From Anthocerotibacter panamensis C109 (GTDB lineage: Bacteria; Cyanobacteriota; Cyanobacteriia; Gloeobacterales; Anthocerotibacteraceae): a DNA stretch of 64,000 nt. Position numbers and translations under genes: made by a program. This document shows, piece by piece, positions 1-64,000 of the stretch (the stretch's first letter is position 1; every line of letters begins with the position of its first letter). The notes beneath the pieces were generated by a model, which was not told where the DNA came from, did not search any database, and saw only the letters and a list, made by a program, of their open reading frames with translations. The DNA is taken from assembly GCF_018389385.1 (NCBI RefSeq), contig NZ_CP062698.1, positions 3,504,667 to 3,568,666 of the forward strand, in the 5' to 3' direction.

Positions 1-2
1 CT

Positions 3-551
3 TTCTATACGCACATCACAGAAACGCCGCTCGGCACGGTGATGGCACTCCAGAACTGCGTAGTGCGAGAGTTCCCCCAGCAGTTAGAGGATCTGCAACA
101 GCGGCTCATCCATAGCCAGCAGAAGTTGGCCCGGATTGAGGCGCAACCCCATCCCCTTTGGGAGCAAGCCGAGGAATTGGCCCAAGTCCAGGGGCGGTTG
201 GCTGAGATTGAGCAGCAGCTTTCCGTACCCGAGGAGCTACCCGAGGAGCAGGAGGATAAAGAGGAGGAAGCAGCCACTGACGCAGACGAAGGGCCGCTCG
301 CTAAAGCCGAGGGTGAAGCAGCACCCCCTGACGAGGAAACCAGCCGTCTGCCCTACCAGGTCAGCTCCATTCCTTCAACTCTGGTGCAGGCGCTCAAGGA
401 TTGGACCCGCGAAGCCCCCTGGCGAGCAGAACTCGAAGCGATGGTGGGAATACCCGAAACCCTGGCTCCTGCAGTGAAAACGGAGGACGTGGGATACAAG
501 TTTGTGCCGATCAAGGGCCAGGAGGATATGCAGCAGGGGTGCCTATTTTAG
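3..551 (+). CDS. C-terminal part of an unrecognised large protein
   Basis: The frame is open from the window edge, so the true start lies outside; the GTG at 39 is only an internal candidate. About 180 residues are visible. The first 70 contain heptad-like runs of Leu, Gln and Glu (around QQLEDLQQRLIHSQQKLARI) that suggest a coiled coil. An acidic low-complexity linker follows (Glu/Asp/Ala, about residues 75-105), then a compact tail ending in GCLF. Similar coiled-coil tails occur in large plasmid or phage helicase-methylase proteins, but nothing catalytic is visible, so I do not assign a function. It is followed by an attC site and insertion sequences, so it belongs to the accessory block. 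Confidence 0.55.
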   Translation, partial: FYTHITETPLGTVMALQNCVVREFPQQLEDLQQRLIHSQQKLARIEAQPHPLWEQAEELAQVQGRLAEIEQQLSVPEELPEEQEDKEEEAATDADEGPLAKAEGEAAPPDEETSRLPYQVSSIPSTLVQALKDWTREAPWRAELEAMVGIPETLAPAVKTEDVGYKFVPIKGQEDMQQGCLF

Positions 552-636
552 GGGATGATCCCTTGAGATCTAGCAAGGTATGAGGCTCAATTACCGTGTG
601 GACGAGAAAGGGTTGAGCCGTTTGTAGCTGTTGAAG

Positions 637-697
637 GGCTAACGATCAAGCTCACCTGCGGAGAGAAGGGGAGTCAGGTGCATGTGGCTGGTTGGCC
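637..697 (-). other. attC recombination site (integron cassette end)
   Basis: Read on the minus strand the outer boxes are GGCCAAC and GTTAGCC, pairing at 6 of 7 positions. The inner boxes are CACCTGAC and GCAGGTG, which pair completely except for one bulged A. An unpaired base at this place is the hallmark of a single-stranded folded attC site. The arms AGCTTG and the L boxes match the attC at 13,988-14,054, and the orientation is the same. The 61-bp length is normal for an attC. It implies that the array once reached, or was copied to, this position. Confidence 0.75.
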
Positions 698-916
698 AAT
701 ATCCTTACAGAAGTTGATTTCAGTTCTCTCTCAAGATGTCACTTTAATGGAGCTCTCACTTATAGAATGAAGTTTCTGGCATAACTTTGACGAGATAGAG
801 AATCACAGCGCGTAAAACTGACTCACCCCCTTTGATATTCATGTCTATTTCTAAAGGCGCTTTACCAGCAAAATGAACTTTGGGGCATATTTGTGAAAAC
901 TATTTCTTCACCTGGC
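698..916. other. non-coding stretch between attC and IS30
   Basis: No convincing gene. A short open frame on the minus strand (about 756-897, ending METSFYK-like after a MNIKGGES stretch) has no proper start and stops just short of the IS30 end, so it may be the tail of a gene destroyed by rearrangement. I cannot identify it. Confidence 0.3.
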
Positions 917-1993
917 CAATTCAAAGTTGAAGTGCACCAGCACCTGACTGCTCGAAGAATACCTCATGTGGCGTTTTGTAGTCAAGACATTTTCTAGGTC
1001 GATGATTAATCAGATTAACGGCCCATACCAGCTTCTCTTTTTTTATAGCTTTGAAGTTAGTCTTTTTACGAAAAAACTGCCGTAGCATTCCATTCGTATG
1101 TTCATTTAATCCACGCTCCCATGAATGATACGGTCTGGCAAAATACCAGCACACATGTAATATTGCTGCTAGCCAAACATGTCCAGCAAATTCTTTTCCG
1201 TTATCAGAAGTTAAGGTTTTTAGCTTTTCTTGAGGAACTTCTTTAAATGCCTTTTTCGTTACTCGATTGAGAGAAGCTACTGTTTTGTCAGGGGCCAATT
1301 CCGCAATTAAGTATCGAGATGCTTTATCCACATGCGTTACAATCACTCCCTGGTGGTTTGCGCCGATCATCGTATCACTTTCCCAATGACCGATTTCCTC
1401 TTTAGCATCAGCAATCACCGGACGTTCCTCGATTCCCACACGGTTAGGAATCACTCCCCGCTTCCCTTTTAAGGCTATACGCTTCTTCCGCTTAGGCTGA
1501 TTACGTCGCAAGTACTTGGCAAATTCAGCCAGCCCCTCATGATTACTGTAGATCATTTTATAAATCGTTTCGTGGCTCATCCCTTTGAGCTTTTCGCGCT
1601 TCAGCCGTCCAGAGATTTGCTCAGGACTGTGACAATTTTTCAAGCGCATCTTCACTTCTTCTAAAATCTCTGTTGATATCTGCTGGAAGGGAACTTTAGA
1701 ACCTGCCCGCCGAGCTTTCATTTTCAGATGTGCCGTATCAGGAAGATAAGCGCCTATAGCTTGAGTATTACGGCGCAGCTCACGCGATAACGTAGCATGA
1801 CTGCGCTTCATTAGTACTGCAATGGTGCGTAGAGATAATCCTTGAGAAGTTCTCAGATCATGGAGCTGATAACGCTCATTTACGCTAAGCTGTGTGTAGC
1901 TCATGGGGTTCTCCGAAGTTGTGGTAAACGTCAGATTACCCTATGAGCCCCCTCTCGGTAAACTCCTAGGTGGTGCACTTCAACTTTGAATTG
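917..1993 (-). mobile_element. IS30-family insertion sequence, complete
   Basis: The element is 1,077 bp and is bounded by perfect 23-bp inverted repeats at 917-939 and 1971-1993; the outer end of each reads CAATTCAAAGTTGAAG. It holds one full-length transposase gene, whose stop codon lies inside the left repeat. I see no target duplication: the 2-3 bases outside the two ends differ. This suggests that a deletion or recombination has removed one original flank. The right end runs directly into the middle of an IS630-type transposase gene, whose 5' half is missing. Confidence 0.9.
921..1904 (-). CDS. IS30-family transposase
   Basis: The protein is 327 residues, the normal size for the family. 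The N-terminus (MSYTQLSVNERYQLHDLR) is the helix-turn-helix region, with a second DNA-binding segment around SHATLSRELRRN. The DDE catalytic core follows: GHWESDTMIGA holds the first Asp, LTSDNGKEFAGH the second, and the Glu lies in the SWERGLNEHTNGMLRQF segment. All catalytic positions appear intact and there is no frameshift, so the copy may be active. It catalyses cut-and-paste movement of its own 1.08-kb element through the 23-bp terminal repeats. Confidence 0.93.
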   Translation of the reverse strand: MSYTQLSVNERYQLHDLRTSQGLSLRTIAVLMKRSHATLSRELRRNTQAIGAYLPDTAHLKMKARRAGSKVPFQQISTEILEEVKMRLKNCHSPEQISGRLKREKLKGMSHETIYKMIYSNHEGLAEFAKYLRRNQPKRKKRIALKGKRGVIPNRVGIEERPVIADAKEEIGHWESDTMIGANHQGVIVTHVDKASRYLIAELAPDKTVASLNRVTKKAFKEVPQEKLKTLTSDNGKEFAGHVWLAAILHVCWYFARPYHSWERGLNEHTNGMLRQFFRKKTNFKAIKKEKLVWAVNLINHRPRKCLDYKTPHEVFFEQSGAGALQL

Positions 1994-2257
1994 ACGAAGT
2001 TAGTAGTCCCCGAGAATATAATCTTGCTGTTCCAACCCCCCAATAGTCCAGAGTTAATAGCCTGCGTGGCGTAGCCATATCCAATAGAACGGGTGTGGGA
2101 ACACACCAAAAGGCAGATGCGGTGGGTGAATTATAAGAGCCTGGATGAACTGCGAGAGCATGTGGAGAAGATATTGAAAGAGATAGGAGGAGATGTGATT
2201 GCTTCTCTAACGGGATGGGAGTGGATTCTTAATGCCTTATGTCGTGCAAGCATTTAG
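1994..2257 (+). pseudogene. IS630-family transposase, 3' remnant
   Basis: Translation from the IS30 edge gives KLVVPENIILLFQPPNSPEL, then the family motif P-I-E-R-V-W and the typical tail ending in TGWEWILNALCRASI before a TAG at 2255. The N-terminal two thirds, including the first two catalytic Asp residues, are absent. The frame is further broken by a 21-nt insertion inside the conserved ELNPIERVW motif, which brings in a stop codon. Its downstream side has in turn truncated a parA-like gene, so this transposon arrived before the IS30. Confidence 0.8.
2058..2078. repeat. 21-nt very small inserted repeat
   Basis: Inside the IS630 remnant the conserved codons for E-L-N-P are split: removing exactly 21 nt (starting TAGCCTGCGTGG, ending GTAGCCAT) restores GAG TTA AAT CCA and the family motif. 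The insert is a near-palindromic sequence of the kind that forms families of 21-27-nt dispersed mobile repeats in cyanobacterial genomes. The length is a multiple of three, but the insert carries an in-frame TAG. Confidence 0.6.
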
Positions 2258-2377
2258 AGAAATAGTATCAATGACCAGAACCCGATATCCTTGATGGGCC
2301 AGAACAGAGGCCAACCCACAGGCGACGGTTGTCTTCCCCACTCCACCTTTTCTTGCCGCCACTGCGACACAGATCAT
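2237..2377 (-). pseudogene. ParA-family ATPase, N-terminal remnant
   Basis: A 46-codon minus-strand frame starts at ATG 2377 with MICVAVAARKGGVGKTT, the deviant Walker A of ParA/MinD ATPases, and continues to YRVLVID, the beginning of the Walker A' strand. After that the sequence turns into IS630 DNA and soon stops. The remaining 150 or more residues of a ParA are missing. ParA proteins drive plasmid or chromosome segregation, so the fragment hints that plasmid DNA was once joined here. Confidence 0.72.
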
Positions 2378-2420
2378 GGAGGCATCATACCTAACTTTGA
2401 GAAAGAAAGGGATATCTCAC

Positions 2421-2562
2421 CAAGGCACTGGTGCCTAGATTCGTGATGATAAACTATAGGCCAGATTCTGCAAGGGTTCCAGCCTTTACCTTGAAATTCC
2501 TTGAAAACCTTACCTGCCAGGTGTTTTACGGCTTCATCACGAATTGCTTAGCCAGTGCCCTT
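2421..2562. repeat. 142-bp element with imperfect terminal inverted repeats (MITE-like)
   Basis: The segment 2421-2449 (CAAGGCACTGG...TTCGTGATGA) is an imperfect inverted copy of 2534-2562 (TCATCACGAATT...CAGTGCCCTT). The about 80 bp between have no open frame of note. The arrangement is that of a small non-autonomous insertion element, or of the fused ends of a lost IS. No second copy is present in the window. Confidence 0.45.
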
Positions 2563-2580
2563 CCATCTCCTTAACGTACT

Positions 2581-3318
2581 TTATAATCCGTTTTCTGAGA
2601 CGACCCCAACAAGAGCTCCATCCAGGAGACGGATGGTGCGTCTGGCATAGCCTGCGTAGGTGGGGTCGTGGGTAACTATGCAGATAGTAGCGCCCTCTTG
2701 GTGGAGTTGGTCAAGCAGGTGCATGACCTGTTCGCCATTTTTTGAGTCTAGGTTGCCCGTGGGTTCATCTGCCAGAATTAACGACGGTTGGATTGCAAGG
2801 GCGCGAGCCACGGCCACGCGCTGTTGCTGGCCTCCAGAGAGTTGGGATGGGTAGTAGTTGAGGCGGTAGGCCATGTTCACCCTTTCGATAGCTTCGATAG
2901 CTTGCTTGCGCTGTTGGGAACGTCCCAAACGCTGGTAGGACAGGGGCAGAGTTACATTTTCAAGAACCGTGAGGTCGCTAATTAGGTTGAAGCTCTGGAA
3001 AATAAACCCGATCTCACGGTTGCGGATGCCTGCTTGTTCGTCTGAAGACAGGGTCGAGATGACTTGATCTTTAAGCCAGTAGGTCCCCTGGCTTGGCGTA
3101 TCAAGCAGCCCTAGGATGGACAACAGCGTGGATTTGCCACAACCGGAGGGTCCGGTGATGGCTACGTACTCCCCAGGGTTGATGTCCAGGTTGATTTCGG
3201 CTAGGGCGTACGTTTCCACTCCATCGCTCAGGTAGGTCTTGCTCACCCCCTCCAGACGGATCAGGGGCGCGGGGCTCACAGACTGAAGATTCGACTGAGA
3301 TAGGGGTTCGCGTGTCAT
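2581..3318 (-). CDS. ABC transporter ATP-binding protein (MacB/LolD type)
   Basis: A 245-residue nucleotide-binding domain. Walker A is GPSGCGKST (about residue 57), the signature is LSGGQQQR, Walker B is [13 protein letters not shown], and the switch histidine is in IVTHDP. The NLDS D-loop and [11 protein letters not shown]-loop are typical of the MacB/LolD/FtsE class, which powers tripartite or lipoprotein export without carrying substrate through the membrane. It is the last gene of a minus-strand operon and lies 12 bp after the membrane fusion gene. Its partner permease is most likely the ADOP-type protein at 5334-7811. Confidence 0.9.
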
Positions 3319-3330
3319 GGCCGTTCCTGC

Positions 3331-4584
3331 TCAATTCAAACGAATGCGCTTGAAACTGTCCTGGGCAGAGGTTTCAGAAAGAATAACCTGGTCTCCGGCT
3401 TTGAGGCCCGAGCGTACTTCGATGGTGTTGACCGATGCCTGACCCAATTGGACGCGGACTCGTTGGGCATAGATGCCGTTGGCTTCAAGCTGGAAAAGGC
3501 CCAGGGTACTGAATTCTTGGCCCAGGGCCGGTCGGTCGACATAAAGCACATTGGGCAGCCGCTCCAGCTCAACCGTACCGTCTACACTCAAGTCTGGACG
3601 AACCCCTCGAGGCAGGACCCCGGTCAGTTGCACGTCTACGGTGACAGTACCTTCACGCACCGCAGGGTCAATGCGTGCGACCTTGCCCTTGACCAGACCA
3701 TTGCGGGTGTCGATGGTCACGGCTTGACCCAACTGGATATCCTTGGCCTGGGTTTCAGCAATTCGGATCTGGGCTTTGAGGCGGGCTGGGTTGGCGATAC
3801 GAGCCAGGTTAGCCCCAGGCTGGATCAGTTGGCCGACTTCTACGGGGACTTCCTGGAGCACCCCAGCGATGCCCGCACGGACCTTCAGCGCTACTAACTG
3901 GCGCAGGCGTAGCTCATACAGGGTCCGGGCTTGAGCGACGCGGGCCTCTTGGACAGAGAGTTGAGCGCGGTTGGCCCCGGCGCTGTTCGCTAAGAGTTGG
4001 TGTTCCAATGCCAGACGCCCAGCGAGTTCTTTGACCTTGACCTGGGAGAGTTTCAGTTGGAGTTCTGACATGATGCCCTGACTGGCGAGTTCCTGGTTAG
4101 TGTCAAACTGGAGCTGCGCCTGATAGTAGTCAGCGGAAATTGAAGCCAGGGATGCCTGCTTGTTTAAGCGTTCGGTTTTGAATTGCACCTGGAGATTTAC
4201 GATCTCAGCCTGGGCGGCTTCGAGTTGGAGGCGGGCGTCGAGAACGTTTTGTTCCAACTCGGGGTTACTCAATTCCAGCAGAATTGTATTGGCCTGAACC
4301 GTGGCCCCCGGCTGTACCAGAACCTGCTCCACCCGACCTTCTGAGCCAGCGGGTATCCAGCGCGTCACCTCGGGCACAAGAGTTCCGGTGCCCCGTACTT
4401 GGCGCACCAGATCGCCTCGGCGCACTTGGCCGATCCAGACTTCGCTGCGCTCTATGGCAGGGACTGCAGGCTGGAGGTTGACTAGTCCTAGGGTAAGCGG
4501 GACGCTGACTGCGAGGGCAGCTACACCGCCCCAGACCCAACGTGGGCGAGGGCGGATAGCGGCGGTTTTAGAGATGAGATTCAT
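3331..4584 (-). CDS. periplasmic adaptor (HlyD/MacA-type membrane fusion protein)
   Basis: A 417-residue protein with one N-terminal membrane segment (VWGGVAALAVSVPLTLGLV, about residues 18-37). A lipoyl/barrel-sandwich half (GTGTLVPEV...EGRVEQVLVQPGATV) comes next, then a long alpha-helical hairpin of Gln, Leu and Ala heptads (residues about 110-240), the second lipoyl half (VRAGIAGVLQEVPVEVGQ) and a beta-barrel domain. Such adaptors link an inner-membrane pump to an outer-membrane TolC channel. No TolC gene is in the operon. The start ATG is followed by a basic cytoplasmic stretch (IRPRPR), which fits an inner-membrane anchor rather than a cleaved signal. Confidence 0.88.
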   Translation of the reverse strand: MNLISKTAAIRPRPRWVWGGVAALAVSVPLTLGLVNLQPAVPAIERSEVWIGQVRRGDLVRQVRGTGTLVPEVTRWIPAGSEGRVEQVLVQPGATVQANTILLELSNPELEQNVLDARLQLEAAQAEIVNLQVQFKTERLNKQASLASISADYYQAQLQFDTNQELASQGIMSELQLKLSQVKVKELAGRLALEHQLLANSAGANRAQLSVQEARVAQARTLYELRLRQLVALKVRAGIAGVLQEVPVEVGQLIQPGANLARIANPARLKAQIRIAETQAKDIQLGQAVTIDTRNGLVKGKVARIDPAVREGTVTVDVQLTGVLPRGVRPDLSVDGTVELERLPNVLYVDRPALGQEFSTLGLFQLEANGIYAQRVRVQLGQASVNTIEVRSGLKAGDQVILSETSAQDSFKRIRLN

Positions 4585-4605
4585 AGTTGTAGTCCGGTGG
4601 GTAGG

Positions 4606-5304
4606 TTAGCGACGGCGAGGAGCGGGAAGGGTTGGTACCAGGAAAAGATCATCGGTCACGGGCAAATTAAACTGCGCCTGTTCAAAGCTCAATATCTGGT
4701 CAGGGCCTTGAATCAAAAAAGGCAGTTTTACGCCGTTGACGATGCGGTAATTGGCATAGGTGAAGGTGACCCCACTACTACTAACCGTGCGGTTTAGCAG
4801 ATAGGTAGTGCTATCAATCCACATCACAAACGGAATACCATTCTTCGGGCTTACTTCCACAAGATAGAAGGTGCGCTCTTGCTCCTGACGCGTTCCTTGG
4901 TAAGTAAATTTGGCTTCCCAGCGCTCGGGGAAAAAGAAAGTGAAACTGCGGCGGTAGGCGAAACTTATGACGTTGTCCGTTTTGGTAGTCACTTGCTGGG
5001 CCGGAGGCAACTGCTGCCAGAAAGTCTTGCCGTCAAACCCCCGAGCGGCCTTGATCGGCCCTTTGGCTGCCCTTTCTACATGGCGTAGCGTGGTCAAGTC
5101 CGTCCAATCCTCTAGGTTGGTATCGATACCACTGATTTTGGCTTGACCACGCAGGTAAATGGTTTTGATTGAGTCCCAGGCAGTCCCGCCCGCTGCACTT
5201 TTGGCTTTTGCCAGGATCTGTCGGGCATCAGGAGTAGATTGGGCTTGGACAGCCGGGAGGAATAGCAGTGGGAGAAGCAGACTGAGAGCGGCACGTCGTT
5301 GCAT
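4606..5304 (-). CDS. secreted protein resembling outer-membrane lipoprotein-sorting (LolA-like) proteins
   Basis: A 232-residue protein with a clear Sec signal peptide (RRAALSLLLPLLFLPAVQAQ). The mature part starts with a helix holding ARQILAKAKSAAGG, then alternating beta strands (GQAKISGIDTNLEDWTDL, RHVERAAKGPIKAARGFDGK, VMWIDSTTYLLNRTV, TYANYRIVNGVKLPFLIQ). This pattern is that of periplasmic proteins with a LolA/LppX-like half-barrel fold that binds acyl groups. The gene lies between the adaptor and permease genes of the export operon, so it may deliver a lipidic cargo to that pump. Fold and role are inferred from pattern only. Confidence 0.65.
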   Translation of the reverse strand: MQRRAALSLLLPLLFLPAVQAQSTPDARQILAKAKSAAGGTAWDSIKTIYLRGQAKISGIDTNLEDWTDLTTLRHVERAAKGPIKAARGFDGKTFWQQLPPAQQVTTKTDNVISFAYRRSFTFFFPERWEAKFTYQGTRQEQERTFYLVEVSPKNGIPFVMWIDSTTYLLNRTVSSSGVTFTYANYRIVNGVKLPFLIQGPDQILSFEQAQFNLPVTDDLFLVPTLPAPRRR

Positions 5305-5333
5305 AGAGACCTCGTGGGGGAGAAGATCAGAGG

Positions 5334-7811
5334 TTAGTCGTAGCGTAGGGCTACCAGGGGGTTAGTCCGAGCGGCTTTGAGGGCCGGAAGGCCACAGGCG
5401 ACCAGGGCAACATTCCCTAATATCAGGGAGGTCAACCCCAAGGTGACCGGGTCAAAGGCACTCACGCCGTAAAGGAAACTGGCGAGCAGGTGACTCAGGA
5501 CACTCGCTCCAATCAAACCGAGGATGAGCCCTGCCAGCACCAGGGTCATGCCTTGGCCAACCACCAGACGGAGAATATCACTTTGGCGTGCACCCAGGGC
5601 GATACGAATCCCCAACTCGCGAGTGCGTCGGTTTACTGAGTACGCCATCAAACCATAGATTCCCAAGGTCGCCAGCACCAACGCCAACAGACCAAAAGTC
5701 CCCAACAGGGCCGCACCGATGCGGGCGGGCCAGAGGGCCAAGTCCAGTTGGGCACTCAACGTCTTGGCTTCGAAGACGGCAAGTCCGGGGTCAATTTCCT
5801 GCACCTCCCGCCGTAGGGTAGCCAGTAATGCCGCAGGGGCACCGACCATCCGGACCTGGAGGTTGACCTCGGGACGATACTGCTGGGCTAGAGGCATATA
5901 GAAAAAGGGTTGAGGTACTTCGCCCAGACTGCGGAACATAATATCCGCCACCACCCCAACCACGGTCACCGAGCGGCCCGACGCAGTGAAACGCTCCCCG
6001 ACCGGGTCCTGCCTCGGCCAGAATCGTCGAGCCATCGCCTCGCTGATCATAGCGACCCGGCGACCCGTCCCGGTGTCCTGACTGGTGAAGTCACGCCCGC
6101 GCAGCAAGGGAATGCCCATGGTGCGCAGGTAGCCTGGGGAGACTGTGTTCACACTAACCGGTATAGGTTTACTAACCGGGGTTACCCCAGCCACCGTGAC
6201 CGCCAGGGTACTGCCCCGGAAGCTTAACGGTAGAAACTGAGCCATGCTGGCTACCTCCACGCCGGGTAAGGACTGAATGCGCTCCACCAAACGGCTATAG
6301 AGCACCTGCCCGCGTTCGCGGGTATAGCCTGCGGTACGCAGGTCCAGCGTCAGGGTGACGGAGCGGTCGGCCTGAAACCCCGGATTGATGGCCTGGGCAT
6401 TCTGCAAGCTGCGCAAAAACAAACTGGCTCCCACCAACAGCACCAGCGAAAGTGCCACCTGGGCTATCACCAAGAACTGGCGCAGGCCCAATTTACGCAG
6501 ACTCAGTCCGGTATTCCCCATCTGGACTTTGAGGGCGCTCACGAGCTGGGTGCGGGCAGCTTGACGGGCGGGGGCTAATCCAAAGAGGAGCCCGCTCAGT
6601 AGAGAGAGCACGAGGGTAAAAGCCAGCATCCGCCCATCCAACCGGGTATCGAGCGCCAGGGCCACGCCTACAGGAAGGGTGAACGAACTGCTCAGGCGAC
6701 TGGTGAGCACGGCTAGTCCTAACCCTACCCCTCCACCGAGGCTCCCCAATAGCAGGCTCTCGGCCAGCAACTGCCGGGTCAGTCGGCCCCGACTTGCGCC
6801 TAGGGCCAGCCGGACAGCGATTTCCTGCTCACGGCTGGCAGCACGCGCCAGGACTAGATTAGCGACATTGGCGCAGGCGATGAGCAAAACCATCCCGACC
6901 ACCACCGTGAGCAGGACGGAGACCAGGGTCAGGTTCCCGGCACTCCCCAGTAATTTGAGACGGCTCTCCCCCAAGGGAACAAGGCGTAGTTTGCGGTCCT
7001 GGTCCGTGGTAGGAAAGGCTTCAGCCAGGTGTAAGGCTCGGGCATTCATGGCAGCACGGGCCGCTGAGAGGGTGACGCCGGGTTTGAGTCGGCCCAGCAT
7101 GTAGAGCCAGAGGTTACTGCGGCTCTGGAGACTACGGTTAGCCAAGACACGCTCATACATCATCATTGGCACCCAAAAGTCCGGTGCTCCCCCAACATCA
7201 GTTCCCCGGAAATCAACTGGTGCGACACCCAACACGGTGAAGGCAGTGTTGTTGAGGGTGAGGTTTTGGCCCACTAACCGCCGGTCGCCCCCCAGCCGTT
7301 CCCAAAAGGCATGGCTGAGCACCACCACGGGATAGCGCTCGGGGATACGGTCCTCCTCCGGCAAAAAAGTCCGTCCCAATGCCGCACGCACCCCCAATAC
7401 CCGGAAGTAGTTGCCCGTCACAATCTGACCGAACACCCGTTGCTGGTTGGCATCCTGGGTCAAGCCCATCTGGACAAACTGGTAGGACAATAGACCAGAG
7501 AAGACGGGGTTGTCCTCCTGGAGATCAAGATAGTAGGGGTACGAGAGTTGGGTCTCGCTGGGAGCATTGGGGTCGCGGGGATAGATTTGGACCAATTGTT
7601 CCTGATTATCCACGGGCAGGGGTTTGAAGAAAAAAGCATTGACCAAGCTGAAGATAGCCGTGTTGACCCCGATGCCCAGGCCGAGGGCAAGGACCGCAAC
7701 CAAGGTGAAGCCGGGGCTCCTAAACAGCCCGCGCAGGCCATAGTGCACATCCTGGCTCAGATCCAGGGCATAGTCTTGTAGAGAAGGGGATCGGCGGATA
7801 GGGGAGGGCAT
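5334..7811 (-). CDS. ADOP-type duplicated MacB permease
   Basis: About 825 residues from ATG 7811; a TTG at 7835 that overlaps the upstream stop is an alternative. The N-terminal segment VHYGLRGLFRSPGFTLVAVL, the first periplasmic MacB core (residues about 50-270), an FtsX triplet of helices (about 290-420), a second MacB core and a second FtsX domain (ending GLTSLILGNVALVACG) form the duplicated architecture of ADOP permeases. These are abundant in Acidobacteria and uncommon in cyanobacteria. It probably pairs with the ATPase at 2581-3318 and the adaptor at 3331-4584 to export a hydrophobic compound. Confidence 0.88.
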   Translation of the reverse strand: MPSPIRRSPSLQDYALDLSQDVHYGLRGLFRSPGFTLVAVLALGLGIGVNTAIFSLVNAFFFKPLPVDNQEQLVQIYPRDPNAPSETQLSYPYYLDLQEDNPVFSGLLSYQFVQMGLTQDANQQRVFGQIVTGNYFRVLGVRAALGRTFLPEEDRIPERYPVVVLSHAFWERLGGDRRLVGQNLTLNNTAFTVLGVAPVDFRGTDVGGAPDFWVPMMMYERVLANRSLQSRSNLWLYMLGRLKPGVTLSAARAAMNARALHLAEAFPTTDQDRKLRLVPLGESRLKLLGSAGNLTLVSVLLTVVVGMVLLIACANVANLVLARAASREQEIAVRLALGASRGRLTRQLLAESLLLGSLGGGVGLGLAVLTSRLSSSFTLPVGVALALDTRLDGRMLAFTLVLSLLSGLLFGLAPARQAARTQLVSALKVQMGNTGLSLRKLGLRQFLVIAQVALSLVLLVGASLFLRSLQNAQAINPGFQADRSVTLTLDLRTAGYTRERGQVLYSRLVERIQSLPGVEVASMAQFLPLSFRGSTLAVTVAGVTPVSKPIPVSVNTVSPGYLRTMGIPLLRGRDFTSQDTGTGRRVAMISEAMARRFWPRQDPVGERFTASGRSVTVVGVVADIMFRSLGEVPQPFFYMPLAQQYRPEVNLQVRMVGAPAALLATLRREVQEIDPGLAVFEAKTLSAQLDLALWPARIGAALLGTFGLLALVLATLGIYGLMAYSVNRRTRELGIRIALGARQSDILRLVVGQGMTLVLAGLILGLIGASVLSHLLASFLYGVSAFDPVTLGLTSLILGNVALVACGLPALKAARTNPLVALRYD

Positions 7812-7831
7812 CAGGCCAGTGAGGGTAGGGG

Positions 7832-9012
7832 TCAACAGGGGTCGGGCGCAGGTTGTCTCGAGCTGAGCAAGTGGAGGCGGCCTTCATCTAGCTTGAGTAA
7901 GGTATCAGCCAGGGGGTAGTAGCGGTCGTCATGGCTGATAACCAAAACGGTTTTCCCCCGAGCCTTGAGCACAGGAAGCATCTCTTGATAAAATAATTCT
8001 CTAAACTGGGGGTCTTGGTTGGCGGCCCATTCATCAAAAATATAAAATGGCCGGTCTTCCAGGTAAGCGGTCAGGAGCGACAGGCGCTTGCGCTGCCCCT
8101 GGGAAAGCGCTGTAGTCGAAAAGCGGCCCCCCTCTACCTGCACCCGTTGGTCCAGTTCAACAAGGGTCAGGTACTCTGCGGCCCGCATTTCATCCAAGCC
8201 AAACAGATGCTCAAAGAGATATCCATCGGCAAAAAGAACCGTGAAGAGCTGGCGATAGTCGTCGCGATAGTGGTCCCCAACAGGCTCCCCGTCCAGGTAG
8301 ATAGCTCCAGCCTCTGGCGTGTAGAGACCTGAGATCAGTTTGGCTAGGGTGGTTTTGCCACTACCGTTGCCTCCTGCCAAAAACACTAGTTCTCCGGGTC
8401 GGAAGACTAGATTAATTGGGCCGAGAGTAAAGGTTTCCTGGTCAGCACTGATGTAGCGGTGGGTGATGCCTACCAGTTCCAGTCGCTGCCAGTGGGCTAA
8501 AGGGGGGCGACCTTCCTGGGCCGGTTCGGCTCCCAGGGTAGTGCGCAGGGCCTCGACTTTGCTGAGGGCAACGCTAGCTCGCCCCAGTCCCGGCAGGGTC
8601 TCAAGTAGGGTGCCGATGGCCCCGGTCAACTGGATTACCACCAAGGTATAGGCGGTCAATACCCCGGTCTCTAGACCATCCAGACCGGGCAGAACAAACA
8701 AGACCAACCCAATCAGTAGGACGGGAAGAATCTGCCCCCAGCTCAAGGCCAGCACATAGAACCCCTCCCCTTGGATGCTGGCGGCACGCATAGTCTGAGC
8801 GTGCGGGATGAGATGGTCATTCCAGAAGACCTGGCGCCGCGGGCGATGGAGCTTGAGTTCCCGGCTCCCTTGGATTAGAGCGTCGAAGTAGACCACCATC
8901 TGGTCCCACGCCTCCCGACTGCGTTTGAGGGCGCGGTGGGCTTGACGGTCGAGGAGACTATAGCTCGTGATAGCCAGTAGGAGACACGCTAACAGGACTG
9001 CCAGCAGCGATG
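7832..9012 (-). pseudogene. cyclic-peptide-export type ABC transporter, 5' end lost
   Basis: About 395 genuine residues remain. They begin in the last transmembrane helices (LAPSLLAVLLACLLLAITSY) and continue through the ATPase domain: Walker A GGNGSGKTT, a signature LSQGQRKRLSL, Walker B FYIFDEWAANQDP and H-loop VLVISHDD. DEWA after Walker B and the ESLK-like RGSRELKLHRPRRQVF stretch are typical of SyrD/PvdE-like exporters of non-ribosomal cyclic peptides. The apparent N-terminal 150 codons (9013-9472) are antisense to an IS6-type transposase and are not native, so four or more transmembrane helices are missing. As first gene of the export operon, its loss probably silences or rewires the operon. 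Confidence 0.82.
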
Positions 9013-9559
9013 GCGCAAGTTTGGCCAGGTCTACGCCAACCAGATCCGCCACCGCCGTCCACAACCCGGCGACAAGTGGCATCTCGACGAAGTGGTCCTC
9101 AAAATCAATGGCCAGACCTCCTATTTGTGGAGGGCGGTGGACCAGGAAGGGAACGTCCTGGACATCCTGGTGCAGAAGCGTCGCAACCAGGCGGCGGCCA
9201 AGAAGTTCTTCCGTAAACTGCTGAAGGGATTGCGGTACGTGCCGCGAGTGATCGTGACCGACAAACTGGCCAGCTATGGGGCAGCCAAGAAAGAGATCTT
9301 GAAATCCGTGGAACACCGGCAGCACAAGGGCTTGAACAATCAGGCCGAAAATTCCCACCAGCCGACTCGGGAGCGGGAACGACGGATGCGGCGCTTCAAA
9401 TCGGTCGGTCATGCCCAGAGATTTCTGTCGGCCTACGGCCCGATCCGCCAGCATCTTTGTCCGCACCGCCATCGACTGAGTGCGGCAATCTACCGTCAGA
9501 CCCTGCAGGAGCGCCTGGCAAGTTGGCGGGAGATCACAGGGTTCGCGGCAGCAGGTTGA
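9011..9559 (+). pseudogene. IS6-family transposase, 5'-truncated
   Basis: The frame reads WRKFGQVYANQI, then GDKWHLDEVVLKINGQTSYL with the first catalytic Asp, VIVTDKLASYGAA with the second, and NNQAENSHQPTRERERRMRR with the catalytic Glu. It ends at TGA 9559. The first 50-60 residues (HTH part) are missing, and the break point falls exactly where the ABC exporter frame begins on the other strand. IS6-family elements move by replicative cointegration and often leave adjacent deletions. That would explain why genes are cut on both of its sides. Confidence 0.85.
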
Positions 9560-9623
9560 TCAAAAACTGACCAGATGTCAGGGAAAGTGTGTGCGGATCG
9601 CCACTGCCTTGACGACTCCCCCC

Positions 9624-9920
9624 TCAACTTGACAATGCCTGCTTCGTCATCGAGTAGATTCGGCAGAGGCTGTTCTCGTCGAAGCGCGTCGCACTATCGA
9701 AGGAGATCGTCCCGGAAGCGGGATAGACTGGCGTCGCGCCTCCATACGTCAGGCCCATGCAGATGCCCGAGGCTGCGCGGTCGCGCACGAGCGTGTCGAG
9801 CATCGCCTGGACAGCGCGCCATCCCGGCATGCGCGGTCGGGCGAAGGCAGCGGAGGCCAGTGCTGCGGCAACGAGACCGGCGAGGACGTCGCGTCGATGC
9901 GGAGCGATGGGGTCGGTCAC
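9624..9920 (-). pseudogene. serine hydrolase of the beta-lactamase (class C/PBP) fold, N-terminal remnant
   Basis: From a GTG at 9920 the protein begins MTDPIAPHRRDVLAGLVAAA, a twin-arginine-like or Sec signal ending in SAAFA. It then reads AVQAMLDTLVRDRAASGICM and reaches CRIYSMTKQ, where S-M-T-K is the SxxK active-site motif. Native similarity ends there (about 9641), because the frame enters IS6-side DNA and stops. The catalytic Tyr and later motifs are absent, so it cannot be active. The DNA is much more GC-rich than its neighbours and the sequence style is proteobacterial. It sits just beyond an attC-like site and has cassette orientation, so it was probably an integron cassette. Confidence 0.75.
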
Positions 9921-9981
9921 GGAACACCTACCTTGCGTGATGCGGAGTGATGGGGTCGGTCACGGAACACCTACCTTGCGT
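9896..9981. repeat. 43-bp tandem duplication over the hydrolase start
   Basis: Bases 9896-9938 are repeated at 9939-9981 with one difference (C to T). Each unit contains GGGTCGGTCACGGAACACC, which is the start region of the serine hydrolase on the minus strand. Only the inner copy leads into the long frame; the outer copy stops after about 12 codons. Confidence 0.9.
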
Positions 9982-10072
9982 TCGGCTCATGATCCCTCGG
10001 CGGATTGATCGTCTTCGACCGACAGGTCGGCTTGGCTGCGCGGATCAAAGAGGCTGGACCATCGGAGGGTCC

Positions 10073-10143
10073 GCCTAACAAGGGATTATGCAGCAGTCCA
10101 TCTGCCGACTTGGAGGATAACCAGCGCTTTTGTAATGTTATAC
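10073..10143 (-). other. attC-like site A (end of the 314-bp repeat)
   Basis: On the minus strand the segment runs from GTATAAC to GTTAGGC. The second box fits the GTTRRRY consensus exactly; the first deviates at one position. Box pairing is 5 of 7. The inner stem is weak compared with the sites at 11,631 and 13,988, so this is a degenerate or unusual attC. The strongest support is that the homology between the two 314-bp repeats stops at this core box. Confidence 0.45.
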
Positions 10144-10388
10144 AGCACAGAAGGCATGAATTGCTCCTCAAGGGTTGCTCAGTCACTCAGCAGCGTTCAA
10201 AAATAGCTTACGCGGCCTTCGGCTAAGACAAAACTTCTCCCTCAACGCTCTACCCAGTAACGCACCTATTGGGAGGCTCTTTAACTTAGTAGAGTGAGTC
10301 GCCCGGTGGCAACCTTAAAAATTGGGAGTGAGGATTGCGCTTTTCCTTGCGCTGAGATTAACATAGCAGTCGGGTAGGAGAGCGTCAA
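10075..10388. repeat. 314-bp direct repeat, copy A
   Basis: Matches 18,209-18,522 without gaps and with about 12 mismatches, all in the right-hand half. On the minus strand it starts right after the stop of the small gene at 10,385 and ends at the attC-like core, so it looks like the shared 3' tail of two cassettes. It holds a 23-codon minus-strand frame (10,086-10,157, MPSVLYNITK...) behind a GAGGAG ribosome site. That frame could be a real small peptide or the stub of a lost gene. Confidence 0.9.
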
Positions 10389-10603
10389 CCATCCTGCTCT
10401 TGTCGCTTTGTTGTCAGAAGATTCATTAAAACATTGGCAGCCTCGGAGCAATCGTAGGGCGACCAAACGGGATATTCTTGGTTAGCAACAAAGAAGTTTG
10501 CATCTTCTTCTTTAACCAGTTCTGTTGCTAGAAACTCCATCAGCCGAAGCTTGTCAATTTTTGGAAGCTCCTGAATTTGTGAGATGAGTTCAGCTAATGG
10601 CAC
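10385..10603 (-). CDS. small protein resembling antitoxin-like cyanobacterial hypotheticals
   Basis: 72 residues from GTG 10,603, chosen because AAGGAG lies 8 bp upstream; a longer frame to 10,678 has no ribosome site. The sequence LAELISQIQELPKIDKLRLM is a predicted helix, and YPVWSPYDCSEAANVLMNLL is a second conserved-looking block. Small proteins of this shape stand upstream of toxin genes in many cyanobacteria, but no toxin follows here. It is the second gene of a cassette, behind the broken Gly-repeat gene. Function unproven. Confidence 0.55.
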   Translation of the reverse strand: MPLAELISQIQELPKIDKLRLMEFLATELVKEEDANFFVANQEYPVWSPYDCSEAANVLMNLLTTKRQEQDG

Positions 10604-10702
10604 TTTAGAATCTCCTTTTCTGAGATTGGGTGAAAAGGTTGGGGAGTAAACAAGAAGCGCTTGAAATTCCTGCATCAATCCACCTACAGGAGGTTAATTC
10701 CA

Positions 10703-11470
10703 TCAACCACCCAGTGCAGTGACCCGTGCTGCAAGTGTTGCCAAGCTGACTGCAATGCCTTGTACATCTCCGGCTTGCTTTTGTTGCAAATTCGCTAATT
10801 GCTGTTGAAGGTTGTTGACTTACTGCTGGAGCGTGTTAACTCTGTTCTCCAGCGATTGTACACGTCCCACGAGTCCTTCTACTGCCTGTACTCTTCCTGC
10901 GAGTCCTTCTATTGCTTGTATGCGTCCAGCGAGTCCATTAATGTTAGTTCCTTGGACATTAAGAGAACCTGTAACCTCAACATTACCTTGGAAGAACCCT
11001 GCCGTACCATTACTAAAAGCGAATAGCCCTACCCCAGTATTGCTGACAGCTTTTACCCCAACGCCAGCACCTTTATGCTCACCCCAAACACCAGCAGGAC
11101 CATTTTCTATACCAGCCGTTTCACCATAAACGCCTATCCACTTCGTACTCTTACCGATTACGCCGGGAGCTGGGTCTCCTTCGCCCATAACACCAGCTCC
11201 GCCAGTAGTGCTTTCGCTCTTTCCATAAACACCCATCCAGCATTTGCTTTCCCCAACTACACCGGTGCCCCCTGCGGTATTCACACCGAATACGCCATGC
11301 CCACCAATGGTGCTATCACTTATTCCTTCAACGCCATGCCAACCTCTGCCTTCTCCTCGGACACCAACCGAATCACCTATGCCCTTGACTCCAACGGTTC
11401 TTTCTCCTGTTGAAGCAGTTCCAGTGATGGCGACACCATCATTTCCTGTAGCTGTTTCGCTTATAGCCAT
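10703..11470 (-). pseudogene. Gly/Val-repeat protein with C-terminal coiled coil, one in-frame stop
   Basis: The start ATG at 11,470 has AAAGGAGA 7 bp upstream. The protein opens MAISETATGNDGVAITGTAS and continues as repeats of G-V-x-G-x-S/E (such as GVYGKSES, GVMGEGDPA, GVWGEHKG), as in trimeric fibres and other beta-helical surface or phage-tail proteins. A GNVEVTGSLNVQG motif and heptads of RIQAIEGLAGRVQAVEGL follow. At 10,820 a TAA interrupts the frame, yet the same frame goes on as VNNLQQQLANLQQKQ to a TGA at 10,703. So one substitution (probably CAA to TAA) shortens a 255-residue protein to 216. The truncated form might still fold. Confidence 0.75.
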
Positions 11471-11630
11471 TTTAGTTTCTCCTTTGACTTACATCTGTTG
11501 TCGGAATATTCGGAAGATGAGTTCGATGGCGAAGCTGAGCAGTGGCAAGGACTTCAAACGCAGATCTCACACTCGCTTGAGCATCGACTCGTAGATAGTC
11601 TTTCACTACGTCCCCACCGAGGACTGAGCG

Positions 11631-11697
11631 GCATAACGTTTGAATTCACCGGCCTGCGCGGCTTTTCGCGCAGGTCCGGTGGAATGATGGGTTGGGC
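11631..11697 (-). other. attC recombination site
   Basis: Minus-strand outer boxes are GCCCAAC and GTTATGC. The inner arms CACCGGACCTGCGCG and CGCGCAGGCCGGTG form a 14-bp stem interrupted only by one extra A, with a short AAAAGC-type loop. Length (67 bp), box spacing and the single extrahelical base are those of a genuine attC. It closes the cassette with the GHKL-nuclease gene. Its right flank (11,701-11,714) repeats a 14-bp motif also present next to the attC at 13,988. Confidence 0.88.
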
Positions 11698-11888
11698 TGT
11701 TTCGCTATTCGATTGGGGATTTTCACTTCTCAAAGCAGTTCATATCTTTTCCTGTTTTATGCCAATTTTCTAGACAGATGCACGGTTTAAACTGCCAGAA
11801 CCCTTACCCAGAGTAGATCTATTTTTGCATTCAGGGCAAAAAATGGTATTAGGATTCAAGTAGACCAGACTATTTTTCTTCTATTAGT
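11698..11888. other. cassette 3' untranslated region
   Basis: No gene. Contains TTCGCTATTCGATT at 11,701-11,714 followed by about 30 bp resembling the flank of the attC at 14,054, so two cassettes share the sequence just ahead of their attC sites. Confidence 0.5.
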
Positions 11889-13871
11889 TCAATCAGGAAT
11901 TAATACTTCGCAACCCTGTATGGCACTATTAGCATCAAGATTTTCTATAACTTGGTTTGCATTATTCTTAGATGAAATAAGTTTTGAACGTTCTAAGTCA
12001 AGCTTGTCATATAGAAAACGATGCCGGAGTTCAAATTCTGTGAAAATCTCACTCCATTTCTTTACGTAAATCTTGTAGTTATCGACGTAATATGCAAGGG
12101 ATCTTTCACCATGATGTTTAGCGTTTTTTATCTCACGCTCAATATAATTAGTCTCGCTGAAATCATTACCAACAAGGAAAAAATCCCATGTCATATTTGA
12201 GGCGTTAAATTCTTCTTGTTCAAGAATAACGCTCATGTACTTTTTAACCTGCTCAAGCTCTTTTCCTCCAAGATTCAGATTTGGGTGCTTTAACTCTATG
12301 ACTACATTGCTAATATGGTCATCTTTATGAAGCTGCCTAACCATAAAAATATCCATTTCTTTATTTTTGTCTGAATGGTTGATAGCAACCAATGGTTTCT
12401 CGCCTCGCAGATGAAATATATATCTACGCAGTGCCTTTTCGAACTTTGGTTCTGCCGCTGTTATAAGATGATACTGCTCGCCAAAGATCCAATAGTGTTT
12501 TTCAATGAATTTTTGAATGTGGTCACGTTCATTTGCGTTCATAGCCTTGTTAAAAACAAGTTCTTTGAGCTCATTTATCGCCGTGTATCTATCTTCTATC
12601 AATCTTATTGTCTTAATTATATTAGATAATTTTGAAACTTTCAGACTCTCTGAAAGTTGCTGTAATTCGGAAGATTCAAGCTTCACAATTTCACCAAGTA
12701 TGTCAATAAGCTTACCTCTTTCACCTGAATCAATAATCAAGTTAATAAAATGCACAATAACCTTCTTTTGCTCTACATTTAAGCTGCCAAATATTTTAGG
12801 TTCAACTTGGTAAAGCTCTTTGATAAAATCTTCAAGCTCTTGCCTTCTGTATTGATCCCAAGTATTATTTCTGAATGTTGGAAATATATGACTTTTTTCA
12901 AAATCTTCAACAATCTTTTCTGCTGCACCTCTGAGAAAGGGACGTCTTTTCTGTCTGAGAAATACGTCGACGCTCTCAATTAGCTCTTCATATACTTTTC
13001 CATCATCTGTGAATCTAGCAATCGTTCCTTCGAAGAAAGGGACAGACTTTGAATTAAAAAAGTTGCTTTTTATGTAAATACTGTGAAAAAATTTATCTCC
13101 TTTATTATTAAGCGTGGTAGTCCTTGTGCATTTTTCAAGATTATCAGAATCGATAAAATAGTATCTAGAATACTCCCTATTTAAACCCTCTTTCCACCTG
13201 ATAAACTTAATATCGAACTGATATTCTTGTAATTTCAGACAATAATCCTCCTGTTCTCCAACAATAGCTGAAGTATAATTCACTGGCTCCCCATTGATTT
13301 TCAAGGAAAAATATCTAAGTCTATTCAATTCAAGAAACCATGCGAACTCTTTACAAATAAATTTGTAAATTTCATCTGTAAAGTTATGTTGCGTGATGGT
13401 ATGTATTCCACTAAAAATTACAGTTGTTCCAGCACTTTTATCGGTTAGTTGAGGTTCAGATGGCGAGAAATTATGAAGTGAGTTTCCATGTACTTGTATT
13501 GTCTGTTCATAAAATCCATCTTTTCCTTTATATACTGTTTTCCAAGTCGCAGATTCTGCAAATGTGAAAAATGTTAGTCTACCAACGCCATTCTTACCAT
13601 GCGTAGCTGAAGAGACTCTAATTTGAGATGGATCTATTTCTTTTTCTGACTCAAAAATGGGTTTAAACTTGTTAATATCCCTTATACCATAACCATTATC
13701 AGTAATTGAAATTGTAGAAATATTACCAATTGCATTGGCTTCAAAATCAACAGATACTTCGCAGGCATGAGCATCAAAACCATTCCATATATATTCGGAG
13801 ATAGAACGGGAGTAATCATACTTTTTGAGAGCTCTCCGAATGCCTTGTGAGGTAATTTCAATATTCTTCAT
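11889..13871 (-). CDS. GHKL ATPase fused to PD-(D/E)XK-like nuclease, putative defence protein
   Basis: 660 residues. The N-terminal part is a GHKL ATPase: SEYIWNGFDAHA (N box), ISITDNGYGI (DxGxG box) and HGKNGVGRL (second Gly box), as in Hsp90/MutL/TopoVI ATPases. A helical middle region with RQKRRPFLRGAAEKI follows. The C-terminal 200 residues hold KHYWIFGEQYHLI, KEMDIFMVRQL and VVIELKHPNLNLGG, with Asp and E-x-K spaced as in PD-(D/E)XK nucleases; the WIFGEQY start resembles Shedu-type (DUF4263) domains. Proteins with a sensor ATPase joined to a nuclease are frequent in antiphage systems. The gene is a single-gene cassette, strikingly AT-rich, without own partner. The defence role is inferred. 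Confidence 0.75.
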   Translation of the reverse strand: MKNIEITSQGIRRALKKYDYSRSISEYIWNGFDAHACEVSVDFEANAIGNISTISITDNGYGIRDINKFKPIFESEKEIDPSQIRVSSATHGKNGVGRLTFFTFAESATWKTVYKGKDGFYEQTIQVHGNSLHNFSPSEPQLTDKSAGTTVIFSGIHTITQHNFTDEIYKFICKEFAWFLELNRLRYFSLKINGEPVNYTSAIVGEQEDYCLKLQEYQFDIKFIRWKEGLNREYSRYYFIDSDNLEKCTRTTTLNNKGDKFFHSIYIKSNFFNSKSVPFFEGTIARFTDDGKVYEELIESVDVFLRQKRRPFLRGAAEKIVEDFEKSHIFPTFRNNTWDQYRRQELEDFIKELYQVEPKIFGSLNVEQKKVIVHFINLIIDSGERGKLIDILGEIVKLESSELQQLSESLKVSKLSNIIKTIRLIEDRYTAINELKELVFNKAMNANERDHIQKFIEKHYWIFGEQYHLITAAEPKFEKALRRYIFHLRGEKPLVAINHSDKNKEMDIFMVRQLHKDDHISNVVIELKHPNLNLGGKELEQVKKYMSVILEQEEFNASNMTWDFFLVGNDFSETNYIEREIKNAKHHGERSLAYYVDNYKIYVKKWSEIFTEFELRHRFLYDKLDLERSKLISSKNNANQVIENLDANSAIQGCEVLIPD

Positions 13872-13987
13872 GAACTTTTTTCCCTGTGTTTAGATTAAAT
13901 TTTATTTGGGAACTGATTTTCACCCAACCGTGCGGACAGTGAATTCCTTTCTTCGCCAGTGCCATTGAAAATTTCTCTCCTGCTGCG

Positions 13988-14054
13988 GCCTAACAACCAA
14001 GCTCACCTGCAACGCCCGCTTTGGGGTGGTGTCAGGTGGAGCGACTGGTTAGGC
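13988..14054 (-). other. attC recombination site
   Basis: The clearest site of the window. Minus-strand boxes GCCTAAC and GTTAGGC are perfect reverse complements and fit the RYYYAAC/GTTRRRY consensus. CACCTGAC and GCAGGTG pair except for one bulged A. The spacer segments GTCGCTC and AGCTTGG do not pair, as expected of the unpaired central spacers. Length is 67 bp. It closes the cassette that carries the subtilase/AAA pair. Confidence 0.93.
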
Positions 14055-14057
14055 TTG

Positions 14058-14128
14058 TTCGCTATTCGATTGGTGAGTTTCACTGTCTCAGGCTAGTTCA
14101 TATTTCTTTCTAAATTCGCTATTCGATT
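14058..14128. repeat. 14-bp motif repeated beside attC sites
   Basis: TTCGCTATTCGATT occurs at 14,058-14,071 and 14,115-14,128, and again at 11,701-11,714. In all three places it is upstream of an attC in cassette orientation (reads AATCGAATAGCGAA). The rest of 14,129-14,305 shows no gene. The motif may be part of the cassette 3' end or a protein-binding site. Confidence 0.6.
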
Positions 14129-14305
14129 AATTTGTTCAGCAAACTCAAATCAATACTATTTTCTTGCTTCGCTGTTTAGCAACTGGGCTTGATAACGGCT
14201 AGTAAATTCGGGCTTCCCCGCTAACTGTTTATATTCCGCCACGGCAACTATTTGTTAAATAGAACTTTCTTTGTACTCTGTAACAAGAATTCGACTAATA
14301 GCAGT

Positions 14306-16945
14306 TCAGGAAATAGTCATCTGTACTTCCTGCTGTACTTGCAAAGGTTGCTGAACTTGAATAAATGCATCATAAATTGAAATTTCTGAATTAACGGCTT
14401 CAAAACTAACAACCAAAGAATAGGGTGCAGTTGCTTCTGAGCTTTTATTCCACCCCTCATGTCCAACGACTGCAATGCAGAAGCCCTCACGCAGATCATA
14501 GGACTGCACTTTTGCCCAGTCCTTTTGGACGGTTCCTGTACTTCTAGAAATCTCTTTCACGATCCCATCAATCCCCCTTGGTCTTCGTTGATCGTCGCTG
14601 TTGGGTCTGAATTGTCGTTTGCCAAGAGTCCAACGAAATAAGCCTTCACCTTCATCAGCATCTTGCGGTGCCTCATTATATTTTTTGAGTACTCTGTCTA
14701 GAAACTTTTGAGGATCTTCTCCTTTTTTACTACATGTCCAATCGAGCCATGTAGATAAATATTTCCTGCGATGGCGACGAGTACGACGAGGTTCAGCAAC
14801 GTAGGACAGAGTAATTTCAATAAGAATATCAAAGCCTTCACCTTGCCTTAAGAGAGTTTCTGGTATTTGAACTTGATAAACTTTAGCTTGTCGAGCACAG
14901 ATCCTTTCGTTTCCTTGGGTTGTTAAGGTTACACGGTTGGCAGAATTACCTAAAGCTCGACCAAGACTAGGAATACCGTAACCCATCGTCCGAACGCCTT
15001 GATACAGTTTTTCAACTGACTCGTTTGTCCAGTTAGGCAGACGTGCCGATTGAATGATGAGAGCACGGTAAAACAAAGCACTTTCTTGTGGAAACGCTGC
15101 TGCCAGTGCAGCGGCAATATGAGCAACTTTCGGAGCAGCAAACGAAGTTCCTACTGCATCAGCACTGACAGCTTTACCACCATCAAGAGTGGATCGAACT
15201 AGCTCAGGGCAGACGGATGGTGGTTTTGTGAAACTTGGTGAAGTAGATGAGTCAATTACATAGTCTCCCCCATACTCTACTACTTCCGGTTTAATCGTGT
15301 CCCAAATTCCCAAGCCCGAGCAGGAGAATGATGAAGGGTAATCTGCTTCTGCTATCGATTTAAAAGGAGGATTCTGATAGCTGCTATGAGAAACTGAACC
15401 TACTGTCAGTGCTTGAAAACTTTGAGCAGGATTTGCGACTCGTGCAGAAGGAGACAATAAGTAATCTGGATAAACCCGCGCAGCTTGCATGTGTGCGGAA
15501 ATAGATGGTCGAGTAACAAAACTTACATTTGCCTCAATATTGCCCGCAGCAACAATAAATAGAAAATCCCCTTGTTTCTCCCAAGTCAGCTTATCTATTG
15601 CTGCTGCCCAAGGAGTCATTGATTGGGTTCGACAAGGAGAAATACCTGCAACTGAGTGATTAAAAATACGAGTTCTGGTTTGATAATGATAGAATTCTAC
15701 GATCTCTTCCAGTACTTTAGGGGGAAATAGTTTTTTAGGTAGTTGGTTACCACCATCAAGAATTCTGGCATTTTGAACCCAACATGTTGCCTTCTGAAAA
15801 CCTGTTGAAGGAATTCCGCGAGGATAAAGAATCGCACCAGCAACTCTAGTGCCATGCCCGCCGCCTTGAACATAGTCAGCAGTCATGTCAAGCTCTCCAG
15901 GTACCCAGGATCTAGAATGTTGGGAATCGATCGCACCTCGTAATTTCGGATGAAGTTCCTGAATACCACTATCAATCACGCAAACTTTAGGTGCATTCGG
16001 ATCAGGCGCTTCTAGCGTAAATATTTCTCGATCGGAATCAGATTCATTAGGTGTAACTGAAGGGGCACTAAATTCATCAGGTTCACTGACATCAAAAATA
16101 TATGGGAAATTAAGAACAAGATCCTTTAACCCTTTTCCAAGAATCCGAATGCGGCATGAGAAACAGTCTGGCAAGCGCGAAGTTCCTATCTCGTCACCAG
16201 CTACATTTCGCAGAATTTCACCATTGTATTGGTTGATAAATTCCTGGAGTTTATCTGTGCGTTCTGAATATAGATCGTCCCAATCTTCAGGAGATAAATT
16301 GTGCTTGTCTAACCATTGATCTACGCGATTCTGATATCTTTCATCACTCTCAGATTCTTTGCGCTTAGGACATCTTGAATATTGTTCTTGAATGTTGATG
16401 CAGGAAATGCCAATGTCTACAATATATTCCTGTTGCTCAAGAATTTGGTTCCACTCAGCTTTAAGACCATCAGAAAGAATATATTCTGGACGTCGAGTTC
16501 CTTCTAAGATCTCCCAAATTTCTGGAACTTTTCCCCCTCCTCTTTGAGATTTGATAAACTGCTCAATCTTTTTTCTGAGTTCTGATAGCTCCGTATCAGC
16601 AGAAGCCCCGATAATATATCCATGTTCTAAGTCCGCAACTACTTCAATTCCAAAGCTTTTTAATGCATCTGCATCAAATAAATCGGGATCTACCTGTAGG
16701 ATGAAGGATACTGCATCTGGCAATTCAGGTTTGCCTTCTTCCTTGCGTTTTTTCTTCTCTTCTTTCCAGTTTGTGGTGATTAGATCAACTGATGATTTTA
16801 GCTTACTGCCATGTCCCCCGGCGTCCCCTCTATTTGCCAAAGTGATTGCAGAAACCCTACCGCCACCACCCGGAGGGGCAGATGCAATTCCTTCCTTAAC
16901 TAAACGAAGTGAGAGATGAGGAAATTGATTGGATCTATCAGGCAT
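14306..16945 (-). CDS. ietS: subtilisin-like serine protease of an IetAS-type antiphage pair
   Basis: 879 residues. The S8 catalytic triad is visible: Asp in KVCVIDSGIQELHP (about 330), His in GGGHGTRVAGA and Ser in AVGTSFAAPKVAHIAAAL; the oxyanion Asn is in FIVAAGNIEANVS. About 300 residues of charged N-terminal domain precede the protease and a 200-residue beta-rich C-terminal domain follows. No signal peptide, so it acts in the cytoplasm. The start overlaps the end of the AAA ATPase gene by 8 bp, giving translational coupling. This order (AAA ATPase, then large subtilase) is that of the IetAS defence system, in which both proteins are needed. The pair forms one integron cassette ended by the attC at 13,988. 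Confidence 0.85.
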   Translation of the reverse strand: MPDRSNQFPHLSLRLVKEGIASAPPGGGGRVSAITLANRGDAGGHGSKLKSSVDLITTNWKEEKKKRKEEGKPELPDAVSFILQVDPDLFDADALKSFGIEVVADLEHGYIIGASADTELSELRKKIEQFIKSQRGGGKVPEIWEILEGTRRPEYILSDGLKAEWNQILEQQEYIVDIGISCINIQEQYSRCPKRKESESDERYQNRVDQWLDKHNLSPEDWDDLYSERTDKLQEFINQYNGEILRNVAGDEIGTSRLPDCFSCRIRILGKGLKDLVLNFPYIFDVSEPDEFSAPSVTPNESDSDREIFTLEAPDPNAPKVCVIDSGIQELHPKLRGAIDSQHSRSWVPGELDMTADYVQGGGHGTRVAGAILYPRGIPSTGFQKATCWVQNARILDGGNQLPKKLFPPKVLEEIVEFYHYQTRTRIFNHSVAGISPCRTQSMTPWAAAIDKLTWEKQGDFLFIVAAGNIEANVSFVTRPSISAHMQAARVYPDYLLSPSARVANPAQSFQALTVGSVSHSSYQNPPFKSIAEADYPSSFSCSGLGIWDTIKPEVVEYGGDYVIDSSTSPSFTKPPSVCPELVRSTLDGGKAVSADAVGTSFAAPKVAHIAAALAAAFPQESALFYRALIIQSARLPNWTNESVEKLYQGVRTMGYGIPSLGRALGNSANRVTLTTQGNERICARQAKVYQVQIPETLLRQGEGFDILIEITLSYVAEPRRTRRHRRKYLSTWLDWTCSKKGEDPQKFLDRVLKKYNEAPQDADEGEGLFRWTLGKRQFRPNSDDQRRPRGIDGIVKEISRSTGTVQKDWAKVQSYDLREGFCIAVVGHEGWNKSSEATAPYSLVVSFEAVNSEISIYDAFIQVQQPLQVQQEVQMTIS

Positions 16946-17996
16946 GAGAAGCTAGAATGTCTTGAATCGATTCTTCTAGATGTTCTTGAATAACTAACTC
17001 CTCTCTATCTAAGATAGCTCGCTTTGCAGCATCCTGGGCGGCCCTAACAATTTGTGCAGCGGAGAAATTAGTCATTTTTTGTACAATCGAGTTCCAATCG
17101 ATTGAACCTACTTCAACTGAAGAAAGTGTCTGTTTTAGGATAGCCCTAATTTCTGGCTCTGTCGGCTTTAGTACTTCAATAGCATCATCAAATCTTCTCC
17201 ATACAGCTTCATCCAGAAACTTAGTTAGATTAGTTGCGGCAACCAGTAAACCATTTGAGACTTCATATTCGTCAAGTAATTGAAGGAATGTATTGACCAC
17301 ACGCTTAATTTCTCCAACTTCTTGACTGTCTTCACGAGACTTGGCAAGCGCATCACATTCATCAATAAAAAGCAAACAAGGAGTCGCAGCAGCAGTTTCA
17401 AATACTTCACGTAAGTTGGTTGCAGTTTCTCCCAGATAGGAAGACACCATTGCGTCAAAACGAACCTTGACCAAGGTTAACCCTGTATTCCAAGCAATGC
17501 GCTCAGCCCCCATGGTTTTACCGCAGCCTGGGGAACCGTAAAGTAGGATTTTTTGGCGATAGCGTAACCCGTGATGGACAAGTCGATCACGAGCAGCATA
17601 TTCCCGTTCAATGCGGCAGAATCGGGTTTCAACAGCATCCGAGAGAATCATGTGATGCCGCAAAGAGTCATGAGGAACCGTAACAATAAAAGGATGATTA
17701 AATCGATGCTTACTCGATAAAAGCGTCAAAGATCGAGCGTCAGCAATTTTAGAGATAGTATGATTTGAGGTCGCTGAAGGGATTCCTTCATGGGGAGCTG
17801 CTGATAAAGCTTCGGGCTTAGAAAAGCGAGTAGTTTTCCGGACAATGTTTTCGAGCTGCTCGGCAAGACTGGTATGCCCTAGCTTCCGTTCTTCTTCAAC
17901 TACAATGGACAGCATGCTCTGTATCGCCTGTGAATCTTCACTGGCAACAGCACGGAATAAACGTTTCAGCACATCTCCTTTCATCTTGTGACCCAT
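16938..17996 (-). CDS. ietA: AAA ATPase of an IetAS-type antiphage pair
   Basis: About 352 residues from ATG 17,996; ATG 17,984 is also possible. An N-terminal helical region (residues 1-70) and a basic linker lead to an AAA core: Walker A LYGSPGCGKTMGAERIA, Walker B LLFIDECDALAKSR, sensor 1 LLVAATNLTKFLD and an Arg finger stretch AVWRRFDDAI. C-terminal helices end in LEESIQDILASHA. The protein is of the single-domain FtsH/Cdc48-like class and soluble. Its stop overlaps the subtilase start. It presumably senses infection or feeds the protease. Confidence 0.85.
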   Translation of the reverse strand: MGHKMKGDVLKRLFRAVASEDSQAIQSMLSIVVEEERKLGHTSLAEQLENIVRKTTRFSKPEALSAAPHEGIPSATSNHTISKIADARSLTLLSSKHRFNHPFIVTVPHDSLRHHMILSDAVETRFCRIEREYAARDRLVHHGLRYRQKILLYGSPGCGKTMGAERIAWNTGLTLVKVRFDAMVSSYLGETATNLREVFETAAATPCLLFIDECDALAKSREDSQEVGEIKRVVNTFLQLLDEYEVSNGLLVAATNLTKFLDEAVWRRFDDAIEVLKPTEPEIRAILKQTLSSVEVGSIDWNSIVQKMTNFSAAQIVRAAQDAAKRAILDREELVIQEHLEESIQDILASHA

Positions 17997-18208
17997 CGCC
18001 CACAAATATCTTCCCTGCTCTTACAATACCCAAGTTCTCCGAAACCTTTGCAAAACTTTACAAAATGCAAGGATAATACTTTGATGGAGCAGTGCCGACA
18101 ACAAGAGGATATCAAGATCCCGATCACGTGCCTAAATTCTAAAAAGCCTTAGGTGGATTTTCAGAATAGTTCAGGAGTGGTTTGGTTCACAAAGGCAATA
18201 GATGCTGT
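17997..18208. other. cassette 5' region of the ietA-ietS cassette
   Basis: About 210 bp between attC-like site B and ietA. No open frame. Cassette genes usually rely on a promoter outside. The length would allow one here, but I do not see a convincing -35/-10 pair. Confidence 0.4.
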
Positions 18209-18277
18209 CTAACAAGGGATTATGCAGCAGTCCATCTGCCGACTTGGAGGATAACCAGCGCTTTTGTAATGTTATAC
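18207..18277 (-). other. attC-like site B (end of the 314-bp repeat)
   Basis: Minus strand runs GTATAAC to GTTAGAC, boxes that pair at 6 of 7 positions and, for the second box, fit GTTRRRY. The 71-bp content is the same as in site A except for one core-box base (GTTAGAC versus GTTAGGC). The inner stem is weak. It would separate the first, nearly empty cassette from the ietA-ietS cassette. Confidence 0.5.
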
Positions 18278-18522
18278 AGCACAGAAGGCATGAATTGCTC
18301 CTCAAGGGTTGCTCAGTCACTCAGCAGCGTTCAAAAATAGCTTACGCGGCCTTCGGCTAAGACAAAACTTCTCCCTCAACGCTTTACCCAGTAAGGCACC
18401 TATTGGGAGGCTCTTTAACTTAGTAGAGTGAGTCGCCCGGTGGCAAACTTAAAAATTGGGAGTGAGAATCGGGCTTTTCCTTGCGCTGAGCTTAATTTAG
18501 CAGTCGGGCAAGAGAGCATCAA
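18209..18522. repeat. 314-bp direct repeat, copy B
   Basis: Gap-free partner of 10,075-10,388. The left half is identical and the right half carries nearly all of the differences, as if part of it had been homogenised by recombination. The two copies flank an 8-kb segment with three cassettes. Recombination between them would remove that segment as a circle. Confidence 0.9.
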
Positions 18523-18574
18523 TAGAAATTTGGCGATATTGCATTTTCTTGATATTTGTAGATAATATTTAATG

Positions 18575-18591
18575 TGTAATGTTATACAGCA
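18575..18591. promoter_or_regulatory. LexA-box-like or attI-like sequence in front of intI
   Basis: TGTAATGTTATACAGCA lies 3 bp before the integrase start. Its reverse strand CTGTATAACATTACAC resembles the enterobacterial SOS box (CTG-N10-CAG type) at 11 of 16 positions, and SOS control of intI is known in other integrons. The same 17 bp occur inside both 314-bp repeats (10,131-10,147 and 18,265-18,281), and it contains a GTTATAC core-like box, so it may instead be the attI core. The two readings cannot be separated from sequence. Confidence 0.4.
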
Positions 18592-18594
18592 TAC

Positions 18595-19216
18595 GTGGCG
18601 AACAAGAAATTCCCCGAACTTGATCCTAGGTTTGATAAAGTGCTGGCTGCGAAGGGCATTCCGCAAACACGCTGGGCGCAGTACCGCAAGTGGGTGCGCT
18701 TCTACTTGGACTTTTGCGATAAGTATGGGTATCCACTGACTGACCTAGGAAGTATCCCGCCGTTTGTCGATAAAAGGACAGACCGAACAGCAGCAAGCTG
18801 AAGCCCAGCTAGCGGTTGGCTATTACACCGAGTTGTTCAAGCCACCACTGGAACCGAAGAAACTGCCTCCCCCCGCAAAATTGCCACCTGTCCCACAACC
18901 CGTGTTAGCTCAAAGGGTGCCTGGGGCTAAAGAGGAATCGGTGAGTGGGGCCTGGCAGATCGTCGCCGACAAGCTCAAAGAACAAATCCTGTTGCGCCAT
19001 TACTCACCCCAAACCTTAAAGTCTTACTCTATCTGGATGTGGAAACTCAGTCGATTTCTGGAGAATAAGTCGCCTGAGACGGTCACAACCTCCGATGTAC
19101 AGCGCTTTCTGGCGGATTTAGCGGTTCGACAGCAAGTCTCCGCCTCCGCCCAGAATCAGGCATTTCATGCGCTGTTATTTCTGTTTCGCTATGTGTTCAA
19201 GCGCGACCTTGGCGAC
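18595..19216 (+). pseudogene. intI: integron integrase, frameshifted and lacking the catalytic domain
   Basis: From GTG 18,595 the protein reads FPELDPRFDKVLAAKGIP and YRKWVRFYLDFCDKYGYP, the N-terminal extension seen in many environmental IntI proteins. At about 18,771-18,775 an A-run has lost one base. The +1 frame resumes with GQTEQQQAEAQLAVGYYTEL and gives the core-binding SAM-like domain LLRHYSPQTLKSYSIWMWKL, ending in QNQAFHALLFLFRYVFKRDL. After that a CRISPR repeat begins. The catalytic Arg, HxxR and Tyr motifs and the IntI-specific insertion are therefore missing. It cannot recombine, so the cassettes to its left are frozen unless another recombinase acts. Orientation is divergent from the cassettes, as expected. 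Confidence 0.85.
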
Positions 19217-19239
19217 CTTCGAGATACGCCACGGGCCAG

Positions 19240-19341
19240 GTTCCAATTGGCGAGTTTCCCTTTTAGGGATTGAAACGGTGCAGCCGACCCCGAAAAAGTA
19301 CTGGGTTTCACGTTCCAATTGGAGAGTTTCTCTTTGAGGGA
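19240..19341. CRISPR. CRISPR remnant, two repeats and one spacer
   Basis: A 37-nt repeat at 19,240-19,276 starts GTTCCAATTGG and ends in GGGATTGAAAC, the ending typical of cyanobacterial type I and III repeats. A 35-nt spacer (19,277-19,311) follows, then a second repeat from 19,312. This one has three substitutions in 30 nt and loses its last 7 nt at the 3' side of tRNA-Pro. No cas gene is in the window. A degenerate terminal repeat is normal at the end of an array, so this is probably the trailer end of a lost one. Confidence 0.75.
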
Positions 19342-19342
19342 A

Positions 19343-19416
19343 TCGGGATGACAGGATTCGAACCTGCGGCATCTGCGTCCCAAACGCAGCGCTCTACCAA
19401 GCTGAGCTACATCCCG
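19343..19416 (-). tRNA. tRNA-Pro (anticodon TGG)
   Basis: 74 nt. Acceptor stem CGGGATG/CATCCCG, D arm GTAGCTCAGCTTGGTAGAGC, anticodon stem CTGCG/CGCAG around loop TTTGGGA, and T arm with GGTTCGAATCC. CCA is not encoded. It reads CCA/CCG-type proline codons. The accessory block ends at its 3' side, a common insertion point for mobile DNA, and normal genes begin on the other side. Confidence 0.97.
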
Positions 19417-19658
19417 TCTAGACATACTGGCCTTGCCTAGCTTAGCAATAGTGCGTTGCTTGTACAAGAGCAAGAATGCGGTATGGACACTTGCGCCATG
19501 CGCGCTTGAACTTTATGTTGGTATCTGGGAAAATGACGAGCGTTATGAATCAGCCATTCAAAGCCTTTCTCGTTTTTTAAGCCCGCAAGGGCCACATCAT
19601 TGCTTTCCCTAGATGCCCTGTACTATTTGCACCCTACACCTGAGACCCAACGCCCACC

Positions 19659-20999
19659 ATGAATAAATACCTCTGCGCCTTCTCATGCCTGTTTTTACTA
19701 CTGACGGGTTCTTTTCGTGTAGCGGGGCAGGAGGCAAGCGTTCCTGAAAAACTGGCCGTTGCACTGGTTAATTCCCTGGCTAAAGAAGATTTTGTAGCAG
19801 CGACCGCCAACTTTGATAGTGCGATGAGCACGGCTCTGCCCGCCCCCAAACTCCAGGCTATCTGGCAATCACTCCTGGCTCAAGCGGGGTCTTTTAAGCA
19901 ACAAATCGGCTTACGCAGCGAGAAAACTGCGACCTACAACACCATCTATGTGACCTGCGAATTCGAGCGGGTGACCCTAGATGCCAAGGTCGTGCTGGAT
20001 GCGAACCAACGCGTGACTGGGCTCTTTTTTGTCCCTAGTCCGCCCCCACCAACGGCACTCAGCTATAGCCCGCCGGACTATGGGCCTGTTGACCGGGTGA
20101 CAGAGCGAGAGGTTGTCATCGGGAGCGGCGATTGGGCACTTCCTGGAACCCTGACCCTACCGCGTAGCCGTGGCCCTTTCCCGGCAGTGGTCCTCGTCCA
20201 TGGCTCCGGTCCCAATGACCGGGACGAAAGCATCGGCCCCAATAAGCCCTTCCGGGACTTGGCTCTGGGGCTTGCCTCCCGACGTATTGCCGTGCTGCGC
20301 TACGAAAAACGCACCAAGGAGCACGCCGCTAAACTGCGCTCCTTGAAAGACACAATTACCATTAAGGAAGAAACTCTCGACGACGCCCTCGCTGCCGTCG
20401 CGTTGCTGCGTAAATCTCCAAAAATTGCCTCGGGTCAGATTTATATTTTGGGTCATAGTCTAGGCGGGACACTGGCTCCGCGCTTGGGTCAACTGGAGCC
20501 CACGGTCAAAGGGCTGATTATTCTGGCAGGAAGTTCCCGTCCTCTCGAAGATCTGATTTTGGAGCAGACTGCCTATCTCTCTCAGGCCGATAGTACACCC
20601 GCCGCTGAGCAACGGTTGACACAACTCAAACAACAAATTGCCCGAGTCAAAGACCCCAGTTTATCGCAGGCAGTCCCGGCGGCTGAACTGCCTTTGGGCG
20701 TCCCTGCCGCCTATTGGTTGGCGCTGCGCGGTTATAGCCCACCTGCAGTAGCGAGTGCCTTGAAGCAGCCGATGTTGATTTTGCAGGGAGACCGGGATTA
20801 TCAGGTCACGCTTAAAGACTTTCAACTCTGGCAGCAAGCCTTATCCGTACGCTCAAACGTGACCTTCAAGCGCTATCCCACCCTGAACCATCTCTTTATG
20901 TCCGGGAGTGGAAAAAGCTTGCCCACCGAATATCAAACGCCCGGTCACGTAGACCTACAGGTCCTTGAGGATATTGCAACCTGGATTCAAAAACAGTAA
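19659..20999 (+). CDS. secreted alpha/beta hydrolase with DUF3887-like N-terminal domain
   Basis: 446 residues. Signal peptide LCAFSCLFLLLTGSFRVAG. Residues 30-130 form a small domain (LAVALVNSLAKEDFVAATANF, LQAIWQSLLAQAGSF) like DUF3887, often found ahead of such hydrolases. The hydrolase core starts at PGTLTLPRSRGPFPAVVLVHG. The nucleophile is Ser in GHSLGG, the acid probably Asp in LILQGDRDYQV, and the His in NHLFM near the end. It resembles acyl-peptidase or dienelactone-type esterases; the substrate is unknown. Monocistronic on the plus strand, 240 bp after tRNA-Pro, and convergent with DUF309. Confidence 0.88.
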   Translation: MNKYLCAFSCLFLLLTGSFRVAGQEASVPEKLAVALVNSLAKEDFVAATANFDSAMSTALPAPKLQAIWQSLLAQAGSFKQQIGLRSEKTATYNTIYVTCEFERVTLDAKVVLDANQRVTGLFFVPSPPPPTALSYSPPDYGPVDRVTEREVVIGSGDWALPGTLTLPRSRGPFPAVVLVHGSGPNDRDESIGPNKPFRDLALGLASRRIAVLRYEKRTKEHAAKLRSLKDTITIKEETLDDALAAVALLRKSPKIASGQIYILGHSLGGTLAPRLGQLEPTVKGLIILAGSSRPLEDLILEQTAYLSQADSTPAAEQRLTQLKQQIARVKDPSLSQAVPAAELPLGVPAAYWLALRGYSPPAVASALKQPMLILQGDRDYQVTLKDFQLWQQALSVRSNVTFKRYPTLNHLFMSGSGKSLPTEYQTPGHVDLQVLEDIATWIQKQ

Positions 21000-21009
21000 C
21001 AGTCACTTT

Positions 21010-21384
21010 TTAATTTTTTGGGGTTTCTCGCCGATAATCTACTTTGGGCAAGGTAAATTGAAATTCTTTTAAATCCTGGCCCTCAAGCTCATGGAGGCGC
21101 TCTAAAATTTTTTCGCTGGCAGTAACCAAACTCTCGACATCCACACCCATATATTCGGGTAGAAAGTAATCCAGGCGCTGAATTCCCTGACCCAAGAGGG
21201 TAACTGCGCCTTGCCAGTTATCGTTGCCCAAGTGGTAATAGGCTACTGCTAGTTGGAGGATACCCTGGTAAAAAAAACGAAGGGGCTGTTGCGCCTCCAT
21301 CCATAGAGCCTCTAGCGTATCGTGGCAGGCGTAAAAATCCTGGCGGTTGAATTGTTCTAGTCCCTGCCAGAAGTCCTCAGGCAT
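21010..21384 (-). CDS. DUF309 protein
   Basis: 124 residues. The family motif is clear: FYACHDTLEALWM (H-E/D-x-x-E/W signature) and FYQGILQLAVAYYHL, both on helices of an all-alpha bundle. Members are common in cyanobacteria and chloroplast lineages; function is not known. It ends the minus-strand run rpmG-rpsR-ftrC-DUF309, starting 2 bp after the ftrC stop, so it is likely cotranscribed with ftrC. Confidence 0.85.
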   Translation of the reverse strand: MPEDFWQGLEQFNRQDFYACHDTLEALWMEAQQPLRFFYQGILQLAVAYYHLGNDNWQGAVTLLGQGIQRLDYFLPEYMGVDVESLVTASEKILERLHELEGQDLKEFQFTLPKVDYRRETPKN

Positions 21385-21386
21385 CC

Positions 21387-21737
21387 CTAGTCGGCGTAAT
21401 TGACGTTGGTGTCCCGGTGAAATACCTGTTCCCGACCAGCAAAACCGTTGTCCTCAGTCAAAAACAGCAGACAGTGGCACTCTTTGCGCTCGCGCATCGG
21501 GACGCAGGGGCAGTTCCAGTAAGCAACCTTGACTTCAGCTTCTTTGTCGGGATAGAAGCGGCATGGGCAAAGCGGTGAGCCAAGTTCATCTTTATGCTTG
21601 GCGAGCCCCTCAATGACAGCAGCCGTTACCGTTTGGTCCATGCAGAAGTAGGTGCCAGACTTGCGGGCGTATTGCTCCGAAAAGTGGACCATGGCCTCAT
21701 AACTTTCTTTGGATGCTTTGTTTTCACCCCGATCCAT
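21387..21737 (-). CDS. ftrC: ferredoxin-thioredoxin reductase, catalytic beta chain
   Basis: 116 residues, the normal size. The cysteines that hold the 4Fe-4S cluster and the redox disulfide are present: FCMDQTVT, LCPCRFYPDK, YWNCPCVPMRE and CHCLLFL. The enzyme passes electrons from ferredoxin to thioredoxin and so couples photosynthetic electron flow to thiol control of metabolism. It works with the variable alpha chain FtrV, which is not in the window. Its presence supports an oxygenic phototroph. It is in a minus-strand run after rpsR with DUF309 directly downstream. Confidence 0.95.
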   Translation of the reverse strand: MDRGENKASKESYEAMVHFSEQYARKSGTYFCMDQTVTAAVIEGLAKHKDELGSPLCPCRFYPDKEAEVKVAYWNCPCVPMRERKECHCLLFLTEDNGFAGREQVFHRDTNVNYAD

Positions 21738-21795
21738 CGCAGATACCCCTTCATTGTCCCTTCACTATATCCCTGCTTACTTGGGCTGCGGGCAA

Positions 21796-22017
21796 TCAAC
21801 CTTCCTGGTTTACAAAAGGCAATAAAGCCATAATGCGTGCCCGCTTGATGGCAAGTGTCAGGTCCCGTTGCTGTTTAGCGGTGAGCCCTGTAACTCGCCG
21901 GGGGAGGATTTTACCCCGCTCGGTGATGTACTTTTTGAGCAGATCTACATCTTTGTAGTCGATTTTGTCCTTGGGCGGGATGGGCGAGACGCGCTTGCGT
22001 TGGAAACCGTTAGTCAT
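21796..22017 (-). CDS. rpsR: 30S ribosomal protein S18
   Basis: 73 residues: basic N-terminus [10 protein letters not shown], then the conserved [37 protein letters not shown] and [13 protein letters not shown]. It binds 16S rRNA with S6 in the small-subunit platform. It follows rpmG by 28 bp, the usual cyanobacterial rpmG-rpsR order. Confidence 0.97.
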
Positions 22018-22045
22018 GATGCTCTTTTCGTCCTGTAAATCGTAT

Positions 22046-22237
22046 TTACTTGGTCTCTTTGTGAACCGTGTGTTTGTTGCAGTAGGCGCAGAACTTTTTT
22101 AGCTCCAGCCGCCCCGTGGTGTTGCGCTTGTTTTTTTTCGTGACGTACCGCGAGACGCCGGGTTTGCGCTTGTCGCTGTTGGTGCGACACTCCGTACATT
22201 CGAGGGTAATGATGAGCCGTGCGCCTGGTTTTGCCAT
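22046..22237 (-). CDS. rpmG: 50S ribosomal protein L33
   Basis: 63 residues: [37 protein letters not shown] and KHTVHKETK. The four Cys of the zinc-ribbon form (CTEC and CAYC) are present. First gene of the rpmG-rpsR pair. An 18-bp hairpin at 22,344 upstream separates it from the sedolisin gene. Confidence 0.96.
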
Positions 22238-22343
22238 GACTATGCCATTTAACCGAACAGTTTTCTAAGATATCACATCCATTGCATGTGGGACTAGCCA
22301 TCGATCCACAGCTTAATGGAATGAGCCAACCCAAACGAAAATA

Positions 22344-22382
22344 CTGATAGCGAAGCTTGAGCCGCTCAAGCTTCGCTATCAG
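22344..22382 (-). terminator. terminator of the first sedolisin gene
   Basis: Perfect 18-bp arms (CTGATAGCGAAGCTTGAG and its complement) around a 3-nt loop, 28 bp after the stop of the S53 gene. On the minus strand it is followed by TATTTTCGTTT, so it fits a Rho-independent terminator. Confidence 0.85.
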
Positions 22383-22410
22383 CCCTATGCGATCTGTCCG
22401 TCAAGCAGAC

Positions 22411-24540
22411 TTACTGGGTATTGAGCGCGAAATCATCGACCAGGAAAGAAGTCTGGAGGGAGCTGTCTTCAGTTCCTACCAGGTAGATCTGGATGGTCTG
22501 ACCTCTATAGGCGGTGAGCGAGTAGGACCGCAACTGATAACTGGTGGATTTGTTGAGGTTCGAGAACGTAGCGAGGGTCGCCAGCACGGTCCCCGAACTG
22601 TTGCGGACCTGGACTCTGAGCGTGTCGAAAGCGGTTGTGGTCGTCGTCTCCGCTGTGGTGATGTTGAGGTAGAAGTTGAGTGTCGCTGAGGTGACCGTGG
22701 CAGGGATGGTCACCGTCTGCTGGAGCGTGTCTGTGTGGGTCGTGCCGTAGCCATCTAGATAGGCTTTCCAGGTGCCGGTGCGCGGTGCCGGAGAAGCAGC
22801 ACTGTCAATGACCCCTGCTGTCGCCACCCAAGGAGCAGCGTTTGTGCCGTTCTCAAAGCCTGGATTGCCTAGGAGTTGACCAACGGGCGGTGGTGGGGTG
22901 GTACCGACTAGTGTGTTGAGTAGCGTGCTCACCACAGGAACGCCAATCCCCGTCACTTGGTCATAGCCCACACCAGCCGTGAAGAGGCCGTTGGAGCCGC
23001 TTGTGATGTCGCGGAAGTTCGTGGTGCCTGACAGTGGATAGAGTCGGGCGTTGAGGAAGCCCAAGGCTCCCAAGCTGGCATTGGCCCGTGCTTGGTTGAT
23101 GAGGGCGATGAAGCCCGCCCATGTAGGAGCAGAAGCGCTGGTCCCACCAATCTGCTGGGTTACCCCATTGACCCGGACGAAGTAGCCGGTGTTGGGGTCG
23201 GCGTCGAGCGCCACATCCGGGACTAAGCGAGTCGTGCCCGAGGGTACCCCTGTCCCGGTTTGCCAGCTCGGACGGCTAAAAAAGGAACTCGTTCCGCCGC
23301 CGCTACCGCCAGTGGTACAAGTTCCAGAACAGGACCAGGCTGTTTCGGTGGAGACCGTACCGCTTGTAGTCAAAGTCAGCCTGGTACCCCCGACTGCCGT
23401 CACGCTGGGGTCAGAAGCGAAGTAGCTCACCCCTGAGCCGCTGGAGCAGAGGTTGTTGCTGCCGTTATCCCCAGAGGAAACTAGGATGCTCACCCCCCCG
23501 CCTGCTATGGAGGCTAGGAACTGGCTGTCGGTGTTTTTCTGGGCGGTAGAGAGGTCTTGCTCACAGGCTCCGAGGCTGATCGAGAGTTGGTGCAACTGTG
23601 GCTGTGTGGGCAGGTCATTGATAATGGCCTGGAAGCCCCTGTCCAGGTTTACGAACGAAAGGTCCGCTGTGCCGTAGATGCGGACTTTGGAGCCGGGAGC
23701 TGTGCCACTGGACCATTCCACATCCAGGGATTCTTCGCCCTGGGGACTGGTGGTGGGGACGCCGCTGACGACGGAGACTTTTTCAATGTTGCTCAGGGAT
23801 TGGCTGACGCCATTAGAACTCCAAAAGCTCGTCAGGTCGCTGTCTAGCGGGAAGCGGTCAATCAAGATAGCGGTTTTTTGGCCGGAGCCAGTCACGCCCA
23901 GACCTGTGGCGCTATAAGCTTTGGTCAGTTCGCTGACCAGATAGGGGGCGGCATTGTTGGTCAGAGGCTTGATGCGGCTGGCGGGGAAGGCTTGCTGGTA
24001 AGGTTGTAGGCCATTGACGCCCAGGACAAAGCGCTCCATATCCGAGGGCAGGTTGGGGGCAGTACGCGCGGCAGTGTATTCCTCCCCCTCCACACTGACC
24101 CGGCTGACCTCGATGCCCAAAGCCTGACGAACTAGAGCCACGCTTCCTTGTACTTCCACGCTCAGATGGTTGGGATAAGTCTCGGTCACAGTGAGACCTT
24201 CGGACTGCAACCACTGGATCAACTGTTGCTGGTCGCGCTCCAAGGGATAGTACCGAGCCGCCATCTCCTCAAAAGGAACGGTCTCCCCCCGGCTGATGCG
24301 CTCACGCAGTTCGTTCAGGTTGCGCATCTTGAGAGCGACCTGAAAGGACATGACATCGCCCGAGCGGGCTTCGCCAAGGACGCGGACATAGTTGGGCAAA
24401 GGGGCAATGCTATCGCGCAACTGGGTGCGGGGGGCTGCCTGGGTAGGGCCACAGGTCAAGGCCAATAGGGCCAACACGGGAGCAGATGCAACAAAACGCA
24501 ACAAAACACGAGACGCTTGGGCAGAGATGCGCCTAGACAT
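22411..24540 (-). CDS. secreted S53 family serine-carboxyl peptidase (sedolisin) with C-terminal binding-like module
   Basis: 709 residues from ATG 24,540; a TTG 27 bp upstream is less likely. Signal peptide ending in GPTQAAP. An activation propeptide (residues 40-190, MEFQVAL-like SFQVALKMRNLNELRERISR) and the catalytic domain follow. The Glu/Asp pair is in EESLDVEWSSGTAP, the oxyanion Asp in LVSSGDNGSN and the Ser in GGTSASAPTW. The calcium site is in the GFLNARLYPLSG...FRDITSG stretch. After GTTPPPPVGQ comes a beta-sandwich of about 150 residues (LLGNPGFENG...FLVDDFALNTQ) like carbohydrate-binding or MAM modules. Sedolisins digest protein at acid pH outside the cell. It is a paralogue of the gene at 24,973. 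Confidence 0.92.
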   Translation of the reverse strand: MSRRISAQASRVLLRFVASAPVLALLALTCGPTQAAPRTQLRDSIAPLPNYVRVLGEARSGDVMSFQVALKMRNLNELRERISRGETVPFEEMAARYYPLERDQQQLIQWLQSEGLTVTETYPNHLSVEVQGSVALVRQALGIEVSRVSVEGEEYTAARTAPNLPSDMERFVLGVNGLQPYQQAFPASRIKPLTNNAAPYLVSELTKAYSATGLGVTGSGQKTAILIDRFPLDSDLTSFWSSNGVSQSLSNIEKVSVVSGVPTTSPQGEESLDVEWSSGTAPGSKVRIYGTADLSFVNLDRGFQAIINDLPTQPQLHQLSISLGACEQDLSTAQKNTDSQFLASIAGGGVSILVSSGDNGSNNLCSSGSGVSYFASDPSVTAVGGTRLTLTTSGTVSTETAWSCSGTCTTGGSGGGTSSFFSRPSWQTGTGVPSGTTRLVPDVALDADPNTGYFVRVNGVTQQIGGTSASAPTWAGFIALINQARANASLGALGFLNARLYPLSGTTNFRDITSGSNGLFTAGVGYDQVTGIGVPVVSTLLNTLVGTTPPPPVGQLLGNPGFENGTNAAPWVATAGVIDSAASPAPRTGTWKAYLDGYGTTHTDTLQQTVTIPATVTSATLNFYLNITTAETTTTTAFDTLRVQVRNSSGTVLATLATFSNLNKSTSYQLRSYSLTAYRGQTIQIYLVGTEDSSLQTSFLVDDFALNTQ

Positions 24541-24855
24541 AAGGATGGGACTCCGGGGAGATGACAAGAAAAGGGTAATTGGGGTCGGCTATTCGCACAT
24601 AGACCAGGGTTGATAGTACATCTGCTACTTTGCCTACTCCAGTATCAATAAGTACTTTTTATCGAGATGATTTGTAAACTTTAATTGACTTAATGGTGCC
24701 TGGTATTAGAGCGTCTGTTTTCCTGGGTCTGACACATAATTTACATAGGTTTGTCATTTGAATGGCACGATTTTATAGTAGTCAGAAATTCCTTAATCAA
24801 ACTTGGATAAGTTAGATCCCTCAGAACTTACGGTTGGGTTTGCGAAAGGCTGCTA
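24541..24855. other. upstream region of the first sedolisin
   Basis: About 315 bp without a gene. AT-rich around 24,640-24,790. The promoter of the minus-strand sedolisin must lie here, but I see no clear box pair. Confidence 0.4.
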
Positions 24856-24897
24856 CAGAGACTGCGATACAGGGACTGCGATACAGAGACTGCGATA
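24856..24897. repeat. three 14-bp tandem repeats
   Basis: CAGAGACTGCGATA, CAGGGACTGCGATA, CAGAGACTGCGATA in direct succession, just beyond the terminator of the second sedolisin. No further role seen. Confidence 0.85.
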
Positions 24898-24920
24898 TGG
24901 ATGAGGGCTATGCTCATCCA

Positions 24921-24952
24921 TAAAAAAGGCTCCAGCCTAATAAGCTGGAGCC
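24921..24952 (-). terminator. terminator of the second sedolisin gene
   Basis: Arms GGCTCCAGC (24,928-24,936) and GCTGGAGCC (24,944-24,952) with a 7-nt loop. On the minus strand a run of six T follows. It begins 21 bp after the stop of the S53 gene. Confidence 0.92.
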
Positions 24953-24972
24953 TGTAGGAAAAACTTTGGGTG

Positions 24973-26601
24973 TTAGGGCGAGAGCGTGGTCAGTAAGGTG
25001 CTGAAGACGGGCACGCCAATACCATTGGTCTGGTCATAGCCCGGTCCGGCGGTGAAGGCTCCATTGCTCCCCGAGGTGATGTCACGGAAATTGGGGGCAC
25101 CGAAGGGCGCAGTCGTTCCGATCAACGGGTAGACGCGGGGGTTGAGCAAGCCCAGAGGCGATAGACCTTTACCGATCCGCGACTGGTTGATGAGGGCGGA
25201 CAGCGCGTTCCAAAGTGGAGCAGAGACACTGGTACCACCAAACTGGAACGTGGACCCGTTAAAAATCACGTACACCCCGGTATTCGGGTCGGCGACAAGG
25301 GATACATCCGGGACCAAGCGCGTTCTACCACTGGGAACCCCTACCCCTACTTGCCAACTCGGGCGGGCAAAGAAGGAACTGGTCCCCCCGCCGGTAGCCG
25401 AGTTGTTGTTGTTAAACCAAACCACTTCACTGGTGACCGCGCCCGTAGTTTGGTCCAACGTCAGGGCAGTACCGCCGACAGAGGTCACGCTGGGGTCAGA
25501 AGCGGGATAGCTGACCCTCCGGTTGCCCCGGATGCAGTTGTTGCGTGAGCCACTGTCCCCTGAGGAGACATACACACTGACGCCAGCCGCTGCCATCGAC
25601 GCGAAGAACTGCGATTCGGTGGTCAATTCGGCGTTGGAGACCAGTTGCTCACAGGCTCCGAGGCTGATCGATACCTGATGCAAGTCCGGCTGGGTGGGCA
25701 GATCGGCGACGAGTTGGCTGTAAGCCCGGTCCAGGTCAACAAAAGAGAGGGAGCCGGAAGCATAGATACGGACTTTGGCTGCCGGAGCAAGACCGCTCGT
25801 CATCTCAACGTCCAGAGTCTCCTCTCCAGACCGTGTACCAGAACTGGCACTACCGCCGACTGCTACTTTCTCGATATTGCTGAGGCTCTGGGGGATGCCC
25901 TGGTTGGCCCAGAAGGTGGTCAAGTCGCTATCGAGGGGGAAAACGTCGATGACAATGCCCATTTTTTGTCCAGAGCCGTTGAGCGTCCCGGTCACGTTAT
26001 AGGCCGTCTTGAGGTCGTTGATCGAGAAGGGTGGTCTGAAGGGATTGGTCGGACTAAAAGGCTGGGCTTTGCCAAACTTTTCGGCGTGCTGGTAAGGTTG
26101 CAGGCCATTGACGCCTAGGACAAAAGCGCTCAAGGACTCCGGCAGGCTGGGGATGGCGCTCGTCGCCACGTAGGACTTGCCCTCCACTACCACTTGGGAG
26201 AATTTAACCCCGAGGGCCTTCTCTACCTGAGCGGCGGTACCACGCACGACGACATTTAAGCGATGCGGGTAGCTCTGGACAGTCAAACCCTCACCCTTGA
26301 GCCAGTTCAACAGACTCTGGTGGTCGGCAGCAAGCGGGTAGTAGCGGGCTTCCATCTCCTTGAAGGAGAGGGTCTCGCCTTGGGCGATCCGGGCTTGCAA
26401 TTCATCAAAATTCCGCATCTTGAGCGCTACCTGGAATTCCATGGGTGCACTGGCACGGGCTGCACCCTGTACCTGGACGTCCGAAGTAAACGGTTGGATG
26501 CTGTCTGGGAGCACTGCGCGTCCAGTGGGAGCAGCCTGGACACTTATAAGCGGAACACTAAGCGCACAACTGAAAGCTAAAAGCCATTTTTTGAAAGACA
26601 T
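24973..26601 (-). CDS. secreted S53 family serine-carboxyl peptidase (sedolisin)
   Basis: 542 residues. Signal peptide FKKWLLAFSCALSVPLISVQA. Propeptide with MEFQVALKMRNFDELQARIA and GLTVQSYPHRLNVVVRG. Catalytic Glu/Asp in EETLDVEMTSGLAPAAK, Asp in VSSGDSGSRNN, Ser in GGTSVSAPLW, calcium-binding end in NFRDITSGSNGAF. It lacks the extra C-terminal module of its neighbour at 22,411. The two share whole stretches (such as FDELQARI versus LNELRERI and the LQPYQ motif), so they arose by duplication, but each has its own terminator. Confidence 0.94.
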   Translation of the reverse strand: MSFKKWLLAFSCALSVPLISVQAAPTGRAVLPDSIQPFTSDVQVQGAARASAPMEFQVALKMRNFDELQARIAQGETLSFKEMEARYYPLAADHQSLLNWLKGEGLTVQSYPHRLNVVVRGTAAQVEKALGVKFSQVVVEGKSYVATSAIPSLPESLSAFVLGVNGLQPYQHAEKFGKAQPFSPTNPFRPPFSINDLKTAYNVTGTLNGSGQKMGIVIDVFPLDSDLTTFWANQGIPQSLSNIEKVAVGGSASSGTRSGEETLDVEMTSGLAPAAKVRIYASGSLSFVDLDRAYSQLVADLPTQPDLHQVSISLGACEQLVSNAELTTESQFFASMAAAGVSVYVSSGDSGSRNNCIRGNRRVSYPASDPSVTSVGGTALTLDQTTGAVTSEVVWFNNNNSATGGGTSSFFARPSWQVGVGVPSGRTRLVPDVSLVADPNTGVYVIFNGSTFQFGGTSVSAPLWNALSALINQSRIGKGLSPLGLLNPRVYPLIGTTAPFGAPNFRDITSGSNGAFTAGPGYDQTNGIGVPVFSTLLTTLSP

Positions 26602-26927
26602 CTGGGGATGTACCTAATAAAACTAGCGTAGTCTACCACGACTAAAGTGAAAAACTAGGTTGTTTTCGCTAGGTACTATCTACTACCCATAAAGTGACAA
26701 TCGGTCCAAGCAAGGCATGCAACGGTGCATTAATATTTCTAACTAATATTTGAGTGGTATATGGATTTAGGCCGTTATATCCAGCAAGTCTAACGTTTTA
26801 TGGCGCGGACAACAGAAATATTAACGCGTAAAACTAACTAACAATATCCCTGCGTCCTAAAAGCCTAGTCCTTCTAGGTTCCCCCCGAGACCGATATCAT
26901 AGAAGGAATCCACTGTGCGGTCTTGCG
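26602..26927. other. divergent intergenic region
   Basis: About 325 bp between the second sedolisin and the MBL-fold gene. AT-rich in the middle; a small hairpin CCTAG-TCCTT-CTAGG at about 26,866-26,880. Nothing else recognised; promoters for both sides are expected here. Confidence 0.4.
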
Positions 26928-27701
26928 ATGCACCTGACCCGGATCGACCTCAATAGCTGGCTATTGCGCCTTGCCGCTCGGACCGTCCTTATCGACCCTT
27001 GGCTGGTGGACCCATTGACCTTTTATGGAATGCCCTTTTTGTTTGAGGCCGAGCACCGCATGCCCTTGGCTTTTACACCCCAGAGTCTACCGCCTTTGGA
27101 CCTGATTTTGGTCACGCAGGGGTTGGACGACCACTGCCACGAGCCCACCCTAGCGCAACTGGACCGCAGGGTTCCTTTTGTCGGGTCGCGCGCTGCCTGC
27201 CGGGTTGCTCGGAGGTTGGGTTTTCGGTCTATCCATCCGCTCACAGGCTGGGAGGAATTTCGCCTCGGGGAGATGAGTATCCAGGCTGTTCCTGGAGCTA
27301 TGATCCAGAACCAGACCGAAAATGGCTACCGCCTCAGCGATGGTCAGACCACTCTTTATTACGAACCCCACGAGGCTACACCACAGACGCAACAACGCCT
27401 CGCTCAGATGGGGGAAGTCGATGTCCTGCTCATCCCTGTAGTAGGTCAAATCTTTCCGCTATTAGGTGAAGTCATCATGGGACCAGACCGCGCCCTTGAG
27501 ATGGTCAAAACCCTCCGCCCGCGCACCGTGGTCCCGACTTCGGTAGGCGCTATTAAGGCGCATGGAATCCTCCCCCATTGGATTCGCACGGTGGGGAGTC
27601 TGGAAGCATTCGCCCGCAAGCTCGCCATTCTTGCCCCGGAGGTCTGCTTTCGGCAACCGGCTCCCGGTGAAACCTTAGCCTTCACCCCCGAGACCGTGTG
27701 A
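26928..27701 (+). CDS. MBL-fold metallo-hydrolase
   Basis: 257 residues. LNSWLLRLAARTVLIDPWLVD is the first beta-sandwich strand pair. LVTQGLDDHCHEPTL corresponds to the HxHxDH metal motif, in an unusual form where the first His is replaced (T-Q-G-L-D-D-H-C-H). VPGAMIQ and YYEPHEATP are later metal-ligand positions. The class resembles UlaG/YcjY-like lactonases of cyanobacteria and plants; no substrate can be named. First of three tightly linked plus-strand genes: its stop overlaps the start of the DUF2358 gene. Confidence 0.85.
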   Translation: MHLTRIDLNSWLLRLAARTVLIDPWLVDPLTFYGMPFLFEAEHRMPLAFTPQSLPPLDLILVTQGLDDHCHEPTLAQLDRRVPFVGSRAACRVARRLGFRSIHPLTGWEEFRLGEMSIQAVPGAMIQNQTENGYRLSDGQTTLYYEPHEATPQTQQRLAQMGEVDVLLIPVVGQIFPLLGEVIMGPDRALEMVKTLRPRTVVPTSVGAIKAHGILPHWIRTVGSLEAFARKLAILAPEVCFRQPAPGETLAFTPETV

Positions 27702-28096
27702 TGGATATCCTCGAAATCATCCGCAGTGACTACCAGCGCTTCCCGCAGGACCAGACCTACGCCATCTATGCCCCAGACGTTTACTTTGAAGACCCGCTCA
27801 ACTGTTTCCGGGGGCGGGAGCAATTCCAGCGCATGGTCGGCTTGCTCGGGTTCTGGTTCAAAAACCTGCGCCTTGATCTGCACGCCATTCAGCGCGCGGG
27901 CGACTGCATCGAGACGCGTTGGACCATGAGTTGGCTCGCCCCCTTGCCCTGGCAGCCCCCGATCGCCGTCAGTGGCAAGAGTGAATTGCTCCTCAACCCC
28001 GACGGGCTCATCGTCTCCCACATTGATTACTGGGACATCTCCCGCTTGGATCTTCTAAAACAGCACATCCCCGGTGCCAAAGCAGGTACACCGTGA
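27701..28096 (+). CDS. DUF2358 protein
   Basis: 131 residues from ATG 27,701, which overlaps the upstream stop as TGATG. Family features: ILEIIRSDYQRFPQDQTYAIY, VYFEDPLNCFRG, FWFKNLRLDLH and a C-terminal DGLIVSHIDYWDISR. The fold is expected to be SnoaL/NTF2-like. Members are found in cyanobacteria and plastids; function is unknown. Coupled to both neighbours (4-bp overlap with the GNAT gene). Confidence 0.85.
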   Translation: MDILEIIRSDYQRFPQDQTYAIYAPDVYFEDPLNCFRGREQFQRMVGLLGFWFKNLRLDLHAIQRAGDCIETRWTMSWLAPLPWQPPIAVSGKSELLLNPDGLIVSHIDYWDISRLDLLKQHIPGAKAGTP

Positions 28097-28569
28097 AATC
28101 TTGGATTCGTTCGGCTCAGGGTACGGATTTAGCAATACTGGTGGAATTCAACCGGGCACTGGCCCTAGAGACCGAAAATTTGGCATTGGACCGCCAACGG
28201 CTCACCCATGGCGTTCAAGCAGTTCTGGACGACCCCGTACACGGCTTCTACACCGTAGTCCAACTTGAAGAAGCGGTCGTTGCCTGTGCCCAGATCACTT
28301 TTGAGTGGAGCGACTGGCGCAACGCTCAGTTTTGGTGGCTCCAAAGCGTATATGTCCACCCCAACTACCGCCGTCAGGGTCTTTTCCGCGCTCTTTATCA
28401 TCATCTGCGGGATGAAGCGCACCGGGCGGGAGCTTGCGGTCTGCGCCTCTATGTCGAGCACAACAACCATCTTGCTCAGAACACCTACCGGAGTCTAGGC
28501 ATGAGTCCTTCTCACTACGCGCTGTTTGAGGAAGGTTTTTCTAGCACAGCCCCTGATACTATTTTCTAG
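28093..28569 (+). CDS. GNAT family N-acetyltransferase
   Basis: 158 residues from GTG 28,093. Acetyl-CoA binding motif A is visible as SVYVHPNYRRQGLFRALYHHL (Q/R-x-x-G-x-G/A variant), motif B as LRLYVEHNNHLAQNTYRSLGM. The substrate may be a small amine or protein N-terminus; nothing selects among them. Third gene of the MBL-DUF2358-GNAT operon. Confidence 0.9.
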   Translation: MKSWIRSAQGTDLAILVEFNRALALETENLALDRQRLTHGVQAVLDDPVHGFYTVVQLEEAVVACAQITFEWSDWRNAQFWWLQSVYVHPNYRRQGLFRALYHHLRDEAHRAGACGLRLYVEHNNHLAQNTYRSLGMSPSHYALFEEGFSSTAPDTIF

Positions 28570-28609
28570 AAAAGATTCACCATCATTTAGTCCCTTGAGC
28601 TACTACATA

Positions 28610-28674
28610 TAGGGTCCGCCTAGGGTCCGCCTAGGGTCCGCCTAGGGTCCGCCTAGGGTCCGCCTAGGGTCCGC
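28610..28674. repeat. six 11-bp tandem repeats upstream of ctpA
   Basis: TAGGGTCCGCC is repeated almost six times without change, ending 40 bp before the ctpA start. The copies fill the place where a promoter or 5' leader would be. One unit per helical turn would place protein sites on one face of the helix. Confidence 0.92.
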
Positions 28675-28714
28675 TGTGTTAAAGTGACGATAATAATTTA
28701 CCTACGCCCGGTCC

Positions 28715-29974
28715 ATGAACATACGTCGTCTATTGGTTGGTTCTCTGGCGCTCACCCTCGTTGTTTTTACAGTGATTGTAGGCAAACCGCTGGCTCCGAG
28801 TTGGGCAACTTTTGAGGATTCACCCAAACACGTCGTCGATGAAGTCTGGCAGGTCATCAACCACGACTATGTGGACACGGGCTACAACAAACACGATTGG
28901 CTGGAGACGCGCCGCGAATTTTTGGCCCGCAGCTACGCTACCCCGGAAGAAGCCTATGGGGCTGTCCGCGAAATGCTCAAGGAACTCAACGACCCCTACA
29001 CCCGCTTCCTGGCTCCCAAAGAGTATGCTGCCCTCCAGGTAGAGACTGCCGGGGAACTGTCTGGGGTTGGCCTCACGGTGGACATTGACAAGAAAACTAA
29101 AGAACTCATGGTCCTCTCTCCCGTAGCAGATACCCCCGCCTACCGAGCCAAACTCCAACCCCAGGACATCATACAAGCTATCGACGGGGTCCCCACCAAA
29201 GGTGTAGGAGTCGAGGAATCCATCTCCCGCATCCGGGGCAAGGTGGGGACTAAAGTCGTACTCACCGTTCGGCGCAACGAAAATACCTTTGAGATACCCC
29301 TCATCCGTGAGGTCATCCCCATTCGCACGGTCCGTAGCTCCATCAAAAAGACCCAAGGCAAAACCATCGGTTACGTAGCCTTGAGCCAATTCACTAGTAA
29401 CTCAGCCCAGGAGATGCGCGAGGCTATCCAAGGTCTGATCGACAAGAAAGTCGATGGCTTTGTGCTTGACCTGCGCTATAACCCCGGCGGTGTGCTCGGA
29501 GCCAGTACCGATATCGCCAGTATCTTCCTCGATAAAGAAGTTGTTGTTTCCACCGCCAATCGTGACGGGATCGTGGACGAGATCAGAGCCACCGGCACCC
29601 GCCTGACGACCAAGCCCGTGGTAATCCTGGTCAACAAGGGCTCCGCCAGCGCGAGCGAAATTCTCTCAGGAGCGCTCCAGGACAACAATCGGGCTGTGTT
29701 GGTCGGTACTACCACCTTCGGTAAAGGTCTCGTCCAGGCTGTCCGCCAACTCTCAGACCAATCGGGCTTGACGGTGACCATTGCCCACTACAAGACCCCC
29801 GCAGGCAAGGACATCCACAAAAAAGGCATCAAACCCGACTACTTCGTGGATATCCCCAAAAAAGTCCTCCAGACGCTGACACCCGCCGACTTGGCTACGA
29901 CCAAAGACCCCCAGTATGTGAAGGCAGCTTCCGTGCTCATCCAGCGTATCGCCCAAGCCAAGTCCGTCTCATAA
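28715..29974 (+). CDS. ctpA: carboxyl-terminal processing protease (S41)
   Basis: 419 residues. A single N-terminal signal or membrane segment (LLVGSLALTLVVFTVIVG), a PDZ domain (residues 100-190, GVGLTVDIDKKTKELMVLSP...PADI-like PQDIIQAIDGVPTKGVGVEE), and the S41 core. Catalytic Ser is in NKGSASASEILSGAL and Lys in FGKGLVQ, with LDLRYNPGGVL as the oxyanion region. CtpA-type proteases mature the D1 protein of photosystem II in the lumen or periplasm. Cyanobacteria have several paralogues, so CtpA, B or C cannot be told apart safely. Monocistronic. Confidence 0.92.
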   Translation: MNIRRLLVGSLALTLVVFTVIVGKPLAPSWATFEDSPKHVVDEVWQVINHDYVDTGYNKHDWLETRREFLARSYATPEEAYGAVREMLKELNDPYTRFLAPKEYAALQVETAGELSGVGLTVDIDKKTKELMVLSPVADTPAYRAKLQPQDIIQAIDGVPTKGVGVEESISRIRGKVGTKVVLTVRRNENTFEIPLIREVIPIRTVRSSIKKTQGKTIGYVALSQFTSNSAQEMREAIQGLIDKKVDGFVLDLRYNPGGVLGASTDIASIFLDKEVVVSTANRDGIVDEIRATGTRLTTKPVVILVNKGSASASEILSGALQDNNRAVLVGTTTFGKGLVQAVRQLSDQSGLTVTIAHYKTPAGKDIHKKGIKPDYFVDIPKKVLQTLTPADLATTKDPQYVKAASVLIQRIAQAKSVS

Positions 29975-29986
29975 CCGACCCAGCCG

Positions 29987-30223
29987 CTAATTTCCTGCAC
30001 CCGGTCCTGAAGGGATTAGCTGCCATTGCCCTGTCTTGAGCAAAGACCGATAAGTCGCCCAGCCCTGGCTCATCCGTTCATCCTCGTTCTCCACCATGAG
30101 GTCGGGGAAGTCAAAGTAGGGCTGCCAGGGATGTTGGGGGTTGATTCGCAGATGTAGTGTCATCTCACCTGTGGGCAGGAGTTGCCAGGACATCTGGTGG
30201 GACACAAGCTTCTCCAGGACCAT
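29987..30223 (-). CDS. small conserved-looking hypothetical protein
   Basis: 78 residues with a plain globular composition: MSWQLLPTGEMTLHLRI, HPWQPYFDFPDLMVENEDER and MSQGWATYRSLL. No membrane segment or known motif. It is convergent with ctpA, 12 bp after its stop. The amino acid make-up and start region look real. I do not recognise the family. Confidence 0.5.
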   Translation of the reverse strand: MVLEKLVSHQMSWQLLPTGEMTLHLRINPQHPWQPYFDFPDLMVENEDERMSQGWATYRSLLKTGQWQLIPSGPGAGN

Positions 30224-30544
30224 TTTCGCTCTACACCATAGCCGCTGCCTCCGGGCACAGCACAGGTGTTAATAGTTCTACACATGATCCCATCAGAATG
30301 CTCACCAACTAAATATCCAGAAAGCTGTGCAGACAGAAGGAACACTCTTGGAGATCCGCTCCCGTAGCGATCTGAAAACCCACTGAGGTAAAAGGCGGGC
30401 TTACGGTATATCCCATCAGCTAGAGGACAGGCAGCCAAAACCCCACCGCAAACTTCATCTAATCTTTATCAGACTTTTAGAGACTGCCTCTATCTTGAGG
30501 GGGCACCCGAAAACAGCCTCCTTATCGGAAGGAATGGTGTGTTT
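30224..30544. other. intergenic region
   Basis: About 320 bp without a gene I trust; an overlapping minus-strand frame (30,160-30,438) has cysteine-rich, unnatural composition. It should contain the promoter of the gene at 30,545. Confidence 0.4.
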
Positions 30545-30970
30545 ATGCAGCCCAATTCGAACGATCCCGCCCAAAAACCTGACCACCAGGATCCTCAAAC
30601 ACCTGCCACCCGTCAGATCATGTATCGTGGGTCACCCATTCCCATACCCCAGACTTCTTCCCACCCAAAACCTGTTACCCAGCAAGCCACTCCCGTCCCC
30701 AATAGACTGCCTGCTCGAGCCATATACTACCGAGGAACTTTAGTCTCGCCGGCGGTACCCGTCCCCCCGGTAGTGTCTGTGGTACAACCCAAGCTCCAGG
30801 TAGAAGTATTGGACACAGCATATTCACGCCATGCTTTTGCGCCCATGATTGGCAAGTCCTATGAAGTCCGCAAAGCGTTGGAGTTGCCTACCTCCGGCAA
30901 GCGCTACTGTGTAGAACCCTCCCCCAAGAACTTCGTCTGGCTGCCTGCTATCTTGGTCCGGGTTTTCTGA
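30545..30970 (+). CDS. hypothetical protein with YRG motifs
   Basis: 141 residues from ATG 30,545 (GGAAGGAA lies 10-15 bp upstream). The N-terminal 95 residues are rich in Pro, Gln and Thr and so probably disordered, with MYRGSPIPIP and IYYRGTLVSP resembling the short YRG motif of DUF4278 proteins. The C-terminal 50 residues (GKSYEVRKALELPTSGKRYC) look folded. The motif is cyanobacterial; no function known. It lies 70 bp before rpoB on the same strand. Confidence 0.55.
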   Translation: MQPNSNDPAQKPDHQDPQTPATRQIMYRGSPIPIPQTSSHPKPVTQQATPVPNRLPARAIYYRGTLVSPAVPVPPVVSVVQPKLQVEVLDTAYSRHAFAPMIGKSYEVRKALELPTSGKRYCVEPSPKNFVWLPAILVRVF

Positions 30971-31041
30971 TGTTGGTAACCGGAAGAAAAACCTAACCAG
31001 CCGCCGCCTTAAAATTCCGAGCGAACATTTTAACGTTGACG

Positions 31042-34000
31042 ATGGGGATCTTTCAAGGCTACCATTGGAATCCTGACCCTAAAAGGGCAGAATTTTTCTA
31101 TGAGAGGGTACCCGTGGTTAGCAGTACCGACAGCCTGCGTAGCCCAGCCAATTTAGCTGGATCAGTACTTGCCTCAAACTTCATGCTGCCAGACCTCATT
31201 GAGATCCAGCGAGCGAGTTTCCGCTGGTTTATGGAGGAGGGTCTGATCGAAGAGATTATGAGCTTCTCGCCCATCGAGGACTACACGGGCAAGTTGGAAT
31301 TACATTTTTTACCCGAATACCGCATTGTCGAGCCCAAATGGAGCGTCGAAGAAGCCAAGCGCCGCGACGCCACCTATGCGGTGCAGTTGCGCGTCCCTGC
31401 GCGTCTCACCAACAAAGAGAAGGGTGAAATCAAGGAACAGGAAGTTTTCCTTGGGGAATTGCCCCTGATGACTGACCGCGGAACGTTTATTATCAATGGC
31501 GCAGAGCGTGTCATTGTCAACCAAATTGTCCGTTCCCCTGGAGTCTACTTCAAAAAAGAAAGCGATACTTCAGGACGCTCTACCTTTAATGCGTCGCTCA
31601 TCCCCAACCGGGGAGCGTGGCTCAAGTTCGAGACGGACGTCAATGACTTGGTGTGGGTACGCATCGACAAGACCCGCAAACTCTCGGCTTTGGTCCTGCT
31701 CAAAACCCTGGGTCTGACCGACAACGAGATCCTCGATTCGCTCAGGCATCCCGAGTACTTCCGCAAGACCATCGAAAAAGAAGGCAGCTACACCGAAGAG
31801 GACGCCCTCTTGGAGCTGTACCGCAAGCTGCGCCCCGGAGAGCCCCCCACCGTAGCCGGTGCCCAACAGTTGCTCAACTCCCGCTTCTTTGACCCCAAGC
31901 GCTACGATCTGGGCCGGGTGGGACGTTACAAGATCAACCGCAAGTTGCGCATCAATGTCCCCGAGGCGACCCGGACGCTGACTCCTCAGGACATCCTTGC
32001 CTGTATCGACTATCTCATCAACCTGGAATATGACCTGGGCATCACCGACGACATCGATCACTTGGGCAACCGTCGGGTCCGCTCGGTCGGGGAATTGCTC
32101 CAAAACCAAGTCCGGGTCGGCCTCAACCGCCTAGAGCGGATCATCAAAGAACGGATGACGGTCTCTGATGCCGAATCGCTCACTCCAGCCTCTTTGGTTA
32201 ACCCCAAGCCTTTGGTTGCAGCTATCAAAGAGTTTTTCGGGTCATCCCAGCTCTCTCAGTTCATGGACCAGACCAACCCCTTGGCCGAACTCACCCACAA
32301 GCGCCGTCTGAGCGCCCTCGGTCCCGGTGGTCTCACGCGAGAACGAGCAGGCTTCGCGGTGCGGGACATCCACCCCAGTCACTACGGGCGTATCTGTCCG
32401 ATCGAGACCCCTGAAGGCCCCAACGCCGGTCTGATTGGTTCTTTGGCGACCCACGCGCGGGTCAATGCCTACGGCTTTGTCGAAACTCCGGTGCGCAAGG
32501 TGGACAAAGTCACCGGCGTGGTGACCAACGAAGTGGTCTACCTCACCGCCGACGAGGAAGATGAGTATCGGGTCGCTCCGGGCGATGTCCCTCTCCACGA
32601 AGATGCTACGTTCGCCATCAATCCGGTGCCCGTGCGTTACCGTCAGGACTTTGCTTCCGTCGAACCGTTGGAAGTGGACTATGTGCACGTCTCCCCGATC
32701 CAGATTGTGTCGGTGGCGACCTCGCTAATTCCCTTTCTGGAGCACGACGACGCTAACCGCGCCCTGATGGGAGCGAACATGCAGCGTCAAGCTGTCCCCC
32801 TGCTCAAGCCCGAACGCCCTCTAGTCGGGACTGGCCTGGAAGCTCAGTGTGCCCGTGACTCGGGGATGGTCATCATCGCCCAGAATTCGGGGGAAGTCGA
32901 GTTCGTCTCCGCCACCGACATTCATATCCGGGACACCGACGGCAACCTGAATAAGTACCACCTCTCCAAGTACCAGCGCTCCAACCAAGACACCTGCCTC
33001 AACCAAAAGCCAATTGTCTATGAAGGCGACCAGGTCATGGCTGGTCAGGTCCTGGCGGATGGTTCAGCGACCGAGGGCGGGGAACTGGCCTTGGGCCAGA
33101 ACGTCATGGTCGCCTACATGCCCTGGGAAGGCTACAACTACGAAGACGCCATTCTCATCAGTGAGCGACTGGTTCAAGAGGACGTCTACACCTCGATTCA
33201 CGTAGAAAAATTTGAAATCGAGGCCCGTCAGACCAAGCTCGGTCCTGAAGAGATCACCCGAGAGATTCCCAACGTCGGGGAGGATGCCCTGCGCAACCTG
33301 GACGAGCGCGGCATTGTCCGCTCCGGGGCTTGGGTTGAGGCAGGCGACATCCTAGTCGGTAAAGTCACGCCCAAGGGTGAATCCGACCAACCCCCCGAAG
33401 AGAAACTCCTCAGGGCTATTTTTGGAGAAAAAGCCCGAGATGTGCGCGACAACTCGCTGCGGGTTCCCAACGGGGAGAAGGGCCGCGTCGTCGATGTGCG
33501 CGTCTTCACCCGTGAGAATGGCGACGAACTGCCGCCTGGAGCCAACATGGTCGTGCGTGTCTACGTCGCCCAAAAGCGCAAGATTCAGGTGGGCGACAAA
33601 ATGGCGGGTCGCCACGGCAACAAAGGCATCATTTCGCGTATCCTCCCGCTTGAGGATATGCCCTATCTGCCTGACGGTCGGGCAGTGGATATCGTCCTCA
33701 ATCCATTGGGGGTGCCTTCGCGGATGAACGTGGGGCAGGTCTTCGAGACGTTGCTGGGCTGGGCTGGGGAGGTTTTAAACCTGCGCTTCAAACTCACGCC
33801 CTTCGACGAAATGTTTGGGGCAGAAGCCTCACGCTTGCTGGTAGACGAAAAGCTGAAGCAAGCCCGCAGCCACATCCAAAAACCCTGGGTCTACACCGCT
33901 TCTGGGGAGACTCCTGAGGTCACGGATCTGCGTCTGGAGCGAATCAAGGCACAGGTAGGCAAGATCACGCTCTTCGACGGGCGTACAGGCGAGCCCTTTG

Positions 34001-34497
34001 ACCGTCCGGTGACCGTGGGCATCTCCTACATGCTCAAACTGGTGCACTTGGTCGATGACAAAATCCATGCCCGTTCGACCGGCCCCTACTCCTTGGTCAC
34101 GCAGCAGCCTCTGGGTGGTAAGGCGCAGCAGGGTGGTCAGCGCTTCGGGGAGATGGAAGTGTGGGCACTGGAAGCCTTCGGTGCCGCCTACACGCTCCAA
34201 GAGTTGCTCACGGTCAAATCCGACGACATGGTAGGCCGCAACGAAGCCCTCAACGCCATCGTCAAGGGCAAGGCTATCCCGCGTCCCGGCATTCCTGAGT
34301 CCTTCAAGGTGCTCGTCCGCGAACTCCAATCCCTCGGCCTCGATGTCTCGGTCCATAAGATTGAGACGCAGATGGATGGTTCCTCGCGGGATGTCGAGGT
34401 CGATTTAATGGTGGATACCGGCGGCAAACGCACCCCCACCCGTCCGACCTACGAGCAGTTTGGTCCCCGCGAAATCGACATGGCTGCTGACGACTAA
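31042..34497 (+). CDS. rpoB: RNA polymerase beta subunit
   Basis: About 1,151 residues from ATG 31,042; a GTG at 31,112 with GAGAGGG five bases upstream is a good alternative, since conservation begins at [16 protein letters not shown]. The rifampicin region is visible ([37 protein letters not shown]), then [16 protein letters not shown] before it and the C-terminal [19 protein letters not shown]. Cyanobacterial RpoB is shorter than enterobacterial RpoB, as here. In most cyanobacteria rpoC1 and rpoC2 follow directly. Here a terminator follows at once and the next genes are unrelated. Confidence 0.96.
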
Positions 34498-34518
34498 CTA
34501 TTAGTTCTTGTTGAATCA

Positions 34519-34546
34519 AAAAGCCCCTGGGAAACCGGGGGCTTTT
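34519..34546 (+). terminator. terminator of rpoB
   Basis: Arms AAAAGCCCCTGG and CCGGGGGCTTTT (one G-U pair) with a 4-nt loop, 21 bp after the stop; T-rich end TTTTAT. Strong Rho-independent form. Confidence 0.92.
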
Positions 34547-34559
34547 ATGTAGTTTATTT

Positions 34560-34841
34560 TTAGCGTTGAGAGAGATTGAAGCCTAGAGAGGAGAGCAGCC
34601 CTAGGTTATACTTGACTCGGAGTTTCTGCAATGCGGGAGATTGGCTATGAATGCGACCCATCTGACAAAAAACCCGGCAAGCGCTCCGAGAGCCAGCTAC
34701 TACCCCAGGGTCGTTTCATTCTCCGCGTTAAAGACTCAAATTCAAGGATGAGGGATGTACCCCCGGATAAATGGCACTGACATAAATGACACAGCTTATT
34801 GCACGGTAAGTCTTGAAAACCTTGCCTGAAGATAATCCTAG
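34560..34841. other. intergenic region after rpoB
   Basis: About 280 bp. A 70-codon minus-strand frame here (34,645-34,857) has no ribosome site and odd composition, so I do not call it. Probably decayed DNA that precedes the truncated nuclease gene. Confidence 0.4.
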
Positions 34842-35483
34842 CCAATTGAACTGACATTTTTTCAAAACCCTGTCACCGCTTCATTTGGACTGTTTTCTCA
34901 TCTAAATGAGAATGAAAAGACCCTGTTTGAGCAAGGCTTAGATGACGCAGCTTCAATCATTCAATCCTTCATTGAAGAAATACAAACATACGGGTATGAT
35001 CAACCACCTCTTCAAATGCAAGATCCTGTATCAATACTTGAAAAGATATTCGTTAGGTTTCACGCAGCTCAGCAGCTACGTTCACGCCATAACAACTACC
35101 CTACTTTGATTGTGAAAGATGAATATGATGTTCAGGATCTTCTCCATGCGCTCCTGAGGATTGAATTTGATGATATAAGAGCAGAAGAACCGACTCCAAG
35201 CTACGCTGGTGGTAGCGCTCGGATAGATTTTCTACTGAAGCAAGAGAAAATTGTTATCGAAGTAAAAAAGACTCGTGAGCGGCTTCTAGCTAAGGAGGTT
35301 GGTGAGCAACTTATCATTGATATTGGACGGTATAAAGCTCATCCTGACTGCCAAACCCTAATATGCTTTGTTTATGATCCAGAAGGTTTGATCGCCAACC
35401 CACATGGCATTGAAAATGATTTAAGTGGAGATAGAGATAGTCTCAATGTCAAAGTTTTCATAACCCCTAGATTATTTGGTTAA
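34842..35483 (+). pseudogene. PD-(D/E)XK nuclease-like protein, 5' end lost
   Basis: The frame is open from just after a TAG at 34,839, but the first ATG is at 35,016; residues upstream of it (SFGLFSHLNENEKTLFEQGL) look like real protein, so the gene has lost its beginning. The C-terminal domain is a good PD-(D/E)XK match: DEYDVQDLLHALLRIEFDD, then Asp in ARIDFLLK and E-x-K in IVIEVKKTRERL, with a Gln/Asp segment EQLIIDIGRYKAH. Such domains are frequent in restriction or defence proteins of cyanobacteria. A shorter functional product from 35,016 (155 residues) is possible. Confidence 0.65.
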
Positions 35484-35507
35484 ATACTAAGCTCAAGCAA
35501 AAATAAA

Positions 35508-35939
35508 CTACAAAATATCCGCTTCCTCGAAAATCTCTCGGGGAGAAAGTCCTAATTCTGGCAGTAGTTCATCGGTAATAGGTATGTCATCTTGGTACAC
35601 TTTAGCGGGTCGTTGTGGAGAGAAAACAGAAATAGTTTGCTGTGCTGGATCGATAAGCCACATGCGGGATACACCAGCTTGGAAGTAATCATAAGCTTTT
35701 TCTTCAAACTCCTCCACGGTTTGCTTAGGAGAGAGAATCTCGATGACCAGTTCCGGTGGAACGGGGCAGGTATCGTTTTTCTTCCAGCTTTTGGGGAGTT
35801 GTTCGTAGGAGATATAGCCAAGGTCGGGGACAGCAGCCCAATCTGCACCGTTTCGCTGTAGCCGAATCGCCCATTCAGGGTATATTCTGCCCTTTCCTCT
35901 ACCCCAAGTACGAAGTAGCACGATCAAAGCTGCCTGCAC
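35508..35939 (-). pseudogene. Uma2 family (DUF820) putative nuclease, 5'-truncated
   Basis: 143 residues from GTG 35,939. The family core is present: VPDLGYISYEQLP, the PD-(D/E)XK-like PELVIEILSPKQTVEEFEEKA, YFQAGVSRMWLIDP and a short C-terminus. Family members usually have 40-50 more residues at the N-terminus (a P-E-x-x-P...DG segment); upstream of the GTG the frame meets a stop after about 12 codons. Uma2 genes occur in dozens of copies in cyanobacteria, often decayed. It is convergent with the truncated nuclease gene. Confidence 0.75.
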
Positions 35940-36095
35940 AGCAGGTTGCAGTAAAAGTTCATGGTTTTAGTTTGTCAATAAAAATTAGATGCGCATCTCT
36001 GCTAGCGCCAGCAACTCCCGTAGGCGATAAACTCCAGGGCTGGATATCCACTACTCTACGGGGATTCTTAAGGGCTGTCTCTTACGGTTAGTCAA

Positions 36096-36359
36096 GTGGA
36101 TCGAGGTTGTTTAACTAACCCGTTAATCCGCTTAGAGACAGGCTTTAAAAGTTTTGTTATGGTTGCGAATAACGCTTTGGTAAAGGACATGCCGCAGACC
36201 TTCAAACAAAATGCCCTCCGCTTTGCTGGCGTAACATTTTTTGGAATGGCTATTATTGCTCTTTTCATTCCGTTAGTCCCTTCCACGCCTTTCTTTATTG
36301 CTTCTTTTAGCTGTTTTGCCTTAGCGGATAAGCCCCTTGAAGAGATTCAGGAGCTTTGA
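36096..36359 (+). CDS. short DUF454/YbaN-like membrane protein
   Basis: Up to 87 residues; ATG 36,159 or 36,189 are more likely starts than the frame beginning. The segment [27 protein letters not shown] matches the P-x-x-P-T/S-T/P-F signature and first membrane helices of YbaN proteins. The normal protein has about 120 residues and a second membrane part; here a stop follows after EEIQEL, so the gene may be truncated. Role unknown. It is 47 bp before purT. Confidence 0.45.
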
Positions 36360-36406
36360 GCCCTGTTTTAGCGGTTAAATGGAGGATGTCTTGCACCTTT
36401 GTGACG

Positions 36407-37570
36407 ATGAAACTACCCCGGAAATTGATGCTCCTCGGCGCAGGAGAGTTGGGTAAAGAGTTTGTGATCGCAGCCCAACGACTGGGGAACTATGTGATTG
36501 CAGTGGACCGCTATGCCCACGCTCCGGCGATGCAGGTGGCGGATGCGAGCGAGGTCATCTCCATGCTCAGTGGCGACGACCTAGAGCGGGTGGTGGCCTA
36601 CCATCAACCAGATTTTATCGTCCCGGAAATCGAGGCTATCCGTACCGAAAAGCTCCTGGAATTTGAAGCGCGGGGGATCACGGTCATCCCTACGGCACGG
36701 GCGACCAACTATACGATGAACCGCGACCGTATCCGGGATTTGGCTCACCGGGAACTGGGCCTCAGGACCGCCCGCTACGGCTATGCGACGACTTTGGAGG
36801 AACTCGTTGCGATTTCAGGAGCAATAAACTTCCCCCAAGTGGTCAAGCCGGTGATGTCTTCCTCCGGGAAAGGGCAGTCGGTGGTCGAGGGGCCTCAGGA
36901 TGTGACCAAAGCCTGGAACTATGCCCTGGCGGGTTCTCGGGGCGACAGCTATAAAGTCATTGTCGAGGAATTCATCCGCTTCGATTTGGAGATCACCCTC
37001 TTGACTGTCCGACAGTGGCAGGGGGCGACGCTCTTTTGCCCCCCCATCGGGCACCGTCAGGAACGTGGGGATTATCAGGAGTCTTGGCAACCTGCGGCCC
37101 TCACTGCACAACAGATAGCCGAGGCCCAAGCGATGGCCCGCACGGTGACGGATGCTTTGGGCGGGGCGGGGGTCTTTGGGGTGGAATTTTTTATCACTGC
37201 TGATGAGGTCATCTTCTCGGAATTGTCACCCCGGCCCCACGACACGGGGATGGTGACCTTGATTTCCCAGAACCTCAACGAGTTTGAGCTGCATCTCAGG
37301 GCGGTGTTGGGACTGCCGATCCCGCAGATCGAGCTGTTGGGTCCGGCGGCGAGTGCGGTGATCCTGGCGGAGGAAGCGATGGATAGGGTTGCTTTCACCG
37401 GAGTGGCGGAAGCCTTGGCCCAACCGGGGACAGACCTGCGGCTCTTCGGCAAGCCCGTCGCGCATCCACTGCGGCGGATGGGTGTGGCCTTGGCGCGGGG
37501 GGGCGACATTGCTGAAGCGCGAACAAAGGCGACTCAGGCAGCCCAGAAAGTGCAGGTGGTCGGAGTGTAG
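36407..37570 (+). CDS. purT: formate-dependent phosphoribosylglycinamide formyltransferase
   Basis: 387 residues from ATG 36,407, chosen because [19 protein letters not shown] then sits at the usual place; in-frame ATG 36,386 is also open. ATP-grasp enzyme: N-terminal Rossmann-like domain with [14 protein letters not shown] and VPEIEAI, ATP-grasp loop [16 protein letters not shown], Mg ligands in [21 protein letters not shown]. It uses formate and ATP to formylate GAR in purine synthesis, so no formyl-folate is needed at this step. Apparently alone in its transcript. Confidence 0.95.
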
Positions 37571-37732
37571 GGTGCGTGCGGTTCAGCGCAAGGGCTTGTG
37601 CCTATCAACCCCTGCCTGTAGCCCGTAAACACGCGGATAATTAAGAAGAAAGAACAGGACCGGTTGAGACCAGCCTTGTCCTCTCCCACCCGGCTTTTAC
37701 GTCCCGCAACCCCCTTGGTAAGGAGTACTGCT

Positions 37733-38350
37733 ATGAATTGGACCCAGCGCATTGCCTCGGTGACCCTCGTCGGACTCATGGTTACGACGGCTCCGGCTCA
37801 GGCGGGTCAGCGCGACCTCGCCGAAGCGCTTATCAATCTGCGTCAAGCCCGAGAATCCCTCCTACGCGACCGCTCCGCAGCTTCGGGGAACGCCCTCAGA
37901 GCCACCGAAAATGCTATCCGCCAACTGGAGCAGTCAGGCTTTAGAAATGACCGTTTTGATACGAGCGACCGTTTTGATACGAGTGACCGCTTTGATCGCG
38001 ATGACCGCTTCAACGCTAACTTTCCGTCTCGGGGCCAGAACCGCTTTGCCGATGACATCAACCGTATCTATCGTGAAGTCCTCGGGCGCAATGCTGACGC
38101 GCAAGGGCTGAACTCCTATACCAATGCGCTCTTCTCTGGATCGAGTCTCTCCCAAGTCCGGGCTGACATTGCCCGTAGCCAGGAAGCACGCAATGCCCTG
38201 AACAATATCTACCGTCAGGTACTCTGTCGGGACATTGACTCCAGTGGCCTCAAGTCCTACGGGGATGCCTTGGCCTCAGGAGCAACCCTCAATCAAGTCC
38301 GCGCCAGTGTAGCCCGCAGCCCCGAAGCCCAAAGTCGGCGCTGCTATTGA
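37733..38350 (+). CDS. secreted DUF4214 protein
   Basis: 205 residues from ATG 37,733 with AAGGAG 8 bp upstream. Signal peptide ends at APAQA. A helical segment (LAEALINLRQARESLLRDR) and a short repeat stretch of RFDTSD/RFDRDD units follow. Two DUF4214 copies come next: INRIYREVLGRNADAQGLNS and LNNIYRQVLCRDIDSSGLKS, each followed by G-S/A-T/S-L-x-Q-V-R. DUF4214 is the alpha-helical repeat of secreted and phycobilisome-linker-like proteins; the role is likely structural, outside the cell membrane. Confidence 0.85.
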   Translation: MNWTQRIASVTLVGLMVTTAPAQAGQRDLAEALINLRQARESLLRDRSAASGNALRATENAIRQLEQSGFRNDRFDTSDRFDTSDRFDRDDRFNANFPSRGQNRFADDINRIYREVLGRNADAQGLNSYTNALFSGSSLSQVRADIARSQEARNALNNIYRQVLCRDIDSSGLKSYGDALASGATLNQVRASVARSPEAQSRRCY

Positions 38351-38381
38351 TCTGCCCATGGGTTGCGGGGAGCCATCTGCC

Positions 38382-38591
38382 CTACCCTTTCCCCCACCAC
38401 CCCTGCCAGATCCCGATGCGGAAGACCACCCAGAACGCAGCTAGGGCACCAATGCAGATCCAGGTGCCGGTCCTGGTAAAGTCGTACACTTTGTCTACCT
38501 GAGCGCGGGTGAACCCCAGGAAGACCACTTTTTGTGCGGGATCGCTGTAGCTGTTACCCATGGTTTCCTTGCGCCGCTTGCTTTCACCCAT
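38382..38591 (-). CDS. DUF2839 family membrane protein
   Basis: 69 residues. MGESKRRKE start, FLGFTRAQVDKVYDFTRTG and one membrane helix (TWICIGALAAFWVVFRIGI) ending in WQGWWG match this small cyanobacterial family. Orientation is convergent with the DUF4214 gene. Function unknown. Confidence 0.8.
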   Translation of the reverse strand: MGESKRRKETMGNSYSDPAQKVVFLGFTRAQVDKVYDFTRTGTWICIGALAAFWVVFRIGIWQGWWGKG

Positions 38592-38617
38592 CGCAGTTCT
38601 CGCTATCTTCTCTCAGG

Positions 38618-39067
38618 TTAGCGCTTGAAGAGGGCTTTGACCCGCTCTAAGAAAGAGCGCTTGACGATCTGTACCACAGTCACCGGGTCGCGGGGTTTGT
38701 CCAACGGGCGGTAGCCGTATTCAAATTTGGCCTCCTGTCCCTTGAGGTTGGGGAAGCGCTTGAGGGCATAGCCCGTCAGGGTCTTGCGCGAATCGGTCAC
38801 AGCTTCATTGACCTGCTCGGGGGGGGCGGCGACGGTCCCTGCTGGATACCAGCGGCCTTTGGGTTCAGTCCGCACGAAGACGCTGTAGGCTTGCCCACCC
38901 TTCTTGGTGATGAAATTATCCAATTCCTGCTTACCATAGTCCCCACTTTTTTTCTTGGGGAGCGCGGCAGGTTTGGGGGCGGGGCCGAAGCCTTTAAACT
39001 TCTGGGGTTGGGCGTCCTCTTTGCTCACCAGGGTACCTGCTTGTGTTGCTTCTATTATCCTCTTCAC
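38618..39067 (-). CDS. HHL1-like (DUF6523-type) protein
   Basis: 149 residues. Low-complexity Lys/Pro-rich N-terminus (KFKGFGPAPKPAALPKKKSG), then YSVFVRTEPKGRWYPAGTVAA, ALKRFPNLKG and EYGYRPLDKPRDPVTVV, ending in a basic helix. The pattern corresponds to cyanobacterial relatives of plant HHL1, which supports photosystem II under high light. Family assignment rests on the recalled GRWYPxG motif and order only. It is 26 bp upstream of DUF2839 on the same strand. Confidence 0.55.
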   Translation of the reverse strand: MKRIIEATQAGTLVSKEDAQPQKFKGFGPAPKPAALPKKKSGDYGKQELDNFITKKGGQAYSVFVRTEPKGRWYPAGTVAAPPEQVNEAVTDSRKTLTGYALKRFPNLKGQEAKFEYGYRPLDKPRDPVTVVQIVKRSFLERVKALFKR

Positions 39068-39176
39068 CCCCCAAGTTGTGCAGGGATTTTCAGTCGTGGG
39101 GAATGAGAACGAGATTCAAGCACACCAACCGGGCTACAAAGGAGTAGGGTAGGTCTAGTGTCGGGAAAACTCAGTC

Positions 39177-39344
39177 ATGCCTACTGTCGAAAAAACCGTC
39201 CACTGCGCCTGTGAACACTGTAAGTGCACCGTAGCTCCGGGTCAGGGCTTTTTGAAAGATAATTTACTCTACTGCTGCGAAGCCTGCGCTGCCCATGACC
39301 ATGACCACCCCGGCACCTGCTGTATCGAACATGCTTGCTGCTGA
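39177..39344 (+). CDS. smtA: SmtA-type metallothionein
   Basis: 55 residues, short enough to be missed by simple gene finders. Cysteine- and histidine-rich: CACEHCKCTV, LYCCEACAAHDHDH and CCIEHACC, with 10 Cys and 5 His in the normal SmtA arrangement. SmtA binds Zn(II) and Cd(II) in the cytoplasm. Stop and nanE start overlap as TGATG, so both genes are translated together. Likely controlled by an ArsR/SmtB repressor, but no palindrome of that kind is obvious upstream. Confidence 0.9.
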   Translation: MPTVEKTVHCACEHCKCTVAPGQGFLKDNLLYCCEACAAHDHDHPGTCCIEHACC

Positions 39345-40021
39345 TGGCAGACCTTCTAGCGCGGCTTCAGGGGGGGCTGATCGTCTCTTGTCAAGCTCCC
39401 GCTGACTCCCCCTTGCATGACCCCCAAGTAATCAGTGCTATGGCTATGGCCGCCGAGCGCAATGGAGCGGTGGGCGTGCGCATCGATACGCCCGCTCACG
39501 TGGCAGCCGTCAAAACTCGGGTCCAAGTCCCCGTCATCGGCCTATGGAAGGTGGTTACCCCCAGCTCCGAAGTCTACATCACGCCTCGGGCGCGTGAAGT
39601 TCTAGCGCTCAAGGAAGCGGGGACAGACTTAATAGCCCTGGACTGCACCGGGCGTCCCCGTCCCGATGGCGAAGTCCTGGCTGCGGTCATCGCAGCCTGC
39701 CATAGCCCCCCTTTTTGTCCGGTCCTTGCCGATGTGAGCACGGTGGAGGAGGGTATCCGGGCTGTGGCTCTGGGAGCGGATGCTGTGGCGACGACCCTCT
39801 ACGGCTATACCGCAGCCACCCGCCATCTCACCCCACCGGGCTGGGGGCTCTTGGAAGAACTTCTGGAGCGCCTGACGGTCCCGGTCTTGGTCGAAGGGGG
39901 CATTCAAGCCCCGCTGGAAGTCCAAAGGGCACTGGCCTCGGGTGCTTGGGCGGTGGTGGTGGGCGGAGCCTTGACCGGCCTTGACCAGCGCATTCGTCAG
40001 TTTTGTCCGACTGACCGCTAA
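39344..40021 (+). CDS. nanE: N-acylglucosamine-6-phosphate 2-epimerase
   Basis: 225 residues from ATG 39,344 (one base shared with the metallothionein stop). A TIM barrel: LQGGLIVSCQAP, GVRIDTPAHV, LIALDCTGRPRP, VLADVSTVEEG and VPVLVEGGIQAP. Lys in VIGLWK and Asp/Glu positions match the NanE family. It converts ManNAc-6-P to GlcNAc-6-P in amino-sugar catabolism. The overlap with a metallothionein gene is unusual. Its end overlaps the convergent TonB receptor gene by 4 bp. Confidence 0.88.
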   Translation: MADLLARLQGGLIVSCQAPADSPLHDPQVISAMAMAAERNGAVGVRIDTPAHVAAVKTRVQVPVIGLWKVVTPSSEVYITPRAREVLALKEAGTDLIALDCTGRPRPDGEVLAAVIAACHSPPFCPVLADVSTVEEGIRAVALGADAVATTLYGYTAATRHLTPPGWGLLEELLERLTVPVLVEGGIQAPLEVQRALASGAWAVVVGGALTGLDQRIRQFCPTDR

Positions 40022-42531
40022 AACGTTGTCGTGAGCCCAGCCCGAAAGTTAATGCCTGGGGAGGGGCGTCCGGCGCGGCTTTCGTAGAAATTGTTGAAGA
40101 GGTTGTAGATACCGCCGTTGAAGGTGATGCTGGGGCTCAGCGGGAAACTCGTCGTCAGGTCTACGACGGTGTAGCCCTTGCGCAGGATCTGCTTAGTCCG
40201 GGTATCCGCGTCAGGTCGGTCCCCGACGATGGAGCCGGACAGGGCGGCATTGAATTGGGGGGTCGTGTATTGGAGTAGGAATGAGGAGAGACCAAAGGGC
40301 TGCCCCTCTCGCTGAAAACCAAAGAAGGTAGCGCCTGAACCGAGGTTGGAATTCACGCCGCCCAAAGGCCGGGTGTCGAAGATGGAGTGGGTGACGGTGA
40401 TTCGCCATTCTGGACTGAGCTTCCAGTCAAAGGAGAAATCCCAACCGGTACTCAAAGATTCAGCAGTATTGCGCGATTGATAGAGATAGAGATAGCTGGC
40501 ATTCAGAAAAGCACTACTGTAGCAGTCTGAGCCTGGGTCCGAAATGGGGACGCGCTGACAGACCCGAGCGGGGCTGGTGGTAGTATCGAGCGCCCCGATG
40601 AAGACTCCTTGTTCGACGGCATTGCTCAAGTCAGTGCGGTAGTAGGTCGCGCGCAAAAGAGCGCTGGGACTGAGTTGCACATCCAGACCTAATTCGTAGG
40701 TAGTGGCGCGCTCCGGCTGGAGTCCGTCTCCGATGACCGGTCCTGAGGGCGTGAAGTAGGGGTTGGGTGCAGCAAGAAATCCCGGCCCGCCCAAAAAAGC
40801 GTAGAGCTGGGTCAGACCAGGAGCCTTAAATGACTCCTGATAGTTAGCCCGCAAGCCGAAGACCTCCCGGCCCCGTTCTCCCCCAAAATTGTAGCGCAGA
40901 CCCGCCCCCGAAGTGAAGATGTTCCCGAACTGGGTATCGCTGGTGAAGCGGGTTCCTCCATTCACGACCAAGGCTCCATCCCAGAACTGGAGGTCTTCGG
41001 TGAGGTAGAGCGCGTAGCGGGAGATCTCCCGGTCAAAGCCCTGCACCCCAAACTGGTCGAAAATCGTATTAACCGGGAAGCCCGCCTGCGGACTCTGGAC
41101 GGAGCGGTTGCCCAAATACTGGAAGCCCGCATTGAGCGTATTGCCGGGATAAAGTTCAGCGATATAGCGCAGTTGCGCCTCGAAGGTGCGGTTGTTGATC
41201 AAGGTCTGGGCAGAGGAGCCGGGATTGAAATTGTTGGTGTGTTTGAAGCTGAGTTGGGTGGAAAGGGTACTCACCGGGCTCAAGGTCCAGTCCCAGGCAA
41301 TATTGATGCCGGTCTCGTCCTCGGTCGGTTCGCCAACGCCCAAGCGGTCAGCAATATTGTCGTTGAACCGTACATAGTAGTCGTTGGGGTTAGCGGAGAC
41401 CTCGCCGCCTGTGGTGTTCTGCGCCTGGATCACCTGGAAGGGGGAGCGGATGTCGTCGGAGCGGCGTAGGTTCTGCTGCTGGACGTAAATCGTGACTGTG
41501 TGGTCGCGCCCCGGCTTGAAGATGAGTTTACCGGCATAAAAATCGCTGAAGGCATAGAGACCGTAGGCTGTCGAGGTGAAAGCAACGTCTTGAGCACTGG
41601 CGAGGATCTCCGGTTGGGTATAGATCTGACCGGTGGTCGGATTGATGCGCCGGGTGCCGTCAGGGTTAAAAAATTGGGAGGAAAGGACCGTCCCCGCTCC
41701 TTTATCCGGGTTGTAGGTGAAAGGATATTCATTGCGGACGGACTGGTGCTGGTAGGTCAGCTCAAAAGCAAAGTTTCCAGGCACAGCGAGGTCGCCGGTA
41801 CTGCCCTGATAGGAGACGGTGTAGGTACTATGACCGAAGCTGCCCGCCTCGACACCCAAGGTGAGCGTAGGTGGACCGGAGGGGATGCGGGTAATAACAT
41901 TGATGACCCCGCCGATGGCATCGGCTCCATAGCGCAGGGTGCTCCCCCCCGTCACTACTTCGACACGCTCGACATTGACCACCGGCAGGCGGTTGATATC
42001 CGAAGCGCGGTTGTTGGAGGAGCGAGTCAGCGGGCGACCGTCTTGAAGCAGGATGAAGCGAGCATCATCAAAACCGCGCAAAAAGTTTTGGCCCCGGTTG
42101 TCGATTCCGCCCAACCCCTCGACGAGACTAAAGCCGGGGACCAGCCTGAGGGCGTCGATCAAAGTCCTAGCTCCGAGCGCCTTGATCTCTGCTTTGCCCA
42201 CCACGTAGGTCGTCTGGGTATTCTCACGCTCTGTAGTCCGGCGACGCTGGGCGGTCACGTTAAACTCCCCCAACAAATCCACCGGCTCTTCCGGCTCATC
42301 GGAGTCGTTCACAGGAGGTGCAGCCTGTGCCAGCACGGGGGAGGCTACGGGCAGGAGGTCGTGCGCCTGATATGGAGCAGGGTCCAAGGAACGAGCCTGA
42401 GCAATTCCTCCCGCCTCCTGTGCCTTGGTAGCAGACATCCCTACTACGGCAAAGACCATCAGACAAAAAACACGGCCTCCCCAAGCAAACCGGGTTTCGC
42501 CCCGTCGCTTTTTCTGCGAGAACTTACGCAT
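40018..42531 (-). CDS. TonB-dependent outer-membrane receptor
   Basis: 837 residues from ATG 42,531 (GGGAAGGG directly upstream). Signal peptide through VVGMSATKAQ. Plug domain with VGKAEIKALGARTLIDALRL, FLRGFDDARFILLQDGRPL and VERVEVVTGGSTLRYGADA, then a long beta barrel with typical TonB-receptor strands ending in RAGLTTTF. The C-terminal residue is Phe, as in outer-membrane porins. A TonB-like box is possible near LLGEFNVTAQ. Cargo may be a ferric siderophore or cobalamin. Divergent from the peroxiredoxin gene. Confidence 0.92.
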   Translation of the reverse strand: MRKFSQKKRRGETRFAWGGRVFCLMVFAVVGMSATKAQEAGGIAQARSLDPAPYQAHDLLPVASPVLAQAAPPVNDSDEPEEPVDLLGEFNVTAQRRRTTERENTQTTYVVGKAEIKALGARTLIDALRLVPGFSLVEGLGGIDNRGQNFLRGFDDARFILLQDGRPLTRSSNNRASDINRLPVVNVERVEVVTGGSTLRYGADAIGGVINVITRIPSGPPTLTLGVEAGSFGHSTYTVSYQGSTGDLAVPGNFAFELTYQHQSVRNEYPFTYNPDKGAGTVLSSQFFNPDGTRRINPTTGQIYTQPEILASAQDVAFTSTAYGLYAFSDFYAGKLIFKPGRDHTVTIYVQQQNLRRSDDIRSPFQVIQAQNTTGGEVSANPNDYYVRFNDNIADRLGVGEPTEDETGINIAWDWTLSPVSTLSTQLSFKHTNNFNPGSSAQTLINNRTFEAQLRYIAELYPGNTLNAGFQYLGNRSVQSPQAGFPVNTIFDQFGVQGFDREISRYALYLTEDLQFWDGALVVNGGTRFTSDTQFGNIFTSGAGLRYNFGGERGREVFGLRANYQESFKAPGLTQLYAFLGGPGFLAAPNPYFTPSGPVIGDGLQPERATTYELGLDVQLSPSALLRATYYRTDLSNAVEQGVFIGALDTTTSPARVCQRVPISDPGSDCYSSAFLNASYLYLYQSRNTAESLSTGWDFSFDWKLSPEWRITVTHSIFDTRPLGGVNSNLGSGATFFGFQREGQPFGLSSFLLQYTTPQFNAALSGSIVGDRPDADTRTKQILRKGYTVVDLTTSFPLSPSITFNGGIYNLFNNFYESRAGRPSPGINFRAGLTTTF

Positions 42532-42935
42532 ACCCTTCCCCCTGCACGAGAGCGTTATCAATAGTAGGCCAAAGGCTTACCCCTCGAAAAGCTTAGATGC
42601 GAACGCTCCTAAAAGCTATGCAATATACAACCTATTTCCTCAACACAGACCAGCTAGGCTTGTGCCCGTTAGGGTAGGGCGGGGGGGCGTTTCACAAAGC
42701 ATAACGGCTTGTAGCGGTCTATTACCCTTAAACCTATCGGAATTGTGGGGATTGCTCCGGGAAATTGAGTATGAAATTGAGTATAATGACTCCGTTGGCA
42801 CTGAAGTCCAACCTTAGATGTTTACGACCTGGAACAGAAGAGCCTGATCTGGGTCCGACCATCCACGGTGTTTAGCAGGTAAACCTTTCCGTAGCTGAAC
42901 CCGAAAACCATTTTCTCATGCGATAGGAGCATTGT
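42532..42935. promoter_or_regulatory. divergent promoter region, TonB receptor / peroxiredoxin
   Basis: 404 bp without a gene. GAAATTGAGTAT is repeated in tandem at about 42,761-42,784 and leads into TATAAT at 42,782-42,787, a good -10 for the peroxiredoxin gene; no good -35 is at the normal distance. I found no cobalamin-riboswitch core. Confidence 0.4.
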
Positions 42936-43574
42936 ATGACGCTGCGACTTGGCGATACCGCCCCTGACTTTACTCAGGATTCCACGGATGGACCGATTCA
43001 TTTCCATGAGTGGATTGGGGATTCATGGGCGGTGCTGTTCTCTCACCCCAAAGACTTCACTCCCGTCTGCACTACAGAACTCGGGTTAGTATCCCGTCTC
43101 AAGCCTGAATTTGAAAAGCGCAACGTCAAGGTTATCGCCCTGAGCGTGGACGATGTGGCTTCTCATAAGGGCTGGGCTGGAGATATCGAAGAGACTCAAG
43201 GTGCCGCCCTCAACTTCCCGATTCTGGCTGACCCCGACCGTAAGGTCTCCGACCTGTACGACATGATCCACCCCAACGCCAACAACACCCTCACGGTGCG
43301 CTCTGTCTTTGTCATTGACCCCAACAAGAAGCTGCGCCTCACCCTGACCTACCCGGCGAGCACAGGACGTAATTTCGATGAACTATTGCGGGTCATCGAC
43401 TCTCTACAACTGACGGACTACCACAGTGTGGCGACCCCGGCGAACTGGACTGATGGCGGCGACTGTGTCATTGTCCCTTCGCTTCAGGACCCCGAGGTGC
43501 TCAAGGAGAAATTCCCCAAAGGCTACACGGTACTCAAGCCCTACTTGAGAATGACCCCACAGCCTAACCGTTGA
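42936..43574 (+). CDS. 1-Cys peroxiredoxin
   Basis: 212 residues. The peroxidatic Cys is in FSHPKDFTPVCTTELG; no resolving Cys at the 2-Cys position. The long C-terminal part (LTDYHSVATPANWTDGGDCV, then VLKEKFPKGYTVLKPYLR) is that of the Prx6 class. It reduces H2O2 and organic peroxides with a thiol donor. Own promoter and strong terminator, thus monocistronic. Confidence 0.95.
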   Translation: MTLRLGDTAPDFTQDSTDGPIHFHEWIGDSWAVLFSHPKDFTPVCTTELGLVSRLKPEFEKRNVKVIALSVDDVASHKGWAGDIEETQGAALNFPILADPDRKVSDLYDMIHPNANNTLTVRSVFVIDPNKKLRLTLTYPASTGRNFDELLRVIDSLQLTDYHSVATPANWTDGGDCVIVPSLQDPEVLKEKFPKGYTVLKPYLRMTPQPNR

Positions 43575-43587
43575 GGCCGAAAGTCTT

Positions 43588-43615
43588 GCCCCTCTTCACG
43601 AGGGGTATTTTTTTG
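43588..43615 (+). terminator. terminator of the peroxiredoxin gene
   Basis: Arms GCCCCTC and GAGGGGT with a 5-nt loop, followed by a T-run broken only by one A (ATTTTTTTT). 13 bp after the stop. Confidence 0.92.
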
Positions 43616-43660
43616 TTCTGGTTGCGCCAACAGGCGTTTTGCTGTGGACTTTGCTTAAAA

Positions 43661-43681
43661 TTGTAAATATTTGCTTTACAA
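43661..43681. promoter_or_regulatory. inverted repeat, likely operator of the lipoprotein gene
   Basis: TTGTAAA and TTTACAA are perfect complements separated by TATTTGC, 55 bp before the start at 43,736. Position and symmetry fit a repressor or activator dimer site in the promoter. The regulator is not known. Confidence 0.5.
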
Positions 43682-43735
43682 TTAGATAACATTCACCGTC
43701 AACTTTAAAGGGTTGTCTATGAGGGAGGTCCGTTA

Positions 43736-44119
43736 ATGAAGTCTTGGCTCGTTGTTGCTCCGGTGCTCTTGCTCGTTAGCTGTGCCGGCCAGCCTGTGGC
43801 CCAAACCCCTCAGACGACAACACTTGCTGCTGCACCCCCATCCTTGAATGGGGACAACACCGGCAAAGAATGGCAGGGGGCGACGCCTGCCCAAAAGTTG
43901 GAATTCTGCCGCGCCTCCATGACGTCCTACCGCTCTTCGGGGACAGCTAGTTTCTCCATCAGTGCTAAGACCAACAGCCTTACTCCCGAAAAACTCTGTA
44001 CCGAGATGGATAGCTACTACTCCAGTAAAGGCACTGGTCTTGAATCAGACCGCCTCGGTCATGCTGCCGGGATGTCCATCATCTTTGCCGGGAAACCGTA
44101 CAAACCGCCTGCACCCTGA
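43736..44119 (+). CDS. hypothetical lipoprotein
   Basis: 127 residues. The first 17 are a lipoprotein signal with lipobox LLVSC, so the mature protein is anchored by its Cys. A Thr/Ala/Pro linker and a domain with TPAQKLEFCRASMTSYRSSG and LCTEMDSYYSSKG follow, holding two more Cys that may form a disulfide. No known family. GGGAGG 9 bp upstream sets the start. Confidence 0.75.
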   Translation: MKSWLVVAPVLLLVSCAGQPVAQTPQTTTLAAAPPSLNGDNTGKEWQGATPAQKLEFCRASMTSYRSSGTASFSISAKTNSLTPEKLCTEMDSYYSSKGTGLESDRLGHAAGMSIIFAGKPYKPPAP

Positions 44120-44190
44120 ATCGGCCCCAGGCCCTGGTTGCGGTAAGATGATTGGGTTCGGTGCCGTCCAGGCATGTTTTATGTGCAGCA

Positions 44191-44982
44191 ATGACAACAC
44201 TGCGTGTCACCGCTTACGCCCACACCGATGTCGGACAGGTCCGCACCCAGAACCAGGACCAGTGCCTGATCGCTGACCTGACCGCAAAACACCAGAGCCG
44301 GGAGAAGTTGGACCACAACATTGGCTCCTCGGGTAGTCTTTTTGTTGTTGCCGATGGGGTGGGTGGAGCCCGCAAGGGAGATATCGCCAGTCGTCTAGCT
44401 GTGGATGCGCTCTACGAAGCCTTGATCCAACGGGAGGCAGCCCCCACACCGGATGCCTTTGCCCAAAACTTAGAGGAAGCCGTCCAGCAGGCGCACCAGA
44501 CCGTGTGCACCTATGCCGCCACCCATGAGATTCCCCAGATGGGTACAACCTTGACCGCCGGGGGTATCTGGGAAAACTATCTGTTCACCGCTCAGGTCGG
44601 GGATTCGCGTGCCTATATCTTGCGCGACGGAGATCTAGTGCAGATTACCCGAGACCAATCCTTGGTCTACACCCTACTCCAGGAAGGCTATATCACGCCT
44701 GCCGAAGCCCGGACCCATCCCAAAAAAAATATCATTCTCCAGTCGATTGGTCAGCCAGGAGTGCTTGAGGTGGTCATTACGCAACACCAGCTTCAGGATG
44801 GAGACACGGTGCTATTGTGTAGCGACGGACTCCATGGCATGGTCGAACATAGCCATATCGAGGAGATTCTCCTCCATACTTCTTCTGCGGCTCAGAGTGT
44901 TGCACACCTGATCGAACGCTCTAACGCTGAGGGAGGTAAGGACAATATTGCGGTTCTCGTCGTCCGTTTGCACGCTAGTTGA
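44191..44982 (+). CDS. PP2C-family Ser/Thr protein phosphatase
   Basis: 263 residues from ATG 44,191. Metal-binding and active-site motifs are complete: DVGQVRTQNQDQCL, FVVADGVGGARKG, MGTTLTAGG, VGDSRAYILRDGDLVQIT, LLCSDGLHGMVE and GKDNIAVLVV. The protein is soluble and single-domain, like PphA of cyanobacteria (which dephosphorylates PII) and PstP-like enzymes. Target not known. It lies 71 bp after the lipoprotein gene. Confidence 0.93.
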   Translation: MTTLRVTAYAHTDVGQVRTQNQDQCLIADLTAKHQSREKLDHNIGSSGSLFVVADGVGGARKGDIASRLAVDALYEALIQREAAPTPDAFAQNLEEAVQQAHQTVCTYAATHEIPQMGTTLTAGGIWENYLFTAQVGDSRAYILRDGDLVQITRDQSLVYTLLQEGYITPAEARTHPKKNIILQSIGQPGVLEVVITQHQLQDGDTVLLCSDGLHGMVEHSHIEEILLHTSSAAQSVAHLIERSNAEGGKDNIAVLVVRLHAS

Positions 44983-45015
44983 TTTTTACTGCCGTCGCTC
45001 AGGTACAGCACGCCG

Positions 45016-45621
45016 TCACTTTTTTTTGAAGAAGTTGAGGACACTGCCGAGTCCTTTGCCCTTTTCTTTGGCCCTGTCAGCGTCTTGGGGGGGGCTACTC
45101 AAGAGTCCGGGGGGGGCTTTGAAGTCCAGCAGCAGTACGACTCGGGTCGTCTCCCCTTTGTTCCAGGCTTCGTGTTCGGCAGTATCATCAAAGACTAGGC
45201 ACTTACCTTCCTCCCAAACCCGGACCTCATGCCCGACACGGATGCCACAACCCGGAGGAACTGTCAGACCAAGGTGGCACCGCAGGAGGCCATCGGGATA
45301 GCCGTTATGGGGCGCGATGTGCGTTCCAGGTATCAGCGAAGAAAAGCCTGCTGTGACCAGATTGGGAATGGCCTCGACCAGCCTTGTCGTCTCGGGGCAG
45401 AGGCTACAGTTAGCCGCGACTTTGATGCCAAAAGCATAGAGGCCAAAGATATCCCAACCCTTACCGTAGAGATATTTCTCAGGCCATGCGATAAAGTCTC
45501 CTTGGCGCAATTGGCTCAACTCCCGCCGGATCGTCTGCCAGTTCGCTTCTAGCTGGCTGGTGAACTCAAAAGTAGCTGTTTCGTAAAACACGGCTTTCGG
45601 TAGAAAGAGGTTTTTTGACAT
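45016..45621 (-). CDS. aspartyl/asparaginyl beta-hydroxylase domain protein
   Basis: 201 residues. Core of the 2-oxoglutarate/Fe(II) family: GFSSLIPGTHIAPHNGYPDG contains the first metal His, LRCHLGLTVP the 2-oxoglutarate site, and FDDTAEHEAWNKGETTRVVLLLDF the distal His and Arg. The C-terminal tail is Lys-rich. The ATG start and next codon lie within the end of an IS200/IS605-type element, so the present N-terminus was shaped by its insertion. Substrate unknown. Confidence 0.88.
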   Translation of the reverse strand: MSKNLFLPKAVFYETATFEFTSQLEANWQTIRRELSQLRQGDFIAWPEKYLYGKGWDIFGLYAFGIKVAANCSLCPETTRLVEAIPNLVTAGFSSLIPGTHIAPHNGYPDGLLRCHLGLTVPPGCGIRVGHEVRVWEEGKCLVFDDTAEHEAWNKGETTRVVLLLDFKAPPGLLSSPPQDADRAKEKGKGLGSVLNFFKKK

Positions 45622-45918
45622 CCTCCCCAGCCTAAAGGCGAGGGGATTCCCTAGATTGCTCTAGAGCGTTTCTGCTTCACAGGGAGTACCCTCAGCAGAC
45701 TTCTTGACCGAGTGCCTAAGAACACGCCGTTAGCGGCGTGGCTTAAGCTGCAAAGAAAGCAAATTCAATGGTCTTTCTCTTCTCACAGTATGTCGCACGA
45801 AGCTGAGCATTGTGGTTGGCGAGGTGCCAATAGTGGCTTTCGTGGCGTTTGCGCATGGCCAACCGAAGTATATCAAAAAGCTGCCCTAGAAGGGCAGGGC
45901 TTTAGACCCATTACCTCG
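45615..45918 (-). mobile_element. non-autonomous IS200/IS605-family element, copy 1
   Basis: 304 bp. On the minus strand the left flank is TTAC (45,919-45,922), the target of IS608-type TnpA, and the right end is TCAA. Hairpins at both ends: CTGCCCTTCTAGGGCAG near the left, and CCCCTCGCC-TTTAGGC-TGGGGAGG near the right. Codons for VLRHSVKKSAEGTPCEAETL before the right end match the C-terminus of TnpB. So the copy keeps the tnpB 3' end, from which the guide (omega) RNA is made, but neither tnpA nor most of tnpB. Confidence 0.85.
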
Positions 45919-46006
45919 GTAAGGAGCCTAGCGCGGAACGGCTCCCGGCTGCAAGAGCAGATGCAGGATTTAGCTGCTCAGACGGTACGAGTCATTCCAT
46001 GACGGC

Positions 46007-47143
46007 CTAGTGGTGCTCCAGACATTCCTGGGTCAGGAGTTGTTCCTCCTGCTCCTCCATGTCCGTGATTGCCATCTGCATAATGGTCTCAATCGGCAGA
46101 CCGAGTTGGTATTGGCCTAACCAGCGTGTGGCTTCATTGCCTTGTTGCAACAGATGGCTGACCTTCTCGACATAACAGGCCGTACCGGGTAACTGGGAGG
46201 AGGCGAGGCTATCGTCTACCCAACGGCTGACCCATTCACGGACGGTGAGCGTCTCTCCGGTTTGCCAGTGGATCAGTTGGGCGTCAATACTGTTGCGGCT
46301 GGCAGCCTTTTCATTTTCGTAGGTCAGTGAGACGAGTTCATCTGGGGTGAATTTGCTGGCGGTCAGAGGGTCAGGGATACGTCCGGCAACGAGGTCTAAG
46401 AGGCGTTGTTCCAGAAGCACGGTGATGCCCAGAAGCAGGCTGGGATCGCTCACCAAGTCGCTGATGCGCAACTCGACGCGGTTGATGTCGTAGGGGCGAT
46501 GGTTCCCGTTGGGGCGCACCGAGGTCCAGAGATGGCGTTCATTCCACATCGTCCCGAGCTTGAGTTGTTCCTCAACCCAACTACAGTAGTGCTGATGGGA
46601 GGTGAAAAGCGGTACCCAAGCGGGGGTCTGTGGGAAAAGGCCCCAACGAGTAGAGTGGTAGCCTGTCACCTGACCATCAAAAAAGGGAGAAGAAGCACTG
46701 AGCGCTAGGACCAAAGGAGCCTCCAGCCGCATTAGGCGGAGTGCTTTGAGGATAAGTTCCGGGGTGTCGAGTCCGAAGTTGATGTGGATGCTGGTGGTGA
46801 CAACCCGCGTGCCGTAGTGTTTTTCAATGAGGTCATGATAGGGATTTTCGGGGGCTGAGCGCTCGAAGTGGTCACTCCCGCTCAAAGCCAAGGTGCTGCC
46901 GGGGAGGATAGTGTAGTTGCCGAGGGTCTTGAGGTATTCGCGCAACTGACGGCGGGGCTTGACTAAGGCACACAGCAGATCCTGATAGCTACGCAGCGGC
47001 GGGGTGACATACTCCACATTGCGCTGGTCAGGCTCGCGTACAAAGTCCTTCAAATCCGTCACGATCCGCCTGGACAGTCCTACGGCCACACCCTGGGGGG
47101 TGCCTGTATACATCTCGACTTCGAACCCCTTGAGTAAACTCAT
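46007..47143 (-). CDS. gshA: glutamate-cysteine ligase, cyanobacterial type
   Basis: 378 residues from ATG 47,143 (MSLLKGFEVEMYTGTPQG). The open frame extends upstream, but those residues look untranslated. Motifs: EYVTPPLRSYQDLLC, LALSGSDHFERS, VVTTSIHINFGL and NRVELRISDL, as in the GCS2-like enzymes of cyanobacteria. It makes gamma-glutamylcysteine for glutathione synthesis. Divergent from aspC with about 240 bp between the starts. Confidence 0.88.
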   Translation of the reverse strand: MSLLKGFEVEMYTGTPQGVAVGLSRRIVTDLKDFVREPDQRNVEYVTPPLRSYQDLLCALVKPRRQLREYLKTLGNYTILPGSTLALSGSDHFERSAPENPYHDLIEKHYGTRVVTTSIHINFGLDTPELILKALRLMRLEAPLVLALSASSPFFDGQVTGYHSTRWGLFPQTPAWVPLFTSHQHYCSWVEEQLKLGTMWNERHLWTSVRPNGNHRPYDINRVELRISDLVSDPSLLLGITVLLEQRLLDLVAGRIPDPLTASKFTPDELVSLTYENEKAASRNSIDAQLIHWQTGETLTVREWVSRWVDDSLASSQLPGTACYVEKVSHLLQQGNEATRWLGQYQLGLPIETIMQMAITDMEEQEEQLLTQECLEHH

Positions 47144-47383
47144 GCCTCCGTGCCCCGCTCCTTGTAGCCCGACCGATAGGGTGTGCGGGCATACTGTCTC
47201 TATATTGTACGGCTCGCAATCCCCGCCGCTTCCTGCAACTGGAAGAGGGCGCTGGCATGCGCTTACCTCACGCATTCTATGTCACAAACCAAATGTCATA
47301 AACCAAACGGTCCGTTCAAATTGTTTGGGTCCTCGGGGTCAGGAATATGTCACGCTAGAGACATTGGCTTTAGGTTTCGTTTT

Positions 47384-48568
47384 ATGCATCTTGCCCGACG
47401 TGTCACCGAGCTTACGCCCTCGCTGACTCTGGCGGTTACGGCCCAGGCTGCACGGCTGAAGGCTCAAGGCGTGGATATTTGTAGCTTGGGGGCGGGGGAG
47501 CCGGATTTTGACACCCCGGACTTTATCAAAGAAGCTGCCCACACCGCCCTGGACCGGGGAGAAACCAAGTATGGCCCCGTGGAAGGCCATCCCCAACTGC
47601 GCGAAGCCATTGCCCACAAACTTGCCACTGAGAACCAACTCCCCTATCAAGCTAAAAATATTCTCGTCACCAACGGGGGGAAGCAGTCGCTCTACAACCT
47701 GATGATGACGCTGGTGGACCCCGGCGATGAAGTGCTCATTCCCGCGCCCTATTGGGTGAGTTACCCGGAGATGGTGATTCTTTGCGGCGGCGTACCCGTC
47801 ATCATCCCCACTACCCGCTCAACCAGCTATAAAGTAACCCCAGAGCGTCTGGAGTCCTATATCTCCGCGCGCACCCGTCTGGTCGTCCTTAACTCCCCCT
47901 GCAACCCCACCGGTATGGTCTACAGTCGGGAGGAACTTGTTGCTCTAGCACGGGTGATGGTCCGGCATGACCTGTTGGTGGTCTCCGACGAAATCTATGA
48001 AAAGTTGGTCTATGGCGACCTGACCCATACCAGCATCGGGAGCTTGGGGGAGGAGATTTTTGCTCGGACCATCGTCAGCAATGGCTTCAGTAAAGCCTAC
48101 GCCATGACAGGTTGGCGCTTGGGTTATTTGGCTGGCCCGGAGGCTATCATTCAGGCGGCGAGCAGCATCCAAGGCCATAGCACCTCCAATGTTGCGACCT
48201 TTGTCCAACGGGGGGGCATCGCCGCCTTGAGCGACCCATCAGCCCCTGAGACGATTGCCGGGATGCGGACGGTTTTCGCGCAGCGCCGGGACCTCGTCTG
48301 TGACCGACTCGCGCAGATTCCCCAAGTACGTTTTGTCCGACCTGAGGGGGCGTTTTATGTTCTGGTAGACATCAGCCAGACGGGATTCACCAGCCAGCAG
48401 TTTTGCGAAAAGCTCTTGGTCACAGAACAGATAGCCGCCGTTCCGGGGATTGCCTTTGGCGCAGATGACCACATCCGCCTCTCCTACGCCACGGCTACCG
48501 CCACGCTCGAAAAAGCTCTCGACCGTCTCGCTCGCTTTATGCATAGCTACCAGTGGGCTAAGCGATAG
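47384..48568 (+). CDS. aspC: aspartate aminotransferase
   Basis: 394 residues from ATG 47,384; the frame is open further upstream but without a ribosome site. Class I PLP enzyme: LGAGEPDFDTPDFI, TNGGKQSLYNLM, NSPCNPTGMVYS, VVSDEIYEKLVYG, the PLP lysine in SNGFSKAYAMTGWRLGY and the substrate Arg in IRLSYATA. It interconverts aspartate and 2-oxoglutarate with oxaloacetate and glutamate; related enzymes also accept prephenate. Confidence 0.94.
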   Translation: MHLARRVTELTPSLTLAVTAQAARLKAQGVDICSLGAGEPDFDTPDFIKEAAHTALDRGETKYGPVEGHPQLREAIAHKLATENQLPYQAKNILVTNGGKQSLYNLMMTLVDPGDEVLIPAPYWVSYPEMVILCGGVPVIIPTTRSTSYKVTPERLESYISARTRLVVLNSPCNPTGMVYSREELVALARVMVRHDLLVVSDEIYEKLVYGDLTHTSIGSLGEEIFARTIVSNGFSKAYAMTGWRLGYLAGPEAIIQAASSIQGHSTSNVATFVQRGGIAALSDPSAPETIAGMRTVFAQRRDLVCDRLAQIPQVRFVRPEGAFYVLVDISQTGFTSQQFCEKLLVTEQIAAVPGIAFGADDHIRLSYATATATLEKALDRLARFMHSYQWAKR

Positions 48569-48598
48569 GATGGAGGGGTTCGGTTCTAGGCGTATTTC

Positions 48599-48958
48599 GT
48601 GCTACATACCCTTCAGCCCAGCTACGCTGTCCCTATCGGGGTAGCCGTGCTTACGCCGCTAGTTTTTGGGTGGTCACCTGTATTGGGTGTGCTAATCGGG
48701 TTATTTGCACTGTTTTTGACTTGGCAGGCGGCAACGTTGCGGATTGTTTTTACGCCGACTGCTTTTGAGGTTGGGCGCTCTGGGGTGCTGATTGTTAGTT
48801 TTCCCTATGCGGACTGGATATCCTGGCGTGTCTTCTGGCGGGGCTTTCCGGTCCTTTTATATTTCCGGGAAGTCAAGAGTATTCACTTTATCCCAGTGCT
48901 CTTCGACGGGAAGGCTCTGGTGGAACATCTGGAACATTTTGTCGGGAAGGAGCGCTAA
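48599..48958 (+). CDS. DUF3119 membrane protein
   Basis: 119 residues from GTG 48,599. Two N-terminal membrane helices (GVAVLTPLVFGWSP, VLIGLFALFLTWQAA) and a PH-like beta domain with FEVGRSGVLIVSFPYADW and RGFPVLLYFREVKSIHFIP. The family is found in cyanobacteria and chloroplasts; role unknown. Its stop directly abuts the next gene. Confidence 0.88.
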   Translation: MLHTLQPSYAVPIGVAVLTPLVFGWSPVLGVLIGLFALFLTWQAATLRIVFTPTAFEVGRSGVLIVSFPYADWISWRVFWRGFPVLLYFREVKSIHFIPVLFDGKALVEHLEHFVGKER

Positions 48959-49393
48959 ATGCCTCACATGCAGACGACCCTCAAGATTCCTACTCGCCCT
49001 AAGTCCCTCCAGTCTATAAGTCGGGAGATCGCCGCTGTGGTGGAACGCTCCGGTATTGAGCTTGGGCTGTGTGTTGTATTTTTGCGCCACACTTCAGCAA
49101 GTTTGCTCATCCAAGAGAATGCCGACCCCGATGTGCTCCAAGACCTGGAAATGTTTTTTGAAAAGCTGGTGCCCGAAACCCTCCCCTACCGCCACGCCAC
49201 CGAAGGACCGGACGATATGCCTTCTCATATCCGCACCGCCCTCACCAGCACTTCTGAGACTATTCCTATCCGCGCCGGACGCCTCGCCCTCGGGACTTGG
49301 CAGGGTATCTATGTCTGGGAACATCGCGACCATAGCCATCTGCGCGAAGTCGTCGTACATATCATGGGCGAGAAGACCGGTCAAGGGGCCTGA
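48959..49393 (+). CDS. YjbQ/UPF0047 family protein
   Basis: 144 residues. Typical pattern: SISREIAAVVERSGI, VVFLRHTSASLLIQENADP (His and Asp of the active site), then DDMPSHIRTALTSTSETIPI and GTWQGIYVWEHRD. Some members have thiamine-phosphate synthase activity as a side reaction; the physiological role is open. Follows DUF3119 with no spacer, thus cotranscribed. Confidence 0.92.
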   Translation: MPHMQTTLKIPTRPKSLQSISREIAAVVERSGIELGLCVVFLRHTSASLLIQENADPDVLQDLEMFFEKLVPETLPYRHATEGPDDMPSHIRTALTSTSETIPIRAGRLALGTWQGIYVWEHRDHSHLREVVVHIMGEKTGQGA

Positions 49394-49490
49394 ACGTAGG
49401 GACTTATGCGCCCAAGGACGGCTGTATGCTGAACAACTCGGTGACCCCCTATCGTCCAAAAGAGCGTAACAGGCACGAGGAAACTACCCC

Positions 49491-49877
49491 ATGTTCACAC
49501 CCAAGCCAGTCGCATTGTTCTTTTCTGCTTTGCTTTTAGTTAGTTCTTTTGCGCTCGCCGGAGCTGCCGAGGCCCAAACGCGTGTCTATCGGGGTGAAAA
49601 TCGTGTTATCTACACTAGCCCCAGCCGTATAGTTTTTAATGGTCCTAACCGTACTTTCTTTAATGGCCCAAATCGCACTTTCTTTAATGGCCCAAATCGC
49701 ACCGTTTTTAATGGTCCTAACCGTACTTTCTTTAATGGCCCAAATCGCACTTTCTTTAATGGTCCGAATCGTGATTTTTACCGGGGACCCAACCGCACCT
49801 ACTACAACGGTCCAAAGCGTGATTTCTACCGGGGTCCTGATGGGCGCTACTACCGTAGCCCCGACCGCTCACGGTAG
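49491..49877 (+). CDS. secreted NGPNRTF-repeat protein
   Basis: 128 residues. Signal peptide to AGAAEAQ. The mature part is built from a seven-residue repeat, F-N-G-P-N-R-T/D, in at least eight copies, changing gradually to Y-R-G-P-x-R. The DNA is a 21-bp repeat array (49,634-49,850) with little codon drift, so it expands and shrinks by slippage. Asn, Gly, Pro, Arg and aromatic residues suggest an extended or turn-rich, basic cell-surface or matrix protein. I do not know a homologue. Confidence 0.75.
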   Translation: MFTPKPVALFFSALLLVSSFALAGAAEAQTRVYRGENRVIYTSPSRIVFNGPNRTFFNGPNRTFFNGPNRTVFNGPNRTFFNGPNRTFFNGPNRDFYRGPNRTYYNGPKRDFYRGPDGRYYRSPDRSR

Positions 49878-49976
49878 CGGTGGAGCCGGGGACCGCTTCC
49901 TCGGACAGGGGTTCGGGATAAGCCCCACGGGTAGGCTGCTTTTTGATACAGTGGCTCCGTGTGTTGGTCTATACCC

Positions 49977-51419
49977 ATGAAATCTGTCCTGACGCCTTAC
50001 GAAGTGGGTCCCCACTACGATGAAATGTTCACCGCTGAGGGCGTCCCGCGGGAGCACTACCAAAAATTAGTACAGTTTCTGGAGCACCTAAGTCCTGAAC
50101 AGTTGTCGCAGCGGGTCCAAGCAGCGCAGGCAGCTTTTTTGGAGCGGGGGGTGACTTTTGGCGTCTACGGCTCCAGTGAGGGCACCGAGAAGATTTTCCC
50201 TTTTGACATCATCCCGCGCATTATTGCAGCTCAGGAGTGGGAGCAGGTCGAGCGGGGTTTGGTTCAGCGGCTGTTGGCGCTCAACCTTTTTCTGAAAGAT
50301 ATCTATCACGACCAGCTCATCCTTAAAGATAAAGTGGTCCCCGAGGAGTTGGTCTATTCCTCGACCCAGTACCGCCCGGAGTTTCGGGGGTTGGATGTCC
50401 CGAGAGATGTCTATGTCCATGTCTGCGGGACCGATCTCATCCGCCATCCCGACGGCAGCTACCGGGTGTTGGAGGACAATCTGCGGGTACCCTCGGGGGT
50501 CTCCTATGTCCTAGAGAACCGCCGCGTGATGAAGCAGGTCTTCCCGGCGGTCTTTGAAAACAATCAGGTCCGCACGGTGGTCGATTATCCACAACGGCTG
50601 CTCCAGAGTCTGCGCCAGATCTCTTCCCTCCCGGACCCGAGCGTGGTCGTGCTCACGCCTGGAGTCTATAACTCGGCTTATTTTGAGCACACGTTTCTTG
50701 CACTCCAGATGGGGGCAGAATTGGTGGAAGGCCGGGATCTGGTCGTGGAAAATGACCGGGTCTACGCCAAAACAATTGAGGGGTTGAGGCCGGTGGACAT
50801 CATCTATCGGCGCATGGATGACGATTTTTTGGACCCGGAGGTCTTCCGCAAGGACTCAACTTTGGGCATTCCGGGCTTGATGCGCGCCTACCGCAAAGGT
50901 CGGGTCATTCTCGCTAACGCCATCGGCACCGGGGTGGCAGATGACAAAGTCATCTACACCTATGTCCCTGACATCATCCGCTACTATCTGGGCGAAGAAG
51001 CGGTTTTGCAGAACGTCGAGACCTTCCGCGCCGAGGACGCTAGCCACCTCGCTTATATTCTGGAGCACATGCCCGAGTTGGTCGTCAAAGAGGCGGACAA
51101 TTCGGGGGGCTATGGCATGTTAATAGGTCCAAGGGCCACGAAAGCCGAACTCGCACTCTTCCGGGAGAAGGTTTTGGCTGAGCCGCGCAAGTATTTGGCC
51201 CAGCCGGTGGTCAATTTTTCGCGCCACCCGACGTACTATCCCGAAGATCAGGCGCTTTTTGGCTGTCACATCGACCTACGCCCCTACATCCTCAACAACG
51301 GCGAGGATATCTGGGTCATGCCCGGTGGACTCACTCGGGTCGCTCTCAAGAAGGGTTCGCTAGTGGTCAATTCCTCGCAGGGCGGTGGTAGTAAAGATAC
51401 CTGGGTCCTCGACCATTGA
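49977..51419 (+). CDS. circularly permuted ATP-grasp protein
   Basis: 480 residues from ATG 49,977. Motifs of CP_ATPgrasp type 2 (former DUF404/DUF407): FGVYGSSEGTEKIFPFDIIP, RVLEDNLRVPSGVSYVLENR, DIIYRRMDDDFLDPE, ELVVKEADNSGGYGMLIGP and the end SLVVNSSQGGGSKDTWVL. Such genes usually stand with an alpha-E (DUF403) and a transglutaminase gene and may form peptide bonds. Here an IS200/IS605-type element entered at the 3' end, supplies the stop codon and replaces the usual downstream genes. Only a few C-terminal residues are affected. Confidence 0.92.
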   Translation: MKSVLTPYEVGPHYDEMFTAEGVPREHYQKLVQFLEHLSPEQLSQRVQAAQAAFLERGVTFGVYGSSEGTEKIFPFDIIPRIIAAQEWEQVERGLVQRLLALNLFLKDIYHDQLILKDKVVPEELVYSSTQYRPEFRGLDVPRDVYVHVCGTDLIRHPDGSYRVLEDNLRVPSGVSYVLENRRVMKQVFPAVFENNQVRTVVDYPQRLLQSLRQISSLPDPSVVVLTPGVYNSAYFEHTFLALQMGAELVEGRDLVVENDRVYAKTIEGLRPVDIIYRRMDDDFLDPEVFRKDSTLGIPGLMRAYRKGRVILANAIGTGVADDKVIYTYVPDIIRYYLGEEAVLQNVETFRAEDASHLAYILEHMPELVVKEADNSGGYGMLIGPRATKAELALFREKVLAEPRKYLAQPVVNFSRHPTYYPEDQALFGCHIDLRPYILNNGEDIWVMPGGLTRVALKKGSLVVNSSQGGGSKDTWVLDH

Positions 51420-51723
51420 CATCCTCCCTGGCCTAAAGGCGGGCTATGGGATTCCCTAGATTGCTCTAGAGCGTTTCTGCTTCACAGGGAGTACCCTCAG
51501 CAGACTTCTTGACCGAGTGCCTAAGAACACGCCGTTAGCGGCGTGGCTTAAGCTGCAAAGAAAGCAAATTCAATGGTCTTTCTCTTTCCACAGTATGTCG
51601 CACGAAGCTGAGCATGGTGGTTGGCGAGGTGCCAATAGTGGCTTTCGTGGCGTTTGCGCATGGCCAACCGAAGTATATCAAAAAGCTGCCCTAGAAGGGC
51701 AGGGCTTTAGACCCATTACCTCG
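51416..51723 (-). mobile_element. non-autonomous IS200/IS605-family element, copy 2
   Basis: 308 bp, about 95% like copy 1 at 45,615. Minus-strand left flank TTAC (51,724-51,727), right end TCAA, both terminal hairpins preserved except for changes near the right end (GGGCTATGGG versus GAGGGG). It lies between the ATP-grasp and KaiC-like genes, touching the stop codon of the former. Confidence 0.85.
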
Positions 51724-51743
51724 GTAAAAAGTCCCAAAAAGAA

Positions 51744-53159
51744 CTAGACTTCCAGCACCCGTGATGGGGTGATCTCGATGCCCTGGTTGGTGATGTGGTA
51801 GAGGCGGTGCTCTTTGGAGTGAGCGCTAGAGCGCATTTTGAGCACACCGATGGTACGGTCAATCTCCGCTCCATGCTCCACATAGCGCAAGAGAATCACA
51901 TTGTCCGACAGATAGCTCACGCCGTAGCTACTGAGCTTGGACAAGGCAAACAGTTCGGGCACTTCGTCGGTGAGGATCGAGGTTACGCCCTTGACTCGGA
52001 AGAAGTTGACCACCGCTGAGACATAATCGCGGTAGCGGCCCTTGTCATCTAACGCCGCCTCTAGGTCCATCAGGCTATCGATGAGGACCCGCTTGGCCCC
52101 GATGGCAGCCACCGCTTTGCGGACAAAGGCGGCGTGTTGGTCGGCGTTGAGTTCGACGGGGGAGGTATAGATGATGCGCAGGAGCTGGTTTTGCTGCATC
52201 TCTAGAAGATTCCAGCCGAAGGTTTGGGCGATGGACGCCAACTGAGTCGGAGATTCCTGGAAGGTGACGATGACCCCTGGCTCCCCTCTGAGTACCCCTT
52301 CGCAGATGAAATGTAGGCCCAACAAGGTCTTGCCCGTCCCCGCCCCGCCGACAATCAAGGTGGCGGAACCCTCCAAAAAGCCACTATCGAGCATCTTGTC
52401 AAGTTCGACAACCCCCGAGGAGATCCGGCGCATCGAGATTTCATAGGACTCGAGATGGTCTGTATTGGGGCCGGTGATGCGTGGATAGACCGTCACGCCC
52501 TCGCTATCGATGGTAAAGCTATGTTTGCCGCCAAAGGTATTGGTGCCCCGCATCTTCAAAACTTCGATGTAGCGCAGGCGTTGGAGCCCCTGAGACTGGT
52601 AGTTGAGGTGGATAACCCCATCGGCGATGGCGAAGATGGGCTGGGTCTCCACTTCATCCATGGTGTACTCACCCACCAAAAAGGTCGTGCATTCCCAAGT
52701 CGAGAGTTCTACGGCCAAGTCATAGCCAAACTTGCGCACGTCCATCGGGGAGCTTGCCAAGTCATAAATAGCCTTGAAACTATCGACAACAATGTAGCGT
52801 GGACCCAATTGCTTGACGTACTCGATGATGACTTCAGTGGTACGCGCCAAACCCTCGTTACGAATGATGTCACCCAAATCGAGAAAATAGATCGCCGAGC
52901 CAATCTTGTTGGGGTTGAAGAAATCAAAATTGCGCTGATAGCGGATCATCTTGACTGAAGGCTCGGACAGCGTGGTGAAGAAGATCGCTGGGTGTTCTGT
53001 GGTTGCGACATTAAAGAGAATCTGTTGGGCAAAGATCGTTTTACCAGAACCCGGATGGCCCGTAATAATATTCACGGAATAGACCGGAATGCCTCCTTCA
53101 ACGATCAAATCGAAGTTGCGCACACCACTCTGGATGCGCTCAATCCGGTCAAACGTCAC
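51744..53159 (-). CDS. KaiC-like double RecA-domain ATPase
   Basis: 471 residues from GTG 53,159, selected by GGAGG 8-9 bp upstream. Two KaiC domains: the first has Walker A GHPGSGKTIF and YIVVDSFKAIYDLA, the second GGAGTGKTLL and RVLIDSLMDLEAAL. The catalytic Glu-Glu pair of true KaiC reads S-E in domain 1 and Q-E in domain 2 (VTFQESPTQL). The Ser-Thr autophosphorylation segment is not recognisable. So this is a KaiC relative with a signalling role rather than a proven clock protein. It overlaps the small gene upstream by 11 bp and follows a histidine kinase. Confidence 0.85.
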   Translation of the reverse strand: MTFDRIERIQSGVRNFDLIVEGGIPVYSVNIITGHPGSGKTIFAQQILFNVATTEHPAIFFTTLSEPSVKMIRYQRNFDFFNPNKIGSAIYFLDLGDIIRNEGLARTTEVIIEYVKQLGPRYIVVDSFKAIYDLASSPMDVRKFGYDLAVELSTWECTTFLVGEYTMDEVETQPIFAIADGVIHLNYQSQGLQRLRYIEVLKMRGTNTFGGKHSFTIDSEGVTVYPRITGPNTDHLESYEISMRRISSGVVELDKMLDSGFLEGSATLIVGGAGTGKTLLGLHFICEGVLRGEPGVIVTFQESPTQLASIAQTFGWNLLEMQQNQLLRIIYTSPVELNADQHAAFVRKAVAAIGAKRVLIDSLMDLEAALDDKGRYRDYVSAVVNFFRVKGVTSILTDEVPELFALSKLSSYGVSYLSDNVILLRYVEHGAEIDRTIGVLKMRSSAHSKEHRLYHITNQGIEITPSRVLEV

Positions 53160-53562
53160 CTGTAAGTCCCTCCACTTCCTGCATGACCACGTTGACAAGA
53201 ATATTGCCGGTTAACTTCGCCAGGATATCAATTAAATTAGTGACTAAATCTTTAAATCCGTCTTTAATATTATCCTTGTTACGCTCCTGGAGGCCAGCTC
53301 GGAGCTTGGAAAAATCCAGATGCGAGCGGCTTACTTGGAGGTGCTCGACAAAAGGAAACTGTTTGGAGGTGCGGTGGATAGCGCGGTCAAAAATTGCGCT
53401 TACGGTCACTTGGCCCAAAGTCGGCACAATTTTATTCCAGATGTTGATGAGCAGTTCCTCGTAAATATCAACGACCTCAGATTTTACTTGAGAGGAGACT
53501 TGCTCAGCGATGGTCTGTTCGAGATCGTTTGCGGGCGGTTCACTCATTTCAGGGAATGCCAT
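53149..53562 (-). CDS. hypothetical protein of the KaiC-like operon
   Basis: 137 residues, mostly helical: LEQTIAEQVSSQVKSEVVDI, IWNKIVPTLGQVTVSAIFDR and GFKDLVTNLIDILAKLTGNI, with a basic middle part. No membrane segment and no known motif. The small size and tight coupling to both the kinase and the KaiC-like gene suggest an adaptor between them. Confidence 0.65.
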   Translation of the reverse strand: MAFPEMSEPPANDLEQTIAEQVSSQVKSEVVDIYEELLINIWNKIVPTLGQVTVSAIFDRAIHRTSKQFPFVEHLQVSRSHLDFSKLRAGLQERNKDNIKDGFKDLVTNLIDILAKLTGNILVNVVMQEVEGLTGDV

Positions 53563-53571
53563 GGGTTTTGC

Positions 53572-54792
53572 CTACAGTGCTGCCATTCGCAGTTCGAAAC
53601 AAAAAGCGGTACCCTCGGAGCGATTTTCAGCCCAAATGCGACCCTTTAGTGCCTCAATGATATCCTTACAAACCGCCAAACCCAAACCAATTCCTTCCGC
53701 TGAGCTACTGATAGGACGATTAGCTGGTTCGCGGATGAATTTCTCAAAGACGCGCTCTAGGGCTTCAGGGTTGAGTCCAGGACCGCTATCACGCACACAA
53801 ACCCGGATATAGTCATCGTAGCGGTGCGCTTCGAGCAGAAGTTCTGAACCGACGGGAGAGAACTTCTGTGAGTTGTGGAGCAGGTTGAGTAGGACTTTGA
53901 TCAGCAGGGGCGCATCGCCCAAAACCTGAGGTAAAAGCAGGGGGATGTGGGTCACGAGGGTTTGTTGTTTTTCAGCAAGGATCGATTGAATATCCTGGGC
54001 TGCGGCTTCCAGACAGGCTTGCAAATCGACAATCTGGGTGAGAATAGCCTGACGGTCGCTGCCGTTATTGAAGTCGAGTAGATTGTCAATCAGAATGCGT
54101 AGGGTCTTGGCCTTACTGAGGATCTGGGTGAGAAATTCGCTGTGTTGCTCGGTGCTCAGGCGGGAGCCGTGTTGGTGGAGCAGTTCGGCATAGCCAAGGA
54201 CACAGGTGAGGGGTGTTCTCAGGTCATGGCTGAGGTTGCGGATGAATTCTTCGCGGTACTGATTGAGGGCTTGGAGTTGTTGGTTTTGTTCGGCGAGTTG
54301 GCGGTTGAGGTGCAGGGCGAGCCAAGTTACGCTCAATTGACCGCAAAGCATCGCGAGGGTGGTCAGGTCCATGGCTTGGAAAGCGGTTTGTTCTGCCCCC
54401 CGAGCGGCGAACAGTAACCCTGTAATGCGCCCCTCGACGACGAGGGGCAGACCGATAAATTCTTCCAAGTCGGGATAGCTCCAGGAGGTGCGCCCCAAAA
54501 TTGGGTGATGATGATAACTTTTCTTGTCTGTGCCCAATACCTGTAGGGACTCCAAAATCTCCTGAATGCGGTGCTCCAACTGCCGCTGTTCTCGATCGGG
54601 AGGCATTTGTTGGCCGGTGTAGTAGAGGTCTGGAGTCGTCGCCAGGAGTACCATGCCGACCATTTGAGCATCCAAGGTTTCCTGGAGGGCATCAAAAACG
54701 GTTTGAATCAGCTCAGACTCGGAACCCAGGCGACCCAAGGACAGGTGGGTACCCACTTGTGCCAATCGTTCAAGGTCAACCTGATTGAGCAT
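53572..54792 (-). CDS. GAF-domain sensor histidine kinase
   Basis: 406 residues. N-terminal GAF-like domain (residues 5-160), a coiled coil LNRQLAEQNQQLQALNQYRE, then HisKA with the phospho-acceptor His in EFIRNLSHDLRTPL, and HATPase with N box LLNLLHNSQKF, G1 VRDSGPGLNP and G2 GIGLGLAV. No transmembrane part, so cytoplasmic. It lies 9 bp before the small helical gene and likely forms one signalling unit with the KaiC-like protein, similar in outline to SasA-KaiC. Confidence 0.92.
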   Translation of the reverse strand: MLNQVDLERLAQVGTHLSLGRLGSESELIQTVFDALQETLDAQMVGMVLLATTPDLYYTGQQMPPDREQRQLEHRIQEILESLQVLGTDKKSYHHHPILGRTSWSYPDLEEFIGLPLVVEGRITGLLFAARGAEQTAFQAMDLTTLAMLCGQLSVTWLALHLNRQLAEQNQQLQALNQYREEFIRNLSHDLRTPLTCVLGYAELLHQHGSRLSTEQHSEFLTQILSKAKTLRILIDNLLDFNNGSDRQAILTQIVDLQACLEAAAQDIQSILAEKQQTLVTHIPLLLPQVLGDAPLLIKVLLNLLHNSQKFSPVGSELLLEAHRYDDYIRVCVRDSGPGLNPEALERVFEKFIREPANRPISSSAEGIGLGLAVCKDIIEALKGRIWAENRSEGTAFCFELRMAAL

Positions 54793-54989
54793 GGAACCCC
54801 CCAGTGAGCATATATGCTTACTTTCACCATGCTACCGAAGGAGCCTATTCCGGTAAAGTAGCTTCCAGTATTTCCTGACTTCAACCAGTAGCCTTTGACA
54901 TGCATTCCAGCTTTATTAAACCATGGCCTGCCCCTCTGAGCAGGGTACCCGTGCGTGTTAGCAAAGAGGAGACGACACAGACAAAGACC

Positions 54990-55241
54990 ATGGCACTTGT
55001 GACGCTAGACCTGCCGGATGACGTGTTTGCAGACCTCTGCCTCACCCCGGAGGAATTTGTGGAAGACCTGCGTTTAGCGGCGGCGATTTACTGGTATCAG
55101 CGCTCAGAGGTTTCCTTAAGACGGGCGGCACAGATCGCCGGGTTGGAGCGCACGGGCTTTCTTGAAGCCCTTGCCCGCCACAGGGTGGACGTATTTGATG
55201 TGGATGTGGCGCAACTGCGCCGGGAGTTGGAAGGAGGATAA
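54990..55241 (+). CDS. UPF0175 family protein (antitoxin-like)
   Basis: 83 residues from ATG 54,990. VTLDLPDDVFADLCLTPEEF, LRLAAAIYWYQRSEVSLRRA and AAQIAGLERTGFLEALARHR are the family pattern with a small HTH. Such proteins are antitoxins of VapC-like or DUF3368 toxins, but the next gene here is radA, so it stands alone. It ends 9 bp before radA and may be cotranscribed. Confidence 0.88.
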   Translation: MALVTLDLPDDVFADLCLTPEEFVEDLRLAAAIYWYQRSEVSLRRAAQIAGLERTGFLEALARHRVDVFDVDVAQLRRELEGG

Positions 55242-55250
55242 AGGGTATAT

Positions 55251-56663
55251 ATGGGAGAAGGGGTCACGCAGGCTAGGATGCCCAAGATCAAGTCACTCTT
55301 TCAATGCTCCACCTGTGGAGCTGAGTCACCGCGTTGGCTCGGGCGCTGTACCGAGTGTGGGGAGTGGAATACGTTGGTCGAGCAGGTAGTCCATACCCAA
55401 ACGACCACCACCCGCAAAAAAAGCCCCTCGCCCACAAGCCAACCCCTACGTGCCCAACCGATTCAAGCTATCACCCAAGAGGACTATGCCCGCCTCGACT
55501 CAGGCTATGGGGAGTTAAACCGCGTCTTGGGGGGCGGGGTGGTGCCCGGTTCGCTCGTGTTGATCGGGGGCGATCCGGGGATTGGCAAGAGTACGCTCTT
55601 GCTGCAAGTGGCCCAAAAACTCGCCCGTGACCACAAAATCCTCTACCTGTCTGGCGAAGAGTCGATGCAGCAGGTGAAAATGCGTGCCGACCGGCTCCAA
55701 GTCCAAAAAGAAGCGCTCTTTTTATTGTCAGAGACCGATCTAGAGGTGATTTTAGAAGAACTAGAGGCGCTCAAACCTACCTGTGCGGTCATCGACAGTA
55801 TCCAATCGGTCTATCTGAGTGGGCTGACCTCGGCTCCCGGTTCGGTCTCGCAGGTGCGTGAGTGTACAGCGGCCTTGATGCGGATGGCGAAGCGCGAGGG
55901 GATCAGTCTTTTTATTGTCGGGCATGTCACTAAAGAAGGGGCAATCGCCGGACCCAAGGTGCTGGAGCATTTGGTGGATACGGTGTTGTACTTCGAGGGC
56001 GACCGTTTCCAGAGCTATCGCCTCCTGCGCTCGGTAAAAAACCGTTTTGGGGCGACCTATGAGATTGGCATTTTTGAGATGACGGGCGGAGGACTCAGCG
56101 AGGTGGAAAATCCTTCGCAGTTGTTTCTATCCAATGGGGAGGAGCGCAATTCGGGGACAGCGGTGACGGTGGCGTGTGAGGGGACGCGCCCCTTGGTGGT
56201 GGAGGTGCAGGCGTTGGTCAGCCCGACGAGCTATCCTTCCCCCCGCCGCACGGTGACAGGTCTGGAGTACAATCGCTTCTTGCAAATCTTAGCGGTACTG
56301 GAGAAACGCGTCGGGGTGCCGCTCTCGCGGCTCGATGCCTATGTCTCTTTGGTGGGCGGGCTCACGGTCAACGAACCGGCGGCGGACTTGGGGGTGGCGA
56401 TTGCGATAGCGGCGAGTTTCCGCGACTTGATGGTGGACGCAGGGACCGTGGTGATCGGGGAAGTGGGCTTGGGGGGGCAAGTACGCCCGGTCCCACAGCT
56501 AGAAATTCGTCTCAAGGAAGCGGCTAAGTTGGGGTTCACCCGCGCGATTGTCCCTAAAGGAAACCTGCCGGAGGTCGCGGGGCTACAGTTGGTTCCGGTG
56601 GGTCGGGTGCTAGAGGCGTTGCTTGCTGCCTTGCCGGAAGCGGCGGGGGAGGAGACGCCCTAG
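55251..56663 (+). CDS. radA: DNA repair protein RadA
   Basis: 470 residues; MPKIKSLFQC at 55,278 is an alternative start. C4 zinc finger FQCSTCGAES...RCTECGEW, RecA core with Walker A GGDPGIGKSTLLLQV and YLSGEESMQQVKMRA, the RadA-specific KNRFG motif, and a Lon-like C-terminal domain (LDAYVSLVGGLTVNEPAADL, VGLGGQVRPV). It helps branch migration during recombination. Complete and probably functional. Confidence 0.95.
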   Translation: MGEGVTQARMPKIKSLFQCSTCGAESPRWLGRCTECGEWNTLVEQVVHTQTTTTRKKSPSPTSQPLRAQPIQAITQEDYARLDSGYGELNRVLGGGVVPGSLVLIGGDPGIGKSTLLLQVAQKLARDHKILYLSGEESMQQVKMRADRLQVQKEALFLLSETDLEVILEELEALKPTCAVIDSIQSVYLSGLTSAPGSVSQVRECTAALMRMAKREGISLFIVGHVTKEGAIAGPKVLEHLVDTVLYFEGDRFQSYRLLRSVKNRFGATYEIGIFEMTGGGLSEVENPSQLFLSNGEERNSGTAVTVACEGTRPLVVEVQALVSPTSYPSPRRTVTGLEYNRFLQILAVLEKRVGVPLSRLDAYVSLVGGLTVNEPAADLGVAIAIAASFRDLMVDAGTVVIGEVGLGGQVRPVPQLEIRLKEAAKLGFTRAIVPKGNLPEVAGLQLVPVGRVLEALLAALPEAAGEETP

Positions 56664-56684
56664 AGGGCTTGCTGCCACTTCCGC

Positions 56685-57014
56685 TCAAATAGCCATGATC
56701 CCGGTCTGCCCTGTGCTGATCCGTAGCGCATCCTCCACGGGCAGAATAAAGACCTTACCGTCCCCAGAATGCCCCGTGTGGGCTAGGGTCTGGATGGCAT
56801 CCATGACCGGTTGGACCCGCGCATCATCGACTACGATCTCCAAGCGGACCTTTTGAGAAAAATAGTCCCCGACATTTAACTCGCTCCGGGCCTGAGAGAC
56901 CTCGGTACCAAACCCCCGCACTTCCCAACAGGTCAGACCATGGACCTTGCCCCGCAGCGCCCGGACAACCCGGTCTAGCATGAAGGGCTGAATGACTGCA
57001 ACGATCATTTTCAT
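56685..57014 (-). CDS. PII-like signalling protein of a metal efflux operon
   Basis: 109 residues. Ferredoxin-like PII fold: MIVAVIQPFMLDRVVRAL, the T-loop region LTCWEVRGFGTEVSQARSEL, KVRLEIVVDDARVQPVMDAI, the B-loop THTGHSGDGK-like segment AHTGHSGDGKVFILPV and C-loop ISTGQTG. The T-loop lacks the Tyr that is uridylylated in GlnB. Proteins of this type beside heavy-metal RND pumps form their own PII subgroup. It is last in the TolC-CzcA-CusB operon, 2 bp after the adaptor gene. Confidence 0.85.
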   Translation of the reverse strand: MKMIVAVIQPFMLDRVVRALRGKVHGLTCWEVRGFGTEVSQARSELNVGDYFSQKVRLEIVVDDARVQPVMDAIQTLAHTGHSGDGKVFILPVEDALRISTGQTGIMAI

Positions 57015-57016
57015 AG

Positions 57017-58252
57017 TTACTTTATACCTCCTGAAATCTTCAGGGCTTCACCTTTGAGCGCAAGTGTTCCTTGGGAGACTACTTTTTCCTGGGGTTGGAG
57101 GCCCCCGAGCACCTGAACAAACTGACCATCGTCAATTCCTGGTGTGATTTTGCGCTCCTCATAGAGGTTGGGGGCGACCGGGACATAGGCGAAGGTAAAG
57201 TCGCCGCTCTTCTGGAGGGCAGAGCGTGGGACGGAGAGTTCGGGGCTGTCTGCCACCTGGATCTCAGCCCGCGCGAACATACTGGGTTTGAGCATGAACT
57301 GGGGGTTGGGGACTACAGCGCGGATGGGTAGGGTGCGATTTTGGGGGTCCAGCTCACTGCCAAGGTAGCTGATCCGTCCTGGAAAGTGCCTGCCGTCTAA
57401 ACTGTCCAGTGTCAGGGTCACCGGCTGGCCCTGATGGACCTTGGGGATGTCTTTTTCGTAGAGGTCGGCCTCCAACCAGACCTGACCGAGGTCGGCTAGT
57501 TGAAACAGCTCCTTGCTGGGGTCAGCCAACTCCCCGATATTGATTAGCCGACTGACGACAATTCCTGAGCGGGGTGCTGTGATGGTGATGTAGGGGTCAA
57601 TGTGCCGCTCCCGAACCACACGACCTGCTACCCCAAAAGCCACCCCAAAAAGGGAGAGGCGCTCCTGCGCGGCGGTGATCGTGGCGCTGCGCTTGGCCTG
57701 AAGCGCGCTTATGGTCCCCTGGTCCTTGGCGTATTGGGTACGGGCAGCCTCCAAGTCGGCACGGGCGGAGATGCGGTCGGCAAAGAGCTTTTCCTCGCGC
57801 TCAAAGGCCGCCTTAGAGAAGTTGGTCTGGAGCTGTGCTTGTTTGAGGTCGCTGTCAAGCTGCAAAACTGCCTCCAGCAGGTCGGTCTGGATCTGGCCTA
57901 CGGAGTCTGACTTGAGGACTGCCAGGGTCTGCCCTGAGTGTACTGACTGCCCCAACTGTACCGCAACGGCAGTGACCCGTCCTGGAGCGGGGGTCGAGAC
58001 GTGCACCACCCGGTCTTCGGCAGCTTTGACCTCTCCTGTCGCCTGGACTGTCACGGGGAAGTTACGGATTTCGGCTTTGGCGAGGGTGAGCCCAATCTCC
58101 TTGGCCTGTTCGGGTTTGAGGGGGATGCGCGTCGGGCCGGGATCCGCTAGGGCCGCTTCAGCGGGGACTTCCGGGATTTTGACTTCCTGGCTACAGGCTG
58201 AGAGCAGACCCAGCGCCAAAAGACTGAGCAGACTACAAGCAAGGGATTTCAT
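57017..58252 (-). CDS. RND efflux periplasmic adaptor, CusB/CzcB type
   Basis: 411 residues. Lipoprotein signal with lipobox LLSAC. Residues 40-80 lead into the barrel-sandwich (VQATGEVKAAEDRVVHVST, PGRVTAVAVQLGQSVHSGQTL), a helical hairpin (LEAVLQLDSDLKQAQLQTNF), the second half TITAPRSGIVVSRLINIGEL, and a beta barrel ending in GALKGEAL-like sequence. No His-rich metal segment at the N-terminus. Partner of the CzcA-type pump directly upstream (18 bp apart). Confidence 0.92.
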   Translation of the reverse strand: MKSLACSLLSLLALGLLSACSQEVKIPEVPAEAALADPGPTRIPLKPEQAKEIGLTLAKAEIRNFPVTVQATGEVKAAEDRVVHVSTPAPGRVTAVAVQLGQSVHSGQTLAVLKSDSVGQIQTDLLEAVLQLDSDLKQAQLQTNFSKAAFEREEKLFADRISARADLEAARTQYAKDQGTISALQAKRSATITAAQERLSLFGVAFGVAGRVVRERHIDPYITITAPRSGIVVSRLINIGELADPSKELFQLADLGQVWLEADLYEKDIPKVHQGQPVTLTLDSLDGRHFPGRISYLGSELDPQNRTLPIRAVVPNPQFMLKPSMFARAEIQVADSPELSVPRSALQKSGDFTFAYVPVAPNLYEERKITPGIDDGQFVQVLGGLQPQEKVVSQGTLALKGEALKISGGIK

Positions 58253-58270
58253 AGGATCTCCAGGGTTAGA

Positions 58271-61200
58271 TCAACGTGGGGCCAGGATGGCTTCGCGGGG
58301 CTCAACCTGTTCTGTGCGCCGTGCAATTAGGCTGTAGAGCGCTGGGACGACAAAGATGGTGAGCAGGGTCGCGGTAAAGACTCCGCCGATGATGACGATG
58401 GCAAAGGGCTTCTGGCTCTGAGAACCGATGCCATTGGAGAGTGCTGCTGGGATTAGGCCGAGTATGGCGACGGTCCCCGCCATGAGGACGGGTCTGAGGC
58501 GGGTCAACGCCCCTTCCACCACGGCTTTACCCAAAGGCAGGCCGTCGCGGGCCAACTGTTTGATATAGGCCAGGATGATGACTCCGTTCTGGACCGAGAC
58601 CCCCGCTGCGGCGATAAAGCCGACCCCTGCCGACACCGAGAAGTAGGTATGGGTGATAAAGAGCGCCAGGATGCCGCCAATGGCGGCTAGAGGCACGGCA
58701 CTCAGGACCAGCAGAGCGTCTCCCACCTTGCCGAAGTTGGTGTATAGCAGCAGGAAGATAACGAGGACCGTCACCGGCAAGACCAAGGCGAGCCGGGAAT
58801 TAGCCCGTTGTTGGTTCTCGTACTGCCCGCCCCAGACCATGCTGTAGCCGTTGGGGAGTTTGACGGCGCTATTGACTTTCTGTTGCGCATCGGCGACGGC
58901 GGAGCCCAAATCGCGCTCCCGGACGTTGGCTTTGATCGTGACGAGCCTGGAATTATCCGAACGCAAAATGGTCGTCGCTCCCACAGCGGTCTGGATTTTT
59001 GCCAGCAGTGAAAGCGGGACGGGCGGTCCAGCGGGCGTTGGCACCAGAATATCCCCCAAGGCGGCGGGGCTGGAGCGGTAGGAGCCGTCAAAGCGCACCA
59101 GTACGTTGAACTTACGTTCGCCCTCCACCAGTTGGGTAGCGACTTTGCCGCCTACCGCCGTCTCAATGACGCTCTCCAGCGTGTCTGTATTCACGCCATA
59201 GCGGTCAGCTTCAGCCCGGTCAATCTGGATCTGATACTGGGGTTGGCCCAACATCTTGTCATCCGCCACATCGACCATGCCCGGAATATTCGTCATGACC
59301 GCCGCCACGCGGTCCCCGAGGTCCTGCAAAACGGACAGCTCAGGGCCATAGATCTTGACAGCTACCTCGCCTTTGGCTCCGGCGATAGCTTCGTCTACGT
59401 TGTCCTGGATGTATTGGGAGAAGGTGGTGAGAATGCCAGGGATATCCTGAAGGTCCCGGTCCATCGCCGCGACCAGTTTTTCTTTGTTCTCGCCCCATTG
59501 GGGACGCCATTCGCCCGCTTTCTTGAGGTCTACGAGAAATTCAATGTTGCTGGGGGTGTTGGCATCGGTCCCATCGTCCGGCGAACCCGCCTGGGAGACA
59601 ACGTTTTTGACTTCAGGGTAGAGAATGAGCCGACTGCGGATGGCACGGGCGACTTGGACGGATTTCTCCAAGGAGACGCTAGTCGGCAAGACTGTGACCC
59701 TGAGCCAGATATTGCCCTCGTCCAAGTTGGGCAAAAATTCAGAGCCGACCCGACCAAAAAGCAGGGCACAGGCGATAAAAGCCACCGTCGAAGCCCCCAA
59801 CAGCCACTGGGGCTGGCGTAGGATAGCTTCGAGTAATGGGCGATATACTTTTTCGGCCCAATGGATGACCGGGCTCTCCCGTTCGATGAGCGGTTTGCGC
59901 GTCAGGATAAACGAGCAGAGCACCGGGATCACCGTGAGCCCTACCAGGACTGCCCCCAACAGGGCAAAGGTCATCGTGAAGGCCAGGGGATGGAAGAGTT
60001 TCCCGGCGACCCCATCAAAGGCGAAAATTGGTAAAAAAGCCGTGACGATGATTCCTGTGGCAAAAAGAATGGGTTTACCCACGTCCTTGGCTGCTTCGAG
60101 GGTCAACTGTACCCGGTCCACCGGGGCGAGGTCGTGGCCTTCCTCTGCCAACCTGCGGTAGATATTCTCGACCATGACCACCGTCCCATCCACGATGATT
60201 CCGAAGTCCACTGCGCCTAGACTGAGCAAGTTAGCCGGGATATGGAAGAGGTTGAGCAAGACGAAGGCGAACAAAAGCGCCAGAGGAATGACCGTCGCTG
60301 CAATCAACGCCGAGCGCACCTCAAACAGAAAGAGCAAGAGCACTGCCACCACCAGGATCACGCCCTCAGCGACGTTGTGGCTGATCGTCTCAATTGTGCG
60401 GCGCACCAGTTCGGTACGGTCATAGAGGGGGACGAGCTTTACGCCGTTGGGCAAACTGGCCTGGATCTGGGGCAGTTTTTCGTAGAGGCGCTCGACTACC
60501 TGTGAAGGGTCCTCCCCCCGACGCATGAGGACAATGCCCTGAATCACATCGTCCTGACGGTTTTTGCCCACTTGCCCTAGACGCACGCCCGGACCGGTAC
60601 TGATCGTCGCTACATCGCGCACCCGGACCGGGGTGCCATTGGTACTAGCGCTGATCACGACCTCGCCGAGGTCGGTGCTGTCCTTGAGTAATCCCAACCC
60701 CCGGACGATATATGCCTGACCGTTGTTCTCGATGTAGTTACCCCCGGTGGTACTGTTGGAGCGGCTGATGGCGTCGTAGACCTGGGTGATGCTCAGGTTG
60801 TAGGCTCTGAGCCGTCCGGCGTCCACTTGGACTTTGTAGGTCTTGCTTGGCCCGCCGAAGCTGGTCACGTCAATCACGCCTGGGATCTGACGGAAGGCTT
60901 TCTCGAGTTGCCAGTCTTCAAGGGCTTTGAGCGTCATCGGGTCGTAGTAGTTGGACTCTAGGGTATAGCGGTAAATTTCGCCAATCGGGGAGGCGTCGGG
61001 GTCCAACTGCGGCTTGGCGACATCGGGCAGGTCCGCCTGAGAGATGCGCTCGAGGACTTGTTGGCGGTTCTGGATGCTCTTGGTCCCGTCCTGAAACTTT
61101 ACGTAGACCACCGATAGCCCGAAGATGGACAGCGAGCGCAGGTTGGTCTCGCCAGGGATACCGTTGAGTTCTTTTTCCAGCGGCACGGTCACCAGACGCT

Positions 61201-61396
61201 CCATCTCCTCAGCCCCCTTACCGGGCAGGATCGTGATCACCCGGACCAAGGGGTCCGTGAAATCAGGATAGGCTTCCAGCGAAAGGGTTTTGAAGGCGAT
61301 ATAGCCGCCCCCCAACAAGAGGAGGGCCACCATGACGACGATATAACGACGCTTGAGCGCCTGGGTGATCAGCGTGTCGACAGAAAAGAAATTCAT
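58271..61396 (-). CDS. czcA: heavy-metal efflux RND pump, CzcA type
   Basis: 1,041 residues, normal length. Twelve membrane segments around two large periplasmic loops. The TM4 signature is DFGIIVDGTVVMVEN, close to the DFG-x3-DGA-x3-VEN pattern of pumps for Co, Zn, Cd or Ni; the Cu/Ag group (CusA) has A-I-G and D-A-A instead. So a divalent cation is the probable substrate. PILFATGIIVTAFLPIFAF and GAVLVGLTVIPVLCSF are typical helices. Second gene of the operon tolC-like, czcA, cusB-like, PII-like. Confidence 0.93.
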   Translation of the reverse strand: MNFFSVDTLITQALKRRYIVVMVALLLLGGGYIAFKTLSLEAYPDFTDPLVRVITILPGKGAEEMERLVTVPLEKELNGIPGETNLRSLSIFGLSVVYVKFQDGTKSIQNRQQVLERISQADLPDVAKPQLDPDASPIGEIYRYTLESNYYDPMTLKALEDWQLEKAFRQIPGVIDVTSFGGPSKTYKVQVDAGRLRAYNLSITQVYDAISRSNSTTGGNYIENNGQAYIVRGLGLLKDSTDLGEVVISASTNGTPVRVRDVATISTGPGVRLGQVGKNRQDDVIQGIVLMRRGEDPSQVVERLYEKLPQIQASLPNGVKLVPLYDRTELVRRTIETISHNVAEGVILVVAVLLLFLFEVRSALIAATVIPLALLFAFVLLNLFHIPANLLSLGAVDFGIIVDGTVVMVENIYRRLAEEGHDLAPVDRVQLTLEAAKDVGKPILFATGIIVTAFLPIFAFDGVAGKLFHPLAFTMTFALLGAVLVGLTVIPVLCSFILTRKPLIERESPVIHWAEKVYRPLLEAILRQPQWLLGASTVAFIACALLFGRVGSEFLPNLDEGNIWLRVTVLPTSVSLEKSVQVARAIRSRLILYPEVKNVVSQAGSPDDGTDANTPSNIEFLVDLKKAGEWRPQWGENKEKLVAAMDRDLQDIPGILTTFSQYIQDNVDEAIAGAKGEVAVKIYGPELSVLQDLGDRVAAVMTNIPGMVDVADDKMLGQPQYQIQIDRAEADRYGVNTDTLESVIETAVGGKVATQLVEGERKFNVLVRFDGSYRSSPAALGDILVPTPAGPPVPLSLLAKIQTAVGATTILRSDNSRLVTIKANVRERDLGSAVADAQQKVNSAVKLPNGYSMVWGGQYENQQRANSRLALVLPVTVLVIFLLLYTNFGKVGDALLVLSAVPLAAIGGILALFITHTYFSVSAGVGFIAAAGVSVQNGVIILAYIKQLARDGLPLGKAVVEGALTRLRPVLMAGTVAILGLIPAALSNGIGSQSQKPFAIVIIGGVFTATLLTIFVVPALYSLIARRTEQVEPREAILAPR

Positions 61397-61417
61397 AGGT
61401 TATCCGTGAGGTGCGGG

Positions 61418-62734
61418 TTAGGAGGAGATGGGCAAAGGTGCCCCGACCGCCCCTTCGAGGTCGGCCCAGGCATTTTGATAGGCGACGACGGCCTCGAGAT
61501 AGCCCAACCGGATCTGCTGATCGGCCTGCTGGGCGACAATGACGCTGGTGAGGCCGGTTTTGCCCACCTGATAGCTCTCTTGGGCCAGACTGAGCACTTC
61601 GGTGGAGTCAGGAAGCAAGCGCGTCTGGTATTTGCGGATATTCTCGCGGGCGGCGGTCATGGATTGGTAGGCGGTCCTGACATCCGTAGCAATTTGCTGG
61701 CGCAGAGCCTTATTTTGCAGCCCCACTTGATCGAAGATGGCGCGGGCTTTGGCAATCTCCCCGCCTTGGTTATAAAAAAGAGGCACAGTAAGCCCAACCG
61801 AGGGAATAAATCCGCTCCCCTGCGCATTGCCATTGGTATAGGTCGTGAAGGCGTAGGCCACACCCACCTGGAGGTCTGGGGTGCGCTGGGCATCAGCAAG
61901 GCGCACTTGATTCTGGGCCACCTGAGCCTGCTGTAGGAGCGCACGCAGGTCGGGGCGCAGGTTATACGCCTGCTGGAGCAAGTTTTCTACTCCAGGCATC
62001 GGGGCATCGGGCGTCGGGACTAGTTCAGTTTTTTCGATACGCAGGTTAAACAGTCCCCGGTCACGCACTTGAGCGGTGGGCTGGGGATCTTCACCAAGGA
62101 GGCTATTGAGCTGGGTGCGGGCGTTTTGGACCCGGCCTTGAGCTTGGGTGGTTTGGGTATCGAGTTGGGTGCGCGCGAGTTTGGCCTGGAGCAGTTCAGC
62201 GGCGGGCGCTACTCCTACTTCCACGCGCTTACGAGCGATGTCCACCACCTGATCGGCAAGTTTTACCTGGGCGTTGACTGCTTCTACTGCTGCTTCGGCT
62301 GCTGCTAACTCGGCATAGGCACGGCGCACCTGGGTGTGGATCGTCCACCGCAAGGCCGTCAGTTGTAGGCTGGTCAACTGATATTGGGCAGCGGCGACCT
62401 GCAGACGGGCGTCGCGCTTACCCCCGAGTTCAATCGTCTGGGTGATCCCGACTTGTTGGGGGTTACCCTGCTCGGTAGCGATGGTGCCGAAGCCGTACTG
62501 GACCCCGATTTGGGGGTTAGGGACCGCCCCGGCGATGGTGATATCTCCCTGGTTGATATCCAGCGAACGGGCTACAGCTAGCAGTTGTGGATTTTGGGCG
62601 TCAGCACGGCTAAAGGCATCAGAAAGGCTCAAGTTGAATTGTGGGGTGAGCGCGGCGGGCTGGTCGGCAAGCGCCGGGAGCATAAGCGCCAGGAGCCCAC
62701 CGGCTAGGATACTGTAGTAGCGGAGCTTTACCAT
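61418..62734 (-). CDS. TolC-family outer-membrane channel, CzcC type
   Basis: 438 residues from ATG 62,734. Signal peptide LAGGLLALMLPALA. Long helices with FSRADAQNPQLLAVARSLDI and ELAAAEAAVEAVNAQVKLAD, and the repeated half NLRPDLRALLQQAQVAQNQV give the TolC fold with internal duplication. GSGFIPSVGLTVPLFYNQGG marks the second beta-hairpin. First gene of the metal efflux operon, so its upstream region should hold the promoter. Confidence 0.92.
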   Translation of the reverse strand: MVKLRYYSILAGGLLALMLPALADQPAALTPQFNLSLSDAFSRADAQNPQLLAVARSLDINQGDITIAGAVPNPQIGVQYGFGTIATEQGNPQQVGITQTIELGGKRDARLQVAAAQYQLTSLQLTALRWTIHTQVRRAYAELAAAEAAVEAVNAQVKLADQVVDIARKRVEVGVAPAAELLQAKLARTQLDTQTTQAQGRVQNARTQLNSLLGEDPQPTAQVRDRGLFNLRIEKTELVPTPDAPMPGVENLLQQAYNLRPDLRALLQQAQVAQNQVRLADAQRTPDLQVGVAYAFTTYTNGNAQGSGFIPSVGLTVPLFYNQGGEIAKARAIFDQVGLQNKALRQQIATDVRTAYQSMTAARENIRKYQTRLLPDSTEVLSLAQESYQVGKTGLTSVIVAQQADQQIRLGYLEAVVAYQNAWADLEGAVGAPLPISS

Positions 62735-62896
62735 GAAAACCTGATCGAAGAAAGCCAACTTCTGTAACCTAGAGCGTTCGTTTGTACCTGTTGTGACAAA
62801 GGGATGGAGGTGTTGCGAGTTGTTAAGCATGGCTTGGACCGCGTTGATGGCTCTTTCACCCTACCCTGGGGATATGAAATGAGGTATTGTCCAGGA

Positions 62897-63649
62897 ATGC
62901 TCTTTTTAGGGATTGATTTTGGCTGGCGGACAGGGGAGAGTGGCCTTGCGGCGCTGGCCTGGGACGGTCAGTGCCTCACCTTAAAAGAATTGACGCGGGA
63001 ACTAGAACCTGAGGCCATCCTCGCCTGGGTGGACCATTGGGCCGCAGAGGGTCCGGCTTTGGTCTCGGTGGATGCTCCGACCCTTATCCCTAACGAGACG
63101 GGGATGCGCCTCCCTGACCGCCTGACCCATAGCCATTTCGGGAAATATCATGCGGGCTGCTACCCGGCTAATCTGGGTCGCCCTTTTGCCCAACGGACCG
63201 TGGCGCTGGGTTGTGCCCTCGAAGACCGGGGATTTCGCCATAGTCCCACCATCACGCCACAGGTTCCTGGACGCTATCAAATTGAGTGCTTCCCGCACCC
63301 GGCAATAGTGCACCTGTTCAACTTAGCGTTGATTCTCAAGTATAAAAAAGGCCGTCTGGACGCCCGCCGCCTAGAATTGGAGCGCTACCGGAGGCTTTTG
63401 TTGGAGCAGTTGCCCGGTCATATTCCCAACCTTGCACCCCTAGAATTGCCTCCGGTCCCCCAGCATGGCCCTGCGCTCAAAGCGCTGGAGGACTGCTTGG
63501 ACGGGCTCATCTGCGCCTATGTCGGAGCCCACTGGTGGTACTGGGGCCTGGAGCGTAACCTCGTCCTCGGGAACGTACAGGAAGGCTATATCGTCGTCCC
63601 CCACCGCCGCGTTAGCCCGTATTGCGCATCCCTGCTGCAATACCATTGA
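62897..63649 (+). CDS. DUF429 protein
   Basis: 250 residues from ATG 62,897. MLFLGIDFGWRTGESGLAAL is the RNase-H-like first strand; VSVDAPTLIPNETGMRLPDR, RYQIECFPHPAIVHLF and LEDCLDGLICAYVGAHWWYW are DUF429 landmarks with the acidic residues retained. The family is predicted to be a nuclease-like enzyme; unproven. Its 3' end overlaps the ppc gene by 38 bp in convergent orientation. Confidence 0.9.
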   Translation: MLFLGIDFGWRTGESGLAALAWDGQCLTLKELTRELEPEAILAWVDHWAAEGPALVSVDAPTLIPNETGMRLPDRLTHSHFGKYHAGCYPANLGRPFAQRTVALGCALEDRGFRHSPTITPQVPGRYQIECFPHPAIVHLFNLALILKYKKGRLDARRLELERYRRLLLEQLPGHIPNLAPLELPPVPQHGPALKALEDCLDGLICAYVGAHWWYWGLERNLVLGNVQEGYIVVPHRRVSPYCASLLQYH

Positions 63650-64000
63650 TGGTGAGCAAGACCCCACGCAGCAGATCCGAGCGGTAATTACGGTGGATGA
63701 GGTCTTTGGAGCGCAGACGCTTGAGCAGGCTCACCTGGAGGTAGCCCAAGGGAACTATCGCTCGGTTGCGCAATTGCACCGACCGCTGGAGCGTAGGCAC
63801 GTCCTCCAAAAACTTCTGGTGCCCTGTAATCATCTGGACCCAATGGCTGGTGCGGTCAGCCTCCGCCTGGATCAGCGCAAAAATCCGCTCCCCCGAAGCC
63901 CGAAACTCCGGCGGCAAGAGTTGGTCGGTGTAGTGGTAAGCGATTTTGAGGTCAGCTTTCGCCAGGGTCATCTCAACTTTAGAGAGCAACGTGTGAAAGA
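63612..64000 (-). CDS. ppc: phosphoenolpyruvate carboxylase, C-terminal part
   Basis: The frame is open to the window edge. FHTLLSKVEMTLAKADLKIA, QLRNRAIVPLGYLQVSLLKR and the end GVLLTINGIAAGMRNTG are the classic C-terminus of PEPC, including the QNTG-type tail (here RNTG) needed for the active site. The enzyme fixes bicarbonate on PEP to give oxaloacetate. The 5' nine tenths of the gene are outside. Confidence 0.96.
   Translation of the reverse strand, partial: FHTLLSKVEMTLAKADLKIAYHYTDQLLPPEFRASGERIFALIQAEADRTSHWVQMITGHQKFLEDVPTLQRSVQLRNRAIVPLGYLQVSLLKRLRSKDLIHRNYRSDLLRGVLLTINGIAAGMRNTG

Follow-up and report, generated by a model that had tools for sequence, protein, structure and literature searches.

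The genome of the cyanobacterium Anthocerotibacter panamensis C109 (Gloeobacterales) contains a pair of overlapping genes that encode an AAA ATPase and a large subtilase, and this locus raises two questions: whether the pair is an antiphage module of the IetAS type, and whether it is carried as an integron cassette. We studied it in a stretch of 64,000 nucleotides (hereafter the window; all positions without a prefix refer to it) and in the context of the genome, which consists of one contig of 4,187,797 bp. The reading that we consider best supported, with a probability of about 0.72, is that an IetAS-type module occupies the attI-proximal position, as a cassette, in a chromosomal integron that has decayed, and that its protease IetS would be restrained by IetA and act through abortive infection.

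The two reading frames overlap by 8 bp (16938-16945) in the order ietA-ietS, and the same 8-bp overlap is present in the five closest relatives (L062-L066). The true start of ietA may be at 17984 instead of 17996, because the AAA proteins of the relatives begin at a methionine that corresponds to residue 5 here. For the ATPase, the best match was the PADLOC IetA profile PDLC02196 (E=3.7e-79; TRIP13 just 1e-20), next to Pfam AAA (2.9e-30) and weaker matches to the PAN and FtsH ATPases. For the 879-residue subtilase, the best match was the PADLOC IetS profile PDLC02198 (E=1.2e-53); eight IetS models match, as does Pfam S8 (2e-32). This PADLOC comparison had been proposed together with the original prediction, and it bore out the IetAS gene order; the best matches were not to unrelated AAA or secreted subtilase families, the outcome that had been named as speaking against the assignment. 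The NCBIfam antiphage equivalogs, in which the names are spelled IteA and IteS, also match both proteins, with scores far under the cut-offs (227.9 of 510 bits for IetA with NF042959, and 118 of 900 bits for IetS with NF042956). Because the PADLOC matches are best while these scores stay under the equivalog cut-offs, the pair classifies on its profile scores as a diverged IetAS branch, homologous to the NCBI equivalog but not a member of it.

Intact catalytic and nucleotide-binding motifs had likewise been predicted, and they hold up in wider alignments. In IetS, the catalytic residues D325, H364 and S601 and the oxyanion residue N469 are invariant among 49 homologues, while 11 IetA homologues share Walker A (GSPGCGKT, 154-161), Walker B (LLFIDE, 208-213), the sensor-1 residue N256 and R267/R268. 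Comparisons with the relatives L062 and L064 gave dN/dS values of about 0.08-0.2 for the pair, which indicates purifying selection and thus that the genes are kept up. No hydrophobic signal segment was found in residues 1-60 of IetS (highest 19-residue hydropathy 0.64), in agreement with the cytosolic location proposed earlier. We considered and rejected IetS as a member of a secreted subtilase family; the sedolisin-type proteases of the window (22411-26601) belong to a different family. These neighbouring proteases (22411-24567 and 24973-26601) have pro-kumamolisin activation domains and are unrelated to IetS. An AlphaFold model of IetS from an alignment with 49 diverse homologues reached a pLDDT of 83.5; a run with 10 close homologues (pLDDT 42.8) was set aside. 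The best PDB fold match of the model was the pro-subtilisin ProN-Tk-SP, and KP-43 was also matched. In the predicted layout, a propeptide-like N-terminal domain precedes the S8 core, which is followed by a beta domain at the C terminus. A sequence search found no solved IetA or IetS structure.

The claim that the pair shares one attC as an integron cassette could be examined at both ends, and the positions of all features are collected in Table 1. Two neighbouring elements had been missed earlier: an integron-integrase pseudogene with attI directly upstream of the pair, and a second attC cassette (11637-13993) directly downstream. The integrase remnant matches TIGR02249 (1.2e-21) over the N-terminal third only and is divergent from the cassettes, which is the canonical integron layout. 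Alignment of the three integron copies in the genome showed that attI is conserved. Identity between copies A (155 kb) and B (3.497 Mb) extends to GTTGGGC, beyond which each continues into a different cassette; we therefore placed the cassette junction at the attI core, which reads GTTAGAC in the window copy. The candidate Pc promoter of the window aligns near TTGACA-18-TAAACT of the intact integron. At the other end, the attC is the only strict RYYYAAC...GTTRRRY hairpin in the 64-kb window. The GC content of the cassette is 0.43, against 0.54 for the window.

Table 1. Features of the IetAS locus and its integron surroundings (window positions).
Feature	Position	Strand	Size	Basis and remarks
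ietA-like AAA ATPase	16938..17996	-	352 aa	PADLOC IetA, Pfam AAA, conserved motifs
ietS-like subtilase (S8)	14306..16945	-	879 aa	PADLOC IetS, Pfam S8, catalytic triad
IetAS gene cassette	13994..18212	-	4,219 bp	Between attI core and attC core
attC of IetAS cassette	13988..14054	-		R'' GCCTAAC, R' GTTAGGC, paired L boxes, extrahelical base
attI core site GTTAGAC	18207..18213	-		Left cassette end, cut between 18213 and 18212; three aligned attI regions
Candidate Pc promoter TTGATG-17-TAAATT	18494..18522	-		Directed into cassette; consensus match only, 8/12
Integron integrase pseudogene	18595..19236	+		One frameshift near 18760, catalytic domain missing
GHKL ATPase of cassette 2	11889..13871	-	660 aa	C-terminal stretch resembles Shedu/DUF4263 nucleases
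attC of cassette 2	11631..11697	-		Covariance model; in training set, score by construction
Third attC	637..697	-		Orientation as other two; outside R1 training set; R1 34.3 bits, E=1.4e-6

The distance between ietS and attC is 251 bp in the window, against 41-100 bp in other IetAS cassettes. With an attC of the local type at such a distance from ietS, the cassette may have lost its original attC. The cassette start TTAGAC would suit an R'' of GTCTAAC, while the attC has GCCTAAC; this is only a hint at an attC swap, as one-base mismatches are found elsewhere among the cassettes of the genome. Similarity (82%) between unrelated cassettes reaches about 115 bp further upstream than the attC (13987-14168 versus L014:8840-9021), so that the conserved unit exceeds the attC in length. 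The protein of cassette 2 matches Pfam HATPase_c_3 (1.5e-13); its resemblance to Shedu is weak, with PADLOC SduA at 4.5e-5 and Pfam SduA_C at 0.004, below cut-off.

Elsewhere in the genome, an intact IntI of 440 aa is encoded at C1:155426-156748 (TIGR02249, 363 bits versus a cut-off of 265), with near-identical attC sites next to it. This protein (L014:5427-6749) is extended at its N terminus by some 125 residues, with a second, weak SAM-like match. A covariance model was built from nine attC sites, including that of the IetAS cassette, whose own score is therefore by construction; in this model, 91% of the cells are paired (23-43% in slid controls) and 12 two-sided changes are present. It detected at least 21 related attC sites genome-wide. 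A sedentary chromosomal integron is a single large array of more than 20 cassettes with homogeneous attC sites; the 21 sites here are similar to one another and are distributed among several loci.

The sites form several arrays, which are rich in other defence-like genes. The first cassette at attI in integron B encodes an AbiTii homologue (L010:11235-12137; Pfam 5e-43), and array A contains a Cap12-type TIR protein and a PDC-S39 homologue (1e-259). A methyltransferase/HerA/unknown trio is found in the 769-kb array, together with a 1,537-aa helicase-nuclease (L077:9075-13688) that is related to PDC-S37 and Hhe and is flanked by two attC sites, of which the second is weak. If both sites are real, this would be a cassette of roughly 5.1 kb.

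The decayed intI copies also share their ends. Those in the window (19237-19341) and at 3.497 Mb (L010:13221-13323) stop at the same pair of CRISPR-type repeats, which are separated by 72 bp, and the segments 19100-19420 and L010:13084-13404 are nearly identical from mid-intI through these repeats into part of a tRNA-Pro gene. The repeat has 171 copies in the genome (up to 3 mismatches); of those listed, most belong to an array at 3.840-3.847 Mb. At its head, copy B shows 98% identity to the intact integron A. Judged from these identities, copy B seems to have arisen by recombination between A and the window copy.

Relatives of the pair can show whether the cassette ends recur. IetA is patchily distributed, with matches in 39 of 386 cyanobacterial genomes (E<=1e-30), and IetAS relatives occur in the same gene order in many cyanobacteria, also on plasmids of Synechocystis and Leptolyngbya. 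We searched 79 IetAS loci from the genome-wide scan with the attC model R2, which had not seen the loci L124 (Phormidium sp. FACHB-1136) or L138 (Oscillatoriales SM2_1_8). In L124, ietS is followed by an attC at 56 bp (E=1.3e-5), and in L138 by one at about 100 bp (E=5.9e-5); by chance, both best R2 matches would fall within 300 bp downstream of ietS with a probability of about 1e-4. Genome G033 (locus L064) has a site resembling the L138 attC 41 bp after ietS, and L120, the sister of L124, has a degenerate attC. At least three other cyanobacteria carry attC-tailed IetAS, and further attC sites are present in the genomes of L124, L138 and G033.

The boundaries of the shared DNA are more telling than the attC sites themselves. 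L138 and L064 have a 3.9-kb block in common (91.6%). It begins with GTTAGAC/GTCAGAC and extends to the attC R', whereas ungapped identity in the 100 bp beyond it is just 23-26%. The DNA shared by L124 and L120 also begins exactly at GTTAGAC. Two genome pairs hence have an exact start at the integron core site in common, and one of them also an exact end at attC; because of these shared ends, we read IetAS as a circulating cyanobacterial cassette. The exact ends also point indirectly to excision and insertion of such cassettes by IntI. By comparison, what the plasmid relative L065 has in common with L124 is limited to the gene body and a short leader. In the IetS tree, the attC carriers fall into two separate clades, and the relative closest to the window pair (L062, IetS 91%) has no attC, so that integron carriage is not needed for function. 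In an empty-site comparison, the flanks of the G033 cassette were not syntenic within its genus. An integron integrase above the cut-off was present in 10 of 194 sampled cyanobacterial genomes, and attC sites around integron integrases of other cyanobacteria were weak matches to our model, which was trained on the Anthocerotibacter genome. The genome of L124 encodes two integron integrases above the family cut-off (L193 and L196), each with one stop inside the matched frame. With attI, attC, an integrase remnant, an intact IntI elsewhere and boundaries shared with other cyanobacteria, the proposed cassette carriage is supported, as is the cyanobacterial host, which is placed in the same class as Synechocystis sp. 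PCC 7338.

The known systems closest to the pair have been linked both to phage defence and to the maintenance of mobile DNA. The IetAS system of pTiC58 (Yamamoto 2009, as cited in PMC5006074) and the PADLOC/NCBIfam family have the same order and motifs, an AAA ATPase followed by a cytosolic S8 protease; the window pair differs as a diverged branch below the equivalog cut-offs and by its location on an integron cassette. IetAS has been classed as antiphage, and in 2023 its mechanism was still given as not known (PMC9958689). In Salmonella genomic island 1, the homologous SgiAT (S026-S025) likewise combines an AAA antitoxin with a subtilase toxin that kills E. coli unless neutralised by its partner (PMC5006074). 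SgiAT resides on an integrative mobilizable element, and that paper does not describe it as an attC cassette.

These precedents also underlie the most serious competing view, in which the pair is mainly a toxin-antitoxin addiction module that stabilises the DNA around it, here the integron remnant or array, and acts against phages only secondarily or not at all. IetAS of pTiC58 and SgiAT both stabilise mobile DNA, a homologous Mycoplasma pair is a functional toxin-antitoxin system, the plasmid-borne cyanobacterial relatives would fit such a role, and toxin-antitoxin cassettes are common in integrons (PMC8618304). However, SgiAT under its own promoter caused no post-segregational killing, and the other cassettes of the Anthocerotibacter genome are defence-like and not only toxin-antitoxin-like. 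We consider a predominantly addictive role less likely, and favour abortive infection by a released protease over array stabilisation, although the two are not separable here. It is still more improbable that the pair serves protein quality control, or that the cassette is no longer expressed, so that it has no antiphage role: the AAA-protease coupling does resemble that of proteolysis machines, in line with the weaker PAN and FtsH matches of IetA, but the patchy distribution, the carriage on plasmids and cassettes and the purifying selection all argue against it. Least probable, and strongly disfavoured, is an ordinary chromosomal pair whose position next to an integron remnant is fortuitous, with an attC belonging to something else, since the 251-bp gap and the attC-free L062 are outweighed by the attI core and integrase remnant directly upstream, the correctly oriented attC, the exact-ended cassette forms in other genomes and the low chance probability of the R2 matches.

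An antiphage function of the window pair is what homology to IetAS suggests, and the abortive-infection reading could work as follows. IetA, a classical AAA ATPase of the Cdc48/PAN type, would hold the latent protease IetS in check, as the antitoxin does in relatives, and link it to an infection cue, while the retained propeptide-like N-terminal domain may keep the cytosolic IetS latent. Disturbance of this control would release IetS, which would cleave cytosolic proteins and arrest or kill the cell ahead of phage spread. The original antiphage screen for IetAS is reportedly that of Gao in 2020. Transcription of the pair, as the position-1 cassette, would start at the Pc promoter of the integron. 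It probably arrived by IntI recombination and, because the local integrase is broken, any present-day mobility would need the intact IntI at 155 kb, which could mobilise it in trans.

Defence genes in integrons had been noted for Vibrio in the original prediction, and this agrees with 2025 reports of antiphage cassettes in Vibrio chromosomal integrons and in mobile integrons (Darracq 2025, Getz 2025 and Kieffer 2025, as summarised in PMC12409362). According to that review, integron defence systems are streamlined, and larger systems, with more than two genes, are absent. IntI and attC were already known in cyanobacteria (PMC8352920, PMC8618304). The open-access literature yielded no paper that connects IetAS with integron cassettes, the one match being, by its title, an E. 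coli genome paper, and no report of an integron in Anthocerotibacter. While defence cassettes as such have thus been known since 2025, the IetAS content, the size and the host are new.

The locus extends integron-borne defence in size, content and host range, to a 4.2-kb two-gene protease system in the first position of an integron of an early-branching cyanobacterium, and indicates that integrons move larger defence units than the small, streamlined Vibrio and mobile-integron cassettes would lead one to expect. A broader view, which we hold tentatively and at somewhat less than even odds, is that IetAS is a recurrent self-contained cassette spreading among cyanobacteria, and that this genome is a distributed defence store with several attI platforms and arrays, one intact IntI that serves them, the abortive-infection modules IetAS and AbiTii in the first, expressed position, and cassettes that hold multi-gene or very large defence units. 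If true, such a store would go against the trend towards small systems that has been reported. The locus and the exact cassette ends common to other cyanobacteria provide testable material for whether these cassettes act against phages, stabilise their arrays, or do both.
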